64,000 nucleotides of DNA from contig NZ_CP102770.1 in the NCBI RefSeq assembly GCF_038561935.1, positions 4,526,001-4,590,000 of the forward strand, in the 5' to 3' direction. How positions within the stretch are numbered: position 1 is the stretch's first letter; each line of letters opens with the position of its first letter. The position numbers and the translations under genes were made by a program. Source of the DNA: Myxococcus stipitatus (GTDB taxonomy: Bacteria; Myxococcota; Myxococcia; Myxococcales; Myxococcaceae). The notes beneath the pieces are model-generated. The model was not told the DNA's origin and did no database searches. It was given only the letters and a program-made list of their open reading frames with translations. Shown here one piece after another: positions 1 through 64,000 of the stretch.

Positions 1-280
1 ACGCGGCGACCAGGGCCTTCACCTGCGGCAGCACGCTGGCGACGTCGTAGTTCTTCACCGCGAGGACCACCACGTCCACGGGCCCCAGCCGGGCGGCGTC
101 CTCCTCGGCGCGGACGGGGACGGTGAAGTCTCCCTCCGCGCTCAGGATGGTGAGCCCCCGCTCGCGCATGGCGCTCAGGTGCGCCCCGCGCGCGAGGAAG
201 CGCACGTCATGTCCCGCGCGCACCAGCCGCGCGCCGTAGTAGCCGCCCACTCCTCCTGAACCCACGATGGCGAATCGCAT
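1..280 (-). CDS. panE: 2-dehydropantoate 2-reductase, N-terminal part (runs off the window)
   Basis: The visible 93 codons begin ATG-CGA-TTC and encode a nucleotide-binding start, AIVGSGGVGGYYGARL (residues 4-19), followed by the stretch VDVVVLAVKNYDV typical of the PanE/ApbA family. Family knowledge: it reduces ketopantoate to pantoate with NADPH in pantothenate/CoA synthesis; many paralogues act on other 2-keto acids, so the substrate is not certain. The C-terminal substrate domain with the catalytic Lys lies outside the window. The gene is read leftward, head-to-tail with the flavoprotein gene upstream, about 93 bases away. Confidence 0.85.
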   Translation of the reverse strand, partial: MRFAIVGSGGVGGYYGARLVRAGHDVRFLARGAHLSAMRERGLTILSAEGDFTVPVRAEEDAARLGPVDVVVLAVKNYDVASVLPQVKALVAA

Positions 281-373
281 GGCGCGGGAGGATAGCGGAG
301 CGGCGCGGCCACGCCACGGGGCTTGCGCGGGAGGACGGGGACTTCGCGCGAGTGCCCCCGCGTCAAGCCGGGC

Positions 374-1681
374 TCAGCCCGCGAGTGGACGGATGCGCGT
401 GCCCGTGTCCCAGCCGAGCGCGCCGCGGGCGGCCAGCACGTCCGCGCGGGGCGTCCGGGCCTGGGCGACGTAGGCGGCGGTGGCTTCGGGGGAGGCGCAG
501 ACGGGGAGGATGCGCTCGGGAACCATCATGTCGCTGACGAAGGCATCCGCCACGAGCGTGTCGCGGCTCGCGGCGACCAGCAGGTCGATGAGGTGCGGAG
601 GAGGCGGCTCGAGCAGCGCGTTGCTCCAGTGCGTCGTCGGCGCGACGGCGGCCCACATGCGGGCGTCGGTGTCGCGGCAGAAGGCCTCGTCGAAGGGACG
701 CTCCGCCAGGAGCGCGTCCGTGATGGCGTGGGCCAAGGTGAAGGCGGACGCGGAGGCGCCGTTGGCGCCCTGTCCCGCGACGGGGTCGTTCGTCACGTGT
801 GTGTCGCCCACCGCCATCACGAAGCGGCCCTCGCCCAGCGGGGCCCACGCGCGGCGCACGGCGGGGGTGAAGCCTCCCTGGAGGAAGTCGAGCGGACCGC
901 GCACGCCGAACTCCGTCGGGTCGATGCGCTCGTACGTCGCGGGCGCGAAGCGGCGCATGACCTCCAGCAGCGACGCGTCGAACGCGGCCGGGTCGTCGTC
1001 GCGCTTGCGCGAGATGAGCGCCGCGAGCTCCGTGCCGGGAATCGCCTCGATGAGCGTGCTGGGGACGCGGCCGTGGCGGGTGATGATCTGCGACTCGAAG
1101 ACCTCGCCCTGACCCGGAATCAGGTTCGTGTGCATGCTGGTCGGCTGCGGCATGCGCAGGCCCTTGAGCAGCGCGGCGAACAGCACCCGCGGCGGCTTCG
1201 TGTGCGGCGACAGCTCCGGGATGCGCGGGAACAACCCGGTGAGTCCATGGCGTCCGGTGGCGACGACCATCAGCGTGTGGCGGCTGGCCAGCTTCTCCAG
1301 CATGACGGCGTCCACCGGCAGGACCTCCAGCCGCCCCCCGCGCTCCGCGAAGGCCTCCGCGAGCCGAGGCTGGTAGACGCGATAGTCCACGCACAGGCTC
1401 GGCTCGCTCAGCTGGCCGTGCACGGAGAACGGCTGCGGGGCCTGCACGTGGATGGCAAGCCGCTTCATCGCCAGCTCCGGCACCCCCCAGAAGTCCACCC
1501 ACACCTCCCGCTCACGTGCTCGCGTGGGCGCATGGTGCGTCACGGTGTTCAGGAGTCGCCCGGTGCGAACCGCGTCCGGCTCCTGCTCTGTGTAGAGGGT
1601 CACCGGAATCCCCTGGGCGAGAAGCTTCAGACCCAGGTGCAGACCCGCGGTGCCGGCTCCAACGATTCCAATGCTCGCCAT
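374..1681 (-). CDS. Styrene/indole monooxygenase-like FAD-dependent oxygenase (StyA family)
   Basis: 435 residues. An N-terminal FAD site reads GIVGAGTAGLHLGL (residues 5-18), followed by the family stretch LLNTVTHHAPT, the VDYRVYQP block and a C-terminal FAD-binding DPVAGQGANGASA. These, in this order, match the StyA group of two-component flavoprotein monooxygenases, which epoxidise styrene or oxidise indole using FADH2 supplied by a separate reductase (StyB). No StyB-type flavin reductase is seen nearby, so the electron donor and substrate are unknown. The start at 1681 is chosen because AAGGAGAG sits just upstream and the FAD motif follows at once; a longer frame upstream has no such signal. 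Confidence 0.8.
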   Translation of the reverse strand: MASIGIVGAGTAGLHLGLKLLAQGIPVTLYTEQEPDAVRTGRLLNTVTHHAPTRAREREVWVDFWGVPELAMKRLAIHVQAPQPFSVHGQLSEPSLCVDYRVYQPRLAEAFAERGGRLEVLPVDAVMLEKLASRHTLMVVATGRHGLTGLFPRIPELSPHTKPPRVLFAALLKGLRMPQPTSMHTNLIPGQGEVFESQIITRHGRVPSTLIEAIPGTELAALISRKRDDDPAAFDASLLEVMRRFAPATYERIDPTEFGVRGPLDFLQGGFTPAVRRAWAPLGEGRFVMAVGDTHVTNDPVAGQGANGASASAFTLAHAITDALLAERPFDEAFCRDTDARMWAAVAPTTHWSNALLEPPPPHLIDLLVAASRDTLVADAFVSDMMVPERILPVCASPEATAAYVAQARTPRADVLAARGALGWDTGTRIRPLAG

Positions 1682-1920
1682 CTGCCTCTCCTTCACTTTT
1701 TCCAAGTCGAAAGACTGAGGTCGGGGAAGCGTCTCCCCGGGATGTGGGGTTCCCCAGGTGTTCCAGGGTGCGCGGGGCTGCATATCACAATGCGGGCGGA
1801 GTTCTTTAATTTCCCCATACACTGAGTCTCAGGGCCAGACGGGTCCCCCTGCACCCGTTCGGGACTGGATGAAGTGATTCCGGGTTGGGGGCGGACAGTC
1901 GGCGACCGTACAGTCGAGGG

Positions 1921-2928
1921 ATGAGCGCGGCCCTGGATGTGGTGCTGGAGGTCGGTGACGTCACCGAAGTGACGGCGGATGTTGCCCTGTTCAAATATGC
2001 ACAAAGGCTGTACGGCGCGGCCGAAGCCGTGGCGCGGCGGCTGGAAGTGGTGGGCGTTCCGCCCTCGCAGGTGATGGTGGAGCCGGGGGAGTTCCGCTTC
2101 GTGGAGACGCGGGGCGTGGTGGGCTCGCCGCTGGCGCTCTTCCTGGGCACGGTGCGGCTGGGCGCGTTCGGCTACCACGAGATTCGCCAGTTCACGCAGC
2201 GCGCGCTGAAGGCGATGGAGTCACGGCAGGGGCTCAAGCACGTGGTGAGCACGGTGCACGGGCCCAACTACGGCCTGGACGAGGACGAGGCGGTGCTGGC
2301 GCTCGTCGGCGGCCTCATCGAGGCGTTCCAGCGAGGCGTTGGACCTCAGGGGTTGGAGCGCTTCACGCTGGTGGAGCTGGACAACCGCCGCGCGCTGCGG
2401 CTTCGGCGCGCGCTGGAGAAGGGCCTGGGCGGCACCTCGGGCGTGGAGCCCTTGCCGGGCGGAGGCTTCCGCGTGCGCAGGGACCGGGCCTTCGTGCAGG
2501 CGCCGGTGATGGCCACCGCGGGCGCGGTGTCGATGGCGAAGCCGCATGCCTTCGTCGCCATGCCCTTCACGCCCGAGTTGGAGGACACGTACCACTACGG
2601 CATCCAGGGGCCGGTGAAGTCGGTGGGCCTGCTGTGCGAGCGCGTGGACCAGGCCGTGTTCGACGGGCCCATCATCCAGCGCATCAAGGAGCGCATCGAC
2701 ACCGCGAAGGTCGTCATCGCGGACCTGTCGCTGGCGAACCCCAACGTGTACCTGGAGGTCGGCTACGCGTGGGGCAAGGGCCGGCCCACGCTGCTGCTCG
2801 TGCGCGACGTGAAGGAGCTGCGCTTCGACGTGGCCTCGTACCGGTGCATCGTCTACCGGAGCATCCGGGAGCTGGAGACGCTGCTGACGCGGGAGCTGGA
2901 GCGGATGGACTTCGGCCGCCCCGTGTGA
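1921..2928 (+). CDS. Two-domain protein: leucyl-aminopeptidase-N/macro-like region plus nucleoside 2-deoxyribosyltransferase-like domain
   Basis: 335 residues. The first ~165 residues resemble the macro-like N-terminal domain of M17 aminopeptidases (VVLEVGDVTEVTADVALFKY, then an alpha/beta segment ending ERFTLVELD). After a variable linker, residues 211-310 carry FVAMPF, then FDGPIIQRIKERIDTAKVVI, ADLSLANPNVYLEVGYA and TLLLV. That pattern marks the nucleoside 2-deoxyribosyltransferase-like fold, related in shape to TIR and SLOG nucleotide-sensing domains. Enzymatic activity is not shown. Similar domains are common in signalling or defence proteins, but here the gene stands alone, convergent with the next gene (5-base gap). 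Start ATG has CGAGGG just upstream. Confidence 0.65.
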   Translation: MSAALDVVLEVGDVTEVTADVALFKYAQRLYGAAEAVARRLEVVGVPPSQVMVEPGEFRFVETRGVVGSPLALFLGTVRLGAFGYHEIRQFTQRALKAMESRQGLKHVVSTVHGPNYGLDEDEAVLALVGGLIEAFQRGVGPQGLERFTLVELDNRRALRLRRALEKGLGGTSGVEPLPGGGFRVRRDRAFVQAPVMATAGAVSMAKPHAFVAMPFTPELEDTYHYGIQGPVKSVGLLCERVDQAVFDGPIIQRIKERIDTAKVVIADLSLANPNVYLEVGYAWGKGRPTLLLVRDVKELRFDVASYRCIVYRSIRELETLLTRELERMDFGRPV

Positions 2929-2933
2929 GGTGA

Positions 2934-4034
2934 CTACCAGCTGCGCGCCGCGACGGCCCAGGTGTCCGTCACGGTGCCGCCGCGCAGGACGTGCAGCCGC
3001 TCGTGCAGGTTGACGGCGGCGCAGACGTGGTTCGGGACGACCCGCACGAGGTCCCCCACGCGCGGACGCCACGACGTGGCGGAGACGTCCAGCAGGCCAT
3101 GCTCCTCGGAGACGTTCCGGACGATGACGTCTGGCTGGTCCAGCAGCGCGCCGTAGCCACCCTCGGGGGCGAGGCCCTCTTCCTTGGCCAGGGCCTTGGA
3201 GCCCGCGTCGATGACCACCTGGCCGGGCACGGCGGTGCTCACCACGGTGGCCAGTACGGAGAAGGCGCAGTCGTCCCACGCACAGGCGCCGAGGGACGCG
3301 GTGTTGCGATCATTCAGCACGTTGATGCCCGGGCGGATCTCCGTCAGGCCCTTCACCTCGTGGGAGCGCCAGAGCATCGGCGTGGAGCCGCCGCTGACGA
3401 CCTCGGGCTTCAGCTGCTCGCGCTCCAGTACCTCCAGGAACGCCCCCAGCCGCGTGTTCTGCTCCCGCACGGCTTCATCTTGCTGGTGCAGCGGCGCACG
3501 CACGTGCCCGGGATAGAAGATGACGCCGCGCCAGGTCATCGAAGGGGAGGCCGCAATCGCCCGGGCCAGCGCCACGGCCTGCTCCGGTGTCTTGACGCCC
3601 ACGCGGCGCATGCCCAGGTCCAGCTCCACCAGCACGCCGATGTCGCGCCCGGCCTGCTGGGCCGCGCGGCTCAGGGCGGCGAGGGACTCGAGCGAGTCGA
3701 GCGCCACGGTGAGCTTCGTGCGCGGCGGCAGGGAGAGGAGCTTCGCGAGCCGGGCCGTGCCCACGGGTGGGTAGGCGAAGAGGATGTCCGGGGTGACGGT
3801 GGCCATGACCTCGGCCTCGCGTGGGGTGGCGACGGTGGCTCCCACGGCGCCGGCGGCGAGCTGGAGCGCGGTGAGCTCCGCCGTCTTGTGGGTCTTCGTG
3901 TGGGGGCGCCAGTGGAGCCCGTGCTCGCGCGTGTAGCGGGACACGCGCTGGAGGTTTGACTCCACGCGGTCCAGGTCCACGAGGGCGGCGGGCGTCATGA
4001 GCGCTGCGAGCGAGGCGTTCTCCATGCCGCGCAT
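2934..4034 (-). CDS. PLP-dependent D-threonine aldolase / D-serine dehydratase family protein
   Basis: 366 residues. The N-terminal alanine-racemase-type barrel starts TPAALVDLDRVESNLQRV and contains HWRPHTKTHKT, whose Lys is the expected Schiff-base residue for pyridoxal phosphate. The C-terminal domain has PNHVCAAVNLHE, the His/Cys metal-binding motif of the DSD1/D-threonine aldolase group (Ala_racemase_N plus D-ser_dehydrat). Expected reaction: retro-aldol cleavage of D-threonine (to glycine and acetaldehyde) or dehydration of D-serine; sequence alone cannot decide. ATG codons at 4034 and 4025 are both possible starts and neither has a strong ribosome site. It fits with the D-amino-acid oxidase and D-aminoacylase further on. 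Confidence 0.8.
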   Translation of the reverse strand: MRGMENASLAALMTPAALVDLDRVESNLQRVSRYTREHGLHWRPHTKTHKTAELTALQLAAGAVGATVATPREAEVMATVTPDILFAYPPVGTARLAKLLSLPPRTKLTVALDSLESLAALSRAAQQAGRDIGVLVELDLGMRRVGVKTPEQAVALARAIAASPSMTWRGVIFYPGHVRAPLHQQDEAVREQNTRLGAFLEVLEREQLKPEVVSGGSTPMLWRSHEVKGLTEIRPGINVLNDRNTASLGACAWDDCAFSVLATVVSTAVPGQVVIDAGSKALAKEEGLAPEGGYGALLDQPDVIVRNVSEEHGLLDVSATSWRPRVGDLVRVVPNHVCAAVNLHERLHVLRGGTVTDTWAVAARSW

Positions 4035-4157
4035 GCTGACACCGCGCGCGGTGCTGCTCCAGCGGAAGGCGTGAGACGCGACAAGGCCCGCCAGGTGTCC
4101 GGAGGCTCACTCCAGGACCCGGCGGGCCTCGTGTGACGGCAGGGAATGCCTGTTGCG

Positions 4158-6335
4158 CTACTTCTGCGCGGGCGCGGGCAGGTTCTTCGCGGGCGGCAGG
4201 TACTTCACGCCCAGCTGGCTGAAGATGAACGAGTACGCGTCCACCTCCTCCTCGATGCGCGCGCTGAGCGGGGTGCCGGATCCGTGGCCCGTCTCCGCGT
4301 CGGCGCGCAGGAGGATGGGGCCCTTGCCCGAGGTGGCCGCCTGCATCCGCGCCACCATCTTCCGCGAGTGGAACGGGTCCACGCGCGGGTCATTGGCGCC
4401 GGAGGTGAAGAGGACGGGCGGGTACTTCGCGCCGTCCTTCACGTTGTGGACGGGGGAGTAGGCGAGGAGCGCCTTGAACTGCTCGGGGTCCTTCACCGTG
4501 CCGTACTCGGTGACGTTGAACTGGCCGTTGGACGTGCGCTCCGAGCGGAGCATGTCGTAGAGGCCCACGCGGGCCACCACGGCGCCGTAGGCCTCCGGGT
4601 GCTGCGTGACGACGGCGCCCATCAGCAGGCCGCCGTTGCTGCCGCCCTGGATGGCCAGCTTCTTGGGCTGGGTGTACTTCTTCTCCACCAGCAGCTTCGC
4701 GCAGGCGTAGAAGTCGTCGAAGACGTTCTGCTTCTTCGTCAGCGAGCCCTCGGCGTGCCACTTCTCGCCGAACTCCGAGCCACCGCGCAGGTTGGCCACC
4801 GCGAAGACGCCGCCCTGCTCCAGCCACAGGCCCGCCAGCGGGTTGAAGCCCGGGGAGATGGAGATGTTGAAGCCGCCGTAGCCCGTGAGCAGCGCGGGGT
4901 TGTTGCCGTTGAGCGGGGTGCCCTTCTTCTTGAGGATGGTGAGGGGGACCTTGGTGCCGTCCTTCGACGTGGCCTCGGTGCGGATGACCTCCACGTCGCT
5001 CACGTCCAGCGGGCTGGTGCGCGCCAGGGCCGTCTTCGCCACCTGGCCGTCCTTGACGCTGAAGCGGTACCAGGCCTGCGGCTGCACGAAGCTGACGTTG
5101 CTGAAGTAGACGTCGTCACCGCCCGCGCTCACCAGGCCGCCCACCGACGACACCGGCGGCGTGGGGACGAGGCCCAGGTCCTTGCCCGTCAGGTCCACCA
5201 TGCGCACCTGCGACGGGCCCCCGAGCTGCTCGTTGATGTACAGGCGTGTCTTGGCCGCGTAGACGCCCTGGATGCTGGCCTGGCCCTCGGGCACCAGCAC
5301 GGTGGCCTTGTCCAGCGACGGCGTGGCCAGGGGCAGGCGCAGTACCTTGCCGCGCGGCGCGTCCTGACGGCTGAGCAGGTAGAGGTTGCCGTCGTGGCCG
5401 AACTGCGAGCCGATGACCTTGTCGGCGAACTTCGTCACCTGCGTCCATTTCCCCTCGGGGCCGTGGAGGAAGAGCATGAACTCGCCGCCGTCGCCGTTGG
5501 CGACCAGCGCGGACGTGTACTTGCCGTCCGGAGACGACTCCAGGTCGGTCATCGCGATGCGCGGGAAGTCCTTGCCCAGCGCGTACGTGTCCTTCTCCGT
5601 GGGCGTGCCCAGCTTGTGGAAGTACACCTGCTGGAAGAAGTCGCGGTCCTCGGGCGCGCGCTCCTCGCCGCGCGGATAGCGCGTGTAGAAGAAGCCCGTG
5701 CCGTCCGCGTTCCAGGCGACGCCGCCGCCCGCGGTGCCGCCGTTGACCCGCGGCACCAGCTCACCCGGCAGCTGCTTGCCCGTGGCCACGTCGTAGATGA
5801 CGACGTCGCCGCTCTCGGTGCCCTTCTTCGACAGCGACACCGCCAGCTTCTTGCCGTCCCGCGTGGGGACGAAGAAGTCGATGGTGGTGTGGCCCGCCGG
5901 GTCCAGCACCATCGGGTCCAGCAGCACGCGCTCCTTCGACGTGTCGTCCACCGAGTCGAGCACCACCACGAACGGCTGCTGGCGGGGTGGCTGGAACTTC
6001 CCGGCGAAGAGGGTGCCGCCCGCCTCGGTCAGCTTGCCGTAGCCCGGCGACTTCCAGGTGAGCAGTTGGGTGATGCGCTGACGCAGCGGCTCGCGGCCGG
6101 GGAGCTTGTCCAGGATGGCGCGCGTGTGGGCGTTCTGCGCGTCGTTCCACTGCTTCACGCTCGCGTCGTCGGACGCCTCCAGCCACTGGTAGGGGTCCTG
6201 GACCTGGGTGTCGTGGTAGGTGTCCACCACTTCCTTCTTCGCCGTCACGGGTGGCTTGGACGGGCCCTTGCCCGCGGCGGGGGACGCCAGTGGCAGCAGC
6301 AAGGTCGCCGCGGCCAATGCGGTGGTCAGCTTCAT
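4158..6335 (-). CDS. Prolyl oligopeptidase (S9A), secreted
   Basis: 725 residues with a signal peptide (MKLTTALAAATLLLPLASPA). The beta-propeller region spans roughly residues 75-440; the alpha/beta hydrolase domain follows. The triad is readable: Ser566 in GGSNGG, Asp649 in GANDPRVDP and His684 in ETGHGSG. The family cuts short peptides after proline; a close relative was described from Myxococcus xanthus as prolyl endopeptidase. The start at 6335 is chosen because it begins the signal peptide and has CGAGGTG upstream; a longer frame reaching 6470 would bury that peptide. It stands alone, head-to-tail with the PBP4 gene. Confidence 0.93.
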   Translation of the reverse strand: MKLTTALAAATLLLPLASPAAGKGPSKPPVTAKKEVVDTYHDTQVQDPYQWLEASDDASVKQWNDAQNAHTRAILDKLPGREPLRQRITQLLTWKSPGYGKLTEAGGTLFAGKFQPPRQQPFVVVLDSVDDTSKERVLLDPMVLDPAGHTTIDFFVPTRDGKKLAVSLSKKGTESGDVVIYDVATGKQLPGELVPRVNGGTAGGGVAWNADGTGFFYTRYPRGEERAPEDRDFFQQVYFHKLGTPTEKDTYALGKDFPRIAMTDLESSPDGKYTSALVANGDGGEFMLFLHGPEGKWTQVTKFADKVIGSQFGHDGNLYLLSRQDAPRGKVLRLPLATPSLDKATVLVPEGQASIQGVYAAKTRLYINEQLGGPSQVRMVDLTGKDLGLVPTPPVSSVGGLVSAGGDDVYFSNVSFVQPQAWYRFSVKDGQVAKTALARTSPLDVSDVEVIRTEATSKDGTKVPLTILKKKGTPLNGNNPALLTGYGGFNISISPGFNPLAGLWLEQGGVFAVANLRGGSEFGEKWHAEGSLTKKQNVFDDFYACAKLLVEKKYTQPKKLAIQGGSNGGLLMGAVVTQHPEAYGAVVARVGLYDMLRSERTSNGQFNVTEYGTVKDPEQFKALLAYSPVHNVKDGAKYPPVLFTSGANDPRVDPFHSRKMVARMQAATSGKGPILLRADAETGHGSGTPLSARIEEEVDAYSFIFSQLGVKYLPPAKNLPAPAQK

Positions 6336-6501
6336 TTGCACCTCGGGGGAATGGTGAAAGCGGACGCAGCCTGCCACGTCTCTTTCCCCCGCGGCGCGTG
6401 TTCCCCGCTGGGGAATGTCACCCTCGGACGCGCGTTCCCTGGGGTTGCGCCCAGGCGCGCGGTGCGTCAAGCGCGCCCCGGGAATCCCAAGATGCCCGAC
6501 G

Positions 6502-7998
6502 TCACGGGGCGCGCAGGGGAAGCTCGACCAGCGCGGCGGCGAAGCGGTCGAAGGCCTCGTTGGCGGGCAGCGAGGTGCCGTCGTCCATGTTGCCCAGCAT
6601 CAGCGCGAAGACGACGCGGGGATGCGCGGGGTCGCCGGGCCGGTCCACCACACCGGTGAAGCACTTCTGTCCGGAGAGGGTGCCCGTCTTCGCGCGGATG
6701 CGGCCCGCGGTGAGGGGCGTGACGGGCCGGGTGGCGAGCGTGCCGTCGACTCCCGCGATGGGCAGGCTGTCGACCAGCGCCGCGCCGTAGGGCTCCCGCA
6801 GGCTGGTGAAGATGACGCGCGCCAGTCCCCGCGCGGTGGCCAGGTTGTAGCGCGACAGGCCGCTGCCATCGACGGGGCGCAGGTCGCGGGCGGGGATGCC
6901 TCGGCGGGTGAGCTCCTGGGCCAGCGCGGTGCTCAGCGCGGAGTAGCCTTCCAGGCCACCCCGCTCGCGAGCGAAGCGCAGGCCCAGCCGCTCCGCGTAG
7001 AGGTTGAGGGACTGCTTGTTGGTGACCTTCACCAGCTCCGACAGCGGCGGGCTGACCAGGGTGACCAGGGGCTCCGGCGTCGGAGGACGCAGCGGGCCGG
7101 GGGCCTCCAGGGTGAAGGGCAGGCGGGGCACGCCGCGCTTCGTGAGCGCCTCCTCCACGCACGCGGCGAAGAGCACCTGGGGCTCGTCCACGGAGAGCTT
7201 CACGGTGGCGGAGCGAGGGCACTGGGTCGCGGAGGAGCGCCACACGCACCTCACGCCCGGGCCGGAGCGCAGGCGCGTGCAGGAGAGGTTGGCGCGCTCC
7301 GCGTTCGGCTCCACGCGCACCACGGCGGTGAAGGTGGCGAAGGCCGGCGTCACCTGCAGCGTCGGAGGCAGCGCGCAGTCGGAGCCCTCCGCGCGGGACA
7401 GCGCGAGGTCCACCACGTTCTCCCGGAAGACGAACGCGGTGGGCGCGGCGCTGTAGGCATACGCGGCATCATCCCAGGCCCAGCCAGGGCCGAAGCCGAC
7501 GTCCATGTCCTCCGCGCCGCGCACGCGCACCTGGCCCTTCCACTGGCGCACCCCGCGCGAGTGGAGCGCGTCCGCGACCTGCTCACACGCCGTCGCCGTC
7601 TCCGGGAATCTCCATGAGCCGAGCGACGGGTCTCCCGAGGGCTCCACGACGAGGTCCCCCAGGAACAGCCCCTCCACCAGCGAGCCCTCCATGGAGACGG
7701 GCGTCTGGAAGCGGAAGTCCGGCCCCAGCGCGGAGAGCACCGAGGCGGTGGAGACGACCTTCATGGTGGACGCGGGCAGGAGGCGCACGTGCTCGCGGTG
7801 CGCATACAGGGGCTCGCCGGTGGTCGCGTCCAGCACGTAGGCGCTGGCGAGTGCTCCCTCGTCCTCAAGTGTGGCGAACAGGCCCTGGGCCACCGCGTCC
7901 ACGGAGGAGGGAGCCTGCGGCGGTGGTTGGGTGTGACGGCAGCCGGAGTGCAGGGCGGTGGCGGCCAGGAGCAGGGAGAGGGGCAGGGCGCGGCTCAT
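6502..7998 (-). CDS. dacB: D-alanyl-D-alanine carboxypeptidase/endopeptidase, PBP4 type, lipoprotein
   Basis: 498 residues. The N-terminus ends in a lipobox (LHSGC, Cys20), so the enzyme is probably lipid-anchored facing the periplasm. Penicillin-binding motifs are in order: SxxK as Ser77-Thr-Met-Lys80 in LLPASTMK, SxN as SRYN in GSGLSRYN, and KTGT near the C-terminus. The long insert between SxxK and SxN is the mark of the S13/PBP4 class. Expected role: trimming D-Ala from peptidoglycan stem peptides and cutting DD cross-links. ATG at 7998 is preceded directly by an in-frame GTG; neither has an obvious ribosome site. Confidence 0.9.
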   Translation of the reverse strand: MSRALPLSLLLAATALHSGCRHTQPPPQAPSSVDAVAQGLFATLEDEGALASAYVLDATTGEPLYAHREHVRLLPASTMKVVSTASVLSALGPDFRFQTPVSMEGSLVEGLFLGDLVVEPSGDPSLGSWRFPETATACEQVADALHSRGVRQWKGQVRVRGAEDMDVGFGPGWAWDDAAYAYSAAPTAFVFRENVVDLALSRAEGSDCALPPTLQVTPAFATFTAVVRVEPNAERANLSCTRLRSGPGVRCVWRSSATQCPRSATVKLSVDEPQVLFAACVEEALTKRGVPRLPFTLEAPGPLRPPTPEPLVTLVSPPLSELVKVTNKQSLNLYAERLGLRFARERGGLEGYSALSTALAQELTRRGIPARDLRPVDGSGLSRYNLATARGLARVIFTSLREPYGAALVDSLPIAGVDGTLATRPVTPLTAGRIRAKTGTLSGQKCFTGVVDRPGDPAHPRVVFALMLGNMDDGTSLPANEAFDRFAAALVELPLRAP

Positions 7999-8144
7999 CA
8001 CGGCGCCACGCTAACGCCCGCGCCCCTGGGTGTCATGTGACGGGTGATGCAGGCCCGGGTGATGCGCCACCCCGTCCGTCCGGTATGCGACCCGGCCCCG
8101 CGCGACGCGCTACGCTGCGCGCACTCGTCCTTGGATGGTCTCGC

Positions 8145-9062
8145 ATGACACCCGCCTTGTTGTTGTCGCTGCTCCTGTCCCAATCAGAAGCACCTTCGCT
8201 GCACTACACCGCCTTCCTGGAGGAGGAGGCCGGGCCGCGCACGTTGGAGAGCTATGACTTCACGAAGTGGGAGCCCGCCGAGAAGAAGGTGAACCTCTTC
8301 GTCGGCGTGGACGAAGCGAACCTGCGGCAGACGCCCTCCGCGGATGCGCCGGTGGTCACCACGCTGCCCCTGGGCGCGGCGGTGCGCGTCGTCTCCCGAG
8401 GCAAGGACCGCCTGAAGGTGGGGGAGTACGTCAACCACTGGTACTCGGTGGAGTACACGAAGGACAAAGAGACCTTCAAAGGCTGGCTCTTCGGCAACAC
8501 GCTCACGCCGTTCCGCTTCGAGGCGGACTTCGACGGTGACGGTGAGAAGGAGGTCGCCACCGTGGTGATGAGCAACGACTTCAAGATTCGCATCCGCTTC
8601 CTGGAGCCGAAGGCGAAGCCCTCGCGGCGGGTCACCAGCGTGGACGTCATGCCCGCGGGGCAGAGCTATCTCAATGTCGACGGCGGGCCGGTGGTGGCGA
8701 AGCTCATCCCCGCGAAGGTGGCGGGTGTCACCCTGTTGCAGGTGGACTCCAAGCCCGAGGCCTGCAGCGACTACAAGACCAGCTACGTGACCTACCTGGT
8801 GCCCGAGAACAAGCCGGGCGTGCTGGGCAAGGCGGAGAACGCGCTCGACGTGTCGGGCTTGTCGGACCCGCCCAACGTCTCCTCGTACGAGGTCACCTTC
8901 CAGGCGGGCGCGAAGGAGCTCACGGTGGTGCACAGCCGGACCGAGGATGACGGCTCCGGCAAGGAGCGGAAGTCGAAGGAGCGCCAGCGCTTCGTCCTCC
9001 GCGGCGGAGTCTACGCGGAGCTCACGGCCGAGCCGCCCGCCACGGCCGAGACGCAGCCGTAG
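8145..9062 (+). CDS. Secreted protein with SH3-like (SH3b) domain, function unknown
   Basis: 305 residues with a short signal-like start (MTPALLLSLLLSQS). Residues about 50-125 look like a bacterial SH3 domain: VNLFVGVDEANLRQTPSADA, then VVTTLPLGAAVRVV and a WYSVEY...GWLFGNTL finish. The segment ADFDGDGEKEV that follows resembles the calcium-loop repeats of FG-GAP/VCBS-type proteins. The C-terminal half has no motif I recognise. Such proteins usually sit in the periplasm or outer membrane and bind peptidoglycan or other ligands; no catalytic residues are evident. It is read away from the PBP4 gene and converges on the sulfatase gene. Confidence 0.7.
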   Translation: MTPALLLSLLLSQSEAPSLHYTAFLEEEAGPRTLESYDFTKWEPAEKKVNLFVGVDEANLRQTPSADAPVVTTLPLGAAVRVVSRGKDRLKVGEYVNHWYSVEYTKDKETFKGWLFGNTLTPFRFEADFDGDGEKEVATVVMSNDFKIRIRFLEPKAKPSRRVTSVDVMPAGQSYLNVDGGPVVAKLIPAKVAGVTLLQVDSKPEACSDYKTSYVTYLVPENKPGVLGKAENALDVSGLSDPPNVSSYEVTFQAGAKELTVVHSRTEDDGSGKERKSKERQRFVLRGGVYAELTAEPPATAETQP

Positions 9063-9080
9063 CGGGACTCGGGCCTGGGG

Positions 9081-11024
9081 CTACCCGGGCCAGGGCGACA
9101 GCTTCTCGCGCTCGTACTTCTGGAGCAGCGCGTGGGTGGCGCGCGCGGCGGTCTCCACCTCCGCTCGGCCGAGCCCCTTGGGAAGGTCGGCGATGAGGGT
9201 GGGGAACGCGCCGTCGAAGACGAGCAGGTTCTCCAGCTCCAGCGGGTCGTTCTTCAGGTCATAGAGCTCCCACTGGTCGGCGTGAGTCCCCGACGGGTCC
9301 CACGTCCTCGCCAGCTTCCAGCGCGGCGTGCGGACGCACCGGACGTGGTTGGGCTGGCACACCGCGCCCGACGCGAGGAAGGGCACCTTGCCCGCGCGCG
9401 TGGAGCCCTCGCGCAGCGCCTCGACGGCGCGGACGAACACGGAGAACAGGGCCTCGTCGTGTTCCTGGTGCGGGTCGCCGTTGGGCGGCAGCGGCTCGGT
9501 GATTTCGTCGTCGGTGACGAAGAGCACGCCCTCGCGTGTGCTGCCATCGGGCTCCGTGACGGTGCTCGTCTCGCCGCGCGCGAGCGGGCTCAGGTCCGCG
9601 CCGACGAAGGGCGGCACGGGGCGGTGCAGGCGCAGCTCGGTGCGAATCTCCGCCACTTCGCCACGGGAGATGCCGGCGAGTCCGAGCAGCGTGGGGAGCA
9701 CGTCCACGTGGCTGGTGAGGGCGTCAATCTGTCGCGTCTTCGGAGGTGACTCCTTCGTCGGGAAGCGCACGACCAGCGGCACGTGGAGCGCCTCCTGATA
9801 GGCCGTGTGCCACTTCTCCATCATGTAGCCGTGGGCGCCGGCGTATTCGCCGTGGTCCGAGAGGAACACCACCAGCGTGTTGTCCGCCTGGCCGCTCTCC
9901 TCGAGCGTGTTCAGCACGCGCGCGATGTGGCCATCCACCAGGTGGATGAGCCACGTGTAGTACTGGTTGAAGCGCAAGGTGGACACGTCGGGCGCGGCGG
10001 TGAGCTGGAAGGGGATGCCCGAGTTGAGCGTGACGGTGACGGGGTCGATGCCCTCCTTCGCCTGGTGCAGGGAGAGCCCCGTCTTCGACGCGAGCGCCAG
10101 CCCCATCTTGTAGGCGTAGTCGCGCTGGCAGCTGGGCTTGTTGACCAGCGGGTCGTGCACGTTGGGCGGCAGGTGGGCGTTGTGCTGAGGAAAGTCGAGC
10201 GGGTTCAGCGCGAACGACAGGGTGCCCGCGACGGGGACGACGGAGCGCGCCGTCGGGCCCGGGACGGACAAGGGCCCCAGCGGCGCGGACGTGGAGTCGA
10301 GCTGCCGCGGGAGGATGGGGTAGGTCGCGATGTCATGGGGGTTGGTGAAGGACGCGACGGCGAACCAGGGCTGGGGCTCGGTCGAGGGCGGGTTGCCGAG
10401 CGGCGCCACATAGGCCTGCTCTCCGAGAGCCCGGTTGTAGGGCTGTCCCAGCGCCATGCGACGCAGGAACGCGCAGGCCAGGTCCGCGAAGCCCACGTCC
10501 CGGAAGGCGCCCAGGTTGTTGACGGAGGAGCCATGCGGCTCCGGATACGACAGCTCCCAGTCGTCGAAGCCATAGCGCTTCAGCGAGTGCTCGGGCGGGT
10601 TGCTGACGTGCCACTTGCCGAAGTAGTGCGTGTGATAGCCGGCCTGCTGGAACCAGTGGCCGATGGTGGGAATCCCCTCGGGGGACAGCCACGGGAAGGC
10701 CGAGGCATCCCCGCTCTTGAAGAGTCCATCCGTCTGCGTGACGCCCGTGCGCGTGCCGTACTGGCCCGTGTAGATGGCGGCGCGGCTGGGGATGCAGGCC
10801 GAGGCGGCGATGGTGTGGTTTCGGAAGACGGCCGCGTTCTTTCGCAGGGCGGCGAAGCCCGGGAAGAACTTCCGGAAGGGATTGTCCTCACCGCCCTCGT
10901 CGATGAAGCCGAGGATGTCTTTGATGCCGGGGAGGAAGCCCCCGTCCGGCCCGTAGGCGAACCGGGGGAACATGAGCTGATCCACCGTGAGCAGGAGGAT
11001 ATTGGGGCGCGCGGATTTCGACAT
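9081..11024 (-). CDS. Type I sulfatase (arylsulfatase superfamily)
   Basis: 647 residues. Near the start is the metal site NILLLTVDQLM; the activation motif is Cys77-Ile-Pro-Ser-Arg81 followed by AAIYTGQYGTR, so Cys77 should be converted to formylglycine. Further family blocks are HYFGKWHV and VVFLSDHGEYAGAHG. Expected action: hydrolysis of a sulfate (or phosphonate) ester with a Ca2+ ion. No sulfatase-modifying enzyme or sulfate-transport gene is nearby, so the substrate is open. There is no clear signal peptide, suggesting a cytoplasmic location. The start at 11024 has AGAGGT upstream and begins the usual short lead-in. Confidence 0.88.
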   Translation of the reverse strand: MSKSARPNILLLTVDQLMFPRFAYGPDGGFLPGIKDILGFIDEGGEDNPFRKFFPGFAALRKNAAVFRNHTIAASACIPSRAAIYTGQYGTRTGVTQTDGLFKSGDASAFPWLSPEGIPTIGHWFQQAGYHTHYFGKWHVSNPPEHSLKRYGFDDWELSYPEPHGSSVNNLGAFRDVGFADLACAFLRRMALGQPYNRALGEQAYVAPLGNPPSTEPQPWFAVASFTNPHDIATYPILPRQLDSTSAPLGPLSVPGPTARSVVPVAGTLSFALNPLDFPQHNAHLPPNVHDPLVNKPSCQRDYAYKMGLALASKTGLSLHQAKEGIDPVTVTLNSGIPFQLTAAPDVSTLRFNQYYTWLIHLVDGHIARVLNTLEESGQADNTLVVFLSDHGEYAGAHGYMMEKWHTAYQEALHVPLVVRFPTKESPPKTRQIDALTSHVDVLPTLLGLAGISRGEVAEIRTELRLHRPVPPFVGADLSPLARGETSTVTEPDGSTREGVLFVTDDEITEPLPPNGDPHQEHDEALFSVFVRAVEALREGSTRAGKVPFLASGAVCQPNHVRCVRTPRWKLARTWDPSGTHADQWELYDLKNDPLELENLLVFDGAFPTLIADLPKGLGRAEVETAARATHALLQKYEREKLSPWPG

Positions 11025-11242
11025 GGGGGCGGACCTCTGGAATCGGGGCGTGCAATCGATTGCATCCACCGTGCCGAGAGGGGTTGACGCAGCGTGAAGC
11101 CCCTGGGGCCGGTGGACCCGGGTCGGGTCCTCGCGTGGTGTCGGGACGCGTGCGCGTACGGCGTGGACGCGGCTTCGCCCGGGAGGCAAGCACCAAGAGT
11201 GCCTTGACGTCGCCGCTCGGGCCCCCCATCCTGCCGCGCCCC

Positions 11243-11887
11243 ATGCCTGTCCTCCGTGGTGCCGTCACCTTCTCGCGCTTCCGCGTCGAACACGCGAAGG
11301 AAGCGCCTTCCGACATCAAGCGCTGGCTGACCCGTGGCCTCAAGGCGCACGCCTTCGAGCCCATTGACCGCCGCTCCGAGGATGACCGCGCCGCCGGCTT
11401 CGTGGAGCTGGAGAACGCCGACGCCGTCGACTTCTCCGCCGGCCGCGTCTTCTATGGCGAGTACGCGCTCTTCTCCTTCCGCATCGACTCGCTCAAGGTT
11501 CCCGCGGCGGCGATGAAGGCGGAGCTGGCGAAGTGGTCCGCCCAATTCGAGCAGGAGAATGACCGGCCCGCCAGCCGAGCCGAGAAGACGCAGGCCAAGG
11601 CGCAGATCAAGCAGATGCTGCGCACGCGCGCCACGCCTCGCACCAACGTGCTGGACGTGAGCTGGAACCAGTCGACGCAGCAGATGCAGATCTGGGCCGC
11701 GTCTCGCAAGGTGGTGGAGGAGATCATCATCGCGTTGGAGAACGCGCTGTCGCTGAAGTTCGTGGGCCTGACGCCCGCGGCCATCGCGCAGACGTCGGGA
11801 CTCGACGAGGGGGCCCTGGGGCCCACCGCGGAGCTGATTGGCATGGACCTGCCGGCGACGGCGGAGGTGGCGCATGGGGAAGCGTGA
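11243..11887 (+). CDS. rdgC: RdgC-like protein, N-terminal part
   Basis: 214 residues resembling the first two-thirds of RdgC: an N-terminal FSRFRVEHA strand, a region ending HAFEPIDRRSEDDRAAGFVE, the basic helix EKTQAKAQIKQMLRTRATPR, and DVSWNQSTQQMQIWAAS followed by LENALSLKFVGLTPAAIA. RdgC forms rings on DNA and modulates RecA. The usual family length is about 300 residues; this frame stops early and the next gene starts inside it (ATG at 11874, 14-base overlap). Together the two products would approximate a longer RdgC, so this may be a split form with translational coupling. Confidence 0.65.
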   Translation: MPVLRGAVTFSRFRVEHAKEAPSDIKRWLTRGLKAHAFEPIDRRSEDDRAAGFVELENADAVDFSAGRVFYGEYALFSFRIDSLKVPAAAMKAELAKWSAQFEQENDRPASRAEKTQAKAQIKQMLRTRATPRTNVLDVSWNQSTQQMQIWAASRKVVEEIIIALENALSLKFVGLTPAAIAQTSGLDEGALGPTAELIGMDLPATAEVAHGEA

Positions 11888-12563
11888 TCAGGCGCGGGCG
11901 GATGCGGCCTTCGCACGAGGAGAGGTCGGCGTCGACGGCGCCGCCACCGAGGAGACGAAGGACGTCGCCGAGGTCGAGAAGGGGCAAGCCCGCGAGCAGC
12001 TGCTCCGGGGCCGCGCCTACCTGGGCCGCGAGCTGCTGACGTGGCTCCTGTGGCGCTCGGAGACGGGCGACGCGCTGGTGGAGCACGAGGGCACGGGCGT
12101 CGTCGTGCTCTTCATGGGCCGCATCATCCTGCGCGGCGTGGCGGGCGACGTCACGGAGATGAGCGCGAAGGGCACCCTGGCTCCGTACTCGCTTCAGGTG
12201 AAGGAGGCCCTGGACAAGGGACTCCTCGTGGCGCAGGCGCGCATCCGCTTCACCCACGGCGAGAAGGAGTACGAGGCCACGCTGGACTCGGAGTTCCTCG
12301 ACGTCCGCGCCGCGAAGCTGCCGGCGCTGATGAGCGAGGAGGAGGACGACCAGCTCAACGAGCGCCTGTTCCTCACCGAGCAGCTCTCGGCGATGGTGGA
12401 CGCGCTGGTGAACGCCTTCCTCAAGGTGCGCGTGGGGAAGACGTGGAGCAAGCAGGTCGTCCCGGCGATGAAGGAGTGGATGAAGGGCGACGAGCAGGGC
12501 GCGGACGCGCTCGCGAAGGCCTCTCGCGCGCGGGGCAAGGAAGCCCGCGCCGCCCGCCACTGA
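11874..12563 (+). CDS. Probable C-terminal half of a split RdgC-like protein
   Basis: 229 residues. After a charged N-terminus, YLGRELLTWLLWRSETGDAL resembles the RdgC block that follows the RecA-modulating core, and the last third (LMSEEEDDQLNERLFLTEQLSAMVD then LVNAFLKV) resembles the acidic helical RdgC C-terminus. The middle strands GTGVVVLFMGRIILRGVAG and ARIRFTHGEKEYEATLDS fit its beta-rich part. It overlaps the preceding frame by 14 bases, so both are likely made from one message. The assignment rests on remembered family patterns; the alternative is an unrelated hypothetical protein in the same operon. Confidence 0.5.
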   Translation: MGKRDQARADAAFARGEVGVDGAATEETKDVAEVEKGQAREQLLRGRAYLGRELLTWLLWRSETGDALVEHEGTGVVVLFMGRIILRGVAGDVTEMSAKGTLAPYSLQVKEALDKGLLVAQARIRFTHGEKEYEATLDSEFLDVRAAKLPALMSEEEDDQLNERLFLTEQLSAMVDALVNAFLKVRVGKTWSKQVVPAMKEWMKGDEQGADALAKASRARGKEARAARH

Positions 12564-12605
12564 GTCACCGCCGTCCTGCTTCGTGGGCCCGCGACGACGG
12601 CGGGC

Positions 12606-13466
12606 TCACGGAGCCGGTGGCGCGAGCGCGCGGAAGCCCTCCGCGACCGCGACGCCGATGTTGCTCATCAGGTCCTGCCGCGCGTTGACCACGTACAGGT
12701 GCGGCGTCAGCGCCCAGATCTCACGCTGGATGCGGCGGGGCGCGGGCTGGGTGCCCAGCTCCGCTTGAAGCAGCGGCAGCACCTTGTCGGAGAGCCGCAG
12801 CGCGGTGTCCATGACGAAGATGCTCAGGTGGGGACGCAGCGCGCGCACCCGGCGGAAGAAGGCCCCCACCTCATCGGGCGCCAGGTGCTTGGGCGGCGAG
12901 GACTTCATCTCCAGGTAGACGAGCCGGCCCTCCGCGGTGGCGACGACGTCCAGGTCCCCGCCCACGTCGGGCGCGTGGAACTTCACGCCCGCGGCCACGT
13001 CGAAGCCGAAGCGGACGCGCAGCTCGTGGGCGACGTACCACTCCAGCGTGCCGCCGAAGCTGGCGGCGGGGTAGCGCAGCCGGTAGCGCCCCTCGGGCTC
13101 GCGCACGGCCAGGTCCATGGCCACCAGGCCCTCGGCGAAGTCCGTGGCGCGCGCGGGCTCCAGGTAGCGCGTGGCCTCCAGCGGCGTGAAGCTGCCCTGT
13201 CGCAGGATGGCGCCGCGCAGGAAGAGGCGGAAGGCATAGTGCCCCAGCCGCTCCACGAGCTGCTCCGCGCGAGCGCCTCGCACGTCGGCGGGGAAGGGCA
13301 GGTCCAGCGGCGCCACGGTGGCCTGGAAGCCCCGGCGCGCCAGCATGGCCAGGGGCTCATTTCCCGGCGGGGGCAGCACGCGCGTCGTGGGGGCGGCGCT
13401 GGCTTCGTCCAGCTCCAGCTCACGCGCCGTGGGGAGCTCTTCCTCGTGGGGCGGCTGAACCGTCAT
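12606..13466 (-). CDS. PD-(D/E)XK nuclease-like protein, function unknown
   Basis: 286 residues. The C-terminal half has GGDLDVVATAEGRLVYLEMKSS: an Asp, a spaced strand and E-M-K, the layout of the PD-(D/E)XK nuclease core, preceded by a helix containing WYVAHELRVRFGF. The N-terminal half has a winged-helix-like stretch (FRLFLRGAILRQGSFTPLEATRY). This could be a nuclease, or a degenerate member of the fold used for binding. It converges on the RdgC-like pair (42-base gap) but is on the opposite strand, so they are not co-transcribed. No signal peptide is seen. Confidence 0.55.
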   Translation of the reverse strand: MTVQPPHEEELPTARELELDEASAAPTTRVLPPPGNEPLAMLARRGFQATVAPLDLPFPADVRGARAEQLVERLGHYAFRLFLRGAILRQGSFTPLEATRYLEPARATDFAEGLVAMDLAVREPEGRYRLRYPAASFGGTLEWYVAHELRVRFGFDVAAGVKFHAPDVGGDLDVVATAEGRLVYLEMKSSPPKHLAPDEVGAFFRRVRALRPHLSIFVMDTALRLSDKVLPLLQAELGTQPAPRRIQREIWALTPHLYVVNARQDLMSNIGVAVAEGFRALAPPAP

Positions 13467-13520
13467 GGCCCCACCCTAGTCTCTTCCCGAGGCCCGTGCG
13501 CTGCGCCGGTGCGACGGGGC

Positions 13521-13952
13521 TCACTGGACGTAGACGGGGCAGTAGCGCAGGAACTCCGTCACCGGGGGCTGGCAGAGCTGGAGCAGTCGCGCGTCGTCGC
13601 CGAAGCTCTTGCTCTGGGCCTGGAGGAAGCAGGAGGCCGGGTCATCGTTGCTCGTGGCGAACTGGCAGAGCTGGAGCGCCTGGCCTTGGGTCAGCGAGCC
13701 TTCCTTCTGGACGCGGATGAAGCACTCCGCGGGCGCGGTGGAGCGGGCGCCTCGGCACAGCTGGGTGGCGGTGTAGTCGTCCGACGCCTGGGTCGCGGCC
13801 GTGTAGCAGGAGACCTGGGGAGCGGTGCTCTGCTGGGCCTCATCGTCCTGTGCGAACGCACCGCCGGGGGCCAGGGCGCCGAGCAGCACGCTCAGCCCTC
13901 CCAGGCCCGCGAGGTGGCGAAACAACGGGAGTCTCGAGCTGTCTGGGGTCAT
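13521..13952 (-). CDS. Small secreted protein with Cys-containing ~30-residue repeats
   Basis: 143 residues with a signal-peptide-like start ending GGAFAQ. The mature part has about three related units of roughly 30 residues built as L-C, a few residues, A-x-S, PA-x-C-F. Copies are TQLCRGARSTAPAECF, LQLCQFATSNDDPASCF and a shorter LQLCQPPVTEFLRYC. The paired cysteines suggest disulfides in an exported protein. No known family is recognised. Confidence 0.65.
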   Translation of the reverse strand: MTPDSSRLPLFRHLAGLGGLSVLLGALAPGGAFAQDDEAQQSTAPQVSCYTAATQASDDYTATQLCRGARSTAPAECFIRVQKEGSLTQGQALQLCQFATSNDDPASCFLQAQSKSFGDDARLLQLCQPPVTEFLRYCPVYVQ

Positions 13953-14053
13953 CGCGGGCCTCGTGCCAGGAATCTAGGCAGGGCCCCGCGCGGGGTGAGT
14001 CAGTCGGAGGTGAGGCCGCTTCCTTGGACGGTCGGCCTCACGCTCCGATCGGG

Positions 14054-14281
14054 CTACGACGGACTTGAATCCTCGCTCGGAGCCGGGCGGCGCCGCGCTC
14101 GCACCTTGTCCAGCGACTGCTTCGCCAGGAGGAGCGCACCGGCTCCCAGGGTGGCCTGGATGAGGATGGTCATGACGCCGCCGCTTCCTTTGACGAAGAT
14201 GAGCTGTTCGAGCACGCGCAACGTCGCCAGCGCTCCGAAGGCGCCGAAGAAGATGATCCGCAGGTACAGATAGAAGGTCAT
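14054..14281 (-). CDS. Small membrane protein, unknown
   Basis: 75 residues. Two hydrophobic stretches, LRIIFFGAFGALATLRVL (about 7-24) and VMTILIQATLGAGALLLA (about 36-53), would make two membrane segments with a basic, proline-containing tail (KVRARRRPAPSE) probably in the cytoplasm. No recognised family. It is followed 24 bases upstream by the next minus-strand frame (14306-14695), so the two may share a transcript. Confidence 0.5.
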   Translation of the reverse strand: MTFYLYLRIIFFGAFGALATLRVLEQLIFVKGSGGVMTILIQATLGAGALLLAKQSLDKVRARRRPAPSEDSSPS

Positions 14282-14305
14282 TGCGGCGTCATGCTCGCAC
14301 GCGCA

Positions 14306-14695
14306 TCACCAGGGGTCGACGCCCTTCTTCTCCGACGGCGTCTGCGTATACGAGGTCTTGTACACCGCGCCCGCGGCATTCAGGGTCGCGCCGAGAAGCT
14401 CGATGCTTCCCTGGCGCAGCTCGCCCTTCAGGAGGTTCTTGGTGCCGTCCTTCAGGAAGGAGATGGACTCGAGCCCGTGCGCGGTGAACTCGCTGCGGTC
14501 GCCGGTCTCCACCTTCTTGACGTTGTCGATGACGCTCTTCTGGGAGCTCTTGGAGATGCCGTAGTTGAAGGCATCCAGCACCATGTTCACGCCCTGGACC
14601 TGCTGGGAGTAGTCGCTCTTCTTGCCCTGCGTGGTCGCGTCGATCTCCTTGCGCGCGGGGTTCGTGATGACGTGGTTGCTGATTCGCTTGAGCAT
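14306..14695 (-). CDS. Hypothetical protein, 129 residues
   Basis: The start at 14695 is chosen for the strong AGGAGAGAAGG site just upstream. The product is polar at first (NPARKEIDATTQGKKSDYSQ), then has a more hydrophobic helical tail with ELLGATLNAAGAVYKTSY. There are no cysteines, no signal peptide and no motif I recognise. It runs divergently from the first cupin gene with about 170 bases between them, so shared regulation with that cluster is possible but not shown. Confidence 0.6.
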   Translation of the reverse strand: MLKRISNHVITNPARKEIDATTQGKKSDYSQQVQGVNMVLDAFNYGISKSSQKSVIDNVKKVETGDRSEFTAHGLESISFLKDGTKNLLKGELRQGSIELLGATLNAAGAVYKTSYTQTPSEKKGVDPW

Positions 14696-14863
14696 GGCCT
14701 TCTCTCCTGAGGGGGCGGGGCCCGGAGGCAGCCCGCGCTGGGACACTCTGAAAAGATTGTCGGCGGATGTGCGCAGGAGTTTCCGGTGTCATTTTTCCGC
14801 CCACATCCGTGCCCGCACTCGGGGTCCTGTACAGTGAGGCCCTTCCTCGGCCGTGGAGAGGGC

Positions 14864-15871
14864 ATGGCGGACGTGGCACCCAGCCTTGGGGCGGACTGGC
14901 GGGAGTGGCTGGCGGAGAACGTGGTGCGGGGCGTGGACGTGGAGCGCCTGGTCGACACCCTCGTGACCGCGGGGCTCCCCCCCGACACGGCGCGCGCGGA
15001 GGTCGCCGCCACGCAAGCGCACCCCGCGGTGCGGGCGGGGCTCGGACACACGCGGCTGCATGAGGACACGCTGTCGCTGCTCGACACGCGCGTCCGGCTC
15101 CATCGCCACGCCGGAGCACATCGCCGGGTGGCGCGGCACAAGGACCTGCCCATCGCGGAGGTGATGACCCGCTACTACCTGGCCCACCGCCCGGTGCTGC
15201 TCGAGGGCTTCATGCGCGACTGGCCGCTGATGACGCGCTGGACGCCGCAATCCCTCGCAAGCGCGCTGGGGGATGTCGAGGTGGAGGTGATGGCGGGGAG
15301 AGAGGCTCGCGCGGACCATGACCTGGAGCCGGACGCCTGCCGCACGGTGATGCGCCTGGCGGAGTTCGTCCGCAGGCTGGAGGAGGGCGGGCCCAGCAAT
15401 GACCTCTACCTCACGGCGCGCAACTTCGCGCTGGAGCGGGAGGAGCTGCGCGGGCTGCTGGACGACGTGCGCTACCCTCCGGGACTGCTCCGGAAGTCAG
15501 CGCGTCCAGGCGCGGTGAAGCTCTGGGTGGGCCCCGCGGGGACGCTGACGGGGCTGCATCACGACCTGGGCACGGTCCTCTTCGGACAAGTGTTCGGGCG
15601 CAAACGCTTTCGCCTCATTCCCTCGTTCCACACGCACCACGTCTATAGCCATCTCGAGGTGTGGAGTCAGGTCGACGCGGAGCGGCCGGACCTCACACGC
15701 TTCCCCGCGTATCGCGAGGCGGACGTGCTCGAGGTCATCGTGGAGCCGGGTGACATGCTGTTGATTCCAGCCGGATGGTGGCACTGGGTGCATGCGCTGG
15801 ACGTCAGCGTGTCCGTCACCTTCCAGGAGTTCGACGTCCCGGAGGGCAATACCTGGTGGAAGCTGGGATGA
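14864..15871 (+). CDS. JmjC-like cupin_8 hydroxylase, first of three paralogues
   Basis: 335 residues. A helical N-terminal module (about 1-80; WREWLAENVVRGVDVERLVD, then HPAVR) is shared with the two following paralogues. The cupin part has the entry RPVLLEGFMRDWP, the metal motif HxD as His232-His233-Asp234 in TGLHHDLG, the strand GQVFGRKRFRLIPS and the distal ligand His307 in IPAGWWHWVHAL. These are the Fe(II)/2-oxoglutarate ligands of the FIH/JmjC-type hydroxylases, which hydroxylate side chains in proteins or peptides. GGAGAGGGC precedes the start. The substrate is unknown; a small proline-rich frame on the other strand follows directly. Confidence 0.8.
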   Translation: MADVAPSLGADWREWLAENVVRGVDVERLVDTLVTAGLPPDTARAEVAATQAHPAVRAGLGHTRLHEDTLSLLDTRVRLHRHAGAHRRVARHKDLPIAEVMTRYYLAHRPVLLEGFMRDWPLMTRWTPQSLASALGDVEVEVMAGREARADHDLEPDACRTVMRLAEFVRRLEEGGPSNDLYLTARNFALEREELRGLLDDVRYPPGLLRKSARPGAVKLWVGPAGTLTGLHHDLGTVLFGQVFGRKRFRLIPSFHTHHVYSHLEVWSQVDAERPDLTRFPAYREADVLEVIVEPGDMLLIPAGWWHWVHALDVSVSVTFQEFDVPEGNTWWKLG

Positions 15872-15889
15872 CAGCTTCGCGCCGCGCGC

Positions 15890-16057
15890 TCACTTCTCGA
15901 GCGGAGGCGTGGTGGGCGGCTCGGTGGGAGGAGTGCGCTCCCGGGGAGGCGCGATGTGACCTCCGGGATTGGGGACGATGCGCGGTGCCTGACGCGTGGC
16001 GGGATTGGGCGGCTGAAGCGGAGCGTTCTTCGGATCAGGAGCCTTGGGCGTCGTCAT
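15890..16057 (-). CDS. Small proline-rich ORF between two cupin genes
   Basis: 55 codons from ATG to TGA, with AGGGGAACGC just before the ATG. The product begins MTTPKAPDPKNAPLQPPNP and ends EPPTTPPLEK; about a third is proline, with no cysteine and no hydrophobic stretch, so it should be disordered. It lies on the opposite strand in the gap between cupin genes one and two, and its start faces the second cupin start across 57 bases, a likely shared promoter region. It may be a real small protein or a chance frame in GC-rich DNA; the ribosome site and placement favour a gene. Confidence 0.45.
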   Translation of the reverse strand: MTTPKAPDPKNAPLQPPNPATRQAPRIVPNPGGHIAPPRERTPPTEPPTTPPLEK

Positions 16058-16114
16058 GCGTTCCCCTGTGTGACGTGTGGGTTTGCTCCGGTGGTATATC
16101 GCACCCAGTGAATC

Positions 16115-17170
16115 ATGACTCCTGACGAGCGCGAGAGCCTTCCGCCCCAGGTGCTTTCCTGGCTCGCGGAAAACTTGACCTCGGGGGTGGCGCCCTCCCG
16201 GCTCGCCCTGGAACTGGTCTCATGGGGCTTGTCCCAGACACAGGCGGACCAGGCTGTGCACGCGGTGGCCGAGCACCCCGCGGTGCGTCACGGCCTCCAG
16301 TCCTCCCACCGGCGTCAGGAATTGGAGTCCCTGCTCTCGGCCCGCGCCCTGCTGCATGCCCAGCTCCATCCCGGGCCGTCCCCCCGCGCCGTCGAGCGCC
16401 TGCGCGGCCTGTCCCCGGAGGTGTTCTTCGAGCGCTACTTCGCGCGCAACCAGCCCGTCATCGTGGAGGGGCTGCTGGAGGACTGGCCCGCGCTGAAGCG
16501 CTGGACCCCGGAGTGGCTGGCGGAGCGGTTCGGCGACGAGGAGGTGGAGGTCATGGCGGGCCGAGGCGCCGAGCCGGACCCGGACTTCCACGCGGAGCGG
16601 CTGCGGAGGACCCAGACCATGCGCTCGCTGGTGGCGCAGGTGAGAGGGACGCCCGCGTCGGATGATGTCTATCTCGTGGCGCGAAACAGCCTGCTCTTGA
16701 AGCCCGCCTTTCGCTCCCTGCTCGATGACCTGCGTCCTCCGGCGGGCTTCATCCACCCGGACCTGAGTGCGCCGGACAGCGTCCACCTGTGGTTCGGCCC
16801 CGCGGGGACGCTGTCCAACCTGCACCACGACCACCTCAACATCCTCTTCTGCCAGGTGTTGGGACGGAAGCGCTTCTGGCTCTTGCCTCCCAGCGAGACT
16901 CCGCGCCTCTACAACGACCGGGGTCTCTACAGCGCGGTGGACATCCGCGCTCCGGACGCACGCCGCTTCCCGGACTTCGCGCGAGCCTGTCTGCACTCGT
17001 GTGTGGTGGGGCCCGGGGATGCGCTGTTGATTCCCGTGGGCTGGTGGCACGCGGTGCAGGCGCTGGACGTGAGCCTGTCCGTGACGTTCGTCAGCTTCGA
17101 CAGGCCCGAGCGCAACGTGGAGTGGCGCGACTATTGGATTGGCCCCCGGCCGGAGAAGGTCCAGCGATGA
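16115..17170 (+). CDS. JmjC-like cupin_8 hydroxylase, second paralogue
   Basis: 351 residues, closely similar in layout to the preceding cupin protein: helical module (VLSWLAENLTSGVAPSRLAL), RNQPVIVEGLLEDWPALKRW, metal motif His237-His238-Asp239 in SNLHHDHLN, core strand CQVLGRKRFWLLPPSE, and distal His312 in IPVGWWHAVQAL. All three expected Fe(II) ligands are present, so it is probably active as a 2-oxoglutarate oxygenase. Its stop overlaps the next start in ATGA (17167-17170), the sign of a coupled pair with the third paralogue. No strong ribosome site precedes its own start. Confidence 0.8.
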   Translation: MTPDERESLPPQVLSWLAENLTSGVAPSRLALELVSWGLSQTQADQAVHAVAEHPAVRHGLQSSHRRQELESLLSARALLHAQLHPGPSPRAVERLRGLSPEVFFERYFARNQPVIVEGLLEDWPALKRWTPEWLAERFGDEEVEVMAGRGAEPDPDFHAERLRRTQTMRSLVAQVRGTPASDDVYLVARNSLLLKPAFRSLLDDLRPPAGFIHPDLSAPDSVHLWFGPAGTLSNLHHDHLNILFCQVLGRKRFWLLPPSETPRLYNDRGLYSAVDIRAPDARRFPDFARACLHSCVVGPGDALLIPVGWWHAVQALDVSLSVTFVSFDRPERNVEWRDYWIGPRPEKVQR

Positions 17171-18060
17171 GGGATTCGGCGATGCGGGATGCGAGCGCGA
17201 GGCACGCGCTGGCACCGGAGTGGAAGCGCTGGGTGGTGGAGAACCTCCTGCGCGGCGCGGAGGCGGAGGACCTGGTGCCCGTGCTGGCGCGGGCGGGGGT
17301 CGACGAGTCGCTCGCGCGTTCGGCCATCCATGCCGAGATGGAGGACCCCTGCTTCCAGGGCGCCGCGCGCGCCGTCGCGATGCAGCGGAAGCTGGAGGGC
17401 CTGCTCGACCTCTACGGCGACCTCCACCGCCAATCACAAAGCCATCCACATATCACCAGGCACGAGGTCCTCTCTCCGCGCGACTTCTTCGAGCACTATT
17501 ACTTCCAGAACCTGCCCGTGGTCTGTCGCGCGACGGTGCTGGAGGAGTCCGTGCTCCAGACGGCGCTGGAGCGCCTGGGGACCGCGACGCGAGGGGATTG
17601 GGATGCGAGTCTTCCCCTGGCGCCTCCCCAGGGAATCGTGGCGGGGCCCTCACCCGCGGGGCTGTGGAGCGACGCGCCGGGGACGGAGTTTCCCCTGGCA
17701 CCCTCGCGGCGCAACACGCTGGTCTGTCAGGTGCGAGGCCGGGGCCTGTTCGTGCTCGTGCCCGCGTATGCCTTGCATCGCGTGCGGGACGCCACGTCGG
17801 TTCCCGAGGGTGTCTTGCGTTGGGACGTGGAGCTGTCGCCCGGTGAGCTGTTGTTGTTGCCCGTGGGCTGGTGGTTCGCGTTTCGCTCGCCGGAGGGGGG
17901 AGTCGCCGTCACCTTCGACGCCTTCGCCGCGCCCGAACCCAATGTGGTTTGGACTCCCCGGCCGGAGTCCCGAGAGCCTACGCCTCCTCCTCGTCCTCGA
18001 GTCGCTGGAGGAGCTGCCGCGCCAGCCCCCGCAGGGCGGGAGAGCCCGGCTCGCGATTGA
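17167..18060 (+). CDS. Cupin_8-like protein, third paralogue, metal site lost
   Basis: 297 residues. The helical module (WKRWVVENLLRGAEAEDLV) and the cupin frame (FQNLPVVCRATVLEES, NTLVCQVRGRGLFVLVPA, LLLPVGWWFAF) align with the two upstream paralogues. Where they have LHHD this protein has LAPSRRN, and their GWWH is GWWF (Phe237), so no Fe ligand remains. It is therefore probably a non-catalytic partner or regulator of the second paralogue, with which it is coupled by the ATGA overlap. Its proline-rich tail overlaps the convergent gene (17978-18376) by 83 bases; the tail may be poorly conserved. Confidence 0.7.
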   Translation: MRDSAMRDASARHALAPEWKRWVVENLLRGAEAEDLVPVLARAGVDESLARSAIHAEMEDPCFQGAARAVAMQRKLEGLLDLYGDLHRQSQSHPHITRHEVLSPRDFFEHYYFQNLPVVCRATVLEESVLQTALERLGTATRGDWDASLPLAPPQGIVAGPSPAGLWSDAPGTEFPLAPSRRNTLVCQVRGRGLFVLVPAYALHRVRDATSVPEGVLRWDVELSPGELLLLPVGWWFAFRSPEGGVAVTFDAFAAPEPNVVWTPRPESREPTPPPRPRVAGGAAAPAPAGRESPARD

Positions 18061-18376
18061 GCCGCTCCAGGGAGTCCCGGATGGTGTCGAGTCGTCCGGC
18101 CTGCTCGAGAATCTTCAACGCTCGGAACTGCACCAGCTCCTCGGGGGGCATGGAGTGGGGGATGGGGGGCTGGCCGCGCAACGGGATGCGCCCGCGTTGT
18201 GACAGCAGGTCCACGAGCACGCCCACGTCTTCATCACCCAAGGGGCACACCGCTCGATTCCGCGCCGCGTCCGACATCTGCTCCAGTGCCTCCATCAGCT
18301 CTCCCCAGGCGAAACCGCGAGGTGGCGCTTTTCGCTCCGCCACCATTCGCCTGAGTTGCTCGCGTGTCGTCGGCAT
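17978..18376 (-). CDS. Hypothetical helical protein, last gene of the CHAT operon
   Basis: 132 residues, starting MPTTREQLRRMVAERKAPPR, with AGGAGTTGTC before the ATG. It is mostly charged helix, with a central LGDEDVGVLVDLLSQRG and a leucine-rich end that could be a coiled coil or HEAT-like pair. No family is recognised and there is no signal peptide. It starts 8 bases after the stop of the transglutaminase-like gene, so the two are very likely one transcript. Its 3' end runs under the tail of the third cupin gene. Confidence 0.65.
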   Translation of the reverse strand: MPTTREQLRRMVAERKAPPRGFAWGELMEALEQMSDAARNRAVCPLGDEDVGVLVDLLSQRGRIPLRGQPPIPHSMPPEELVQFRALKILEQAGRLDTIRDSLERLNREPGSPALRGLARQLLQRLEDEEEA

Positions 18377-18384
18377 GACAACTC

Positions 18385-19656
18385 CTAGCGTGTCCACATG
18401 ATGTCTATCTCCGGGACCTGCTCCGTCCCGACGGTGATGCCGAGCTCATTGCGCTCCAGGTCCACCTCCCAGAGCCGTCCATTCGCGCGCAGCGTCCCCA
18501 TCAGCAGGGGCAGCGTCGGGTGCAGGTAGCGACGCCGGAAGGACGACTCCTGGTTCAGTCTGACGGGCCGTCCGTCGGCCGGGGGCAGGGGCATGTCCAG
18601 CTCCACCGCTTCTGTCAGGAAGCAGGCGTCGTAGAGATAGAGCCGGCCGGAGTCCTCCAGGAAGTTGAGGCAGTGCCCGTCATCCCAGCCGGACATGAAA
18701 GCATACCGGGACTCCACGCGGCCGAGCAGCTCCACCGGCTCGTCCGGCGCGAAGGGATAACGCAGGCTGTCCTGGAAGCGTCCGTTGAGCCGCGTCAGTC
18801 GGCTGGGCTCGACCTGGTTGATGCCTGACGCGATGGCGACCAGCGCCTCCCAGCGCACCTCGTCCGTCCGCGGGTTCTCGTGTGGCAACAGATGCAGGGT
18901 GCGGCCCTCGAGCGTCACGCCCTGGCAGTTGGCGAGCTGCTGGAAGAGCTGGTACCAGCCGCCGCACATGCCGCCACCCACGGCGAGCATGTGGCGCACC
19001 GTCCACGCGGGCACGCCGTAGCGCAGCCCCGTCTCGGGCAGCCCTCGCAGCAGCGCGTCGCAGATGTCCTTGCGCGACTCGAGCCCCGCGCACCAGCGCG
19101 AGGACCAGCGCAAGAGCGGCGTGTACGCGCCGCGCGGAGGGGCGCCCGTCTCTCCCTGCCGCATGGGCGCGCCCGTGGTGAACAGCTCATGGCGGCTGTT
19201 GCCCAGGAAGAGCTTGCGCGGCGTGCCGTCCGCGTCCGTCCACTCCGCGAACCACTGGAGCTCCAGCGCGTGGACACCGATGTGATTGGGCAGGGGCCGG
19301 TTGAAGTGCACGGGCTCCGCGAGCGTGTTCCACCCCGCCGTGCGCTCCAGGCTCACCGGATGCGGCCCGAGCCACCGCACCGAGGTGTTCACCGCGGCCG
19401 CGGGGCACAGCGAGGGACCAAAGGCACTCAGCTCGAACGACGCGGGGACGAAGTGGTTGGCCAGCAATGACACGCGGACGGAGGGGCGGCTTCCTCGGAC
19501 GTAGGCGACGGGCTCGGAGCGCTCGCCGCGAATCCACTCGGGCTGCTCCCCCAGACGCGCGTCCGTCACGGGATTCCACAAGGGAATCGTGCGGCTCTCC
19601 GTGTCTCCCCGGTCGAAGTGCAGGCTGTAGATGGCCAGCGGTTCCGCGTGGTGCAT
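18385..19656 (-). CDS. Protein with transglutaminase-like Cys/His/Asp arrangement, unknown role
   Basis: 423 residues. The N-terminal ~210 residues look like a beta-rich domain. Then GGGMCGGWYQLFQQLANCQG has Cys231 at the start of a helix as in the transglutaminase-like core; His328 lies in DDGHCLNFL and Asp343 in LYLYDACF, in the right order and spacing for a Cys-His-Asp triad. Members of that fold can be peptidases, cross-linkers or non-enzymes. The start at 19656 has GGGGAGGTGGAC upstream. It sits 84 bases after the CHAT gene and 8 before the small helical protein. No signal peptide is visible. The assignment is from motifs only. Confidence 0.6.
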   Translation of the reverse strand: MHHAEPLAIYSLHFDRGDTESRTIPLWNPVTDARLGEQPEWIRGERSEPVAYVRGSRPSVRVSLLANHFVPASFELSAFGPSLCPAAAVNTSVRWLGPHPVSLERTAGWNTLAEPVHFNRPLPNHIGVHALELQWFAEWTDADGTPRKLFLGNSRHELFTTGAPMRQGETGAPPRGAYTPLLRWSSRWCAGLESRKDICDALLRGLPETGLRYGVPAWTVRHMLAVGGGMCGGWYQLFQQLANCQGVTLEGRTLHLLPHENPRTDEVRWEALVAIASGINQVEPSRLTRLNGRFQDSLRYPFAPDEPVELLGRVESRYAFMSGWDDGHCLNFLEDSGRLYLYDACFLTEAVELDMPLPPADGRPVRLNQESSFRRRYLHPTLPLLMGTLRANGRLWEVDLERNELGITVGTEQVPEIDIMWTR

Positions 19657-19740
19657 GTCCACCTCCCCCTCATCCGTGCCGGTGGGGCACGGACACGGCA
19701 TCACGGCATCCGGCGGCCCCCCCAAGGGCCACCGGTGGAC

Positions 19741-22503
19741 CTACTCATACAACAACACGCGAGTCACCCACGGTGCGCTTTTCACCTCGCGCAACCAACG
19801 CAGGCGCTCCGCGCGCAGTGCCACCGCGGGAGCCGCGCCACCATGGATGCGCTCGCGCACCCCCTGGAAGAAGCGGCCCGCTGAGTCGGGAATGTCCACC
19901 GTCGCCGCGAACACCGCGCGCGCGCCCGCGCCCACGAAGGCCTGGGGCAGGGAAGAGGTCTGATGCAGCAGCGGAGGCAGCCGCGCCGCGCTGCACGCGC
20001 CCAGGAGCACCACCGGCGCGCCCTCCAGGCGGATCTGCTTGAGCGCCTCGGACGTGAGCGCGTAGCGCCCGTCGTACTCCGGGGCGAGCGCGATCACGGG
20101 CGCTTCCGACAGGCTCCGGTCCACCACGCCGTGCGCGTGGAACTCGATGTCGGTGGCCCGGCTCATCGCCTCCATCACGCGCGACGGCGTGGCCTGGGCA
20201 CCCGACAGCTCCATCGACGCGCCGATGGGCGCGGGCGTGGTGTCCCACGAGGACAGCCTCGCCAGGCCCAGGCCCGGGGGCGTCTCCACGTTGGCGATCA
20301 TCAGGTGCAGGGGCGACGGCTGCTTCTTCTGGGGCGAGGTGGCGGTCGACGCCACGCGGTAGCTCCACGCCATCTCGGGCGGCAGGAGCCCGGAGCGGCT
20401 GTCCAGCGGCGGCGCGGCGAGCACATCGACCTGGGGACAGGCGCGCAGCGTGGCCAGCACCTTCTCGGGCACCAGGCCCGTGAGGTCCTCGCCCAAGGGC
20501 TCCTTGCGCGTGGCGTCGTAGTGGCCCAGCACCTGCCCGCGAGGCCCCATCGCCACCACCACCGTGCGCTCGGCCTCCATCGCCGCCACGAGCGCGCACT
20601 GCGTCGGAGGCTTCACGCCCAGCTGGCGGGCCACGACCCCGGGGACCTCGGTGAAGGCATCCACCTCGCCCGCCGTGACGGCCAGCGTCTGGTAGGCCAC
20701 CGCCGCGGCATCCCGCACGTCCGAGTCCAGGGCCATCAGCGGCTCGGCGTCGCGGATGACGGCGTTGAGGAGCTTGTTGCCCGCGGCCCGGTTCTTCAAC
20801 AGCTCGAGCCGCGCCTCGACGAGCCGTGCCAGCAATTGGCGTCCAGGGGTCTCGCGCGTGGCGCGGACGCGGTCCAGCTCCGCGCGAATCTGCGCCTCGT
20901 CCTCGGGCTTGCGGTCCAACCGCATGAGGTCGGCGAGAATCCATGCGCCGATGAGCCCGACGGTGGGCTGGCAGGTCTGGGCTTGCAGCAAGGCGCGGCG
21001 GGCCTCGTGAGGACGCAGGCGCATCAGCTCCAGGGCCGCGATGTTGCGATACGTGTAGTTCTTCACGTCGCACGTGTCGGGCGCCCGGGCCAGGTACTCG
21101 TCGAGGTACGCGCGCGCGGAGGCGATCCGGAACTGGAAGCGCGCGGCCTGGGCCATGGCGCGCAGGGCCGCGGACTCCAGCTCCCACTCGCCCATCGACT
21201 GCGCCTCGCGCCAGCTCGCGCGAGCGGTCTCCTCCGCCTCCGAGAGGCGATTGGCCGACGTCGCGCGGTGGCTCATCTTGCGCAGCAGCTCCGCGCAGCG
21301 TGGACGCAGGTTCTTCTCCCGACACGCCGTCAGCGCGGCCTTGAGGCGCTGCCCCGCCCGCCAGGACTCGCCCGCCAGGTCCTCCTGCCGCGCCAGCTCG
21401 TCCTGGACGAGGAGCGCGATCCACGGGTCGTTCCACGCGGCGGCCACGCGCTCGAGCTCCCCTTGAGGGCCCTTCGAGTTGGGCGTCAGCAGCCGCGCGC
21501 CCAGGAGCAGGTCGTACTCACCGGCGCCCCGCAGGCGCGTGAGGAAGTCCTCCGACGCGGGCTGGCGCTCCCGGACGAGGCGCGCGTACTCGGCGGCCAG
21601 CGGCGCGCGCCGGCTGAAGTCTCGCGTGGCGATGGTCCGGGTGTGGGTCTCCAGCGCCGTGTCGCCATGGATGCGGTCCAGCGTCTGCGCCAGCGGGAGC
21701 AGCTCCATCAGCCGGGCGGAGGTGGGGGCGGTGCGGACGGCGTCGTAATAGAGGCCGCGCGCGATGCCTGGATGTTGCCGGGCCTCTTCGAGCGGGAGGG
21801 GGAGGTGTGAATCCTGAGCCAGGCGGGTGAACGCGGACTGGGTCCGTTTCCAGGACGCGGCCCGCTGCGCCACGGACGCGCGGAGGGCGGCGGCGTTCTC
21901 CCGAGCCTCCGTGCTCCAGCCCGGCTCGCCCAGGCGGGCCACCTCGTCGAAGACGGAGGCCGCGAGCAATTGCAGGCCCATGGCCCGCAGCACGAGCGCC
22001 CGGTTCCACAGGGCCTGGGGGTGGCGCGGGGCGGTCTCCAGCAGGGTGTCGAGCTGGGCCAATGCCTCGTCATGCTTCTTGAGCAGGAAGATGGCGACGG
22101 CCTGGTCGTTGTCGCGGTTCACCGACGCAGGAGCCTGCGACAGGTGCGCGAGCGCCTGCTGGGGGTCGCCATGGAGCAGGTAGGAGGCCGCGATTCCGGC
22201 CCGGTCTCCCTTCTCCTCGAGCCGCGCGAGCTCGCGCAGGGGGACGGCGATGGACGGCCGCTCCTCGCGCGGGAGCGAATAGGGACGATAGACATCCGCG
22301 GTCGCGACGCTGAGGCGGGCCTCCAGCGGGCGGGTGCGGGTGTCTGTGAGCCACAGCACCTCGGCGTGGCGGTCGGCCAGGGGACCGGAGCGCGCGATGA
22401 GAATCGCGGGGAACACAAGCAAGGGAATGAGATGCCAGGCACGCAGACGCGGCACGCGTCGCCCGCGTTTGGACTGCCCTGGTGCATCCAGCTCGCCTGC
22501 CAT
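19741..22503 (-). CDS. Membrane-anchored CHAT-domain protein with TPR-like helical region
   Basis: 920 residues. A basic N-terminus is followed by one membrane segment (WHLIPLLVFPAILIA, about 23-37). The long middle is helical with TPR-like units (KKHDEALAQLDTLLETAPRH). The C-terminal ~200 residues form a CHAT domain, a caspase-like peptidase: His791 in EFHAHGV and Cys837 in VVLLGACSA form the expected dyad, followed by FVGAGARAVFAATVDIPD. CHAT proteins are peptidases in some known systems, including a CRISPR-linked one, but many have no known target. The start at 22503 follows GGGGAGGGTC; an upstream ATG at 22536 is possible. It heads a three-gene operon. Confidence 0.8.
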   Translation of the reverse strand: MAGELDAPGQSKRGRRVPRLRAWHLIPLLVFPAILIARSGPLADRHAEVLWLTDTRTRPLEARLSVATADVYRPYSLPREERPSIAVPLRELARLEEKGDRAGIAASYLLHGDPQQALAHLSQAPASVNRDNDQAVAIFLLKKHDEALAQLDTLLETAPRHPQALWNRALVLRAMGLQLLAASVFDEVARLGEPGWSTEARENAAALRASVAQRAASWKRTQSAFTRLAQDSHLPLPLEEARQHPGIARGLYYDAVRTAPTSARLMELLPLAQTLDRIHGDTALETHTRTIATRDFSRRAPLAAEYARLVRERQPASEDFLTRLRGAGEYDLLLGARLLTPNSKGPQGELERVAAAWNDPWIALLVQDELARQEDLAGESWRAGQRLKAALTACREKNLRPRCAELLRKMSHRATSANRLSEAEETARASWREAQSMGEWELESAALRAMAQAARFQFRIASARAYLDEYLARAPDTCDVKNYTYRNIAALELMRLRPHEARRALLQAQTCQPTVGLIGAWILADLMRLDRKPEDEAQIRAELDRVRATRETPGRQLLARLVEARLELLKNRAAGNKLLNAVIRDAEPLMALDSDVRDAAAVAYQTLAVTAGEVDAFTEVPGVVARQLGVKPPTQCALVAAMEAERTVVVAMGPRGQVLGHYDATRKEPLGEDLTGLVPEKVLATLRACPQVDVLAAPPLDSRSGLLPPEMAWSYRVASTATSPQKKQPSPLHLMIANVETPPGLGLARLSSWDTTPAPIGASMELSGAQATPSRVMEAMSRATDIEFHAHGVVDRSLSEAPVIALAPEYDGRYALTSEALKQIRLEGAPVVLLGACSAARLPPLLHQTSSLPQAFVGAGARAVFAATVDIPDSAGRFFQGVRERIHGGAAPAVALRAERLRWLREVKSAPWVTRVLLYE

Positions 22504-22680
22504 CCGCTGGACCCTCCCCGTCACTCCGCGTCCCATGGCGCGGAGTCATCGCTAAGACTCCCGGTCTTATGCCAAGAACGCGGACCGGGACAAATCGTGA
22601 GAAATAAGCGCACCTTCGGGCGAAATGACGAACTGAGTCATGCCGACCCACGACAGACGCCCGAGGGGTAGGGTGTGGAT

Positions 22681-23631
22681 ATGTTCATTGTCATCCTAGG
22701 CGGAGGAGTGTCGGGCCTGACGTGTGGAATCCGCTTGTTGGAGGCGGGACACTCGGTGGAGGTCTGGGCCCGGGAGTTGTCGCCGCACACGACGTCGGAT
22801 GTCGCCGCGGCTGTCTGGTATCCCTACCGGGCGTGGCCGCAGGAGCGCGTCAATGTCTGGGCGAAGCGGACCTACGAGGTGCTGGAGTCCCTGTCCCGCG
22901 AGCGTCCTGAAGCGGGCATCCGGATGATTCCTGGCGTGGAAGTGTTTCGCCGCCCCGTCGAGGACCCCTGGTGGCGCGACAGCGTCCCGGACTTCCGCAG
23001 GGCGCGCCCCGAGGAGCTTCCGCCTGGATTGTTGGAGGGTTACTACTTCTCCGCGCCGGTCATCGAGATGCCGCGCTATCTGCCATTCCTGATGGCGCGC
23101 GTGCGGGAGTTGGGAGGGCGCATCATCCAGCGTGAGGTGCGCTCACTGGAGGAGGCGTGGGCGCGAGCGCCGGTGGTGGTCAACTGCATGGGCCTGGGGG
23201 CGCGCGAGGTGGTGGGCGACGAGTCGCTCTTCCCGATTCGCGGTGAGGTGTTGCGTGTGACACCCCCGCCCACGAACCGCTTCATCTTCGATGACGAGTG
23301 CGAGCAGGGGATTGCCTATGTGATTCCGCGCTCGGAGGACTGCATCCTGGGTGGCACGGTGGAGGAGGGCAACGCGTCCCTGGTGCCGGACGCGGCGGTG
23401 GCTCGGGGCATCCTGGAGCGCAACGCGCCGCTGTTGCCACCGGGTGCGGTGTTTCGCGTCGTGGAGCACAAGGTGGGACTGCGCCCCGGGCGGCCCTCGG
23501 TGCGGGTGGAGGCGGAGGTGTCCGGGGAGCGGGTGGTGGTGCACGACTACGGGCACGGCGGGGCGGGCGTCACGCTCTCCTGGGGCTGCGCGGAGGAGGT
23601 CGTGACGCGGGTGGCGGCGCACGCGCGCTGA
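22681..23631 (+). CDS. D-amino-acid oxidase-like FAD enzyme
   Basis: 316 residues. It begins with FIVILGGGVSGLTCGIRLLE, a dinucleotide-binding site, followed by TTSDVAAAVWYPYR, typical of D-amino-acid oxidases. Later blocks are VVVNCMGLGAREVVGD, ILGGTVEEGN, the substrate region GLRPGRPSVRVE, and a C-terminal HDYGHGGAGVTLSWG that binds FAD. Expected reaction: oxidative deamination of D-amino acids to keto acids. ATG at 22681 is chosen; GTG at 22675 is an alternative, both after GAGGGGTAGGG. It converges on the D-aminoacylase gene with a 4-base gap, a fitting partner: the deacylase frees D-amino acids that this enzyme could then oxidise. Confidence 0.85.
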   Translation: MFIVILGGGVSGLTCGIRLLEAGHSVEVWARELSPHTTSDVAAAVWYPYRAWPQERVNVWAKRTYEVLESLSRERPEAGIRMIPGVEVFRRPVEDPWWRDSVPDFRRARPEELPPGLLEGYYFSAPVIEMPRYLPFLMARVRELGGRIIQREVRSLEEAWARAPVVVNCMGLGAREVVGDESLFPIRGEVLRVTPPPTNRFIFDDECEQGIAYVIPRSEDCILGGTVEEGNASLVPDAAVARGILERNAPLLPPGAVFRVVEHKVGLRPGRPSVRVEAEVSGERVVVHDYGHGGAGVTLSWGCAEEVVTRVAAHAR

Positions 23632-23635
23632 GGCG

Positions 23636-25378
23636 TCAGGCGCGAGCGCGGAGCACGGTGCCGAAGCCGCGCTCACGTCCGAGCGCGGGGGACACGGCGC
23701 CGAGGCTCACGGCTTCGCGGCCGGAGATGAGGACGGACTTCACGGCGGCGTCGTTGCGGCGCACCAGGCGGACGAAGCCGCCGAAGTTCTCCATGGGGGC
23801 CTCGGCGATTTCGTCGAGGCTCGAGTCGAGGCCCTCGGGGTTGATGACGACGAGGTCCGCGCGGCGGCCCTCGGCGAGGACTCCCGCGTCGAGGCCGAAC
23901 CACTCGCCGATTTCACCGGTGAGTCGGTGGACGGCGCGCTCGGTGGACATGAAGGGCTCGCCGCGCTTCTCGGCTTCGCGGACCAGGCGCAGGAGGCGGA
24001 GGGGGAAGTTGTAGTGAGCCATGTTGCGCAGGTGGGCGCCCGCGTCGGAGAAGCCCACGAGGATGTCTGGGTGGCGGCAGATGAACTCCAGCTCCTCGCG
24101 CCGGTCATTGGCCATGACGGTGTACCAGCGCAGGGCGTCTCCGTGAGTGGCGACGAGGTCGAGGAAGACATCCACGGCGTCGCGGGATTGGTCCTGGGCG
24201 ATTTGGGCGAAGGACTTGCCGACCAGGGTGGGGTCGGGGCACTGGAGGATGCGGGACTGGTTGAAGTCGCGGTGGAAGGCGCGAGGGAGGAAGCGGTTGG
24301 TCCATTCCGCGCGGAAGCGGGAGCGGTAGGCGGGGTCGTTGAGGAGCCCTGTGCGTGAGGCGGCGTCCTGGAGGTGGAGGGCGGCGGCGCCGGCGCCGAA
24401 CTCCTCGAAGACGACGAGGTCGATGCCATCGGCCCACAGGTCGAAGATTTCAGGCAGGGCCTGCCAGCGGAAGTTGGCGCCGAGGAGTCGGTTGGCGACG
24501 CGGGAGAGGACGCCGATGAGGCGGTGGATGCCTCGACTGGCGCGAGGGTCCATCATGGAGATGACGGTGGTCTTCAGCGTCGGGCGCCACAGGCCCATGC
24601 TCTCGAGGAGGAAGAGGACGACGTTGACCTTGGTGCTGATGTTGGGGACGCCTTGGAAGACGCGGCCCTTCTCGCGAAGGAGGCGGGTGAGGCGGCGGTA
24701 TTCGCTCCAGCGGGCGTAGGTGGAGGGAAGGGGGCGGCTGCGGATGTCTCGGGTGCCGCCCATCTTGTCCCACTTGAGGGTCATGATGGACAGGCCGAGG
24801 TAGCCCAGGTCGAGGCCTTCGCGGACGAGGGACTCCATGCGGCGCAGCTCGTCCTCGCTGGGGCGGACGTTGGAGTCGAGGCTGCGGTGGAGGCCCAGGG
24901 TGTGGGCGCGCAGCGCGGAGTGGCCCAGGAAGGAGGCGACGTTGGGGCCGAGGGGGAGGGCTTGGAGGTGCTCCAGGTAGCTGGAGAGCGAGTCCCACGT
25001 CTTGCGCTCCTCGAGGAGGGAGCGGACGGTGGCGTAGGGGATGGCCTCGACGCGGCAGAACATGTCCGCGAGGTCCTCGGCGGAGCCGAGGGCGAGGCTG
25101 AGTGAGCAGCTCCCGAGGACCACGGAGGTGACACCGTGGCGGACGGACTCGGAGAGGGAGGGCGCCAGCTCGACTTCGGCGTCGTAGTGGGTGTGGAAGT
25201 CGATGAAGCCGGGAGTCACCCAGTGGCCCGTGGCGTCAATGACGCGAGTCCCTGGTGCGCGAGGGATGGGGGCCGGGGAGAGCGTGGTGACGGTGCCCCC
25301 TGTGATGCCGACGTTGAGCTTCCGAGGGGCATTGCCCAGACCATCGAACACGAGGCCGTTCTCGACGATGAGGTCCAT
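23636..25378 (-). CDS. N-acyl-D-amino-acid deacylase-like amidohydrolase
   Basis: 580 residues. The amidohydrolase pattern is clear: metal motif HTHYD in TPGFIDFHTHYDAEVELAP, then GVTSVVLGSCSLSLA, a later SDAGAHLRNMAHYN with the catalytic Asp, and a closing GRRADLVVINPEG composite sandwich end. This arrangement is that of the D-aminoacylase branch, Zn-dependent and hydrolysing N-acyl-D-amino acids; the exact substrate is uncertain. The start at 25378 begins MDLIVENGLVFDG, the usual family opening. An upstream extension to 25450 has no support. It converges on the D-amino-acid oxidase gene. Confidence 0.8.
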   Translation of the reverse strand: MDLIVENGLVFDGLGNAPRKLNVGITGGTVTTLSPAPIPRAPGTRVIDATGHWVTPGFIDFHTHYDAEVELAPSLSESVRHGVTSVVLGSCSLSLALGSAEDLADMFCRVEAIPYATVRSLLEERKTWDSLSSYLEHLQALPLGPNVASFLGHSALRAHTLGLHRSLDSNVRPSEDELRRMESLVREGLDLGYLGLSIMTLKWDKMGGTRDIRSRPLPSTYARWSEYRRLTRLLREKGRVFQGVPNISTKVNVVLFLLESMGLWRPTLKTTVISMMDPRASRGIHRLIGVLSRVANRLLGANFRWQALPEIFDLWADGIDLVVFEEFGAGAAALHLQDAASRTGLLNDPAYRSRFRAEWTNRFLPRAFHRDFNQSRILQCPDPTLVGKSFAQIAQDQSRDAVDVFLDLVATHGDALRWYTVMANDRREELEFICRHPDILVGFSDAGAHLRNMAHYNFPLRLLRLVREAEKRGEPFMSTERAVHRLTGEIGEWFGLDAGVLAEGRRADLVVINPEGLDSSLDEIAEAPMENFGGFVRLVRRNDAAVKSVLISGREAVSLGAVSPALGRERGFGTVLRARA

Positions 25379-25478
25379 GTCTCCGAGCTTAGCGCGGAGA
25401 ATGATTCGGTGTACCGAGGTCTGTTCGGAGGCCGTGCGAACGAGGCACAATGTCTGTCACTTGCGGCAGGGGGAATTC

Positions 25479-25697
25479 ATGGTGGGGCAACTGCGCCCGC
25501 TGATTGGGAAACGAGCCCTGGCCCTGCTGCTGCTGGTCCTCCCTGGCTGTGTCCTGTTTCAGGGGCCTCCTCGCCCCGTTCATGCGCCACCAGAAGAATC
25601 GGCGCGGCTGAAGATTCCGCTCGCGATGCCAACGGAGGGACGCCAGGTCATCAGCGGCGCAACTGGTGGCCTTGACGCGCGCACGAGGCATCGCTAG
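25479..25697 (+). CDS. Small lipoprotein, unknown
   Basis: 72 residues. AGGGGGAATTC precedes the ATG. The signal region RALALLLLVLPGC ends in a lipobox Cys, followed by a short proline-rich mature part (PPRPVHAPPEESARLK). No domain is recognised. It is divergent from the deacylase gene with about 100 bases between the starts. Confidence 0.6.
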   Translation: MVGQLRPLIGKRALALLLLVLPGCVLFQGPPRPVHAPPEESARLKIPLAMPTEGRQVISGATGGLDARTRHR

Positions 25698-25837
25698 CTT
25701 CTGCGCTTCCTCTCGACGTGGCGCCGCAGCGCCTCTCGCGTGACCTCCGCTACATTCAGAGCTGAAGCCCCCGGCGTAGAGTCACTACGTCCAGTGTGGT
25801 GCGTGCGCTCTCTCGGTCATGACGTATTGCTCAATCC

Positions 25838-26557
25838 ATGAATGAACAACAAGAGGCCGAGGTCTGCGCGAAGGCCCTGGCCCTGATTCGAAGTCATTTT
25901 ACCCACCTCAATGACGGACGGCTGGAGGCGGCTGGACAGCAGCTCTTCTTTCCTTCCGGGGGGGAGAATGGCCGACTGGCTGTCTATGTTCATGAGATGA
26001 GCAAGCTGGCTCCATTCCGACTCCTCACGACATCTATCGGGAGGTTTGATGGAGTCTGCAAGCGTCGCTATGGCACCGTGGCGACCGTCATGGTGGATGT
26101 TCGAGTCTCTTGCTCACTCGGTGAACGAGACTCCGGCATCCTGATTGAGTGGTTTCCTCAGCGTGACGTCTCCCTGATTTCGATACCTCCCACGGAGTGG
26201 TTTCTGGAGAAACCGCGTCGCGACGAGGCCGTACTCGCAAGATGCGAAAGCATGACCCAAGATGAGAAGCTCATCGAAGAATGCCTTCGCGCGGCTGTCG
26301 ATGGCCCCTTCTTTCCTGACTGGGAGTTCCATGCCCTCTTCGGATTGTATCGGCGGGAGGTTGCGGCCGTGCTGGAGTCCTGGCCTGTACCCGACCGCGA
26401 CAACAACACATGGCTCGCCATTCATAATGCACTGAACAACCTGACCGGATACCCCCTGAGTGACTGTATGGCCGTATGGCCCAACTTCATCTCAGTGTCT
26501 CGAGAGGAGCTGTGCGACTTCTTCGACCGATGGCTCGCGGCCCAATCTCCGGCGTGA
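25838..26557 (+). CDS. Hypothetical protein, NTF2-like N-terminal half suspected
   Basis: 239 residues. The first half (LIRSHFTHLNDGRLEAAGQQ, then a beta-rich stretch ending ERDSGILIEWFP) has the feel of an NTF2/SnoaL-like cone fold. The second half, LFGLYRREVAAVLESWPVPD to LCDFFDRWLAA, is helical and unrecognised. Its GC content is visibly lower than its neighbours and codon use is looser (many A/T third bases), so it may have been acquired. No signal peptide, no cysteine pattern. Confidence 0.6.
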   Translation: MNEQQEAEVCAKALALIRSHFTHLNDGRLEAAGQQLFFPSGGENGRLAVYVHEMSKLAPFRLLTTSIGRFDGVCKRRYGTVATVMVDVRVSCSLGERDSGILIEWFPQRDVSLISIPPTEWFLEKPRRDEAVLARCESMTQDEKLIEECLRAAVDGPFFPDWEFHALFGLYRREVAAVLESWPVPDRDNNTWLAIHNALNNLTGYPLSDCMAVWPNFISVSREELCDFFDRWLAAQSPA

Positions 26558-26580
26558 GAAGTGTTTCGCCGAGGCCGTTC

Positions 26581-27195
26581 TCAGGCGGCAACGATCTTGG
26601 CGTTCACGTTCTCCCTGTCGAGGGATGAGTCTCGGCTCATCGCGCTGACGGACATTCCGTCCAGCTCGAGAGCCTTCTCCACGGTGAATCCCAGGTGCTT
26701 GTACATCGGCACATTGCGCGGGTCCGCCGTCGTGAGGAACAGCGGGTGTTCCGGCAGGTCCGCCTCGATGCGGCGCAAGAGCACCCGCGTGAGTCCCTGT
26801 CCACGAGCCCCCTCCGCGACGCCAATGAAATCCAGCGTCCACATTCCCGCGGGCTTCAAGGGCTCCGTCAGCTCGAGATAACGGAGCGTGCGCCGGACAC
26901 ACTGCCATCCACAGGCCCCACCCACCGCCGCCATCCATCGGAGCTGCTGGAAGAGCCGTGGCGGAGGCACCGCCGGACTGACGATGGCCACCGCGAGCAC
27001 CTCGTCACCCCGCGTTACCGCATATCGGCGTGCACCCGGCCGAGAGTCATTCAGCGCCAGTGTCGCCGTGAACCAGCGTCGCGAGACGTCCAGGTTCGCA
27101 CCACAAACCCAGCGCATCCCAGGTTCATTCGCGAAAGCCCGGGCCAGCACGTTCGCGCACTCATCCCGTGACACATCCTCCCGTATCTCAAACAT
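26581..27195 (-). CDS. GNAT-family N-acetyltransferase
   Basis: 204 residues. The acetyl-CoA-binding block is DFIGVAEGARGQGLTRVLLRR (the Q/R-x-x-G-x-G/A pattern) followed by PLFLTTADPRNVPMYKHLGFTVEKA, the usual end of the GNAT fold. The substrate cannot be told. The ATG at 27195 overlaps the stop of the membrane-protein gene upstream by 8 bases, and that gene overlaps tetR, so all three are co-transcribed. A GTG at 27204 is a possible alternative start. Confidence 0.85.
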   Translation of the reverse strand: MFEIREDVSRDECANVLARAFANEPGMRWVCGANLDVSRRWFTATLALNDSRPGARRYAVTRGDEVLAVAIVSPAVPPPRLFQQLRWMAAVGGACGWQCVRRTLRYLELTEPLKPAGMWTLDFIGVAEGARGQGLTRVLLRRIEADLPEHPLFLTTADPRNVPMYKHLGFTVEKALELDGMSVSAMSRDSSLDRENVNAKIVAA

Positions 27196-27805
27196 GCGGC
27201 GCACCCCGTCGATACAGCGGCGCCTCCGGAACCAGATGTCCGACGAGCAGCTTCAAGAAGAACAGCGGCGGAATCCAAGCCAGAGACGGCGGAAGAGGGA
27301 ACAGGGACAGATTCACGACCAGCGCCACCATGAACGCCGCCATCGCCACCGGCCGCTTGCCCTCCGCCGGGATGCGCTCGACGAGCACCGCTCCGCAGAG
27401 CAGCAACCCCGCGTTGACCAGACTCCAACGCCAGTCCTGCCCCAGCACCAGCAACCCCACACCCACCAAATGCAGCAGATGCGAAGCAACGAACGCCAGC
27501 CGCGCGCGCGGATTCGCCTCGCGGTGATACCAGCGCTTGGCGGCATTCGTCGCATTGGTCAGAACCCCGCCCACGAGATCCAACCCGATCAAGACCACCA
27601 CCGCCGTCTGCAACCACGACCACGCCTCACGCTCCGGCGCGCGCCAGATGAGCAGCCCCAGAAGACAGGCCGTCACCGCGCCGCCCCACAGCTCCACGGC
27701 GAACTCCACGCGGCTCTTTCCCGGGCCCATGAAGCGCTCGAGGCCTCCCGCCCAGCCAGACGGAGTCGTCGGAATCACCCAGTCGACGTGCAAATCCTCT
27801 CTCAT
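27188..27805 (-). CDS. Multi-pass membrane protein, unknown
   Basis: 205 residues with GGGAGGAACGAC before the start. About six hydrophobic segments can be seen, among them VELWGGAVTACLLGLLIW, LQTAVVVLIGLDLVGGVL and LAFVASHLLHLVGVGLLVLG. The motif NATNAAKRWYHRE between two of them contains possible ligands but is not one I recognise. Stop and start overlaps link it to the TetR gene upstream (ATGA) and the acetyltransferase downstream, so it is probably under that regulator's control. Confidence 0.75.
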   Translation of the reverse strand: MREDLHVDWVIPTTPSGWAGGLERFMGPGKSRVEFAVELWGGAVTACLLGLLIWRAPEREAWSWLQTAVVVLIGLDLVGGVLTNATNAAKRWYHREANPRARLAFVASHLLHLVGVGLLVLGQDWRWSLVNAGLLLCGAVLVERIPAEGKRPVAMAAFMVALVVNLSLFPLPPSLAWIPPLFFLKLLVGHLVPEAPLYRRGAPHV

Positions 27806-28404
27806 GTCGTTCCTCCCTGCCTGGCGCCCTTGCGCGGCGACCACAGCCCTTCCAGCAAGCTCCACGTCAGCGACGTGTCGACAGCCGCCCCTGCGTGCAT
27901 CCCTTGCAAGGCCCACGCATCCGCGGCCTGGAAGAACGCCCGTGTCACCCCGAGCAGCAGGGCGCGGTCCACGTCATTCCGGATGACCCCGAGCCGGAGC
28001 CCGTCATCCACGACCGCCTCGAACCACTCCAACCCCACCTCATCGGGCGCACCGCTGGGCGCCGCCCCCAGGAGCGCGAGGTCCTCGCGGTTCTTCGCCA
28101 GATGGTCCACGAGCCGGGCACTGCTCAGCCGCAATCGCTCCCAGAACACACGGGCCGACGGCGCGGCCTCCCAGGTCCCCAGGACCCCCAGGACCCGCGT
28201 CTTCACCTCCGCGAGCACCGTCCTCGCGAGGTCGTCCTTGCCATCGAAGTACTGATACGCCGCCGTCTTCGAGATGCCGGCGTCCGAGATGATCTGGTTG
28301 TACGACGCACCCTCGATGCCATCCCGAGCGAAGTGGGCGCGCGCAATCGCGAGGATTTCCCGCTGCCGCTCTGTCGGCAGTCGGAGGAAGCGGGGAAGAG
28401 GCAT
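27802..28404 (-). CDS. TetR-family transcriptional regulator
   Basis: 200 residues. The N-terminal helix-turn-helix is typical: QREILAIARAHFARDGIEGA, YNQIISDAGISKTAAYQYFD, GKDDLARTVL. The rest is the variable ligand-binding part with a C-terminal ~95 residue helical region. It starts the operon tetR-membrane protein-acetyltransferase with an ATGA overlap. The DNA at and just upstream of its start carries perfect 10-bp palindromes, a likely autoregulatory operator. The ATG lies inside the first palindrome, so repressor binding would block initiation. The inducer is unknown. Confidence 0.9.
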   Translation of the reverse strand: MPLPRFLRLPTERQREILAIARAHFARDGIEGASYNQIISDAGISKTAAYQYFDGKDDLARTVLAEVKTRVLGVLGTWEAAPSARVFWERLRLSSARLVDHLAKNREDLALLGAAPSGAPDEVGLEWFEAVVDDGLRLGVIRNDVDRALLLGVTRAFFQAADAWALQGMHAGAAVDTSLTWSLLEGLWSPRKGARQGGTT

Positions 28405-28438
28405 GGTGCACCAGTGGTACACCCTATTGGTGCGCACC
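28404..28438. promoter_or_regulatory. Putative TetR operator with two palindromes
   Basis: TGGTGCACCA (28404-28413) and GGTGCGCACC (28429-28438) are each perfect 10-bp palindromes about 25 bases apart centre to centre, with a related half-site TGGTACACC between them. They sit right at the tetR start. The pattern suits a dimeric TetR-type regulator binding twice; binding is inferred, not shown. Confidence 0.5.
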
Positions 28439-28786
28439 GCAAGTGCCGCCGTGCTCTCGCTCATGTCCCCCTGGGGCGCCGCCCCAAGACTCGTCTCGGG
28501 TGACTCAGGACACTCGTTCGAGGGCTTGCGAAGGGCATGCTCTTGAAGGGCGCTCCAATCACTGCCAGCGCCTCCATGCAGCGAAGCAGGTCCTGCGCCT
28601 CATCCAGATCCGGCTGATCGCGGACGCGGCTGGTAGTCCTCTGGCTTGCTCAGGGGCGGAGCAAAGATCTGTTCGAGAATGTACGCTTCTTTACGGGGGC
28701 GATGACCTCAATCACATGCGCTGGCAAGCTCGGCGCCTCCGGCCCCGGCGAAGTGGCGGCAGGTGGGGAGGGGCGCGAAGGATGAT
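28439..28786. other. Intergenic stretch without a clear gene
   Basis: About 350 bases. Reading frames on both strands here lack ribosome sites and credible composition. On the minus strand around 28540-28690, two adjoining frames encode short protein-like pieces (ILEQIFAPPLSKPEDYQP and PDLDEAQDLLRCMEALAVIG) interrupted by a frame change, which may be a decayed gene; I cannot name it. Confidence 0.3.
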
Positions 28787-30205
28787 ATGGATTCAATCGC
28801 TCAACCATTGATGCGAGTCGTCAATGCGATGCAGCAGTTCATTGTCACCCCGGAGGTTCGGTTCCTGCATGTGGTGACGGAGCCTTCTCTGCGGCTGGCG
28901 GTGCTCGAGCACATCTCGGCCGGCGAGCAGCACAGCGACAACCACGCGCCCTTCTTTGTCCTGGAGACGCCCACCTGGGACGGAGAGGGGGAGTGGAGTG
29001 GCCGCGCGGAAGAGTTGCGCGCGGACTACGAAGAACTCCGTGCCGTGCTGGCCCAGGACGTTCGAGGTGTCTCGCTTCCGGCCATCTGGAAGGCGCCATC
29101 TGGGGCGCGGGAGTTGACGCGCTTCTGCCTGGAACTCTCCGAGATGCTTCGGCGGTTGAGCGTGTCACCCTTCGATGGAGCGGTGTTGGTGTTGGCACCT
29201 GTGGAAGTTCGCGAGCCGGAACGTTGGGTCTCGGAGTTGAAGACGCTGCTGGCCCTCGAGGAATTGAGGAAGGCACGCCTCATGGTGGTGGAGGTGGATG
29301 GGTCGCACAGCGAGGCGCTGGCCGTGGCGCTCGCGCAAGAAGCCTTGCGTGTCGATGCCAGGCCCGACGAGGGGCAGCTCCGTGAGGACATGGCGACGAT
29401 GCTCGCGGGAATGGCTGCCGCACCCGCGGGTGTCACGGGCGCACAGGTGGTGGGGGCGGCGGGGCCGCGAGGCGTCTCCCCGCCAGCGAAGAAGACACAA
29501 GCCCGATTGTCCGGTGAGCAGCGAGAGTCGCTGGCGCGCGAGCTGAAAATGGCGCCCGCCTTGTTCGATCCGAGCTTCCAGCAGGCGTTGCGCCTCAAGG
29601 TGTTCGCGGCGGCCCATGCGATGCGAGAAGGCAAGTCCACGGAGGCCATCAAGGGGCAACGGGAGGCAAGGGACTTGTGCCTCGACGCGGGCTTGAATCG
29701 TGAGGCCGTGATCCTGGAATTGGTGCTGGGGGGCTATGTGCTTCAAGCGAAACAGGCGCCCCTGGCATTGGAGGTGTTTTGCGACGCGCGCAAGCGGGCC
29801 GAAGCGCACGAACTGGCGGAGTTGGCCGTCCAGGCGCAGCTCTCCGCTGCCTCCACGCTCCTGATGCTCCAGCGTTTCGAGAGCGCGGCCCTCGCCTACG
29901 CGGAGGCTGGCAAGTTGGGGCTGGTTGCCTCCCAGCCTCTTCTGGCGATCGAGGGCTATCGCATGTGCGGGCAGGTCCTGGCCAGGGCTGGAAACGTGGC
30001 GGAAGCCACCGCTGCATGGAGAAAGGCGCTGGAGGTGACCCGGTCGGCCACCGCGGACGAGCGCACTGCTTCCTCCGCGCCAGAAGTCGCGCGCCAGCTC
30101 GCGGCCCTCTGTCGCAAGCACGGCCTCAAGGCTCAAGCGGAGTCGCTCGAGGCCCAGGCTGTCGCCCTGGAAGAGCCACCCCTCCGTCAGACACAAGGAG
30201 CCTGA
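28787..30205 (+). CDS. TPR-type accessory protein of the RHS toxin module
   Basis: 472 residues, no signal peptide. The first ~200 residues are alpha/beta (FLHVVTEPSLRLAVLEHISA, DGAVLVLAPVEVREPERW) and unrecognised. The last ~200 are TPR-like helices: FAAAHAMREGKSTEAIKGQR, AVILELVLGGYVLQAKQAPL, LLAIEGYRMCGQVLARAGNV. The start at 28787 has GAAGGATGAT. The next gene, a PAAR/RHS toxin, follows 6 bases after its stop. By position and layout it is probably a chaperone or loading adaptor for that toxin, as accessory genes commonly precede RHS effectors; this is inference. Confidence 0.7.
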   Translation: MDSIAQPLMRVVNAMQQFIVTPEVRFLHVVTEPSLRLAVLEHISAGEQHSDNHAPFFVLETPTWDGEGEWSGRAEELRADYEELRAVLAQDVRGVSLPAIWKAPSGARELTRFCLELSEMLRRLSVSPFDGAVLVLAPVEVREPERWVSELKTLLALEELRKARLMVVEVDGSHSEALAVALAQEALRVDARPDEGQLREDMATMLAGMAAAPAGVTGAQVVGAAGPRGVSPPAKKTQARLSGEQRESLARELKMAPALFDPSFQQALRLKVFAAAHAMREGKSTEAIKGQREARDLCLDAGLNREAVILELVLGGYVLQAKQAPLALEVFCDARKRAEAHELAELAVQAQLSAASTLLMLQRFESAALAYAEAGKLGLVASQPLLAIEGYRMCGQVLARAGNVAEATAAWRKALEVTRSATADERTASSAPEVARQLAALCRKHGLKAQAESLEAQAVALEEPPLRQTQGA

Positions 30206-30211
30206 CGCCCC

Positions 30212-33200
30212 ATGCTCCAAAGTTCCTTCTTCGATCCGGTGCTCGGCGTCGACATCCACATCGTGTTGGTGCCCACGCCCGCGCCGGTGCCGACCCCTGT
30301 TCCGATGCCCTTCATCGGCATGGTGTTCGATCCCGTCGGGTTGGCCATGGGAGCCGCCATTGGCATGGCCACAGGCGGCGGCCCCGGTCTGGTGATGGTC
30401 AACTCCCTGCCTGTCACCAACGCGGGGACGAACGTCACGAACATGCTGACGATGCCGCATCTCCCAGCTCCAGGGGTGGCCTTCGCGAAGGGGCTTCCAG
30501 GTAATGACGCGGAGCTCTTCTTCGGCAGCCTTGACGTCAAGCTCGCAGGCAGCCTGGGCGTGCGACTGGGCGAGATCGCCATGAGCTGCAGCGATCCAGT
30601 GCGGCTGCCCACCAGTGTGGTTCTGGCCATTCCCAAGGGGATGCCGGTGCTGACGATTCGGCCTCCGGTGCCGGATCTCGAAGGCATCGCGATGCGCCTT
30701 GCGATGCTCGGGGCCATGAAGCTGCTGAAGGCCGCGGCGCGTGGAGGCGCAAGGCTCTTCCGCGCCTTGAGGACGGCCCAGCGCAACAGCAGCAAGTGGG
30801 CGCGCATCAGCGGTGCTGTGCGCGGAGTGGTGGACAAGATAGCCCCCGCCCGCCTTCGCGACCGACTCAAGCGCGCGGCATGTTTCGTGACGGGTCACCC
30901 CGTCGATGTCGCGACGGGACGTGTCTTCACCGACAGCATCGACTTCGGACTGCCCGGCTCGATACCGCTCGTCTTCGAGCGCGTCTACTCCTCCTCGCTG
31001 TCGTGGCGGAACGGGCCGCTAGGGTATGGATGGAGTCACTCCCTGGACCAACAGGTGTGGGTGGAGCCCAACAAGGTGGTGTTCCTGGCCGAGGATGGGC
31101 GGGAGGTCGAATTCAGCACGCTCCACCTCCCAGACCGGGTGATGCGCGCTGGCCAGGCGATATTCCATCCCACCGAGCGGCTGACGCTCCGATGCACGGG
31201 GCCGTTCTCCTGGGCGCTCGAGACCGATGAAGGACTCGTGCGTGAGTTCGCGCGGGTGCCTGGTGGCCCCTCTCGGCGAGCACGGATTGTCCGTCAATCC
31301 AATCAGACGGGCGACGAGGTGACCTGGCACTATGACGAACAGGGCAGCCTTCGGACCGTGCGTGACTGCGCGGGGCGACGGGTCGGCTTCGAGTACGAAG
31401 CGGGACGGCTCGTCCGAGTGTCGGTGTCATCGGGCGCGGGCCAACCCTGGTTGATGCAGAGAGCGTTTGCCTATGATGGCGAGGGGGACCTCGTTGAAGC
31501 GCGAGACTCCGCCGGGCAGTCCTGGCGATTCGAATATGTCGGTCATCTGCTTGTTCGTGAAGTGAACCGGAATGGCCTTTCATTCTATTTCCAGTATGAC
31601 GGGCTTGGGGCGGCCGCCCGGTGCGTGCGCACGTGGGGGGATGGTGGACTGCTCGACCGGGTCATTGCCTATGACGTCGCCAACCGGAAGACCTTGGTCG
31701 AGAACTCATTGGGGCATGTGACTGTCTATGAGATGGATGACCTGGGGCAGGTCATCGCTGTCTCAGACGCACTGGGGCAGACGACGAGGTATGCGTATGA
31801 CCCGCGCACCGGTCAGAAGTGCAAGGAGGTGGATCCACTCGGCGCTGAGACCCTCTGGGAGTACGATGAAAGAGGGCACTGTACGAAGAGAACGCGTCCG
31901 GATGGAATTGCCGTCCAGATGCGGTTCGACTCGAGAGGACGGCTTGTCCTCGCCAGGGACCCTCTGGAGGGAGAATGGTCCTGGGCGTATGACCCGAAGG
32001 GGCGCATCACGCAGCGAGTGGATCCGCTGGGCCAGCGGGTTCGGTTTGAATGGGATGGGAGTCGCCTGACGGGCCTCCATGATGCCGCGGGGCAGTACAC
32101 TCGGTTGGAGTACGACGAGCAGGGGAATCTCACGCGATTGCGCACGCCCGATGGGACCGAGTCCCTGTGGCGCTATGACGGCTTTGGGCAGCTGCAAGAA
32201 GGCGTGGATGCCAAAGGGAACGTCCGGAAGCGGGAGTACGACCTCTTGGGGCGTGTCGTGCGGGTGTGTGAACCCGATGGCAATGTCCGAATACTGGGCT
32301 ACGACCCCGAAGGAAATATCACCCATGTTCGTGACAAGCACCATGAGGTGTTGCTCGCCTATCAAGGATTGGGGCGGCTTCGGTCTCGGACGGAGAGCGG
32401 CACGACCGTGTCATTCGAATACGATTCCGAGGAGCAGCTCGTCGGCATCAAGAACGAGGGAGGCTTCGCCTACGGGTTCGAGTTCGACGCCGCGGGGGCC
32501 GTGAAGACCGAGCGTGGGTTCGATGGGCTGGTTCGCCAGTATGTGCGGGATCCAGCGGGGCGGGTGGAGAAGGTACTGCGACCGCTGGGCAAGGTATCGG
32601 AGTACGCCTACGACATCCTGGGGCGTGTGACGTCCGTGAAGCACTGGGATGGAATCGAGACCTATCGATACCGTGCGGATGGGGAGTTCATCGAAGCGAC
32701 GAACGACACTGCGACGGTGACGTTCGAGCGGGATGCGCTTGGCCGGGTCACGCGAGAGCAGCAGGGAGAAGATTGGGTCGCGTCTGAGTACGACCGGTTG
32801 GGGCGGCGTGTCCGTGTCAGCTCCTCCAAGGACTTCCATCAGAAGATTCGTCGGAATGCGATGGGCGATGTCCTCGAGCTGTCCGTTCAGTTCCGAGAGT
32901 CGGGAGTCCCGGCGGACGGGCCGCAACGGCACAAAGCGAGTGCCCCAGGCGCCGGACTCGAGTCGGGCCAGGGCTTCCGGGTGGACTTCCAGCGTGACGA
33001 ACTCGGATTCGAGCTCGAACGCATGCTGCCGGGAGGGGTTCGAAGCACCTGGGAACGGGATAGGCTGGGCCGTCCGATCCGCCAGGAGATCTGGTCGCCG
33101 CAGGGCTCACACGGCGCCAGGCAGTACACCTGGGATGTGGATGATCGCCTGAGCATGATTGTCGACTCGCTCCATGGCCCCATGAAGTATGTGCACGACT

Positions 33201-34489
33201 CCTTTGGGAACCTTGTCGCCGCGGTGTATTCGGACGGGCAGACCGAGCTGCGGATGCCCGACGCTGTCGGCAACTTGTTTCGCACGCGGGAGCAAAGTGA
33301 CCGCCGATATGGCCCCACGGGCCAGCTGCTCGAGGCTCATGGCCCACGCGGGGTCACGCGGTATGAATATGATCTGGAAGGAAATCTGGTGAGGAAGCTC
33401 GAACCAGATGACAGGGAGTGGCGGTACGAATGGAACGCCTCGGGGATGCTCGTGCGCGTCATTCGTCCGGATGGGCAGCGCGTGGAGTTCGGATACGACG
33501 TCTTCGGTCGGCGTGTCTGGAAGCGCTTCCAGGGGAAGACGACGCGGTGGATCTGGGATGGCAACCTGCCTCTGCATGAGTGGAAGGAGAACCCTGCGCC
33601 GGGAGTGTCAGGCTTGCCGGCTCCCACCTTGCGTGGCGTCGCGGACACCGTGGCCGCCAAGCGCCGTCAGGCCGAGCTCGGCGAGCGCCCCGCCCAAGGC
33701 CCCCCTGTTGAAAACTCCATCACCTGGGTGTTCGAACCAGGGAGCTTCGCCCCGCTCGCGAAGTTCGTGGATGGCGAGTGCTTTGGAATCGTCACGGATC
33801 ATCTCGGTGCTCCACGGGCGATGTTCGATGGCCAGGGAGAGAAGGTCTGGTCGGCGGACCTCGGTGTCTATGGCGAGTTGCTCAACCTGGTCGGTGAGCG
33901 GGATGCCTGTCCATTCCGCTGGCCTGGTCAGTACGAGGATGCCGAGACAGGGCTCTATTACAACCGGCACAGATACTATGCGGCCGAGGAAGGCGAGTAC
34001 CTCAGTCAAGACCCGCTGGGCCTTCGCGGTGGCCTGCGGCTCCTGGGTTACGTTCACGACCCCTGTGCCTGGATTGACCCGCTTGGCTTCTCGGGGTGTG
34101 CGACGAAGGGACAGCCGCTCGATGATGGCGCGCTGGTGCATCGAATCGGTGGCGCGGGCGTGGACAACCTTCATCTCAAGCCCCCGGAGAAGAAGCTCTC
34201 ACCCCCGGGTATCTCGCTCCTCCAGGCGTCGTCCGCGGAAGAGGCTTCGGCCCTGGCCAAGAAGGTCGCGGGAGAGAAGGGATGGAGCAAGATGGCGACT
34301 GCGGCCGAGACCATGGGCTCCGCGAAGGTGAGTGATATCCGCGCAGCCGGCTTCGATGTGATTCATGACTGCACGGATACCTGGGGCGAAAAACACGCCA
34401 GGCTCATCCACCCAGATGGAGCCAGTGGCTTCACTCCCGAGAACCTTGATAAGCTCTCCAAGGTTTTCACGAACACCTCCGGGCTTTGA
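30212..34489 (+). CDS. RHS-repeat polymorphic toxin with PAAR-like N-terminus
   Basis: 1425 residues. The N-terminal ~170 residues form a PAAR-like cap (MPHLPAPGV, MSCSDPVRLPTSVVLAIPKG). Around residue 225 the DUF6531 segment (TGHPVDVATGRVFT, FERVYSSSLSW) opens the RHS shell, made of dozens of YD repeats such as YDEQGNLTRLRTPDGTE. The shell closes with YNRHRYYAAEEGEYLSQDPL, then DPLGL, 17 residues and DPLGF, the self-cleavage pair of RHS effectors. The final ~130 residues (1296-1425) are the toxin domain, with His-rich spots VHRIGGAGVDNL, DVIHDCTD and RLIHPDGASGF; I know no enzyme family for it. Delivery is probably by a type VI-like system, but no secretion genes lie nearby. Confidence 0.88.
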   Translation: MLQSSFFDPVLGVDIHIVLVPTPAPVPTPVPMPFIGMVFDPVGLAMGAAIGMATGGGPGLVMVNSLPVTNAGTNVTNMLTMPHLPAPGVAFAKGLPGNDAELFFGSLDVKLAGSLGVRLGEIAMSCSDPVRLPTSVVLAIPKGMPVLTIRPPVPDLEGIAMRLAMLGAMKLLKAAARGGARLFRALRTAQRNSSKWARISGAVRGVVDKIAPARLRDRLKRAACFVTGHPVDVATGRVFTDSIDFGLPGSIPLVFERVYSSSLSWRNGPLGYGWSHSLDQQVWVEPNKVVFLAEDGREVEFSTLHLPDRVMRAGQAIFHPTERLTLRCTGPFSWALETDEGLVREFARVPGGPSRRARIVRQSNQTGDEVTWHYDEQGSLRTVRDCAGRRVGFEYEAGRLVRVSVSSGAGQPWLMQRAFAYDGEGDLVEARDSAGQSWRFEYVGHLLVREVNRNGLSFYFQYDGLGAAARCVRTWGDGGLLDRVIAYDVANRKTLVENSLGHVTVYEMDDLGQVIAVSDALGQTTRYAYDPRTGQKCKEVDPLGAETLWEYDERGHCTKRTRPDGIAVQMRFDSRGRLVLARDPLEGEWSWAYDPKGRITQRVDPLGQRVRFEWDGSRLTGLHDAAGQYTRLEYDEQGNLTRLRTPDGTESLWRYDGFGQLQEGVDAKGNVRKREYDLLGRVVRVCEPDGNVRILGYDPEGNITHVRDKHHEVLLAYQGLGRLRSRTESGTTVSFEYDSEEQLVGIKNEGGFAYGFEFDAAGAVKTERGFDGLVRQYVRDPAGRVEKVLRPLGKVSEYAYDILGRVTSVKHWDGIETYRYRADGEFIEATNDTATVTFERDALGRVTREQQGEDWVASEYDRLGRRVRVSSSKDFHQKIRRNAMGDVLELSVQFRESGVPADGPQRHKASAPGAGLESGQGFRVDFQRDELGFELERMLPGGVRSTWERDRLGRPIRQEIWSPQGSHGARQYTWDVDDRLSMIVDSLHGPMKYVHDSFGNLVAAVYSDGQTELRMPDAVGNLFRTREQSDRRYGPTGQLLEAHGPRGVTRYEYDLEGNLVRKLEPDDREWRYEWNASGMLVRVIRPDGQRVEFGYDVFGRRVWKRFQGKTTRWIWDGNLPLHEWKENPAPGVSGLPAPTLRGVADTVAAKRRQAELGERPAQGPPVENSITWVFEPGSFAPLAKFVDGECFGIVTDHLGAPRAMFDGQGEKVWSADLGVYGELLNLVGERDACPFRWPGQYEDAETGLYYNRHRYYAAEEGEYLSQDPLGLRGGLRLLGYVHDPCAWIDPLGFSGCATKGQPLDDGALVHRIGGAGVDNLHLKPPEKKLSPPGISLLQASSAEEASALAKKVAGEKGWSKMATAAETMGSAKVSDIRAAGFDVIHDCTDTWGEKHARLIHPDGASGFTPENLDKLSKVFTNTSGL

Positions 34490-34490
34490 G

Positions 34491-34841
34491 ATGGAACTGC
34501 ACGTTGGAGACAGCCTGTTCCTGATGAGTCCTGGAGAGGGAAACCTCGGGAAGGTCGAAGTCCAGTCGGTGGATGTCGCAGGGAACGTCATCGCGACGCT
34601 CTCCTTGAAGGTTCAGGAACAGGCATCCCCGTGCATGGACGCGCTGAAGGAACTGGCTGAGAGTACGGAATGCCTCGCCTTTGCCGCGATGCAGGCCCAG
34701 GAGGATCTGCTCAAGGCGGCGGGGCTTCAACTCGTGACCCCCGACGGTCAAGGCGTCTTGAGCCTCGGCCGGGACTTCTCTGGCCTCGTCATGCCAGAGG
34801 GGCTCACGAGGCTCTCTTTCAAACTCAAGAACGCCTCTTGA
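34491..34841 (+). CDS. Putative immunity protein for the RHS toxin
   Basis: 116 residues, cytoplasmic by composition, starting one base after the toxin stop. Layout: beta strands LHVGDSLFLMSPGEGNLG and VEVQSVDVAGNVIATLSLKV, a helix with CMDALKELAESTECLAFAAM, then DFSGLVMPEGLTRLSFKL. No known family. The role is inferred from position alone: small genes directly after a polymorphic toxin usually encode the cognate inhibitor. Confidence 0.7.
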   Translation: MELHVGDSLFLMSPGEGNLGKVEVQSVDVAGNVIATLSLKVQEQASPCMDALKELAESTECLAFAAMQAQEDLLKAAGLQLVTPDGQGVLSLGRDFSGLVMPEGLTRLSFKLKNAS

Positions 34842-35014
34842 GCCCCTGAAGGACGAGCACCTCACGAGGACGGGGTGGGGTACTCGGTCAGCGCACCTCC
34901 TGCCTGGGTGGCCCGCATGCCCAGGGAACGAAGCCACGGGCGCTCGCCCGCGTGTCGGCTCTCTCGCCCCGTCGTGCCTACCCTTTCGGCGGACCTGGTC
35001 ATGGGAGGTGAGAG

Positions 35015-35278
35015 GTGTCGCGAACGCACTGGACCTGGCTGACGGTGGCGGGCCTTGGGATGGCGCTGGGGGCCGTCTCCGGGTGCGAGAACGGGCAGTC
35101 GCGCGAGGCGGGCCGGCAGGTGGGGAAGGCGGCGAGGGATGTGCGCGAAGGGGCGCGAGAGGCCGCCGAGGACGTGAAGTCCGCGAGTGAGCAGGCCGCC
35201 GAGGGCTTCAAGGAAGGGATGGGCGGCTCCGGCTCCTCGCCCGACGCGGGGACACCAGACGCCTCGGGCCACCGGTAA
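35015..35278 (+). CDS. Small lipoprotein, entericidin/CsbD-like character
   Basis: 87 residues from a GTG start with GGGAGGTGAGAG upstream. The signal TVAGLGMALGAVSGC ends in a lipobox Cys. The mature part is amphipathic and rich in Ala, Glu and Lys (GKAARDVREGAREAAEDVKS), like membrane-associated helices of stress lipoproteins, and it ends in a disordered SGSSPDAGTPDASG tail. No function can be stated. Confidence 0.65.
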   Translation: MSRTHWTWLTVAGLGMALGAVSGCENGQSREAGRQVGKAARDVREGAREAAEDVKSASEQAAEGFKEGMGGSGSSPDAGTPDASGHR

Positions 35279-35410
35279 CGTTGGCTGGACGACCGCTGCG
35301 TCTCGATGTCGGCAGGTTCTCGCTGATGGCGCCGAGGCCGGTGTGGCACGTTGCCGCGGCGGGGTGTCAGGGTGATGCCTCGCGGCCATGAAGCGGCTTC
35401 CGGGGGCCTC

Positions 35411-36151
35411 ATGAGCGAGCTGGAGTTGGAGAAGGTCTATCGCCGGGGCGAGGTGTCCCCGGGTGTGCGGCGCGTCCAGGAGTGGCTGACGCTGAATGGC
35501 TTTGCCGTCGCCATCGACGGCGACTTCGGCCCCGCGACGGAGGCGGCGCTCAAGCGCTTCCAGGCGAAGACGGGACTGCCCGTCACGGGCGTCGCCGACG
35601 CGACCACCTTCGCGCGGCTGTCCGCCTCACTGCGGTCCGCGCTCGGGCAGCTCGCCCCCGAGGGTCGTTCCCTGGGCGAGCTGACCGTGGCCTACGCGGC
35701 GCAGCACCTGCGCCAACTCCCGCGCGAGGTGGGGGGACGCAATCGAGGCCCGTGGGTGCGGCTGTATCTGGATGGGAATGAAGGGGAGTCCTGGTGCTGG
35801 TCCGCCGGCTTCGCGACCTATTGCTTGCATCAGGCCGCGAGGACGCTGGGCGTGGAGATGCCCGTGGAGCGGACCTTCTCGAGCGACCTGCTCGCCGCGC
35901 AGAGCCGGGTGCGGGAGCGCTTCCTGTCCACGCTGAGCGAGCCCCCGGACCGCATCCTCATCCGTCCCGGCAGCCTCTTCCTGCGGCGCAGGACTCGAGG
36001 CGACTGGGTCCAGGCGGGCATCGTCACCGAGGTGGACGAGGAGACCTTCCAGACCATCGAGGCCAACACGAACGACGAAGGGACCCACGAGGGTCACGAA
36101 GTCTGCGCCCGGACGCGCGGCTTCAAGAGCGTGGACTTCGTTCTCGTGTGA
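35411..36151 (+). CDS. Peptidoglycan-binding protein with CHAP/NlpC-like hydrolase domain
   Basis: 246 residues. Residues about 17-70 are a PG_binding_1 module: VSPGVRRVQEWLTLNG, AIDGDFGPATEAALKRFQ, then GLPVTGVADATT. A linker leads to GPWVRLYLDGNEGESWCWSA, with Cys129 placed like the nucleophile of CHAP/NlpC-type amidases, followed by a later region with conserved-looking Asn/His (IEANTNDEGTHEGHE). It may cut peptidoglycan, but the His partner is not certain. No signal peptide; it could be exported by another route or act after lysis. Its 3' end overlaps the convergent EEP gene by 29 bases. Confidence 0.7.
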   Translation: MSELELEKVYRRGEVSPGVRRVQEWLTLNGFAVAIDGDFGPATEAALKRFQAKTGLPVTGVADATTFARLSASLRSALGQLAPEGRSLGELTVAYAAQHLRQLPREVGGRNRGPWVRLYLDGNEGESWCWSAGFATYCLHQAARTLGVEMPVERTFSSDLLAAQSRVRERFLSTLSEPPDRILIRPGSLFLRRRTRGDWVQAGIVTEVDEETFQTIEANTNDEGTHEGHEVCARTRGFKSVDFVLV

Positions 36152-37397
36152 GGGCCGCCGTGGGAGCGGCGCGCGGGGTGTAGTGCGCCACCACGGGCTG
36201 GTGGTCCGAGGACTCGGTGCTCCGGTCGACCTCGAAGAGGATGGGCTCGAGCTCGGGGCTGGCGTAGAGGTTGTCGAAGCGCTTGCCCGTGGCGGGAACG
36301 ACGCCGGACTCATCCGGGAGCGAGGAGAGGGTGGCGCTGTCGGCGATGTCCTGCAATCGCAGCCAGTGCTCGCTGCCGCGAGCCACCTTCCCGGAGCGCA
36401 GCTCCGTGAGGGCTTGTTTGGGAGTCATCACCGCGCCGCCAGGCAGGCGAACCCGAGTGGCCGCCGCGTGGGCGATGGTCTCCGGCAGGCCTTGCTCCAA
36501 CACATGCAGCTCATGCCGCAGCCGAGGGTCCGCGATGTTCCCCACGCCGTGGTCACCGACGCTGGCGTGCGGCTCGCCGTAGCGCACGGCGTACTCCTCC
36601 ACCGTGTCCGTGTCGTCGTAGGCCTTGAGGTGCGCCATCAGCCAGGAGCCGCCGCGCTTGATGGCGGTGTTGGCGTTGAAGTCGCCGAGCGCGATGGCGT
36701 GGGGGACCTTCCGGTGGCGCAGCAGCGTGTTGAGCTGCCGGAGGTTGTGCGCGTTGATGCCCGAGTCCCCCAGTGCGTGGTGCACGTTGTAGAGGGCGAC
36801 AGGGAGGCCCCAGACCTCCAGGTGGACGCGGAGCGAGCCTCGGTCCTCGACGAGCTCGAACGGGTCTCCGCCCCGGCGCTGGATGGCGGCGGCGCGCTCG
36901 GCGTCGGAGAGGACGTAGGTGTGGTGGACGGCGTCGACCAGGGGATGGCGGGAGAGGAACGCCTTGCCATTGATGAGCCGCGCGCCCGGGCCACCGTCGT
37001 GTCCGAAGTAGGCCAGGTGAAAGCCATACCGTGACGACAGCAACACGGAGATGGGGACGTTGGCCTCCTGGAGCCCGATGACGTCTGGCATCCGGCCCTC
37101 GGCCTCCAGCTCATCGAAGTACGCGAGCAAGGCGGCCCGTCGCTGCCCTCCGAGCAGGATGTTGAAGGTCATGACGGTGAGGCCCGGGCCTCGCGGAGGC
37201 CGGACCTCGGGATGGCGGACGACCAGCGTCCGGCCGTCCCCCAGCTTCCTCTCCGTCGAAGGCAGCGTGAAGGCGTCGAGGCTCGGCAGGACGAGCGTCG
37301 GGTCCTCTCGAGGACGCGGCTCTTCGTGGGGCGTGGCCATCCGGCCGAGCAGGGGCCCCACGCCCGGCAGGTGCTCCAGGACCTCGGGCACCTTCAT
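36123..37397 (-). CDS. Endonuclease/exonuclease/phosphatase-family protein
   Basis: 424 residues. EEP motifs in order: LTVMTFNILLGG, DVIGLQEANVP (catalytic Glu), YNVHHALGDSG, ALGDFNANT, and SDHQPVVAHY at the C-terminus (catalytic Asp-His). It uses a divalent metal to cut phosphodiesters or phosphomonoesters in nucleic acids, phospholipids or sugars; which of these cannot be told. The start at 37397 has GGGAGGCCCT upstream. There is no signal peptide. A 29-base overlap exists with the convergent peptidoglycan-binding gene, and an IS630 element lies about 160 bases upstream. Confidence 0.85.
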   Translation of the reverse strand: MKVPEVLEHLPGVGPLLGRMATPHEEPRPREDPTLVLPSLDAFTLPSTERKLGDGRTLVVRHPEVRPPRGPGLTVMTFNILLGGQRRAALLAYFDELEAEGRMPDVIGLQEANVPISVLLSSRYGFHLAYFGHDGGPGARLINGKAFLSRHPLVDAVHHTYVLSDAERAAAIQRRGGDPFELVEDRGSLRVHLEVWGLPVALYNVHHALGDSGINAHNLRQLNTLLRHRKVPHAIALGDFNANTAIKRGGSWLMAHLKAYDDTDTVEEYAVRYGEPHASVGDHGVGNIADPRLRHELHVLEQGLPETIAHAAATRVRLPGGAVMTPKQALTELRSGKVARGSEHWLRLQDIADSATLSSLPDESGVVPATGKRFDNLYASPELEPILFEVDRSTESSDHQPVVAHYTPRAAPTAALTRERSPRS

Positions 37398-37560
37398 AGG
37401 GCCTCCCGGAGGGAGAGCCCCGAGCGAGGGGCGCACAGCGACGAATCGAACGGGCGAGCGGCGGTATCCACCGAACCTCCTGAGTGCCCTCAAGTTCGGT
37501 GCGCACCCGCCGGCCCGCCAGGGGAGAGCCCCCGGCGAGACAGGGGCTGGCCCTCCTCGC

Positions 37561-38783
37561 TAAACCGAGGTTCGTAATTCTCGATCAGGTCGGAGAGCAA
37601 GCGGGCGCAGGAGGGGCGGGAAGAGAGAGCAGGGGCACCTCTCGTTCGGCTCTGTGTGCGCAGAAGACCTGAGAGCGAGAAGGCCCTGCCCGAGGGCAAA
37701 GGTAGGCAGTGGTTGAAGAGAAAGCAGCGGCGAGCGCTGCTTCGGTGGGCAGCCAGGAGCGGCTGCCCGCTCACCTACCGCAGATGCATGGCGGTGGCGG
37801 CCGTGGGGCGAGGAGCTTCGTGCCATGCCGTCGCTCGAGCATTGGAGTGCGCGACCTCGACGGTGGTGAGCGCCGTCCGCCGCTACCGGGAGGGCGGGCG
37901 GCAGGAACTTCGGGACAGGAGGGAGAACAACGGACGCGCCAAGGTGGACGAGCGGTTCCGCGAGCGGCTGGTACGAGTGCTGGCGGGGACACCGGAGGAT
38001 TGGGGCTGGTGTCGTCCGACGTGGACACGGGAGTTGCTGTGCCAGGAATTGGCGCGCCGAGGCTTGGCGCGCGTGTCGGTGGCCACCATGGGGCGCACCC
38101 TCGCCTCGCTCGGCGCGCGGCTCAAGGCGGCCAAGCCCATCGTCGAGTGTCCTTGGCCCGGGTGGAAGCGACGCCGTCGACTCCACGCGTTGAGGTGTCT
38201 CGAGGTGTACGGCCCTTCCAAGGAACCCGTTCTCCATGTGGACGAAGTCGACATCCACCTCAATCCCAAGGTGGGACGTGATTGGTGCCTGCCTGGGCAC
38301 AGGCGAGTGGTGGTGACGCCCGGCAACAATCAGAAGCGCTACCTGGCTGGAGCTCTCAATGTCCGCACGGGGAAGCTGACGTGGGTGGAGGGAAGGAGCA
38401 AAGCCAGCATACTCTTCGTCCAGCTCCTCTGGCGTCTGGCGAGTACCTATCGGCGCGCTCGCCGCATCCACCTCGTCCTCGACAACGCCGCCGTCCACTC
38501 GAGCAGGAAGACGCGCAAGGCGCTCGCGCAGTTCGGCGGGCGATTCGTCCTCCACTTCCTGCCGCCCTACTGCCCTCAGGGCAATCGCATCGAGCGGGTG
38601 TGGCTCGACCTGCACGCCAATGTCACCCGCAATCACCGCTGCCGCACCATGGACCGGCTCATGGCCCGGGTACATGCCTACCTCACAGCTCGCTCAGCCC
38701 AGCACTCTGCCAGTCCATCCCTGCGCCGCGCCGACCTCAGGCGCACCGCCTGAGGCCGGACGAGATTCACGATCCCTGGTTTA
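37561..38783. mobile_element. IS630-family insertion element
   Basis: A 1.2-kb element holding one transposase gene. Ends are 23-bp imperfect inverted repeats, TAAACCGAGGTTCGT at the left and TAAACCAGGGATCGT (read inward) at the right, 18 of 23 matching, each beginning with TA, the target dinucleotide of this family. The match seems to continue beyond the TA on both sides (CCCTCC), so the true ends may lie further out. The transposase frame is intact, so the copy may still be active. Confidence 0.75.
37656..38753 (+). CDS. IS630-family transposase
   Basis: 365 residues. An N-terminal helix-turn-helix region (MAVAAVGRGASCHAVARALE, VSAVRRYREGGRQELRDR) is followed by the DDE core: LHVDEVDIHLNPK, HLVLDNAAVHSS and the RIERVW segment that carries the catalytic Glu, as in the IS630/mariner group. 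It cuts and joins the element ends at TA sites. The frame is complete, flanked by the inverted repeats described for the element. Confidence 0.92.
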   Translation: MRRRPESEKALPEGKGRQWLKRKQRRALLRWAARSGCPLTYRRCMAVAAVGRGASCHAVARALECATSTVVSAVRRYREGGRQELRDRRENNGRAKVDERFRERLVRVLAGTPEDWGWCRPTWTRELLCQELARRGLARVSVATMGRTLASLGARLKAAKPIVECPWPGWKRRRRLHALRCLEVYGPSKEPVLHVDEVDIHLNPKVGRDWCLPGHRRVVVTPGNNQKRYLAGALNVRTGKLTWVEGRSKASILFVQLLWRLASTYRRARRIHLVLDNAAVHSSRKTRKALAQFGGRFVLHFLPPYCPQGNRIERVWLDLHANVTRNHRCRTMDRLMARVHAYLTARSAQHSASPSLRRADLRRTA

Positions 38784-38809
38784 GGAGGGCAGCCGGGCTC
38801 CGCGCTCGA

Positions 38810-39484
38810 CTACTGACGGCGCTCGAGGTGGAGCGGCGCGCGGAACGGAACCACGGGCGGCGTGAGCTGCTGCGTGGCTGGCAGGAGGAAGCCGTTGCTC
38901 TGGGCCTCGCTGCCTCCGGGGTTGGTCTGGCAGGTGCCGTCAGGGAAGAGCACGGAGCGATAGACGAAGGCGACGGTGGGCGCGGCATCCGGGCGCACGA
39001 CGAAGCCACCCCGCGGATGTTTCAGGACTCGTCGCGGCAGGTAGAACGAGGTGGCGTATCCCTGCCCCGCGCAGTCGACGTCTGTGAAATACAGGGAGAT
39101 GGAGCTGCCGGACGTCTTGAGGGTGTCGGCGTCGAAGAGCCAGAGGCGGCCGGCCTCGTCGGGCCAGATGCCGAGGTAGACATCGGCGTCGACCTCGCGT
39201 CCATCCGCGTCCACGTAGAAGTACTTCGATGAGCCTGGCTCACCTTGGGGGCCCGGTACGCCCTGGAGCCCCTGGGCGCCTGGCGCGCCTTGTGGGCCGG
39301 GGGCTCCCACGTCACCTCTGGGGCCCGCAGGCCCTTGAGGCCCCGCAACACCATGCGGGCCAGGTGCGCCACGCGGACCATCGGGGCCCGGGGGGCCTTG
39401 TGGGCCCATTTCCCCTTGCTCACCGGTTTTGGTGCAGGCGGATACCACCACGACAAGAAGTGTCAGGAACAGTGCTTTGGGCAT
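38810..39484 (-). CDS. Collagen-like lipoprotein
   Basis: 224 residues. The start is a lipoprotein signal ([17 protein letters not shown], Cys17). Residues 22-84 are about 21 uninterrupted Gly-X-Y triplets, rich in Pro and Gln ([19 protein letters not shown]), which should form a trimeric collagen helix projecting from the membrane. The C-terminal ~140 residues form a globular beta-rich tip with a few cysteines ([20 protein letters not shown]). A role in surface display or adhesion is likely but not shown. No ribosome site is obvious; the start is set by the signal peptide. Confidence 0.85.
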
Positions 39485-39821
39485 ACAGATAATAATACCG
39501 ATAATCCGGGCTTCATGCGTGCGATGAGAACAGCCCTTGTTCAATGGCAGTGATTCCACCCCGCAGGGAGTGCATGTCTGGCGTGTTCAAACGAGAACCT
39601 CTTCATGGCTTTCTCGCTGTGTCGACAGGCCCCGCTCGGCGAATGAGTGATTGAATCCAATCACTGTCTTTTCGAGACATCTGGCCACGAGGTGACTCGA
39701 CCGGGTGATGGGCTCGTCGCGAGACCCGGGTGGCCCCGCGCGCGGCGGCGGGGAAGGGCCGCGAGGGCTCCGCGAGGCGTGGGGGCGTCGTTCGCGCACC
39801 AAAAGTGGTACACTGAACACA
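39485..39821. other. Non-coding stretch with a perfect hairpin
   Basis: About 340 bases between divergent lipoprotein genes. At 39646-39665 lies the inverted repeat AGTGATTG/CAATCACT with a 4-base loop, followed by GTCTTTT. It could be a terminator-like hairpin or an operator. No coding frame there has support. Confidence 0.35.
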
Positions 39822-40631
39822 ATGACGGTGCGCCTTCTCGTGGTGGTTCTTCTCGGAGTATCAGCATGCGCGACCACCTCGCAGGCGGACGCGTACACCG
39901 GTCCTGGGTCCTGCGAGCAGGGCGCGGAGCTGCCGTGCGCGGAGTGGGGCGAGAAGCTGCTGCGCGAAGGGGACCGGCCCCGCGCCATCGAGGCCTACGG
40001 CAAGTCCTGTGAGTCGGGGAACCTCTCGAGCTGCATGACCGAGGGCCGGCTGCGCAAGGAGGCCGGCGACTACTCCGGCGCGGAGAAGCCCCTGCGCAAG
40101 GTGTACGAGACGGATGACGCGCGGGCCGCCGAGGCCCTCGCCGAGGTCTATGAGGCGCGCGGAGGCGTCGGGGACCGCGAGGCCGCCAAGGACATGCGGC
40201 ACGCGGCGCCCGCGCTCAACAAGCCGGCCACGGAAGTGATGTACGCGTTCCGCGCCACGACCCAGCACGGTGCCCGAGGCGAGCTGTCCTTCAACCTCCA
40301 GCCGATGGCGTTCCTGGACCGGAGGCTCGGCTTTGGCGCCAACGTCGTCCTGGGCGGAGGGCGCTCGGCGGAGTTCAACGGCACCTTCGCCTATCAGCAC
40401 TATGTCTCGGACTGGCTCGTCCCCTACGGGAAGCTGATGCTCGGGAAGATGCAGGACGGGGACTACCACGCGATGAACGTGGGCGGGGAGGTTGGCGGGA
40501 AGCTGTGTCTGGAGGACATCGGCCACCTGAACATGGCGCTGGGCGTGAGCCGTGGCAGCGGGGGCTACTTCTCCATTGGTATTGGCATCAACGGCATCAT
40601 CGCCCTCGCCATCTTGGCGCAGATCCGCTGA
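39822..40631 (+). CDS. Lipoprotein with Sel1/TPR-like region and beta-barrel-like C-terminus
   Basis: 269 residues. The signal MTVRLLVVVLLGVSAC ends in a lipobox Cys16. The first part of the mature protein has two short helical repeats (AIEAYGKSCESGNLSSCMTE, GDYSGAEKPLRKVY) of Sel1/TPR type. The C-terminal half has alternating strands ending ISIGIGING and a hydrophobic tail, like an outer-membrane beta-barrel fragment. No family is assigned. Confidence 0.7.
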   Translation: MTVRLLVVVLLGVSACATTSQADAYTGPGSCEQGAELPCAEWGEKLLREGDRPRAIEAYGKSCESGNLSSCMTEGRLRKEAGDYSGAEKPLRKVYETDDARAAEALAEVYEARGGVGDREAAKDMRHAAPALNKPATEVMYAFRATTQHGARGELSFNLQPMAFLDRRLGFGANVVLGGGRSAEFNGTFAYQHYVSDWLVPYGKLMLGKMQDGDYHAMNVGGEVGGKLCLEDIGHLNMALGVSRGSGGYFSIGIGINGIIALAILAQIR

Positions 40632-40787
40632 GGCGGCCTGTCGGCGACGCGCGCCGAGCATCCGGGTCGCTGGCGACGCCAGGATGGACAAGCGCGGGCC
40701 TCCGCATCAGCAGGCAATGACTGTTTGACTCGCTTGGTGGCGCGTCCCTACCATCGCCTGAATTCTGGCGGGGGATTCATCACTCAC

Positions 40788-41609
40788 ATGCAGGCCACGG
40801 CGGAGTCTCCTGGGTATCTCTCCCAGGGCGAGGACTCTCTTTACTTCGTTCATCACGGCGCGCTCGCCGAGCGCAGGGCGGCGGTGTTGCTCGCGGGGCC
40901 GCTGGGCCTGGAGCGAGAGCACGGCTACGTCGTCTGGGTTCGCTGGGCGCGTCACCTCGCGGTCCGGGGCGTGGATGTGTTGCGTCTGGACTATCGAGGC
41001 TGTGGCGAGAGCACGGGGCGCTTCGACGAGGCGACCTTCCCGCGCTGGGAGGAGGACCTGCGCACGGGGCTGGAGCACCTGCGCCAGCTGTGTCCGGGCG
41101 TGCCGCTCATGGTGCATGGGTTGCGGTTGGGGGCGCTCCTGGCCGCGCGCGTGTTCCGGACGGAGCGCGTGGACGGGCTGTTGATGTGGGATCCCCCGGA
41201 GTCGGGACAGACACACCTGCTGGAGGTCCTTCGCCGCAAGGTGGCCGCGGACAACCTGGAGGGCACGGGAGGACAGGCTCGCTCTCGCGAGGACTACGTG
41301 GCGGTGCTGGAGGCGGGGCGCACGGTGGAGGTCGAGGGGCTCGCGTGGTCCCGAGGACTGTGGCGGAGCGCGGAAGGCTACTCACTGGCCCTTCCCGACA
41401 AGGATGAGTCTCGGCCGTGGCGGGTGGTCCATCTCGATGGCCGCCCGGCGGAGCGGTTCCTGGCGCCGGAGCGCAGCCACTCGGTCCGCGCGCCGAGGCC
41501 GTTCTTCTGGACCACCAGCAATCGGCTTTTGCCGGAGCTGACGAACCTCTATGAGGACGGCGTGAGCTTCATCGCGAAGACCTCGGTGCCTCTGGAGGCG
41601 CGGCCATGA
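40788..41609 (+). CDS. Alpha/beta-fold protein resembling exosortase-associated hydrolase 2, nucleophile replaced
   Basis: 273 residues. The fold is clear: AAVLLAGPLGLEREHG, VDVLRLDYRGCGESTG, then the elbow MVHGLRLGALLAA. At the nucleophile position there is Arg113 (G-L-R-L-G) instead of Ser or Cys. I recall a GLRLG elbow in the exosortase A-associated hydrolase 2 family (TIGR03101), so the change may be a family trait, not decay. Its stop overlaps the next start in ATGA (41606-41609), joining it to hydrolase-1-like protein. Start ATG at 40788 has GGGGG upstream; a TTG at 40725 is possible. Confidence 0.65.
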   Translation: MQATAESPGYLSQGEDSLYFVHHGALAERRAAVLLAGPLGLEREHGYVVWVRWARHLAVRGVDVLRLDYRGCGESTGRFDEATFPRWEEDLRTGLEHLRQLCPGVPLMVHGLRLGALLAARVFRTERVDGLLMWDPPESGQTHLLEVLRRKVAADNLEGTGGQARSREDYVAVLEAGRTVEVEGLAWSRGLWRSAEGYSLALPDKDESRPWRVVHLDGRPAERFLAPERSHSVRAPRPFFWTTSNRLLPELTNLYEDGVSFIAKTSVPLEARP

Positions 41610-42598
41610 GGGAGCTGCTCCAGCTCGACGTGAAGGGCCATCGGCTGTGGGGGACCTACCATCCTCCCGCGCCCGGGCCGCGTCGCTCGGTGGGCGTGCT
41701 CTTCTTGAACCCGGGCCATGTGCCCCGCACGGGGCATGGTGGGTTGTCGACACAGGCGGCGGAGCAGCTCTCGGCGAAGGGCTTCCCGTGCTTCCGCGTG
41801 GACCTGCCCGGGCTGGGGGACTCGGACGGCGGGTTGCCGGAGACGACCTCGGAGCTCTACCAGCATGTCTGCAATGGCGGCTTCGTGGACGTGGCCAACG
41901 CGGTGAGGGCCGAGCTCCAGCGCCGCTATGTCTTGGATGGGATGCTGCTAGGCGGGCTGTGTGGCGCGGCGACGACGTCGCTGTATCTGGCGGACCTCGA
42001 GCCTCGAGCGGTGCTCGGCCTCTTCATGTTCGAGCCCGAGTTCTACCTCTCCGAACAGGAGGCGGTGGGCGTGGCGGGGGAGGGTGCCAAGGAGGCGTCC
42101 GAGTCGGAGCCGTCGCGACTGTCATTGAAGCGCGTGACGTCAAAGCTCTTCTCGTATTGGGGCTGGATGCGGATGCTGACGCGGGAGAACGAGTACGCGC
42201 GGCTGTTCAAGTACGTGCCGTTCCCCCGTCAGCGGCTGTTGGACCTGCTCATGGATTGGGATTCGCTCCCGGCGGTGGCCAACGTGCCGCTGGTGCGTGC
42301 GTGGCAGCGGGTGGTGGAGCGCGGGCTGCCCGTGCTGGTCATCACCGCGGAAGGAAAGCTGCGGGACGTGTTCTTCGACCGCATCCACCGCTCGGCGTTG
42401 GCGGGCCTGCGACACTCGAACCTGACGCGGACGCGGCTGCGGGGGACCAATCACATCTTCACGACGGGAGGCGCCATCGACACGTGTGTGGCGCACCTCG
42501 CGCAGTGGGCCACGGCGCACTTCCCAGGAGGTGCGTCGAGCCACCTCCCCGTCATGCCCGGGGCCGTGCGTCAGGGCGCGGAGCGCGTGGCGAGCTGA
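41606..42598 (+). CDS. Alpha/beta-fold hydrolase resembling exosortase-associated hydrolase 1
   Basis: 330 residues. SVGVLFLNPGHVPRTGHG, CFRVDLPGLGDSDGG and the elbow LLGGLCGAATT carry the fold, with Cys119 at the nucleophile position (G-L-C-G-A), as in hydrolase 1 of exosortase systems (TIGR03100). A late RLRGTNHIFTTGG offers the His. The pair with the preceding gene, translationally coupled, copies the order of hydrolase genes known beside exosortase and polysaccharide loci, but no exosortase or glycosyltransferase is seen in this window. The substrate is unknown, perhaps acyl groups on a polysaccharide or thioester intermediates. Confidence 0.65.
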   Translation: MRELLQLDVKGHRLWGTYHPPAPGPRRSVGVLFLNPGHVPRTGHGGLSTQAAEQLSAKGFPCFRVDLPGLGDSDGGLPETTSELYQHVCNGGFVDVANAVRAELQRRYVLDGMLLGGLCGAATTSLYLADLEPRAVLGLFMFEPEFYLSEQEAVGVAGEGAKEASESEPSRLSLKRVTSKLFSYWGWMRMLTRENEYARLFKYVPFPRQRLLDLLMDWDSLPAVANVPLVRAWQRVVERGLPVLVITAEGKLRDVFFDRIHRSALAGLRHSNLTRTRLRGTNHIFTTGGAIDTCVAHLAQWATAHFPGGASSHLPVMPGAVRQGAERVAS

Positions 42599-42619
42599 GC
42601 CACGCGCTCACCCCGTGCC

Positions 42620-43237
42620 TCAGACGCGGTGGAAGAGCTTGAGGCCCCAGGCGGCGTTCTTGTCATCGTCCTCCTCCTCCTGCTCCTCGTCGTCCTCCCC
42701 GGCCAGACCCAGCATCGACTTGAGCTGTGCGAACTCCTTGTCGCCGACGAGCTTGCGGATGGCCTCCGGGTCCCCTTCCTCGAGCTCGGAGAAGTTGCTG
42801 AAGCGGCCGGAGACCTTGAACTTCTCGTCGTCACACGCCCAATCGTGATTGCCAATGAGCCCGAGCTTCGCGGTCGTCCTGCCGTACACACGCGAGATGC
42901 CTGCTTCATAGAAGCCGTAGACAACACCCGACAGCGTCGCCTTGCCCTGAATCTCCAGGTTGCCTTCCAGATAGAGGTGGCGGCCCTGGAGGTTGCCGGT
43001 GACGACCAGGGTCCCCGTCTCATCCGTGGTGACCTCTCCGCTCACCGTCAGGTTCCCCAGGACCAGGAGCGCCCCGGAGTTGATGTCGAGGTCGCCCGAC
43101 ACCGTCAGGTCCCCCTCATGGACGAGGACGCCCTCGTCGAGGCAGTCCTGGATGTCCTCGTCTTGAATCTGCTCGAGGTCCTCGTCCGTGGCCTTCCGAA
43201 GCTGCTTCTTCAGCGACTTCAACGAGTGCTTCTTCAC
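42620..43237 (-). CDS. Beta-solenoid protein with acidic tail, unknown
   Basis: 205 residues from a GTG start with GGGAGGCTCA upstream. A basic helix (KKHSLKSLKKQLRKATDEDL) opens the protein. Residues about 38-120 are a run of short strands built as G-x-L-x-V/I-x-G (DLTVSGDLDINSGALLVLGN, GTLVVTGNLQGRHLYLEG), a right-handed beta-helix related in style to bactofilins. The end is very acidic (GEDDEEQEEEDDDK). It may polymerise or form a scaffold; no catalytic site is seen. Confidence 0.65.
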   Translation of the reverse strand: MKKHSLKSLKKQLRKATDEDLEQIQDEDIQDCLDEGVLVHEGDLTVSGDLDINSGALLVLGNLTVSGEVTTDETGTLVVTGNLQGRHLYLEGNLEIQGKATLSGVVYGFYEAGISRVYGRTTAKLGLIGNHDWACDDEKFKVSGRFSNFSELEEGDPEAIRKLVGDKEFAQLKSMLGLAGEDDEEQEEEDDDKNAAWGLKLFHRV

Positions 43238-43306
43238 TGAGCCTCCCTGCCTGTGGGTGGGAAACATCGTCGGGTGTTCGAGGAGACGCGTGCGAGGCGC
43301 GGGTGC

Positions 43307-46300
43307 TCAGGCCGCCACGAGTCCGTCTTTTCCTTCGCGCTGACCCAGCCGCTTCTGGATGGCGAGGAACAGCGCCTCATGTGTCGCGGGAGACGCCAGC
43401 TCCACCTCGCCGCCCGCCTGGCCGAAGGCACCCACCGCGTCCTTCAGGGCCTCGCGCACGGAGAGGGCCAGCATCAGCGGCGGCTCGCCCACGGCCTTGC
43501 TGCCGTGGATGGTGTTGGGCTGCCGCGCGCGCTCCAGCAGGCTCACGCGGAAGTCCACGGGCGCATCGCTGAAGGCAGGCACCGGGTACGTGCTGGCCGA
43601 GTGCGTGAGCAACCGGCCCTTGGCATCCCAGCGCAGGTCCTCGCCCGTCAGCCAGCCCATGCCCTGGACGAAGCCGCCCTCAATCTGGCCCCGGTCCACG
43701 CCCGGGTTGAGCGAGTCGCCCACGTCCTCCAGCAGGTCCACGCGAAGCACCCGCTTCATGCCCGTGTTCCCGTCGACCTCCACCTCCGTCACCGCCGCGC
43801 CATAGGCGAAGTAGAGGAAGGGCTTTCCTCGGCCCTTGGCCTTGTCGTAGCCGATGCCCGGCGTCTGGTAGTACCCCGTCGACGAGAGGCTGATGCGCGC
43901 CAGATACGCGGCCTCCACCACCTCCGCGAAGCCCAGGTGGAGCTCGGGCTTGCCTTGGACCTCCACGCGCCCATCGCGGAACACGAGCTGCTCGGCCGTC
44001 ACCTGCTGACCCTGCCGGTCCGCGAACAGCTTCACGGCCACGGGCTCCAAGCGCTGGCGCAGCGTCACGCACGCCTCGCGCGCGGCGGCGCCGTTCAGGT
44101 CCGAGCCGCTCGACGCCGCCGTGGCGGAGGTGTTGGGCACCTTGTCCGTGGCCGTCTTCGCGACGCGGAGCGCGTGCTCGGGAACACCGAGCTCCCGCAT
44201 GACCACGCCTTGAATCTTCGTGTGCAGGCCCTGACCCATCTCGGTGCCGCCATGCGACACCATGACCGAGCCATCGCGATACACGTGAACCAGCGCACCC
44301 GCCTGGTTGAGGAACGTCGCCGTGAAGGAGATGCCGAACTTCATGGGCGTCATCGCCAGGCCGCGCTTGATGCGCGGTGAGCGGGCGTTGAACGCGGCCA
44401 CGTCCTCGCGGCGGCGCGCGAAGTCAGACGAGTCCTTCAGCTGGCGCCAAATGTGCGCCAGCCGCTCGTCCTCCAGCTCCTGGCCGTAGTGCGTCGTGTT
44501 CGTCTCGCCGGTCCCTCGGTAGAAGTTCCGCTCGCGGACCTCGTCGGCGGGCAGTCCCAGCGCGCGCGCCACGCGGTCGAGAATCTCCTCGCCCACCAGC
44601 ATGCCCTGCGGTCCACCGAAGCCGCGGAAGGCCGTGTTGGAGACCAGGTGCGTCTTGGCCACGCGCCCCAGGTAGCGCGTCGCGGGGATGTAGTATGCGT
44701 TGTCGAGGTGGAAGAGGGCGCGGTCCGTGATCGACTCGGACAGGTCCAGGGACCAGCCGCCGTTGGACACGAGCTGCGCGTTCAGCGCGATCAGCTTGCC
44801 CTGCTCGTCGAAGCCCACCTCGAAGGTGGCGTGGAAGGGGTGGCGCTTGCCCGTCACCATCATGTCCACGTCGCGGTCCATCATCCAGCGCACGGGCTTG
44901 CCCGTGTGCCACGCGGCCAGCGCCACCAGCGCGGCGGGCGCGTTGCCCTGCGTCTCCTTGCCACCGAAGCCGCCGCCCATGCGCGGGGCCTGCACCACCA
45001 CGCGGCTGCGCTGGAGGTGCAGCACGTGGGAGATGACGGCCTGCACCTCGGACGGGTGCTGCGTGGAGGAGACCACCGTGATGTCGCCATCGTCGCCCTT
45101 CTCGGCGAACGCGGCGTGTGTCTCCAGGTAGAAGTGCTCCTGCCCGCCCATCGTCACCGTGCCGGACAGCCGCCGAGGGCTCGCCGCCAGCGCCGCCTCC
45201 ACGTCTCCGCGCTGAATGATGTGCGGCTCGGTGTGGTAGCTGCGCTTCTCGATGGCCTCTTCCACCGTGAGGATGGCCGGGAGCGGCTCGTACTCCACCA
45301 CCACCTGGCCCGCGGCGGCGCGGCACGCGTCGATGGACTCGCCGACCACGAGCGCGACGAGCTGCCCGTGGAACAGCACCTCGTCCTTCGCGAGCAGCGG
45401 CTCGTCGTGGCGGATGGGGCCGGTGTCGTTCATGCCGGGGATGTCCTCGGCGAGGAGCACCGTCACCACGCCCGGCATCGCCTTGGCCGCCGACGCGTCC
45501 CGCCGGAGGACGCGCGCGTGCGCGTGTGGCGAGCACACCGGCCACACCTCCAGCATCGGCCGGGACTGCGCCAGGTCATCCACGTACCGCGCGCTCCCGG
45601 TGACATGGCCCAGCGCGCTGTCATGGCGGAGCGAGCGGGTGTTGTCCGTGGGCAGCTCGCGTCCATCCGCGACGAAGCCCGGCGCCGCGTCCAGCGCGGG
45701 GCTGTCCTCTCCCGAGAAGAACTTCTCGAACAGGCTCACGATGAGCCCGCGCCGGTACTCCGCGCTCCCGCGCAGGTCGCTGATGGGGGACAGCTCCCCG
45801 GCGAGGACGGGCAGCACCTTGTCCACCGTCTCGCGCGTCCACGGACGGCCCACGAGCATGTCCTCGGTGCGACGCGCGCGGACGGGCGTCGCCGCGACGC
45901 CGCCGTAGCCCAGCCGCGCCGAGCGCACCACACCCGCCGCGTCCACCTCCACGCAGAAGCCCGCGGCGACGATGCTGATGTCCAGCTCACGCCGCTTGGA
46001 GACCTTGTACGCGTTCGCCCGTCGCTTCAGCCCGCTCTCCTCCGAGGGCGCATGCGGGATGACGATGAAGCGCACGACCTCGTCCGGCTGGAGCGCCGTC
46101 TTGCGGTACGCGAGGAAGAAGTCGGACAGCGCCACCGTCCGCTCGCCCTTCGTCGACGCCAGCACCATCCTCGCGTCGAGCGCGAGCAGCACGGGCGCCA
46201 TGTCGCCGATGGGAGACGCCGTCACCAGGTTGCCGGAGAGCGTGGCGCGCTGACGGATCTGCCGCGAGGCGAAGGCGTTGAGCATCTTCCCCACCTCGGG

Positions 46301-47131
46301 GAACGTCTTGCCCAGCGCGTCCTCCAGGTCGACGAGTGTCGCCGCGCCGCCCACGTACCAGCCGTCCACCTCGCGGCGGATGGCGCGCAGGCCCTCCACG
46401 GCCTCGGTGGAGATGAGGAACGGATAGCGGCGCGACTTCTTGGTGATGTCCACGCCCAGCTCGGTGGCGCCCGCCACGAGCATCGCCTCCGGATGGGTGG
46501 CCTTGAGCGAGAGCAGCTCGGCCCACGACGTGGGGCGCAGGAACTTCTGCCCGCGCGCCTCGTAGCTCAGCGAGGGCAGGGCGGCGGCGGGGCCCCCCAG
46601 CGGCGTTCCCGGGAGCGGCGCCCGCAGGCCCACCTTGGCGTCGCGCTCGGCGAGGGCCTCCATCATCGCGTCGCGGATGGGCCGGTAGCCGGTACAGCGG
46701 CAGATGTTTCCACAGAGCTGGTCCGCCACGGCCTCGGGCGTACAGACCTCCGGTCGCGAGTACGCCTCCGCCATCGAGACGATGAAGCCCGGCGTGCAGA
46801 AGCCACACTGCGAACCGTAGTGCTTCACCATCGCCTGCTGGACGGGGTGCGGCTTCTCCCTCGAGCCCACGCCCTCCACCGTCACCACCTCACGCCCGGC
46901 CACCATGGGCACCAGCGTGATGCAGCTGTTGAACGCGCGCAGGCAGCGATTGCCCTCGGCGTCGGCGTCCACCATGGCCACGGTGCACGCGCCGCAGTCT
47001 CCCTCGGCGCAGCCCTGCTTCGTCCCCGTGGCGCCCTTCGCGCGCAGGAAGTCGAGCAGCGTGGTGTTGGGCGACTCGTCCTCGACGCGAACCAGGCTCC
47101 CGTTGAGCTGGAACTCGAACATGGTGCTCAT
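43307..47131 (-). CDS. Single-chain xanthine dehydrogenase (fused FeS, FAD and molybdopterin domains)
   Basis: 1274 residues. The two [2Fe-2S] clusters are held by Cys41/46/49/70 and Cys109/112/144/146. The FAD domain (about 190-480) contains AGATELGVDITKK. The molybdenum domain has MGGGFGGKETQ, TAFRGFGGPQG and the closing GEPPLMLALSVREAL with the catalytic Glu1216. It oxidises hypoxanthine or xanthine to uric acid. Many bacteria keep these parts on separate chains (XdhA/XdhB); here they are one, as in animals. The start overlaps the XdhC stop in ATGA, so cofactor loading and enzyme are co-translated. The purine substrate is inferred. Confidence 0.9.
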   Translation of the reverse strand: MSTMFEFQLNGSLVRVEDESPNTTLLDFLRAKGATGTKQGCAEGDCGACTVAMVDADAEGNRCLRAFNSCITLVPMVAGREVVTVEGVGSREKPHPVQQAMVKHYGSQCGFCTPGFIVSMAEAYSRPEVCTPEAVADQLCGNICRCTGYRPIRDAMMEALAERDAKVGLRAPLPGTPLGGPAAALPSLSYEARGQKFLRPTSWAELLSLKATHPEAMLVAGATELGVDITKKSRRYPFLISTEAVEGLRAIRREVDGWYVGGAATLVDLEDALGKTFPEVGKMLNAFASRQIRQRATLSGNLVTASPIGDMAPVLLALDARMVLASTKGERTVALSDFFLAYRKTALQPDEVVRFIVIPHAPSEESGLKRRANAYKVSKRRELDISIVAAGFCVEVDAAGVVRSARLGYGGVAATPVRARRTEDMLVGRPWTRETVDKVLPVLAGELSPISDLRGSAEYRRGLIVSLFEKFFSGEDSPALDAAPGFVADGRELPTDNTRSLRHDSALGHVTGSARYVDDLAQSRPMLEVWPVCSPHAHARVLRRDASAAKAMPGVVTVLLAEDIPGMNDTGPIRHDEPLLAKDEVLFHGQLVALVVGESIDACRAAAGQVVVEYEPLPAILTVEEAIEKRSYHTEPHIIQRGDVEAALAASPRRLSGTVTMGGQEHFYLETHAAFAEKGDDGDITVVSSTQHPSEVQAVISHVLHLQRSRVVVQAPRMGGGFGGKETQGNAPAALVALAAWHTGKPVRWMMDRDVDMMVTGKRHPFHATFEVGFDEQGKLIALNAQLVSNGGWSLDLSESITDRALFHLDNAYYIPATRYLGRVAKTHLVSNTAFRGFGGPQGMLVGEEILDRVARALGLPADEVRERNFYRGTGETNTTHYGQELEDERLAHIWRQLKDSSDFARRREDVAAFNARSPRIKRGLAMTPMKFGISFTATFLNQAGALVHVYRDGSVMVSHGGTEMGQGLHTKIQGVVMRELGVPEHALRVAKTATDKVPNTSATAASSGSDLNGAAAREACVTLRQRLEPVAVKLFADRQGQQVTAEQLVFRDGRVEVQGKPELHLGFAEVVEAAYLARISLSSTGYYQTPGIGYDKAKGRGKPFLYFAYGAAVTEVEVDGNTGMKRVLRVDLLEDVGDSLNPGVDRGQIEGGFVQGMGWLTGEDLRWDAKGRLLTHSASTYPVPAFSDAPVDFRVSLLERARQPNTIHGSKAVGEPPLMLALSVREALKDAVGAFGQAGGEVELASPATHEALFLAIQKRLGQREGKDGLVAA

Positions 47132-47961
47132 TCTCCAGATGAAACCCCGCGCAGGCGGGGCGGCTCCGAGACGGAAGGCTCGGGGTGGGTTTCAACGAAA
47201 GGCTGATGGTGGAGCTGGAGCAGGCCCGCGGCGATGCTCACCGCGACCTCCTGCGGCGACTTGCCCCCGAGCTCCAGCCCCATGGGGCACTGCACGCGGT
47301 CGATGCGAGACGCCGGCACGCCGCGCGCCTCCAGCCGCTGACGGAAGCGCGCCCACTTGGTCTTGCTGCCGATGAGGCCCAGGTAGCGTGCGGGCCTTTC
47401 CACCGCGGCGGCGATGATGTCCTGGTCCAGGTCATGCCGGTGCGTCATCACCGCGACGTACGTCCGCTGTGCGTCCCACACCGCGTGGGCGAAGAACTCC
47501 TCCCACGGCTCCTCATGGCGCGTCACGGCGTCGGGGATGCGCTCGCCTTGGAGCCACTCGGGGCGCTCGTCCACCAGATGCACCCGGAACGGCGTCCCAT
47601 CCAGGATGCGGCACAGGGCCTGGCCCACGTGGCCCGCGCCGAAGAGATACAGCCGAGGCCCGTGGTTCACGGGCTCCACGAAGACATCCACCACGCCTCC
47701 ACAGCACTGACCCAGCTTCGCGCCCAGCGGGTAGCGGAACGAGCGGGACTCCCCTCGCGCCAGGCAGCCCCGGGCGTCGGCGAGGACCAGCTGCTCCAGG
47801 TGTCCGCCGCCCACCGTGCCGTGAAACACGCCGTCGCCCCGCACCAGCAACTTCGCGCCAGGCTCGGCCGGTGTGCTTCCCTGACAGGCTGTAACGGTGG
47901 CTACGGCGAACGGCGCATCCTCCCGCGCCCACTCGCCTAGCTGGCGGACCCAATCCCACAT
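47128..47961 (-). CDS. xdhC: XdhC, molybdenum cofactor maturation/insertion protein
   Basis: 277 residues. The XdhC N-terminal domain reads FAVATVTACQGSTPAEPGAK, GTVGGGHLEQLVL and GQCCGGVVDVFVEP. The C-terminal Rossmann-like part has LYLFGAGHVGQALCRIL, HRHDLDQDIIAAAVER and LGLIGSKTKWARFRQRLEARG. The protein binds molybdenum cofactor, helps sulfurate it and inserts it into xanthine dehydrogenase, whose gene begins at its last codons. LysR gene lies 85 bases upstream on the same strand and may control or join this operon. Confidence 0.93.
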   Translation of the reverse strand: MWDWVRQLGEWAREDAPFAVATVTACQGSTPAEPGAKLLVRGDGVFHGTVGGGHLEQLVLADARGCLARGESRSFRYPLGAKLGQCCGGVVDVFVEPVNHGPRLYLFGAGHVGQALCRILDGTPFRVHLVDERPEWLQGERIPDAVTRHEEPWEEFFAHAVWDAQRTYVAVMTHRHDLDQDIIAAAVERPARYLGLIGSKTKWARFRQRLEARGVPASRIDRVQCPMGLELGGKSPQEVAVSIAAGLLQLHHQPFVETHPEPSVSEPPRLRGVSSGE

Positions 47962-48046
47962 GGTCCCCGTGAGTCTGCCACAGCCCGCGCCCGTCGGGGA
48001 TGGCTCTTCTTCGGGCCCTCGCGGTTTTCGACACCCCCGGGATGTC

Positions 48047-48931
48047 TCACGTCGCGAAGAGGTGTTTCGCCATGAAGTCGACGAAGACCCGCAGCTTGGG
48101 GGACAGGTGGCGGCTGGAGGGCCAGAGCATCCGGAAGGTGCCCTCGTGCTCCAGGTGGCTGTCGAGCACCGTCACCAGCGTGCCCCGCGCCAGCTGGCCC
48201 CGGATGGCGAAGTCCGGCAGGCAGGTGATGCCCAGCCCTTGCTCGGCCATGTAGATGAGCGGCTCGATGGTGTTGACCACCGCCGCCGAGGGCAGCTCCA
48301 GCTCCTTCTTGCGGCCCTTGCGCAGCGGCCAGCGCTCCAGCTTGCCGGTGGAGTCGAAGCGGTGTTGCAGGCAGGCGTGCGTCTTGAGGTCCTCGGGCTT
48401 GCGAGGCGTCCCCCGCCGCGCGAAGTAGTCCGGCGAGCCCACCAGGATGAGCCGGAAGGTGCCCAGCACCCGGGCCATGAGCCGCGAGTCGTGCATCTCC
48501 CCCGCGCGCACCACGCCGTCGAAGCCCTCCTCAATCACATCCACGAGCCGGTCCGTGAAGTCGAGGTCGAGCTCGATTTCTGGATACGCCCGCATGAACG
48601 CGCTCACCGTGGGCATCATCAACATGCCCGCCAGGGGCATGCTCACGCGCAGTCGGCCGCGAGGCGCCTCCCGCGTCTGGGCGAGCTCCAGCTCCGCGGC
48701 TTCGATTTCACAGAAGATGCGCCGGCAGCGCTCGAGGAAGAGCGCGCCCTCCGGTGTCAGGGTGATGGTGCGCGTCGAGCGGTGGAAGAGCCGGACGCCC
48801 AGCCGCTCCTCCAGCCTCGCGATGGCCTTGCCGATGGCCGAGGAGGACACGCCCAGGTTCCGCCCCGCGGCGGTGAAGCTGCGAGTGTCCGCCGCCTGCA
48901 CGAAGGCGTTGAGCGAGCTCAGGCTGTCCAT
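48047..48931 (-). CDS. LysR-family transcriptional regulator
   Basis: 294 residues, normal for the family. The N-terminal winged helix-turn-helix is FVQAADTRSFTAAGRNLGVS followed by SAIGKAIARLEERLGVRLFH; the C-terminal substrate-binding region starts GRLRVSMPLAGMLMMP. It is transcribed away from the MFS transporter gene and lies upstream of xdhC. LysR proteins usually control the divergent gene, so the transporter is the likeliest target. A dyad CGGAC-N6-GTCCG lies at 48950-48965 in the gap. Confidence 0.92.
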   Translation of the reverse strand: MDSLSSLNAFVQAADTRSFTAAGRNLGVSSSAIGKAIARLEERLGVRLFHRSTRTITLTPEGALFLERCRRIFCEIEAAELELAQTREAPRGRLRVSMPLAGMLMMPTVSAFMRAYPEIELDLDFTDRLVDVIEEGFDGVVRAGEMHDSRLMARVLGTFRLILVGSPDYFARRGTPRKPEDLKTHACLQHRFDSTGKLERWPLRKGRKKELELPSAAVVNTIEPLIYMAEQGLGITCLPDFAIRGQLARGTLVTVLDSHLEHEGTFRMLWPSSRHLSPKLRVFVDFMAKHLFAT

Positions 48932-48949
48932 TCGAGGTGACTCCGATTC

Positions 48950-48965
48950 CGGACGTTCATGTCCG
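48950..48965. promoter_or_regulatory. Possible LysR binding dyad
   Basis: CGGAC, six bases, GTCCG: a perfect interrupted palindrome between the LysR and MFS starts, set inside a wider TTCCG/CGGAA pair (48947-48951 and 48973-48977). Position and symmetry suit a LysR site; this is not shown. Confidence 0.4.
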
Positions 48966-49044
48966 ATGTGTTCGGAACTCTAGCCCCGTGGTCCGCGATG
49001 GGGGACGAAATTACCTTGGCGCAACCTTCTCGATGGGCGGCACC

Positions 49045-50256
49045 ATGAGCTCCACCTCCACGATTCCCGACGCGTTGCCTTCCTCCGAGTCCCGCTCGGA
49101 CCGCTTCCCCATGTCCGGGCTGCTCGCGCTGGGCATGGCGGCCTTCATCACCGTCCTCACCGAGGCACTTCCCGCGGGCCTGCTGACGCGCATGAGCGTC
49201 GACCTGGGTGTCTCCGAGGCGATGGCGGGGCAGCTCGTCACGCTCTACGCCCTGGGCACGCTGGTGACGGCGATTCCCCTCACCGCGGCCACCCAGTCGT
49301 GGCGGCGGCGCCCGCTGCTGCTCGTCGCCATCCTCGGCTTCTCCTTCGTCAACACCCTCACCACGGTGTCCACGAACTTCATCCTGACGCTGGCGGCGAG
49401 GTTCCTCGCGGGCGTGTTCGCGGGGCTCCTCTGGTCGCTGGTCGCTGGCTACGCGGTCCGCATGGTGCCCGAGCACCAGAAGGGCCGCGCCATGGCCGTC
49501 GTCATGGCGGGCATCCCCGTCGCGCTGTCGCTGGGCATTCCGGCGGGGACGTTCCTGGGCGCGGCCCTGGGCTGGCGCTTCACCTTCGGAATCATGAGCG
49601 TGCTCACCTTCGTCCTCGTGGGCTGGGTGCTGGCCAAGGTGCCGGACTTCCCCGGCCAGCGCGCGGACCAGCAGCTGTCGCTCCTGAAGGTGTCCACGCT
49701 GCCGGGAGTCCCCTCCGTGTTGTTCGTCACGCTGGCGTACGTGCTCGCGCACAACACGCTCTACACATACATCGCGCCGTTCGTCGCGAACGCGGGGCTC
49801 GCGGGCCAGCTTGACCGGGTGCTGCTCGTCTTCGGCCTGGCCGCCCTGGTGTCCATCTGGGGCGTGGGCGTGTGGATCGACCGGTGGCTGCGCGAGCTGG
49901 TGCTCGTGAGCACCGCGTTGTTCGCGCTGGTGTCCGTGGCGCTGGGGCTGTGGGGCGGCGTGCCCGCCGTGGTCTACGGGGGCGTGGGCGCGTGGGGGCT
50001 CGCGTTCGGAGGCGTGGCCACGCTCTTCCAGACGGCCTCCGCGAAGACGGCGGGAGAGGCGGCCGACGTCGCGCAGTCCATGCTCGTCACCGCGTGGAAC
50101 ATCGCCATCGCGGGAGGAGGCGTCATCGGCGGCGTGCTGCTCGAGACGCTGGGGGTGACGTCGTTCCCGTGGCTGCTGGTGGGGCTCCTGCTCCTCACGG
50201 GTGGGGTGGCCTGGAGGGCGAAGCGCCATGGCTTCGCCCCCGCGTCGCCTCGCTGA
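49045..50256 (+). CDS. MFS transporter, DHA1/AraJ-like efflux type
   Basis: 403 residues with about 12 membrane segments, beginning SGLLALGMAAFITVLTEALP, then VTLYALGTLVTAIPLTAATQ, FLAGVFAGLLWSLVAGYAVR and, in the second half, VLFVTLAYVLAHNTLYTYIA. The first-loop and motif-C-like glycines (AGIPVALSLGIPAGTFLGAA) match drug/sugar efflux proteins of the AraJ/YdhP kind. It probably exports a small molecule by proton exchange. The start is set by the first usual sequence; ATG at 49033 is possible. The divergent LysR gene is the likely regulator. Confidence 0.85.
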   Translation: MSSTSTIPDALPSSESRSDRFPMSGLLALGMAAFITVLTEALPAGLLTRMSVDLGVSEAMAGQLVTLYALGTLVTAIPLTAATQSWRRRPLLLVAILGFSFVNTLTTVSTNFILTLAARFLAGVFAGLLWSLVAGYAVRMVPEHQKGRAMAVVMAGIPVALSLGIPAGTFLGAALGWRFTFGIMSVLTFVLVGWVLAKVPDFPGQRADQQLSLLKVSTLPGVPSVLFVTLAYVLAHNTLYTYIAPFVANAGLAGQLDRVLLVFGLAALVSIWGVGVWIDRWLRELVLVSTALFALVSVALGLWGGVPAVVYGGVGAWGLAFGGVATLFQTASAKTAGEAADVAQSMLVTAWNIAIAGGGVIGGVLLETLGVTSFPWLLVGLLLLTGGVAWRAKRHGFAPASPR

Positions 50257-50260
50257 GGGA

Positions 50261-51580
50261 CTACGGGGCCAGCGCGGGCTGGGCCGGCCCCGTCTCCTTG
50301 CGCATCGGCTGGGCCTTGCCGTACGTGAGCGAGCGCCACACCCACTCCGCGGGACCGAAGCGGAAGCGCGAGAGCCACAGGTGGCTCACCCCGATCTGCA
50401 CGGAGAAGACGCCCAGGCAGTACAGGACGGAGGTGAGGGGCCGCATCGTGCCGAAGTTCTGGAGTCCGTAGCCGTTGAAGACGAGGACGCTGATGATGGA
50501 CTGGCACAGGTAGTTCGACAGCGCCATTCGTCCTACGGGGGCCAGGAGCACCAGCACCTTCTGCCACGCCGCCTTCTGGAAGAGCAGGGTGATGCCCGAC
50601 ACATAGGTGGCGGCGACGGCCACCTCCGCCAAGGTGCGGATGGGCTGCGTCACGAACTGCATCCAGGAGGGCAAGGTCTCCGGGGAGATGATCTTCCGGA
50701 TGAAGAGCTGCTGCATCACCACGCCCACGCTGCTGCTCAGCAGGCCCAGGCCCAGGGACCAGAAGAACAGCTTGCGGAAGAACGCCACATGCTGAGGGGC
50801 GTCATGGAACAACCGCCGGCGCCCCGCATAGAAGCCCACCAGGAAGCGGCCCAGAATCACCGGCAGGTTGAGCAACATGATGGCCAGGAACTCTTGCCGG
50901 TAGAAGTAGAGGCTGGCCTTCACGATGTCCCACCAGCTTCCCGTTTGGAAGGTGGGCAGGAGCTCCGCCTTCAGGGCGACGGACTTCTCCATCTGCGCCT
51001 TGGCGATGGCGGCGGCGGCCTCCGGCGTGGCCGCGAGGAACTGGGGCATTTTCTGGATGACGATGATGGCCAGGGGCCACGCGAAGATGAGCCCCGCCGC
51101 CCACCACAGAACCGTCCGGTCGTCCCGCTTCCGGAACAACAACAACCACCCGCCCAGGAGCGCGTAGCTGGTGAGGATGTCCCCGTACCAGATGAGCACG
51201 AGGTGGCTCAGTCCAATCACGAACATCGCCGCGAGCCGCCGCCCATACAGCCCGGTGATGGAGGCTCCGCGCGCCTCCGCGCGCCCCATCTGCACCGCGA
51301 ACCCCAGGCCAAACAGGAACGAGAAGATGGTGATGAAGCGGCTTGTCACCAACGTCGAAATAATGGGCAACAATGCCTTGTCGAGCACCGTCCCATTCGC
51401 GAACAGTTCTTCGATTTTCGCCCGAGGGAGGAACACCCGGCCGCTGAACCACATGAATGTATTGGAGATGAACACGCCGCAGAGCGCGAAGCCTCGCAGC
51501 GTGTCGAGCAGCAGCAGTCGTTCGCCGGAGTCGGTGGGCCGAGCCTCGGCGAGAGGGGAGGGTGGCGGAGCAGGGTTCAT
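50261..51580 (-). CDS. DUF418-type (YeiB-like) membrane protein
   Basis: 439 residues, about 10 membrane segments. It opens RLLLLDTLRGFALCGVFISN, the family signature, then FITIFSFLFGLGFAVQM, HLVLIWYGDILTSYALLGG and, near the end, GRMALSNYLCQSIISVLVF. The role of this family is not established; it resembles acyltransferase-3-type carriers. ATG at 51580 has TTTTGGATGAC upstream; TTG at 51589 is another option. It converges on the MFS gene. Confidence 0.85.
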   Translation of the reverse strand: MNPAPPPSPLAEARPTDSGERLLLLDTLRGFALCGVFISNTFMWFSGRVFLPRAKIEELFANGTVLDKALLPIISTLVTSRFITIFSFLFGLGFAVQMGRAEARGASITGLYGRRLAAMFVIGLSHLVLIWYGDILTSYALLGGWLLLFRKRDDRTVLWWAAGLIFAWPLAIIVIQKMPQFLAATPEAAAAIAKAQMEKSVALKAELLPTFQTGSWWDIVKASLYFYRQEFLAIMLLNLPVILGRFLVGFYAGRRRLFHDAPQHVAFFRKLFFWSLGLGLLSSSVGVVMQQLFIRKIISPETLPSWMQFVTQPIRTLAEVAVAATYVSGITLLFQKAAWQKVLVLLAPVGRMALSNYLCQSIISVLVFNGYGLQNFGTMRPLTSVLYCLGVFSVQIGVSHLWLSRFRFGPAEWVWRSLTYGKAQPMRKETGPAQPALAP

Positions 51581-51647
51581 GTCATCCAAAAGGACGGCTG
51601 AACCCTGGCTTTATTGTCCGTATTCCGTGGCAGCGGAGGATTGAGTG

Positions 51648-51669
51648 CACACCCAGCGGGTCGGGTGTG
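51648..51669 (-). terminator. Hairpin after nth
   Basis: CACACCC and GGGTGTG form a perfect 7-bp stem around an 8-base loop, right after the nth stop codon. There is no T-run, so it may be a weak or Rho-assisted terminator. Confidence 0.35.
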
Positions 51670-51670
51670 T

Positions 51671-52303
51671 CTATACGCCGATGCGTGGGCAGATGTCTTT
51701 CACGAGGCACTCGTCGCACTTCGGCTTCTTGGCGACGCACGTGTAGCGGCCGTGAAGGACGGTGGCGGGGCCGAAGAAGGTCCACGCGTCCTGGGGGACG
51801 AGCTTCATCAGGTCCTGCTCGATGGCCTCGGGCTTGTCGTGCTTCGTCAGGCCCAGGCGCTGGCTGACGCGGGAGACATGGGTGTCGACGATGACGCCGG
51901 ACGCGATGTCGAAGGCGGTGTTGAGGACGACGTTGGCCGTCTTGCGCGCCACGCCGGGGAGCTTCACGAGCTCCTCGATGGTGCGGGGAACCTCGCCGTC
52001 GAAGTCCGCGAGCAGCGCGCGGCTCATGGCCTGCACCGTCTTGGTCTTCTGCTTGAAGAAGCCGGTGGGCTTGAGGTCCTCCTCCAGCTCCGCAGTGTCC
52101 GCGTCCGCGATGGCCTGGGGGCCCGGGTACTTGGGGAAGACGACGGCGGTGACCTTGTTGACGCGCTCGTCCGTGCACTGGGCCGCGAGGATGGTGGCGA
52201 CGAGCAGCTCGTACGGGGTGGACCAGTTGAGCTCGTAGCGCGCGTCCGGGTACTTCGTGCGCAGACGCTCGAGGAGGAGGGCGGCTTTCTCGGCGGGTTT
52301 CAT
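51671..52303 (-). CDS. nth: Endonuclease III (DNA glycosylase/AP lyase)
   Basis: 210 residues. The helix-hairpin-helix and catalytic region is VKLPGVARKTANVVLN with Lys121, followed by Asp140 in VIVDTHVSRV. The [4Fe-4S] cluster is held by Cys189, 196, 199 and 205 (CVAKKPKCDECLVKDIC). It removes oxidised pyrimidines from DNA and nicks the abasic site in base-excision repair. Length and motifs are those of the normal enzyme. It is transcribed alone, with a hairpin just behind it. Confidence 0.95.
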   Translation of the reverse strand: MKPAEKAALLLERLRTKYPDARYELNWSTPYELLVATILAAQCTDERVNKVTAVVFPKYPGPQAIADADTAELEEDLKPTGFFKQKTKTVQAMSRALLADFDGEVPRTIEELVKLPGVARKTANVVLNTAFDIASGVIVDTHVSRVSQRLGLTKHDKPEAIEQDLMKLVPQDAWTFFGPATVLHGRYTCVAKKPKCDECLVKDICPRIGV

Positions 52304-52363
52304 GTGGGCGTGAGAGGCATCCTACCTGGGGTGTCTGACACGCTGGGGGTCGGAAATGGGGGG

Positions 52364-53245
52364 CTACCCTGGGGTGCTCGTCGCGTTTCCGGGACGGGGC
52401 GGGGTGGGGTGGCGTGCCTTCTCCACGGCGTCGAGGCGGGCCATCGTCTGGGCGTAGAGGTGGTCCAGCTTGGAGTGGAGCTGGGTGACCTCCATGCCGG
52501 CGCGGATGTTGGCTTCGTACTCCACGTCGGAGCGGATGCGGTCCTTGGCGGCCTGGCGGCTCTGGCTGATGAGGACGAAGCAGGAGAGGAAGATGGCCTC
52601 CAGGCTGACGACCATGGTGAGCAGGCCGAAGGGGAACGGGTCGAAGGGGTGGACCCCGGGGACCCAGCCGAGGTTGATGGAGATCCACGCGGCGAACCAG
52701 GCGGCGTGGAGGAGCATGAAGGTGAAGGTGCCGCTGAAGGCGGCGAGGCCATCGGCGAGGCGTTGGATGGTCGTGAGCCGTTCCTCGACCATCTCGTTGG
52801 GGCTGAGGGTGGGGCGGCTGTGGAGCATCTTGTCCGCTTCGCGCAGCCGGCGGCCGATGGCGGTGAGGACGTCCATGGCGCTGGAGGGGTGGCGTTGGAA
52901 GAGGAGCTGGAGGTCGCCTCGGTCGACCTTGAGGGCGCAGGTGTCCTGGATGGCGCGGGCGTCGGCGCTGCGCGGGTCTCCGTCGAGGAGGGAGAGTTCT
53001 CCGAAGAAGTCCCCGCGGCGAGCGGTCTCGAAGACGATGACCTGGCCGGTGGTGTCCTCGACGGAGATTTGAACCTCGCCGGAGCTGACGATGTAGATGG
53101 CGCCGCCGGGGTCGCCTCGGCTGAAGACCTTCTCGCTGGCCCGCAGGTGGACCTCCTCGAGCTGGGCGGCGAGCAGGGCGCGCTCCTCGTCGTCGAGGGT
53201 GGCGAAGAGGGGGACTTCCTTGAGCAGGGCGACGTCGGCGGGCAT
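52364..53245 (-). CDS. Cyclic-nucleotide-binding-domain protein with DUF1003 membrane part
   Basis: 293 residues. An N-terminal cNMP-binding fold (about 5-125) reads LFATLDDEERALLAAQLEEV, FSRGDPGGAIYIVSSGEVQI, RGDFFGELSLLDGDPRSADA. The C-terminal ~130 residues are a DUF1003 region with two membrane segments (FMLLHAAWFAAWISINLGWV, LEAIFLSCFVLISQSRQAAK). Ligand binding would regulate the membrane part, whose activity is unknown. GAGGAGTCCC precedes the start. It runs towards nth but is 60 bases upstream of it. Confidence 0.85.
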   Translation of the reverse strand: MPADVALLKEVPLFATLDDEERALLAAQLEEVHLRASEKVFSRGDPGGAIYIVSSGEVQISVEDTTGQVIVFETARRGDFFGELSLLDGDPRSADARAIQDTCALKVDRGDLQLLFQRHPSSAMDVLTAIGRRLREADKMLHSRPTLSPNEMVEERLTTIQRLADGLAAFSGTFTFMLLHAAWFAAWISINLGWVPGVHPFDPFPFGLLTMVVSLEAIFLSCFVLISQSRQAAKDRIRSDVEYEANIRAGMEVTQLHSKLDHLYAQTMARLDAVEKARHPTPPRPGNATSTPG

Positions 53246-53395
53246 GGTGCGGGACTCCTCGTGCTGGGCTGCACCGTGGTCGCCGTACGGTGGCATTTTT
53301 CGAGGGGCGAGCCCAGTGACACCGTGGGAATGGACGCCCCCGGGCGGGCGGCGTAGGGTCCGCGCCGTTCCCCCCTTTCTCCCGAGTGAGAACCC

Positions 53396-54289
53396 ATGGT
53401 CTCGGCCATCTTCAATCCGGCCCGCTGGAAGCCCATCGAGGGCCACAAGTTCAAGGACATCACGTTCCACCGCGCGGTGGACCAGGGCACGGTGCGCATC
53501 GCGTTCAACCGGCCGGAGGTCCGCAATGCGTTCCGTCCGCGCACGGTGGATGAGCTGTCGCGCGCCCTGGAGGCCACGCGGTTCATGACGGACGTGGGGT
53601 GTGTGCTGATCACGGGCAATGGGCCGTCGCCGAAGGATGGCGGCTGGGCGTTCTGCTCCGGTGGAGACCAGCGCATCCGAGGGAAGGATGGGTACAAGTA
53701 CGAGGGGGAGGAGGGGGAGTCGGACCCGGCGAAGCTGGGGCGGCTGCACATCCTGGAGGTGCAGCGGCAGATTCGCTTCCTGCCCAAGGCGGTGATTGCG
53801 GTGGTGCCGGGGTGGGCGGTGGGCGGTGGGCACAGCCTGCATGTCGTCTGTGACATGACCATCGCGAGCCAGGAGCACGCGGTGTTCAAGCAGACGGACG
53901 CGGACGTGGCGAGCTTCGACGGAGGCTACGGGTCGGCGCTGCTAGCGCGGCAGGTGGGGCAGAAGCGGGCGCGGGAGATCTTCTTCGTGGGGGCGAACTA
54001 CTCGGCGCAGGAGGCCTTCCAGATGGGGATGGTCAACGCCGTGGTGCCGCACGAGAAGCTGGAGGACTTCGCGCTGGAGTGGGCGGCGGAGATCAACACG
54101 AAGAGCCCCACGGCCATCAAGATGCTGAAGTATGCGTTCAACCTGCCGGATGACGGCATGGTGGGACAGCAGCTCTTCGCCGGTGAGGCGACGCGGCTGG
54201 CGTATGGGACGGACGAGGCCCAGGAGGGCCGGGATGCGTTCGTCCAGAAGCGGAAGCGGGACTTCAAGAAGTTCCCCTGGGGGTACTGA
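53396..54289 (+). CDS. menB: 1,4-dihydroxy-2-naphthoyl-CoA synthase
   Basis: 297 residues of the crotonase fold. Family blocks are VRIAFNRPEVRNAFRPRTVD, WAFCSGGDQRIRGKDGYKYE, AVVPGWAVGGGHSLHVVCDM, FKQTDADVASFDGGYGS and YSAQEAFQMGMVNAVVP. These residues are typical of MenB, which closes the second ring in menaquinone synthesis from succinylbenzoyl-CoA. Other men genes are not in view. The start follows TGAGAACCC and the usual family lead-in. Confidence 0.92.
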   Translation: MVSAIFNPARWKPIEGHKFKDITFHRAVDQGTVRIAFNRPEVRNAFRPRTVDELSRALEATRFMTDVGCVLITGNGPSPKDGGWAFCSGGDQRIRGKDGYKYEGEEGESDPAKLGRLHILEVQRQIRFLPKAVIAVVPGWAVGGGHSLHVVCDMTIASQEHAVFKQTDADVASFDGGYGSALLARQVGQKRAREIFFVGANYSAQEAFQMGMVNAVVPHEKLEDFALEWAAEINTKSPTAIKMLKYAFNLPDDGMVGQQLFAGEATRLAYGTDEAQEGRDAFVQKRKRDFKKFPWGY

Positions 54290-54632
54290 GGGGACTGTGC
54301 CCGGGCCCGCTTCCGTCCGTGTGGCGGAGGCGGGGAGGGCCCTGCATCATCCGGCGCCGACCGGTCTGGCGGTCCGAAGCCATCTCCTTGCCTACGTGCC
54401 CGAGGCGTTCGACTCACAGGCTGGATTGGGCATTGCCGCGAACCCGGAGAGATCTATCCAGTGACTGGTGGACTCGCAGATCGCCTCCGCCGAGATAGAG
54501 AATAGGAGGGTTGTCTGAACCCATACGTCAGGCGTGGGAGATGAGGCGAAGGATGTGAGCTTTCTCCGCTTCCTTCGCCTCGAGTGCGTACTCAACTGCT
54601 GGAAGAACCTCTGACGCTTCGGGCAGTGTCCG
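54290..54632. other. Intergenic stretch, nothing recognised
   Basis: About 340 bases of mixed composition between MenB and a minus-strand lipoprotein. Short frames exist on both strands but none has a ribosome site or a recognisable product. GGGCCCGG near 54300 may be the MenB terminator. Confidence 0.3.
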
Positions 54633-55097
54633 TTAGCGGATGCACGTCACCCCGCCAAGATCCCCCGTTCTGGTCCACTGGGTGGTTGTGCCATTGGTGA
54701 CGATGCGGCCACAGTCACACATGACAGTGCCCACGGGGTTACTGAAAGTCCAATCAGAGAAGTAGAATGTAACCCAGTCGCCGAAACAGATTTCTGGCCC
54801 GCCACCATCGGGTTCTCCTGCGTCGGACTCGCCCGCATCAGATTCGCCTGCGTCTGGCTCACCGGCGTCAGGTTCGCCTGCGTCTGGGTCACCTGCGTCT
54901 GGGTCGCCTGCGTCTTCATTGCCTCCGTCAGGAGCAGTTCCTGCGTCTCCCAAGGAGTTTGCGCCTGGCATCAGCGCGTGGGTCCGCATCGCAGGCGAGT
55001 GATCGTCTGTGGTGCTGTCCTGAACAGGCTCACCGCAACTCGTCAGCACGAGCATCGCGATGAAGAATGCGCCACCAATGAAATGCTCCGATTTCAC
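54633..55097 (-). CDS. Lipoprotein with Asp-Ala-Gly repeat linker
   Basis: 154 residues. The signal FIGGAFFIAMLVLTSC ends in a lipobox Cys21. A low-complexity linker of about ten D-A-G-x-x repeats (DAGDPDAGEPDAGES) follows, then a small cysteine-bearing end (VTFYFSDWTFSNPVGT, CDCGRIVT, CIR). The repeat region is a flexible tether typical of myxobacterial surface lipoproteins. No function is known. Confidence 0.75.
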   Translation of the reverse strand: MKSEHFIGGAFFIAMLVLTSCGEPVQDSTTDDHSPAMRTHALMPGANSLGDAGTAPDGGNEDAGDPDAGDPDAGEPDAGEPDAGESDAGESDAGEPDGGGPEICFGDWVTFYFSDWTFSNPVGTVMCDCGRIVTNGTTTQWTRTGDLGGVTCIR

Positions 55098-55705
55098 ATG
55101 CAGCTCCGTGGTTGGTCTTCGGCGTTGAAGGGGAGGACTCCGAGTCGCTATCGCATCAGTGCAGTATCCTGACGTAGTTGCAATAGTAGGCGTGTGGTGG
55201 ATGGTGTTGGCTGTGTGGTTGGTGTGTATTATTCGGTTGGGGTTGAATGTGTTGTGTAGTGAGGTCCGCGGCCAGTGCTTGGAAGGACATCAGGGTGGGC
55301 GCATTCGTCAGTGCGAAGAAGGCACGGGCAGATGGGGTTGCACCGCCTGTGTATGAGTCAGTCGGCCTTGGTGACTTCTCCGCCAATCACTGTCAGCGGC
55401 CATGCCGGTACTCATTCGTGGAGTGGCCAGCACTCTCGCGCCTCTTGGCGATAGCGGCCTCTCCGGGTCCGAGGCTCGGATGGCCGGCATCTCGCATCGC
55501 GATGCCGGGAAGTACATGCTGTTCGGTGATTGCTGGAAATTGTTTCAGTGCCGACGGAACGGTGACGACGGATTCTTCGAGATTTTTCGGTGGTCCTCAC
55601 CGAACTGAACTAGAGAGGCGCGCCTGTTCGAGCCGCATCCGCGTCGCTGGAATCCACTGAAGGAGCCAGGACGGCGGATGGCTACCTTTCTCCGGGAGAG
55701 ACACC
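55098..55705. other. Non-coding stretch with a G/T-rich tract
   Basis: About 600 bases. From 55176 to about 55265 one strand has almost no C (GTGTGGTGGATGGTGTTGG and the like). Further on, GTTCGGTGA (55521-55529) and TCACCGAAC (55598-55606) form a 9-bp inverted repeat spaced by about 70 bases. No gene is supported. Confidence 0.35.
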
Positions 55706-56500
55706 ATGAACGGGAATCACATCATTCTGTTGGTCGTCGTGTTGGGCGTCGCGCTTTACTGGCTGCCGAAGATCCTGTTCTTTGTGCGGACCCTCAAGTC
55801 GTTCCTGACGAACCCCAAGGCGAACCTGCCGCCGCAGCAACTCTTCGGCCTCTTGTTGGGCGCGGTGAACGCAGAGCAGATCACCGCCTACTGGAACTCG
55901 CTGGAGACTGGCGTGCCGAGCCTGCGGCTGCGGACGGGGCTCAGTGAGTGGTGGGGCGTCTACAACCGGCAAACCGCGGCGGACCAGGTGGAGAAGCTCT
56001 TGAGCTCGGGCCACCGTGTGACGTTTGACGCGGCCCTACGCCAACTGGCGAATGTGTCTCCCGACCAGTGGGAGCAGGTCGCGAAGTCCGGCGGCGAAGC
56101 GCTGAGCAACCTGGGCGCGAGCCTGGCTTCGTTGAAGGAAGACAAGACCACCTTCACGGCTGAAGATCTGGCGCGAGGCACGCTGGCGTGGGACCTGGGC
56201 CGGGCAGTGGTGGTCACGCGCATGAGCTATGACCTCAAGTTCCTGGACGAGAGCCAGGCGTGGGCCTTCATCGCGCGCGCTTCGGAACTGGCCCGGGCTC
56301 AGTTCTCCTCGTGGGAGCAGTGGGGCAAGAGCTACCTGTTGGGCCGCGCCATGTGGAACGGCTCCGAGGACGGAATGCTCAGCGGCCTCGCGTCCATCAC
56401 CGCGGAGTGTCAGGTGGCTCCGGACGGTCCGTGGACGAAGCTCGCCTGGCAGACGGAGAGCGCGCAGGACTCAGGGCACGCCTCCAAGCTCGGAACGTAA
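55706..56500 (+). CDS. DUF1266-domain protein with N-terminal membrane segment
   Basis: 264 residues. The first 25 residues are hydrophobic (IILLVVVLGVALYWLPKILF) and probably anchor the protein. The later DUF1266 region is recognisable: LAWDLGRAVVVTRMSYDLKF, DESQAWAFIARASELARAQF, SWEQWGKSYLLGRAMWNG. The function of this family is unknown. The start follows CCGGGAGAGA. Two hairpins follow the stop. Confidence 0.75.
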   Translation: MNGNHIILLVVVLGVALYWLPKILFFVRTLKSFLTNPKANLPPQQLFGLLLGAVNAEQITAYWNSLETGVPSLRLRTGLSEWWGVYNRQTAADQVEKLLSSGHRVTFDAALRQLANVSPDQWEQVAKSGGEALSNLGASLASLKEDKTTFTAEDLARGTLAWDLGRAVVVTRMSYDLKFLDESQAWAFIARASELARAQFSSWEQWGKSYLLGRAMWNGSEDGMLSGLASITAECQVAPDGPWTKLAWQTESAQDSGHASKLGT

Positions 56501-56507
56501 TCGGGAA

Positions 56508-56542
56508 CCGAAGTCCCTTCGGCCTCCTTTCGGGGGCGGAGG
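56508..56542 (+). terminator. Double hairpin after the DUF1266 gene
   Basis: CCGAAG-TCC-CTTCGG (56508-56522) is followed directly by CCTCC/GGAGG (56523-56542). Two tandem stems just past the stop suit transcription termination; no T-run follows. Confidence 0.4.
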
Positions 56543-56708
56543 AATGAGCTAGCTGGGCGCCCAATGCGTTGGTGGGCGTCCAGGCCTCGCTCCAGATGTC
56601 GGGAGCGCTGCATCATCGCGCTATTCGTGCGGCGTTCTGATTGTTCCCGTCTCGTTGTAGATGTTCCCCATGAGGCGCCAATGGCCATCGCGTAGGACCG
56701 CGACCTCT

Positions 56709-56718
56709 CGGCTAAAGG
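56709..56718. repeat. Target-site duplication, left copy
   Basis: CGGCTAAAGG, identical to 58166-58175 on the far side of the IS4-family element. Confidence 0.85.
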
Positions 56719-58165
56719 CAATGCCGTTCACTTTAGGAACGGACATGACGTAGCGGCCTGCGGGAGCGTACTCGACGGACTGGGCGGGGACGCTTCCGTG
56801 GGTAGCTGCTCATCTTGATTTTCACCGCACGCGGATAGCGTCTATGGCTTCGCCGCAGCGGGAGGATGAAGCGTTTTACCTCTTCTCGCAGGCGTCGCAG
56901 ATGTTTGGGAATCGCTCCGGGGCTCGCGCCGGCCAGCCACATCCACTCGTCGCGGATGAGACGCAGGGCCATGACGAAGCTGATTCGGGTGGGAGGCACA
57001 CTGGCCTCTTCGGCAATGCGCTCCATCTCCAGCCGCACCAGATTGTAGGCCAATCCCACGCCCCAGAGTTCCTGGGCGACCCCACCGGGCTTCTGGCTGC
57101 GGATGGCCTCTTGCCTCTCCAGCATCTCCGTCTTCACCTCGTCATAGCCGAGTTCCAGCTCCCACCTCTCGTGGTAGAGGGCCACCACTTCGCTGGCGGG
57201 GAAGGCTTCGGCGTCCAGCAACGAGGTCAGCAACCACTGGGGCTGAAAGCCTTTGCGCTGGTAACGGATGGCACGTGCCACGAAGCGCATGGGCAAGGAG
57301 TCGTCCTTCTGACGGGTGCGGTAGCTCACCTCCATTTCCACCACTTCCTCTCCTTTTCCTAAACGCTTTACCGTGCGCCAGGCGGTGTTCTTCTTCGCGC
57401 GCAGCAGCCAGTGGCGGTTCTTCCCGTCCCTCGCCAACGGCACGAGGATGTCGGCGTTGAGAAAGTGGCGGTCCAGCACGCACAGCGAACCGTCCGGTAC
57501 CTGGGGCCACACCTTCAGGGCGTACTCGCGCTCATCCGTCCCGTAGGGCCCGAAGTGCGCCGCCGCCAGCAGGTGGCTGCGCAGGGCCATCAGCGTGACC
57601 AGTCGAACCATGGGGTAGCCGCTGAGGCCTCCTCCCCGGCCGACCACCTGTCCTCCAAAGTGCTTTCGGTTTTCCTTCGAGTCCGGCACCCGGGCTGTCG
57701 TGCCGTCTACTCCATACAGGGCCAGCCCCCTCCATGCATGCCGACGCGCGCTGGCGTGGGCCCACGCGTCCGCGCTCTTCTCGAAGAGCCACTTCAGCGG
57801 CTCCTCTCCTACTCGAGAGCGGGCCTGCGCCACCGCGCTCCTCGCAATCGGCTTCGGCCTGGCACCAGGCAATGCCAGGTCCAGCCGCTCCACCAGCTCG
57901 GCGATGGGGCGGTGCCGGTACAGCGCCATGCCCAGCACCAGCCAGATGACCTGCTCCGCGGGTAGCCGACGTTTCCGGACGGTGGCTGTCCCCGTCGCCT
58001 CCAGCGCCGCCTCCACCCACTCCGGGGCGAGACTCGCGCACAGCCGGTCGAACGCCCCCTCATCCGCAGAGGGCAAGTACCCGAATGGACCTCTTCCCAC
58101 GCGACCGCCTCCTTGCTCGCGGTCGCGCCAGTATGAGCCTTCTCATCCTTATCTGATCGGCATTG
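56719..58165. mobile_element. IS4-family insertion element
   Basis: 1447 bp, bounded by imperfect 20-bp inverted repeats (CAATGCCGTTCACTT inward on the left; CAATGCCGATCAGAT inward on the right, 16 of 20 matching). A 10-bp duplication, CGGCTAAAGG, sits on both sides, as expected for this family. It carries one intact transposase gene and interrupts a lipoprotein gene, so insertion is probably recent. Confidence 0.88.
56733..58100 (-). CDS. IS4-family transposase
   Basis: 455 residues. An N-terminal IS4 region ([20 protein letters not shown]) is followed by the DDE core: [20 protein letters not shown], then [15 protein letters not shown], and the Y-R-E-K signature [19 protein letters not shown], where the catalytic Glu lies. 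The last third is basic ([15 protein letters not shown]). The 3' end reaches into the left inverted repeat, as seen in compact elements. The frame is whole. Confidence 0.93.
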
Positions 58166-58175
58166 CGGCTAAAGG
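58166..58175. repeat. Target-site duplication, right copy
   Basis: CGGCTAAAGG, identical to 56709-56718. Confidence 0.85.
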
Positions 58176-58699
58176 CAGAGTACGAGAAGGCCGTGCACTG
58201 CGCCTCTCGTTCCAGGGAGAACACCACCACGTCGAAGGCCCAAGGGTTGTTGCCTCGAGCACTGCGAAAGATGGTCGGGCGCCAGTCCTCGCTGCGGTTG
58301 TCGTCGGATGCTGTTGCTGTGCCTCTCTCTCCACCCAAGAGGAGACGGGACTTTTCGTTGGGCGCTGAGGGGTCTTCTGGCAATGCGCAGGCCCTCTCGG
58401 TGGGCGGCCCAGTCAGCTCCGCGATATGGCTGATGGCCCACTTTCGGCTGTCGTCTGGCCAGGGAAAAACCAAGGCGCAGTACCCGCCGGGTCGACTGCC
58501 TCTTTCATGCGACTGGTGAACCATGCTCGAACAGGCCGTGACGGCCAGGTCGCGGAATGAGTCATAGGGGCCGACCATGGCACCTTCATAACGGATGCCC
58601 ATGTTCGAACTCTGGCGCGGTACAATCACCAGACTCTTCGAGCCGGAGCATCCCAGCATCGCCAATGACAGAACGGCGAGGCTGCGAGAAAACCCGGTG

Positions 58700-59116
58700 C
58701 TAGAGAACACTGAGCACACGGCCTTTCCCATCAATGGCATAAACGGCCCCCGCGTCCATCAACACCACATCCTGAAGGCCACAGCGCTCCAGTTTCGGGA
58801 TGAAAGAGACGAAATAGAGATTCTCGTTGGATTGGATGACGGTGACGTCGTAGACGTCGCGGCGAGCAAGGCACTCGGCGAGCTTGGGATTGTCTGAGGT
58901 TGCCTTTGCCCCCGGTGGCATGAACTCGTTTCGAGCGACCTCCAGCGCTGCCATGGACGGCCCGTCCAGGTGGACTCCCTCCTCGTAGGAGTTCGGAAAA
59001 ACCACCTTCTGAGCCTCCTCAGCGGAGGCATACGGCGCCTTGGGTGCCTTGTGGTATCCGAGGAGTGCGCATCCCGGCAGAAGTGACGCCAGCACCAATC
59101 CAACGGCAGCTCTCAT
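58700..59116 (-). CDS. Lipoprotein, unknown
   Basis: 138 residues. The signal MRAAVGLVLASLLPGC ends in a lipobox Cys16. The mature part has PYASAEEAQKVVFPNSYEEG, AECLARRDVYDVTVIQSNEN and a closing VVLMDAGAVYAIDGKGRV, giving a mixed alpha/beta protein without a known family. Its stop lies inside the start region of the IS-interrupted gene, and it starts 17 bases after the preceding lipoprotein stop, so the three form one operon. ATG 59116 is taken because it begins the signal peptide. Confidence 0.7.
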   Translation of the reverse strand: MRAAVGLVLASLLPGCALLGYHKAPKAPYASAEEAQKVVFPNSYEEGVHLDGPSMAALEVARNEFMPPGAKATSDNPKLAECLARRDVYDVTVIQSNENLYFVSFIPKLERCGLQDVVLMDAGAVYAIDGKGRVLSVL

Positions 59117-59133
59117 CACGTAGCTCTCTGAGT

Positions 59134-59790
59134 TCAAGGCAGCCATCCCATCCCTTCGAACATCTCGATGCTTCCGTGGTCGCCGTAGGCTTGGCCAATG
59201 GGGATCCACTTCATCTCGCGGAGTGCCGACACGAGCCGGGTGACGTAGTTGTAGCGATAGGCTCGACAGGTGTCGTCGCGCTCTCGAAAGAACACGAAGA
59301 GTTCTCGCTGAAAGATGCGGCCGCTCTTCTTGTCGAAGATGCGCAGCGGTCTCCATTGACCGCGTAGATCACCTGGCGAGAACTGTCGATTGTGGGGATG
59401 GGTGTGGTCTCCACCAATGATGACCGCATCTGGGCGAGTCGGGTCGAACAGGGCCCGAGGCATTTCGCATGTCTTCTCCTGGCGCGTATCAAGCCGGGAC
59501 TTTACGTCGGAGAGATAGCTCAGGAAGTACGCATCCTCGATGGCGGAGTAGTAGTGAACCGCACAGTACTCCGAGCCACTGGGACCCGCTGACGCTCCCC
59601 CCTGGCTGGTCATGAGAGTGCATGCGTTCGCCGCAAGCTCCTCGCTGGTCTTGAATGGCCCTGCCATCGGGCCTTCAACGCGAAGGCGACCATCCGCCAG
59701 TCGCACCACCCGCAGGTTCGCGTTGCTGGCGCAGCCGAGGATCGGTCCTGCAAAGCACAGTATGACGAGCAACCACGGCTGCCTCTTCAT
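59134..59790 (-). CDS. Lipoprotein with JAMM-like HTHP motif
   Basis: 218 residues. The signal MKRQPWLLVILCFAGPILGC ends in a lipobox Cys20. In the middle, IIGGDHTHPHNRQFSPGD has the H-x-H-P...S-x-x-D spacing of the JAMM/JAB metal site, or the similar DUF4329 site. The N-terminal part (GPMAGPFKTSEELAANACTL) and C-terminal part (FQRELFVFFRERDDTCRAYR) are shared in style with the IS-interrupted gene. It may be a metal-dependent isopeptidase on the outer surface, or a non-catalytic relative. GAGGCGGCC precedes the ATG. Confidence 0.65.
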   Translation of the reverse strand: MKRQPWLLVILCFAGPILGCASNANLRVVRLADGRLRVEGPMAGPFKTSEELAANACTLMTSQGGASAGPSGSEYCAVHYYSAIEDAYFLSYLSDVKSRLDTRQEKTCEMPRALFDPTRPDAVIIGGDHTHPHNRQFSPGDLRGQWRPLRIFDKKSGRIFQRELFVFFRERDDTCRAYRYNYVTRLVSALREMKWIPIGQAYGDHGSIEMFEGMGWLP

Positions 59791-59927
59791 GGCCGCCTCG
59801 CAGCTTGCATTGGGGCATGCGAAAGCAGACTAGCGTGGTCATTCCGAACAGGGGAGGGGCGTGAGGACTCGCGGGGCAGTGGGACGCCTTGCGTCCCACC
59901 GCCCGGTCCTGCTCATCGGCGCCGCGA

Positions 59928-60338
59928 CTACGCGACGATGACCACGGAGTCCGCGGAGCGCTTTCCAGGTCCGTGGTAGACGGCCTCGATGTTGTTGCCG
60001 TCCGGGTCGAAGAAGAACGCGGCGTAGTAACCCGGGTGGTACTTCCGCTCCCCGGGCGCGCCGTTGTCCTTGCCTCCGGCCTTGAGCGCCGCCTCGTAGA
60101 CGCGGTGGACCGTCTCACGGTCCTTCGCCTGGAACGCCAGGTGGACACCGCGACCGCTCGGTGCTCCCGGGTCCGCGGGCGTCACGAAGAGCTCGTCCGC
60201 GTAGAACGTGCCGGGTCCCACGGAGCCCATGGGCACTCCCAGTACATCCATGATCGCCTGATAGAACTTCTTGCTTGCCTCCAGGTCCTTGACCCGCAGG
60301 TGAACGTGGTCGAACAGCCGGCCTCGGTGGAATTCCAT
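59928..60338 (-). CDS. Glyoxalase/VOC-family protein
   Basis: 136 residues, one VOC module pair: FDHVHLRVKDLEASKKFYQA at the start, GRGVHLAFQAKDRETVHRVY, and YYAAFFFDPDGNNIEAVYHG at the end. His, Glu and Asp at the usual places would bind a metal. It could be a dioxygenase, glyoxalase or drug-binding protein. It starts divergently from the next gene with 58 bases between the starts. Confidence 0.85.
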   Translation of the reverse strand: MEFHRGRLFDHVHLRVKDLEASKKFYQAIMDVLGVPMGSVGPGTFYADELFVTPADPGAPSGRGVHLAFQAKDRETVHRVYEAALKAGGKDNGAPGERKYHPGYYAAFFFDPDGNNIEAVYHGPGKRSADSVVIVA

Positions 60339-60396
60339 GGTGCGCCTCGCGGAAGAATGTGCCCCTATGGGGTATGCACGGAGGCGCGAAGCTGCC

Positions 60397-61347
60397 ATGA
60401 AACCCAACTTCCTGACCTTCTTTTGCGAGCTGCACCCGCAGCCCCTCGTCGAACTGTTCGACACTCGCGGCGTAGTCGAGGATCTCCAGGCCCTCCGCGC
60501 CGGCGTGAGCCTCGGCCTCCTCGACTTCAGCCCCGAGCGCGCCGAAGTCGTGCGCCGCCTGAACCGCGAGAACATCCCCGTCACCGCGTGGCTCCTGCTC
60601 CCCGTGGACCAGGGCTACTGGTTCCACGCCGGCAACGTCCTCCAAGCCCGCGCACGCTACGAGGCCTTCAGGACCTGGACCGCCGAACAGGAACTCCAGT
60701 GGGCCGGCGTCGGCCTCGACATCGAGCCCGATATCCAGGAGCTCCGCGCCTGGGCCGAGTCCCCCCTGCGCAGCCTCCCCGGAATGCTCGCCCGCTTCAT
60801 CCTCCGAGGCGGCCGCACCCGCGAAGCCCGCGCCGGCTACCACGCCCTCGTCGAGCGCATCCGCACCGATGGCTACCGCGTCGACGCCTACCAGTTCCCC
60901 CTCATCGTGGACGAACGTCAGGCGCGCTCCTCGCTGCTGCGCCGTGTCGCGGGCGTCCTCGACGTCCCCGCGGACCGCGAGGTCCTGATGCTCTACACCA
61001 GCTTCGTCCGCCCCCGAGGCCCCGCGCTCCTGTGGAGCTACGCCCCCGGAACCGGAGCCCTCGGCGTGGGCAGCACGGGCGGTGGCGTGGAGCTCCCCGG
61101 TGTCCTCGCGTCACCCCCGCTGGACTGGACGGAGCTCTCCCGTGACCTGCGCCTCGCCGTGCGCTGGACGCACGACCTGCACGTCTTCAGCCTCGAGGGC
61201 TGCGTGAAGCAGGGCTTCCTCTCGCGCCTGCGCGTCTTCGACTGGGACGCCCCGGTGGAGCCGCCCTGGGTGGAGTCCAGGCGAGTGGACGCGGTGCGAC
61301 GCGCCCTGCGTGGCATCCTCCGCGTGTCGGGCCAGGTGTTCCGCTGA
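60397..61347 (+). CDS. TIM-barrel-like hypothetical protein
   Basis: 316 residues. Barrel-like strands are VTAWLLLPVDQGYWFHAGN, WAGVGLDIEPDIQEL and YRVDAYQFPLIVDERQ, and DREVLMLYTSF. The D-x-E in GLDIEPD is reminiscent of the catalytic acid site in GH18-type enzymes. No signal peptide is seen. The closest call is a glycosidase-like or sugar-binding barrel without certain activity. The start at 60397 follows GGAGGCGCG at some distance. Confidence 0.6.
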   Translation: MKPNFLTFFCELHPQPLVELFDTRGVVEDLQALRAGVSLGLLDFSPERAEVVRRLNRENIPVTAWLLLPVDQGYWFHAGNVLQARARYEAFRTWTAEQELQWAGVGLDIEPDIQELRAWAESPLRSLPGMLARFILRGGRTREARAGYHALVERIRTDGYRVDAYQFPLIVDERQARSSLLRRVAGVLDVPADREVLMLYTSFVRPRGPALLWSYAPGTGALGVGSTGGGVELPGVLASPPLDWTELSRDLRLAVRWTHDLHVFSLEGCVKQGFLSRLRVFDWDAPVEPPWVESRRVDAVRRALRGILRVSGQVFR

Positions 61348-61502
61348 TGGGACGGAGCCCACCTCCCGCTGTCCGCGGACCGTAGCCGCCTCGCGTCATG
61401 TCCCCTCCAGGCGACCTGGAGGGTTGACGCTCGCAACCGACGGCAGTGTCATGCGGCCCGATGGCCCGAGCCACTCCCCCGCGTGCCCGGGACGGGAACA
61501 AC

Positions 61503-64000
61503 ATGACCGCCTTCTTCCTGACGTCGAAGCGACTCGGTGCGCTCGTGCTCTGCGCGAGCGTGCTCACGGGGGCCTCCGCATGGGCCGCCCCCGCCAACTC
61601 CTCGGTGGTCCCCAACGGAGGCTTCGAGGTCGCGGGAGGCTCCTCCGCCGTGCCCGCGTTCTGGACCTCGACCGGCCCCGGCAAGGTGAGCACCAGCACC
61701 AGCGCCGACGGCAAGGTCGAAGGCTCGCGCGGCCTGCTCATCGCCAACCCGCAAGTCGGCGGTGAGACGACCGCCGAGTCCTCCGTCCTCAAGCTCCAGG
61801 TCGGCCAGCTCTACCGCCTGAGCGCGTGGGTGCGAACCCAGGGCGTGCAGGTGGACCCACAGGCCCGCTACCCCACGGCCCACGGCGCCTGTCTGTCGAT
61901 GAAGAGCTTCCCCTTCACCAACTGCACCCCCGTCTCCAGCGGCGACGCCGGAGCCCGCGCGTCCGTCCTCTTCTTCGCCACCCAGTCCTCGGACCACGTC
62001 CAGCTCCACCTGGGCCGCAACGGCAAGGCCACCGGCTCCGCCTGGTTCGACGACGTGCGCCTCGAGCCCGTCGAGGACATCACCGCCTACGTCCCCCTCG
62101 AGTCCGTGCGCTGGGCGGGGAAGGGCTTCCGCTACGACGACGGCGGGTGGATCTACGTCCACATCGAGGGCGAGCCGTACGAGCGAGGCCTCCAGTTCGG
62201 CGAGCTCGTGTCGCAGGAGATCGTCCGCTACATGGAGAAGCTCGGCGTCCGGGCCGACAGTGCCGACGCCTCGAAGGGCTGGAACCACAAGCGGCTCCTG
62301 GCCGACTCGCTCTTCCTGCGCAAGTTCGACGCCGAGTACCTCGAGGAGATGAAGGGCATCGCGGACGGCGCCAACAAGGGGGGCGCGAAGTTCAAGGGGC
62401 GCGACCTCGATGTGCTCGACATCGTCACGCTCAACACCGCGGTGGACTCGGGCCAGCTCGAGGAGGCCAACCGCGCCACCGCGACGTCCCTCTCCGGCCG
62501 CACCTTCCTCAAGGCGGATGAAGAGGCCGAGCGGGGAGGGAAGGGCGACCAGTGCTCCTCCTTCGTCGCCACGAAATCCGCGACGAAGGACGGCCGCGCC
62601 ATCATCGGGCAGATCTTCATGTGGGACGGCTACACGGGCGTCCACTGGGACGTGATGCTCGACGTGCAGCCGACGCGCGGCAACCGCTTCATCATGCAGA
62701 CCTTCCCGGGCGGCATCCACAGCGGCGCGGACTGGTTCATCAACTCCGCGGGCATCGTCATCGGCGAGACGACGGTGGGGCAGACGCCGTTCGACATCAA
62801 CGGCACGCCGCAGTCCAACCGCATCCGCAAGGCCGCCCAGTACGCGAACTCCATCGACGACGTCGCGCGCATCATGAAGGAGAACAACAACGGCCTGTAC
62901 ACGAACGACTGGACGCTCGCGGACGCGAAGACGGATGAGGGGGCCTGCCTCCTGCTGGGCACCAAGAAGACGCGCCTGTGGCGCACCGGCAGCAAGGGCA
63001 ACGCCGCCGACACGCCGGGAAACCTCAAGGACTTCATCTGGGCCAACAACAACAACCGCGACCTCGAGGTCCGCAAGGAGTCCGTCTCCAACCCGGACAA
63101 CGCTCCGGCGGACCTGGCCTTCAACACCTGGAACCGGGACATCGCCTTCTGGGAGTACTACGCGCGCCACGGCAAGAAGGGCTTCGACCTGGACTCCGCC
63201 ATCCGGATGATGGCCTCCAGCCCCATCAACCGTCCGCACGCCTGTGACGGCAAGGTCACCACGTCCGAGATGGCCGAGAAGCTGATGTTCCTCGCCCACT
63301 ACGGCAAGACGACGCTGCGCGAGAAGATGATCGGCAGCCGCTTCATGCCGGACCTGCCCGGCGCCACGCCGCACCTGTCACTCGGTTACACGACGTTCAA
63401 CCCCATCTCCGTCTCCCACCGGCTGAAGGAGGCGCGCAAGTCCTGGACGCCGCCCGAGGAGCCCAAGGCCCTCATTCAGGACTTCGCGAAGGTGAAGGAC
63501 GCGGTCTCCTTCGACAAGTCGCTCCTGTGGGCCAACACGCTGTTCCCCACGACGGATGGGGACAACTGGCTCGTCAGCGGGACGGCCGCGTACTGGCGGC
63601 TCGTGCGCGACGTGTCGGGCAACGAGGGCAAGCTGGACAAGTCCTTCGAGCAGCAGCGCGACGCGCTCGCCGAGCTCAATGACCGCTATCTCTTCACCAC
63701 CACGCGCGAGGCCGACGTCGCGCCCGCGACGGCGAAGACGGACTACGGCCGCTACGGCACGTACCTGGTGCCGCGCATCAAGGGCACCTTCGCGCTGCAC
63801 CAGCTCCGCCTGCTCCTGGGCAACGCGGACTTCTCCAAGGTGATGAACGCCGTCCACGCGCGCTACGCGAACAAGAACGTCACCACGGCGGACTTCAAGC
63901 GCATCGCGCAGGAGGTCTCGGGCAAGGACGTGGGCCCGTTCCTGTCGCAGTGGCTGGAGCGCACGGGCCTGCCGCAGCCGCGCATCCGCGCCACCGCCGC
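61503..64000 (+). CDS. Large secreted C45/AAT-like N-terminal-nucleophile hydrolase, 3' end outside window
   Basis: At least 832 residues, cut by the window end. A signal peptide (LGALVLCASVLTGASAWAAP) leads to a galactose-binding-like domain (about 30-190; SVVPNGGFEVAGG, YRLSAWVRTQG, GSAWFDDVRLEPV). The hydrolase region starts IHIEGEPYERGLQFGELVSQ and has KGDQCSSFVATKSATKDGR with Cys351, the likely nucleophile freed by self-cleavage in the C45 acyltransferase family. The tail (FALHQLRLLLGNADFSKVMN, GPFLSQWLERTGLPQPR) resembles the C-terminal part of M1 aminopeptidases. Substrate unknown, perhaps amide or peptide bonds. Confidence 0.75.
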   Translation, partial: MTAFFLTSKRLGALVLCASVLTGASAWAAPANSSVVPNGGFEVAGGSSAVPAFWTSTGPGKVSTSTSADGKVEGSRGLLIANPQVGGETTAESSVLKLQVGQLYRLSAWVRTQGVQVDPQARYPTAHGACLSMKSFPFTNCTPVSSGDAGARASVLFFATQSSDHVQLHLGRNGKATGSAWFDDVRLEPVEDITAYVPLESVRWAGKGFRYDDGGWIYVHIEGEPYERGLQFGELVSQEIVRYMEKLGVRADSADASKGWNHKRLLADSLFLRKFDAEYLEEMKGIADGANKGGAKFKGRDLDVLDIVTLNTAVDSGQLEEANRATATSLSGRTFLKADEEAERGGKGDQCSSFVATKSATKDGRAIIGQIFMWDGYTGVHWDVMLDVQPTRGNRFIMQTFPGGIHSGADWFINSAGIVIGETTVGQTPFDINGTPQSNRIRKAAQYANSIDDVARIMKENNNGLYTNDWTLADAKTDEGACLLLGTKKTRLWRTGSKGNAADTPGNLKDFIWANNNNRDLEVRKESVSNPDNAPADLAFNTWNRDIAFWEYYARHGKKGFDLDSAIRMMASSPINRPHACDGKVTTSEMAEKLMFLAHYGKTTLREKMIGSRFMPDLPGATPHLSLGYTTFNPISVSHRLKEARKSWTPPEEPKALIQDFAKVKDAVSFDKSLLWANTLFPTTDGDNWLVSGTAAYWRLVRDVSGNEGKLDKSFEQQRDALAELNDRYLFTTTREADVAPATAKTDYGRYGTYLVPRIKGTFALHQLRLLLGNADFSKVMNAVHARYANKNVTTADFKRIAQEVSGKDVGPFLSQWLERTGLPQPRIRATA

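Follow-up and report, generated by a model that had tools for sequence, protein, structure and literature searches.

The genes described here belong to a conserved myxobacterial unit of three JmjC/Cupin_8 genes and an opposite-strand gene for a small peptide with an IVPNP motif, mostly accompanied by a neighboring gene for a DdvA-like TPR-CHAT protein devoid of the zinc finger. In the window, the 64,000-nucleotide stretch of the Myxococcus stipitatus genome that was analyzed, the genes P0001, P0002 and P0003 constitute one arm of this larger unit (Table 1). From the gene map we infer a chemistry and a flow of signal in which the JmjC enzymes would modify the peptide and the DdvA-like CHAT protein would sense or process it, an explanation to which we assign somewhat less than an even chance.

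Table 1. Genes of the conserved block in the window
Gene	Start	End	Strand	Description
C335	14864	15871	+	JmjC/Cupin_8 protein
Peptide gene	15890	16057	-	55 aa; one intact IVPNP motif; C-terminal PPTTPPLEK; between C335 and C351
C351	16115	17170	+	JmjC/Cupin_8 protein
C292	17182	18060	+	Degenerate JmjC/Cupin_8 protein
P0003	17978	18376	-	Small protein of no known family, 132 aa; directly after P0002
P0002	18385	19656	-	Orphan protein with Cys/His/Asp in transglutaminase-like order, 423 aa
P0001	19741	22503	-	DdvA-like TPR-CHAT membrane protein, 920 aa, without N-terminal zinc finger

The original prediction concerned only the three minus-strand frames of this block, whose limits and spacing (gaps of 84 and 8 bases) we confirmed. 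The three cupin genes, which span 14864-18060 on the plus strand, were not in its list, and the peptide gene on the strand opposite to them had been overlooked. The 3' ends of C292 and P0003 overlap. Since a codon-usage gene caller missed both P0003 and the peptide gene in the window, the genome counts were based on tblastn and direct ORF scans. The base set for the block counts comprised the 42 genomes carrying the cupin triple; a broken partial second cupin copy in G095 (L178) and a P0003 match with an internal stop in G028 were left out, and L154 and L169, the two pieces of a single G068 locus, were counted as one genome.

The peptide gene was recovered in 41 of these 42 genomes, always on the strand opposite to the cupins, with the remaining locus being cut by contig ends. 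C292 is present in all 42, and the CHAT gene at 38 of the triple loci, being missing in G073, G077, G083 and G084. P0002 is found in just 20 of the 42, and in the same number of the 145 genomes of the order; in each it adjoins a P0001 orthologue in the same direction, and in 17 of the 20 P0003 is present as well. Thus, the expected cohesion of the trio holds when viewed from P0002, and in large part fails when viewed from the CHAT gene: 18 of the 38 CHAT-bearing blocks contain neither P0002 nor P0003, and a genome-wide search of those 18 genomes also detected no P0002. Given this restricted distribution relative to the peptide and CHAT genes, P0002 and P0003 are accessories added on in some lineages. 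Four block-less genomes of the genus retain the aminoacylase gene of the flank with other neighbors, and a clean empty site was not found among them.

The Cupin_8 domain was detected in C335 (E 1.3e-43), C351 (E 7e-46) and, far more weakly, in C292 (E 1.8e-6). The iron-binding HxD...H signature of Fe(II)/2OG oxygenases is intact in all 41 orthologues of C335 and all 42 of C351; in C292 the triad survives in a single one of 42 orthologues (G047), and this third hydroxylase-like protein is apparently dead. The cupin profile matches peptidyl hydroxylases in the PDB, namely JMJD5 (E 3e-44) and the HIF asparaginyl hydroxylase FIH (E 5e-23), from which the proteins described here, with the metal site kept in two of the three, differ in being bacterial and in possessing an extra N-terminal domain. 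All four cupins of this clade in the genome fall in two loci: the triple block and a locus of a second type.

The peptide is under selection at the protein level. The differences over the three codon positions are 39/33/87 in seven pairs and 20/28/67 in eight other pairs, and pN/pS is 0.41 over eight pairs. On the other hand, two of eight pairs from outside the genus (L143/L144 and L145/L146) display no third-position excess, and the comparison with the distant G047 copy yields a pN/pS of 0.90. The conserved element is C-terminal, the L045 version contains an extra repeat unit, and the core differs among locus types (IVPNP, VK.xY..C and DVNV). No hydrophobic or signal segment was detected in the peptide, its profile matched no PDB entry, and no match was found among plasmids. 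Proline-rich small ORFs were in general only weakly enriched around CHAT-family genes (12/522 near versus 13/1256 far), and we make no claim of such an enrichment.

In a profile comparison P0001 aligned over residues 23-920 with DdvA (PDB 8rot_B, E 1.9e-202), and as judged from this alignment it is a paralogue of that transmembrane anti-sigma factor lacking the sigma-binding zinc finger. The predicted dyad, His791 (codon 20131-20133) and Cys837 (codon 19993-19995), is present in P0001 and conserved without exception in all 38 orthologues, and the aligned His and Cys are both kept in DdvA; the CHAT part is a putative peptidase. P0001 itself has no Pfam CHAT match at E<=1, but 9 of the 15 members of its alignment do. 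The proposed TPR-like region is likewise upheld by the homology to the TPR-CHAT region of DdvA, whereas the protein's own TPR matches are weak and lie under the Pfam cut-offs. The single membrane segment was confirmed: residues 20-36 are hydrophobic, the 15 residues preceding them contain 5 K/R and the 15 following them 2, and the CHAT part is predicted to lie outside the membrane. Such a segment before the TPR part is also seen in L050; in the L051 frame as called none rises above the threshold. The N-terminal zinc-finger (ZAS) domain is absent from the aligned N-termini of the P0001 orthologues, and HxxxCxxC occurs near the start of only one of the 38 (L041), in a Cys-rich stretch judged to be out of frame. 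A tree was built from the last 845 residues of 38 CHAT proteins chosen from the retrieved loci; those adjoining cupins of this clade fell into two separate groups. A predicted structure of the CHAT part (pLDDT 42.6) was used only to retrieve PDB entry titles, the homology to DdvA resting on sequence.

In P0002, Cys231 (18964-18966), His328 (18673-18675) and Asp343 (18628-18630) do occur in the predicted order, just as in transglutaminase-like cysteine enzymes; they are invariant in all 20 genes and align even in a relative of 22% identity. The name transglutaminase, in contrast, found no profile support: there was no Pfam match at E<=1 and no NCBIfam match, the best PDB match was an unrelated hydrolase (E 0.72), and hhalign gave a probability of 0.1 against the Transglut_core proteins of the same genome, a weak test with only 5 rows, one or two of them doubtful. 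With the small profiles and the failed model used, P0002 showed no family, structure or profile match to those enzymes; the AlphaFold2 model in question, from 6 sequences (the window and five related loci), reached a pLDDT of 32.4 and was set aside. P0002 has no hydrophobic segment, and phage records produced only four chance-level matches to it (E 2 or more).

A second locus type combines a zinc-finger-less CHAT gene, a single cupin, a different small peptide, an ECF sigma factor and a CHAT-less zinc-finger-TPR gene. A cupin of this second type occurs in 27 of 27 genomes of the genus; the full arrangement was seen in 14 of 14 loci examined, drawn from 9 of these genomes and 5 from other genera. 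In G047 the cupins, CHAT, P0002 and P0003 genes are all co-directional, and ECF and zinc-finger-TPR genes adjoin them; an ECF gene also lies beside the G082 block; none was found near the trio block in 18 genomes of the genus (the window block and 17 other loci). An opposite-strand peptide gene accompanies all 5 single-cupin genes, with no CHAT gene in their retrieved surroundings, and 8 of 8 more distant cupins have no such peptide.

Taken together, these observations allow the following scheme: 1) C335 and C351 would hydroxylate side chains of the peptide, at the Asn of IVPNP, or at Pro or Arg, and C292, apparently dead, would assist in recognition. 2) The TPR-CHAT protein, possibly a sensor descended from anti-sigma factors with its CHAT residues kept, would have the peptide as its ligand or substrate. 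3) As the second locus type suggests, the CHAT protein and a separate zinc-finger-TPR anti-sigma subunit might form a "split DdvA" that contributes to the release of an ECF sigma factor. 4) P0002 and P0003 might add a further cysteine-dependent cytoplasmic step, acting on the peptide or the cupins. We counted in its favor the co-occurrence of the genes, the selection on the peptide, the iron triads, the CHAT dyad, the JMJD5/FIH matches, the second locus type, the peptides of the single-cupin loci and the G047 layout. Counted against it were the 4 triple and 5 single-cupin loci without CHAT, from which it follows that cupin and peptide do not need that protein, as well as the lack of an ECF neighbor in the genus, the two pairs without third-position excess, the G047 pN/pS, the core differences and the 8 distant cupins. 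A further point against it is that the peptide and the CHAT part may never meet, since the former has no signal segment and the latter is predicted outside. A bolder version, in which JmjC/FIH-like enzymes would hydroxylate a dedicated short peptide depending on oxygen or 2-oxoglutarate and the peptide so modified would gate a membrane CHAT protein able to release an ECF sigma factor, amounting to bacterial sensing by peptidyl hydroxylation, we regard as quite unlikely.

The most serious competitor is a RiPP-like locus with no sigma link, wherein the peptide would be a precursor tailored by the JmjC enzymes, and cleaved or cross-linked by P0002, with CHAT processing it or guarding against it. 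A short precursor-like gene beside tailoring-type genes, a feature of RiPP clusters, is indeed present in 41 of 42 genomes, and the extra L045 repeat unit points the same way, as does the G082 block, which adjoins APH, HopA1, LanC-like and subtilase genes and a 107-aa CTPVC-repeat peptide. The sections of PMC12257519 on PbsQ and BpmG describe cupin-like/JmjC proteins that tailor RiPPs in short-peptide clusters, and parts of PMC12710340 place bacterial JmjC homologues in RiPP-like contexts. However, PbsQ and BpmG are there said to act with MNIO, B12-rSAM and other enzymes, none of which was recognized here; no exporter was recognized by eye in the gene list of the window, the conserved peptide element is C-terminal rather than the usual N-terminal leader, and ECF and anti-sigma genes occur in the second locus type. 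We consider this reading rather unlikely. Were CHAT and the zinc-finger-TPR protein alone to control the ECF sigma factor, with cupins and peptide as unrelated passengers, the full-length homology to DdvA ("dimeric" in its PDB entry title) and the ECF and zinc-finger-TPR genes of the 14 second-type loci would be accounted for; the adjacency of CHAT to cupins of this clade in two separate tree groups, over 38 and 14 loci, makes this very unlikely.

It is highly improbable that the cupins are DNA-binding regulators with the peptide and CHAT genes as targets. The model would be Esi of epothilone biosynthesis, reported in the relevant portion of PMC5442856 as a Cupin_8 repressor, which by description shares the N-terminal domain plus Cupin_8 layout and, unlike the present cupins, has no peptide or CHAT partner described in that portion. 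While the peptide and cupin genes do diverge from a short spacer, the iron triads of C335 and C351 are intact, and inspection by eye and an 8-mer count revealed no DNA motif shared upstream of the peptides. The originally predicted cascade, with P0001 and P0002 as two cysteine hydrolases, one cutting or modifying the other, could draw on their strict adjacency in the 20 genomes and on the invariance of both sites; it went unsupported and is barely tenable, given the 18 CHAT blocks lacking P0002, the want of profile support for the transglutaminase assignment, and the location of the two proteins on opposite sides of the membrane, a matter of prediction and not proof. As P0001-P0003 are part of a larger unit with hydroxylase-like proteins and a peptide, a modified peptide that connects to a caspase-like membrane sensor seems likelier than mutual enzyme action.

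Among known systems, DdvA (PDB 8rot, 8rw5) is the closest to P0001, which differs in its missing zinc finger, in lacking an adjacent ECF gene in the window, and in its cupin and peptide neighbors. Parts of PMC12288465 state that a phage-defense island in Myxococcus xanthus is under the control of DdvS, the sigma factor that DdvA holds, and the signal inactivating DdvA was given as unknown in a section of PMC4374960 from 2015. ECF and CHAT genes are also close together for ECF54-type sigma factors, characterized in a portion of PMC8999054 as without an anti-sigma factor; the ECFs described here resemble them in gene context. In the type III-E CRISPR system Csx29-Csx30-CASP-sigma, an ECF-like sigma factor has an inhibitor that is the target of a TPR-CHAT protease, according to the pertinent part of PMC10028731. 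The unit's six larger proteins gave no match in PADLOC, and no Cas7-11 or Csx30 relative was recognized among them; P0001 likewise showed no relation to Csx29 by profile, only weak fold matches from a poor model.

We found no report of the cupin/peptide/CHAT combination in the open-licence literature consulted, though its parts may have been noticed earlier. The conserved, overlooked peptide gene provides a candidate ligand or substrate for DdvA-like CHAT proteins, and the JmjC genes are candidates for its modifying enzymes. With JmjC hydroxylases thereby tied to a defined bacterial peptide, their substrate becomes directly testable. The DVNV core of the sister loci is reminiscent of the motif that FIH hydroxylates in ankyrin repeats.

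The three minus-strand frames of the trio lie where the original prediction had placed them, separated by 84 and 8 bases, and its description of P0001, the TPR-CHAT protein, was borne out. This protein has a single hydrophobic segment (residues 20-36, with five K/R before and two after), weak TPR matches and a CHAT-type dyad, His791 and Cys837, both of which align in PDB 8rot_B. Searched alone, P0001 gave no match to Pfam CHAT, a model matched by 9 of 15 aligned relatives. A family profile search matched residues 23-920 to 8rot_B (E 1.9e-202); the PDB titles are "transmembrane anti-sigma factor DdvA" for 8rot and a dimer of DdvA for 8rw5, and DdvA is a known system. The window's genome also encodes four full-length paralogues of P0001 and one partial.

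The transglutaminase-like reading of P0002 stood as regards its residues, since Cys231, His328 and Asp343 are present (and kept in 20/20), but none of the profile searches ties the protein to transglutaminases. Of the 145 genomes of the order, 20 encode it, and a profile search across the phylum detected it in 20 of 195 genomes and 3 of 90 genera. Among 27 genomes of the genus, the same 18 hold both P0002 and a close P0001 orthologue (identity 60% or more), and the other 9 hold neither. The small protein P0003 occurs in 17 of the 20 P0002 genomes; an eighteenth match, in genome G028, with an internal stop and an E of 9.4e-4, was taken as chance. One distant P0002 relative was found, in G105 (N-terminal match, hhalign E 1.3e-5, C/H/D aligned). 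P0002 is an orphan family, still worth attention. The G105 gene has a phage tail collar-domain gene before it and an uncharacterised 248-aa gene after it.

All 20 P0002 loci contain JmjC/Cupin_8 (cupin) genes from a single clade; these converge on the trio at 19 loci and run in its direction in G047. A search with the cupin C335 showed that the set occurs in many genomes beyond those with P0002, and its surroundings were taken in 42 genomes (43 loci, as the G068 locus spans two contigs). A short peptide gene lies on the strand opposite the cupins in 41 of the 42, and G068 is cut at its spot; the CHAT gene is present in 38 (not found in G073, G077, G083 and G084), and P0002 in 20. Therefore the core consists of cupins and peptide, usually joined by CHAT, and P0002 and P0003 are confined to some lineages. 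The question whether the trio stays together has a mixed answer: P0003 mostly accompanies P0002 and, in the genus, P0001 and P0002 occur together, but 18 of the 38 block CHAT orthologues lack P0002. The Fe site HxD...H is kept in C335 (41/41) and C351 (42/42) and in only 1/42 of C292. The C292 gene is thus conserved while its product, which keeps the N-terminal domain, looks like a pseudo-oxygenase. Only three near relatives of the window (L033-L035) have genes that cluster with a 129-aa frame beside C335.

Judged from sequence conservation, the 55-aa peptide gene is real. Its frame is conserved with IVPNP and a PP.TPPL-like C-terminal end, and differences by codon position 1/2/3 are 39/33/87 in seven pairs of trio genomes and 20/28/67 in eight pairs outside the genus, two of which show no third-position excess. 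pN/pS is 0.41 summed over eight pairs, and 0.90 for the window against the far G047 copy, which reads VVPNP. A profile search of the 145 genomes picked up the peptide in the 18 genus genomes that have P0002 and in G077, with a weak match in G010. The divergent G047 and G082 copies escaped it, and so did those of other genera, which were discovered after the profile was built. The L045 peptide has an extra repeat unit (one genome). The G082 block has two cupins, not three; the peptide there has IVNP and a long tail rich in lysine, a lysine/alanine repeat KKTAAKKKTAAKKK downstream of the conserved TPPLE.

Loci L084-L103 contain 26 CHAT-family genes; 20 of them come directly after an ECF sigma gene, mostly with a zinc-finger pattern at their start (Pfam zf-HC2 in the two scanned). 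A second locus type, in 14/14 examined, brings together a CHAT gene lacking the zinc finger, a single cupin, a small peptide of up to 62 aa with VK.xY..C, an ECF gene and a CHAT-less zinc-finger-TPR gene. At five of five further single-cupin genes the opposite strand encodes a DVNV peptide, and the surroundings retrieved contained no CHAT gene; beside more distant cupins such a peptide was found in 0/8. A tree of 38 CHAT proteins places the trio type in one group (support 96/96) and the second type in another (100/100), which may or may not be sisters. ECF and zinc-finger-TPR genes adjoin the G047 block; in G082 the neighbours are an ECF gene and a member of that TPR family whose called frame has no zinc finger.

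Beyond the gene map, we infer the following steps. A DdvA-like sensor without a sigma-binding domain, its CHAT His/Cys kept in 38/38 block orthologues, suggests a divided anti-sigma factor, with the zinc finger on one protein and the CHAT domain on another. The position of a short peptide gene beside JmjC enzymes whose metal sites are intact (41/42, 14/14, 5/5) suggests the peptide as their substrate; joining both ideas, it would be the signal. Two main weaknesses stand out: compartment, since the peptide has no signal sequence and CHAT is predicted to lie outside, and the existence of cupin-peptide loci that lack CHAT. The original prediction had instead proposed a possible cascade of two cysteine hydrolases, P0001 and P0002, one cutting or modifying the other. 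This cascade is disfavoured because the two must meet and the predicted topology is against it, as is the absence of P0002 at those 18 CHAT loci. Published accounts describe ECF-linked CHAT proteins (ECF54; PMC8999054), Csx29-Csx30 (PMC10028731) and RiPP JmjC enzymes (PMC12257519, PMC12710340); the combination of cupins, peptide and DdvA-like CHAT was not seen in the searches made of open-licence papers.

Coordinates of the genes and frames discussed
Feature	Sequence	Positions	Strand
P0001	window	22503-19741	-
P0002	window	19656-18385	-
P0003	window	18376-17978	-
C335	window	14864-15871	+
C351	window	16115-17170	+
C292	window	17182-18060	+
55-aa peptide gene	window	16057-15890	-
129-aa frame	window	14306-14695	-
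1425-aa frame	window	30212-34489	+
P0002 relative (346 aa) with its neighbours (G105)	L121	8932-11555	
G082 peptide	L051	6700-6966	-
G082 genes beside block	L122	2737-3060	
G082 genes beside block	L051	1447-6651	
Proline-rich frame	L092	13107-13289	as CHAT gene
Proline-rich frame	L129	9443-9700	as CHAT gene
Proline-rich frame	L130	8163-8333	as CHAT gene
Proline-rich frame	L089	9922-10104	as CHAT gene
Proline-rich frame	L131	7578-7760	as CHAT gene
Proline-rich frame	L084	9232-9411	as CHAT gene

Small proline-rich frames, containing ..INPHDPPPEPTPGL.. and ..EIPDPPPERDRGL.., follow ECF-linked DdvA-type CHAT genes at a spacing of 26-108 bases (for L092 to L089, from an overlap up to 108), and may be further peptide partners. 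Adjoining the G082 block is a RiPP-like cluster of APH, HopA1, LanC-like and subtilase genes, together with a 107-aa CTPVC-repeat peptide that matched a streptamidine-related RiPP model below threshold. Elsewhere in the window, the 1425-aa frame has a PAAR/Rhs-type look, judged by eye.
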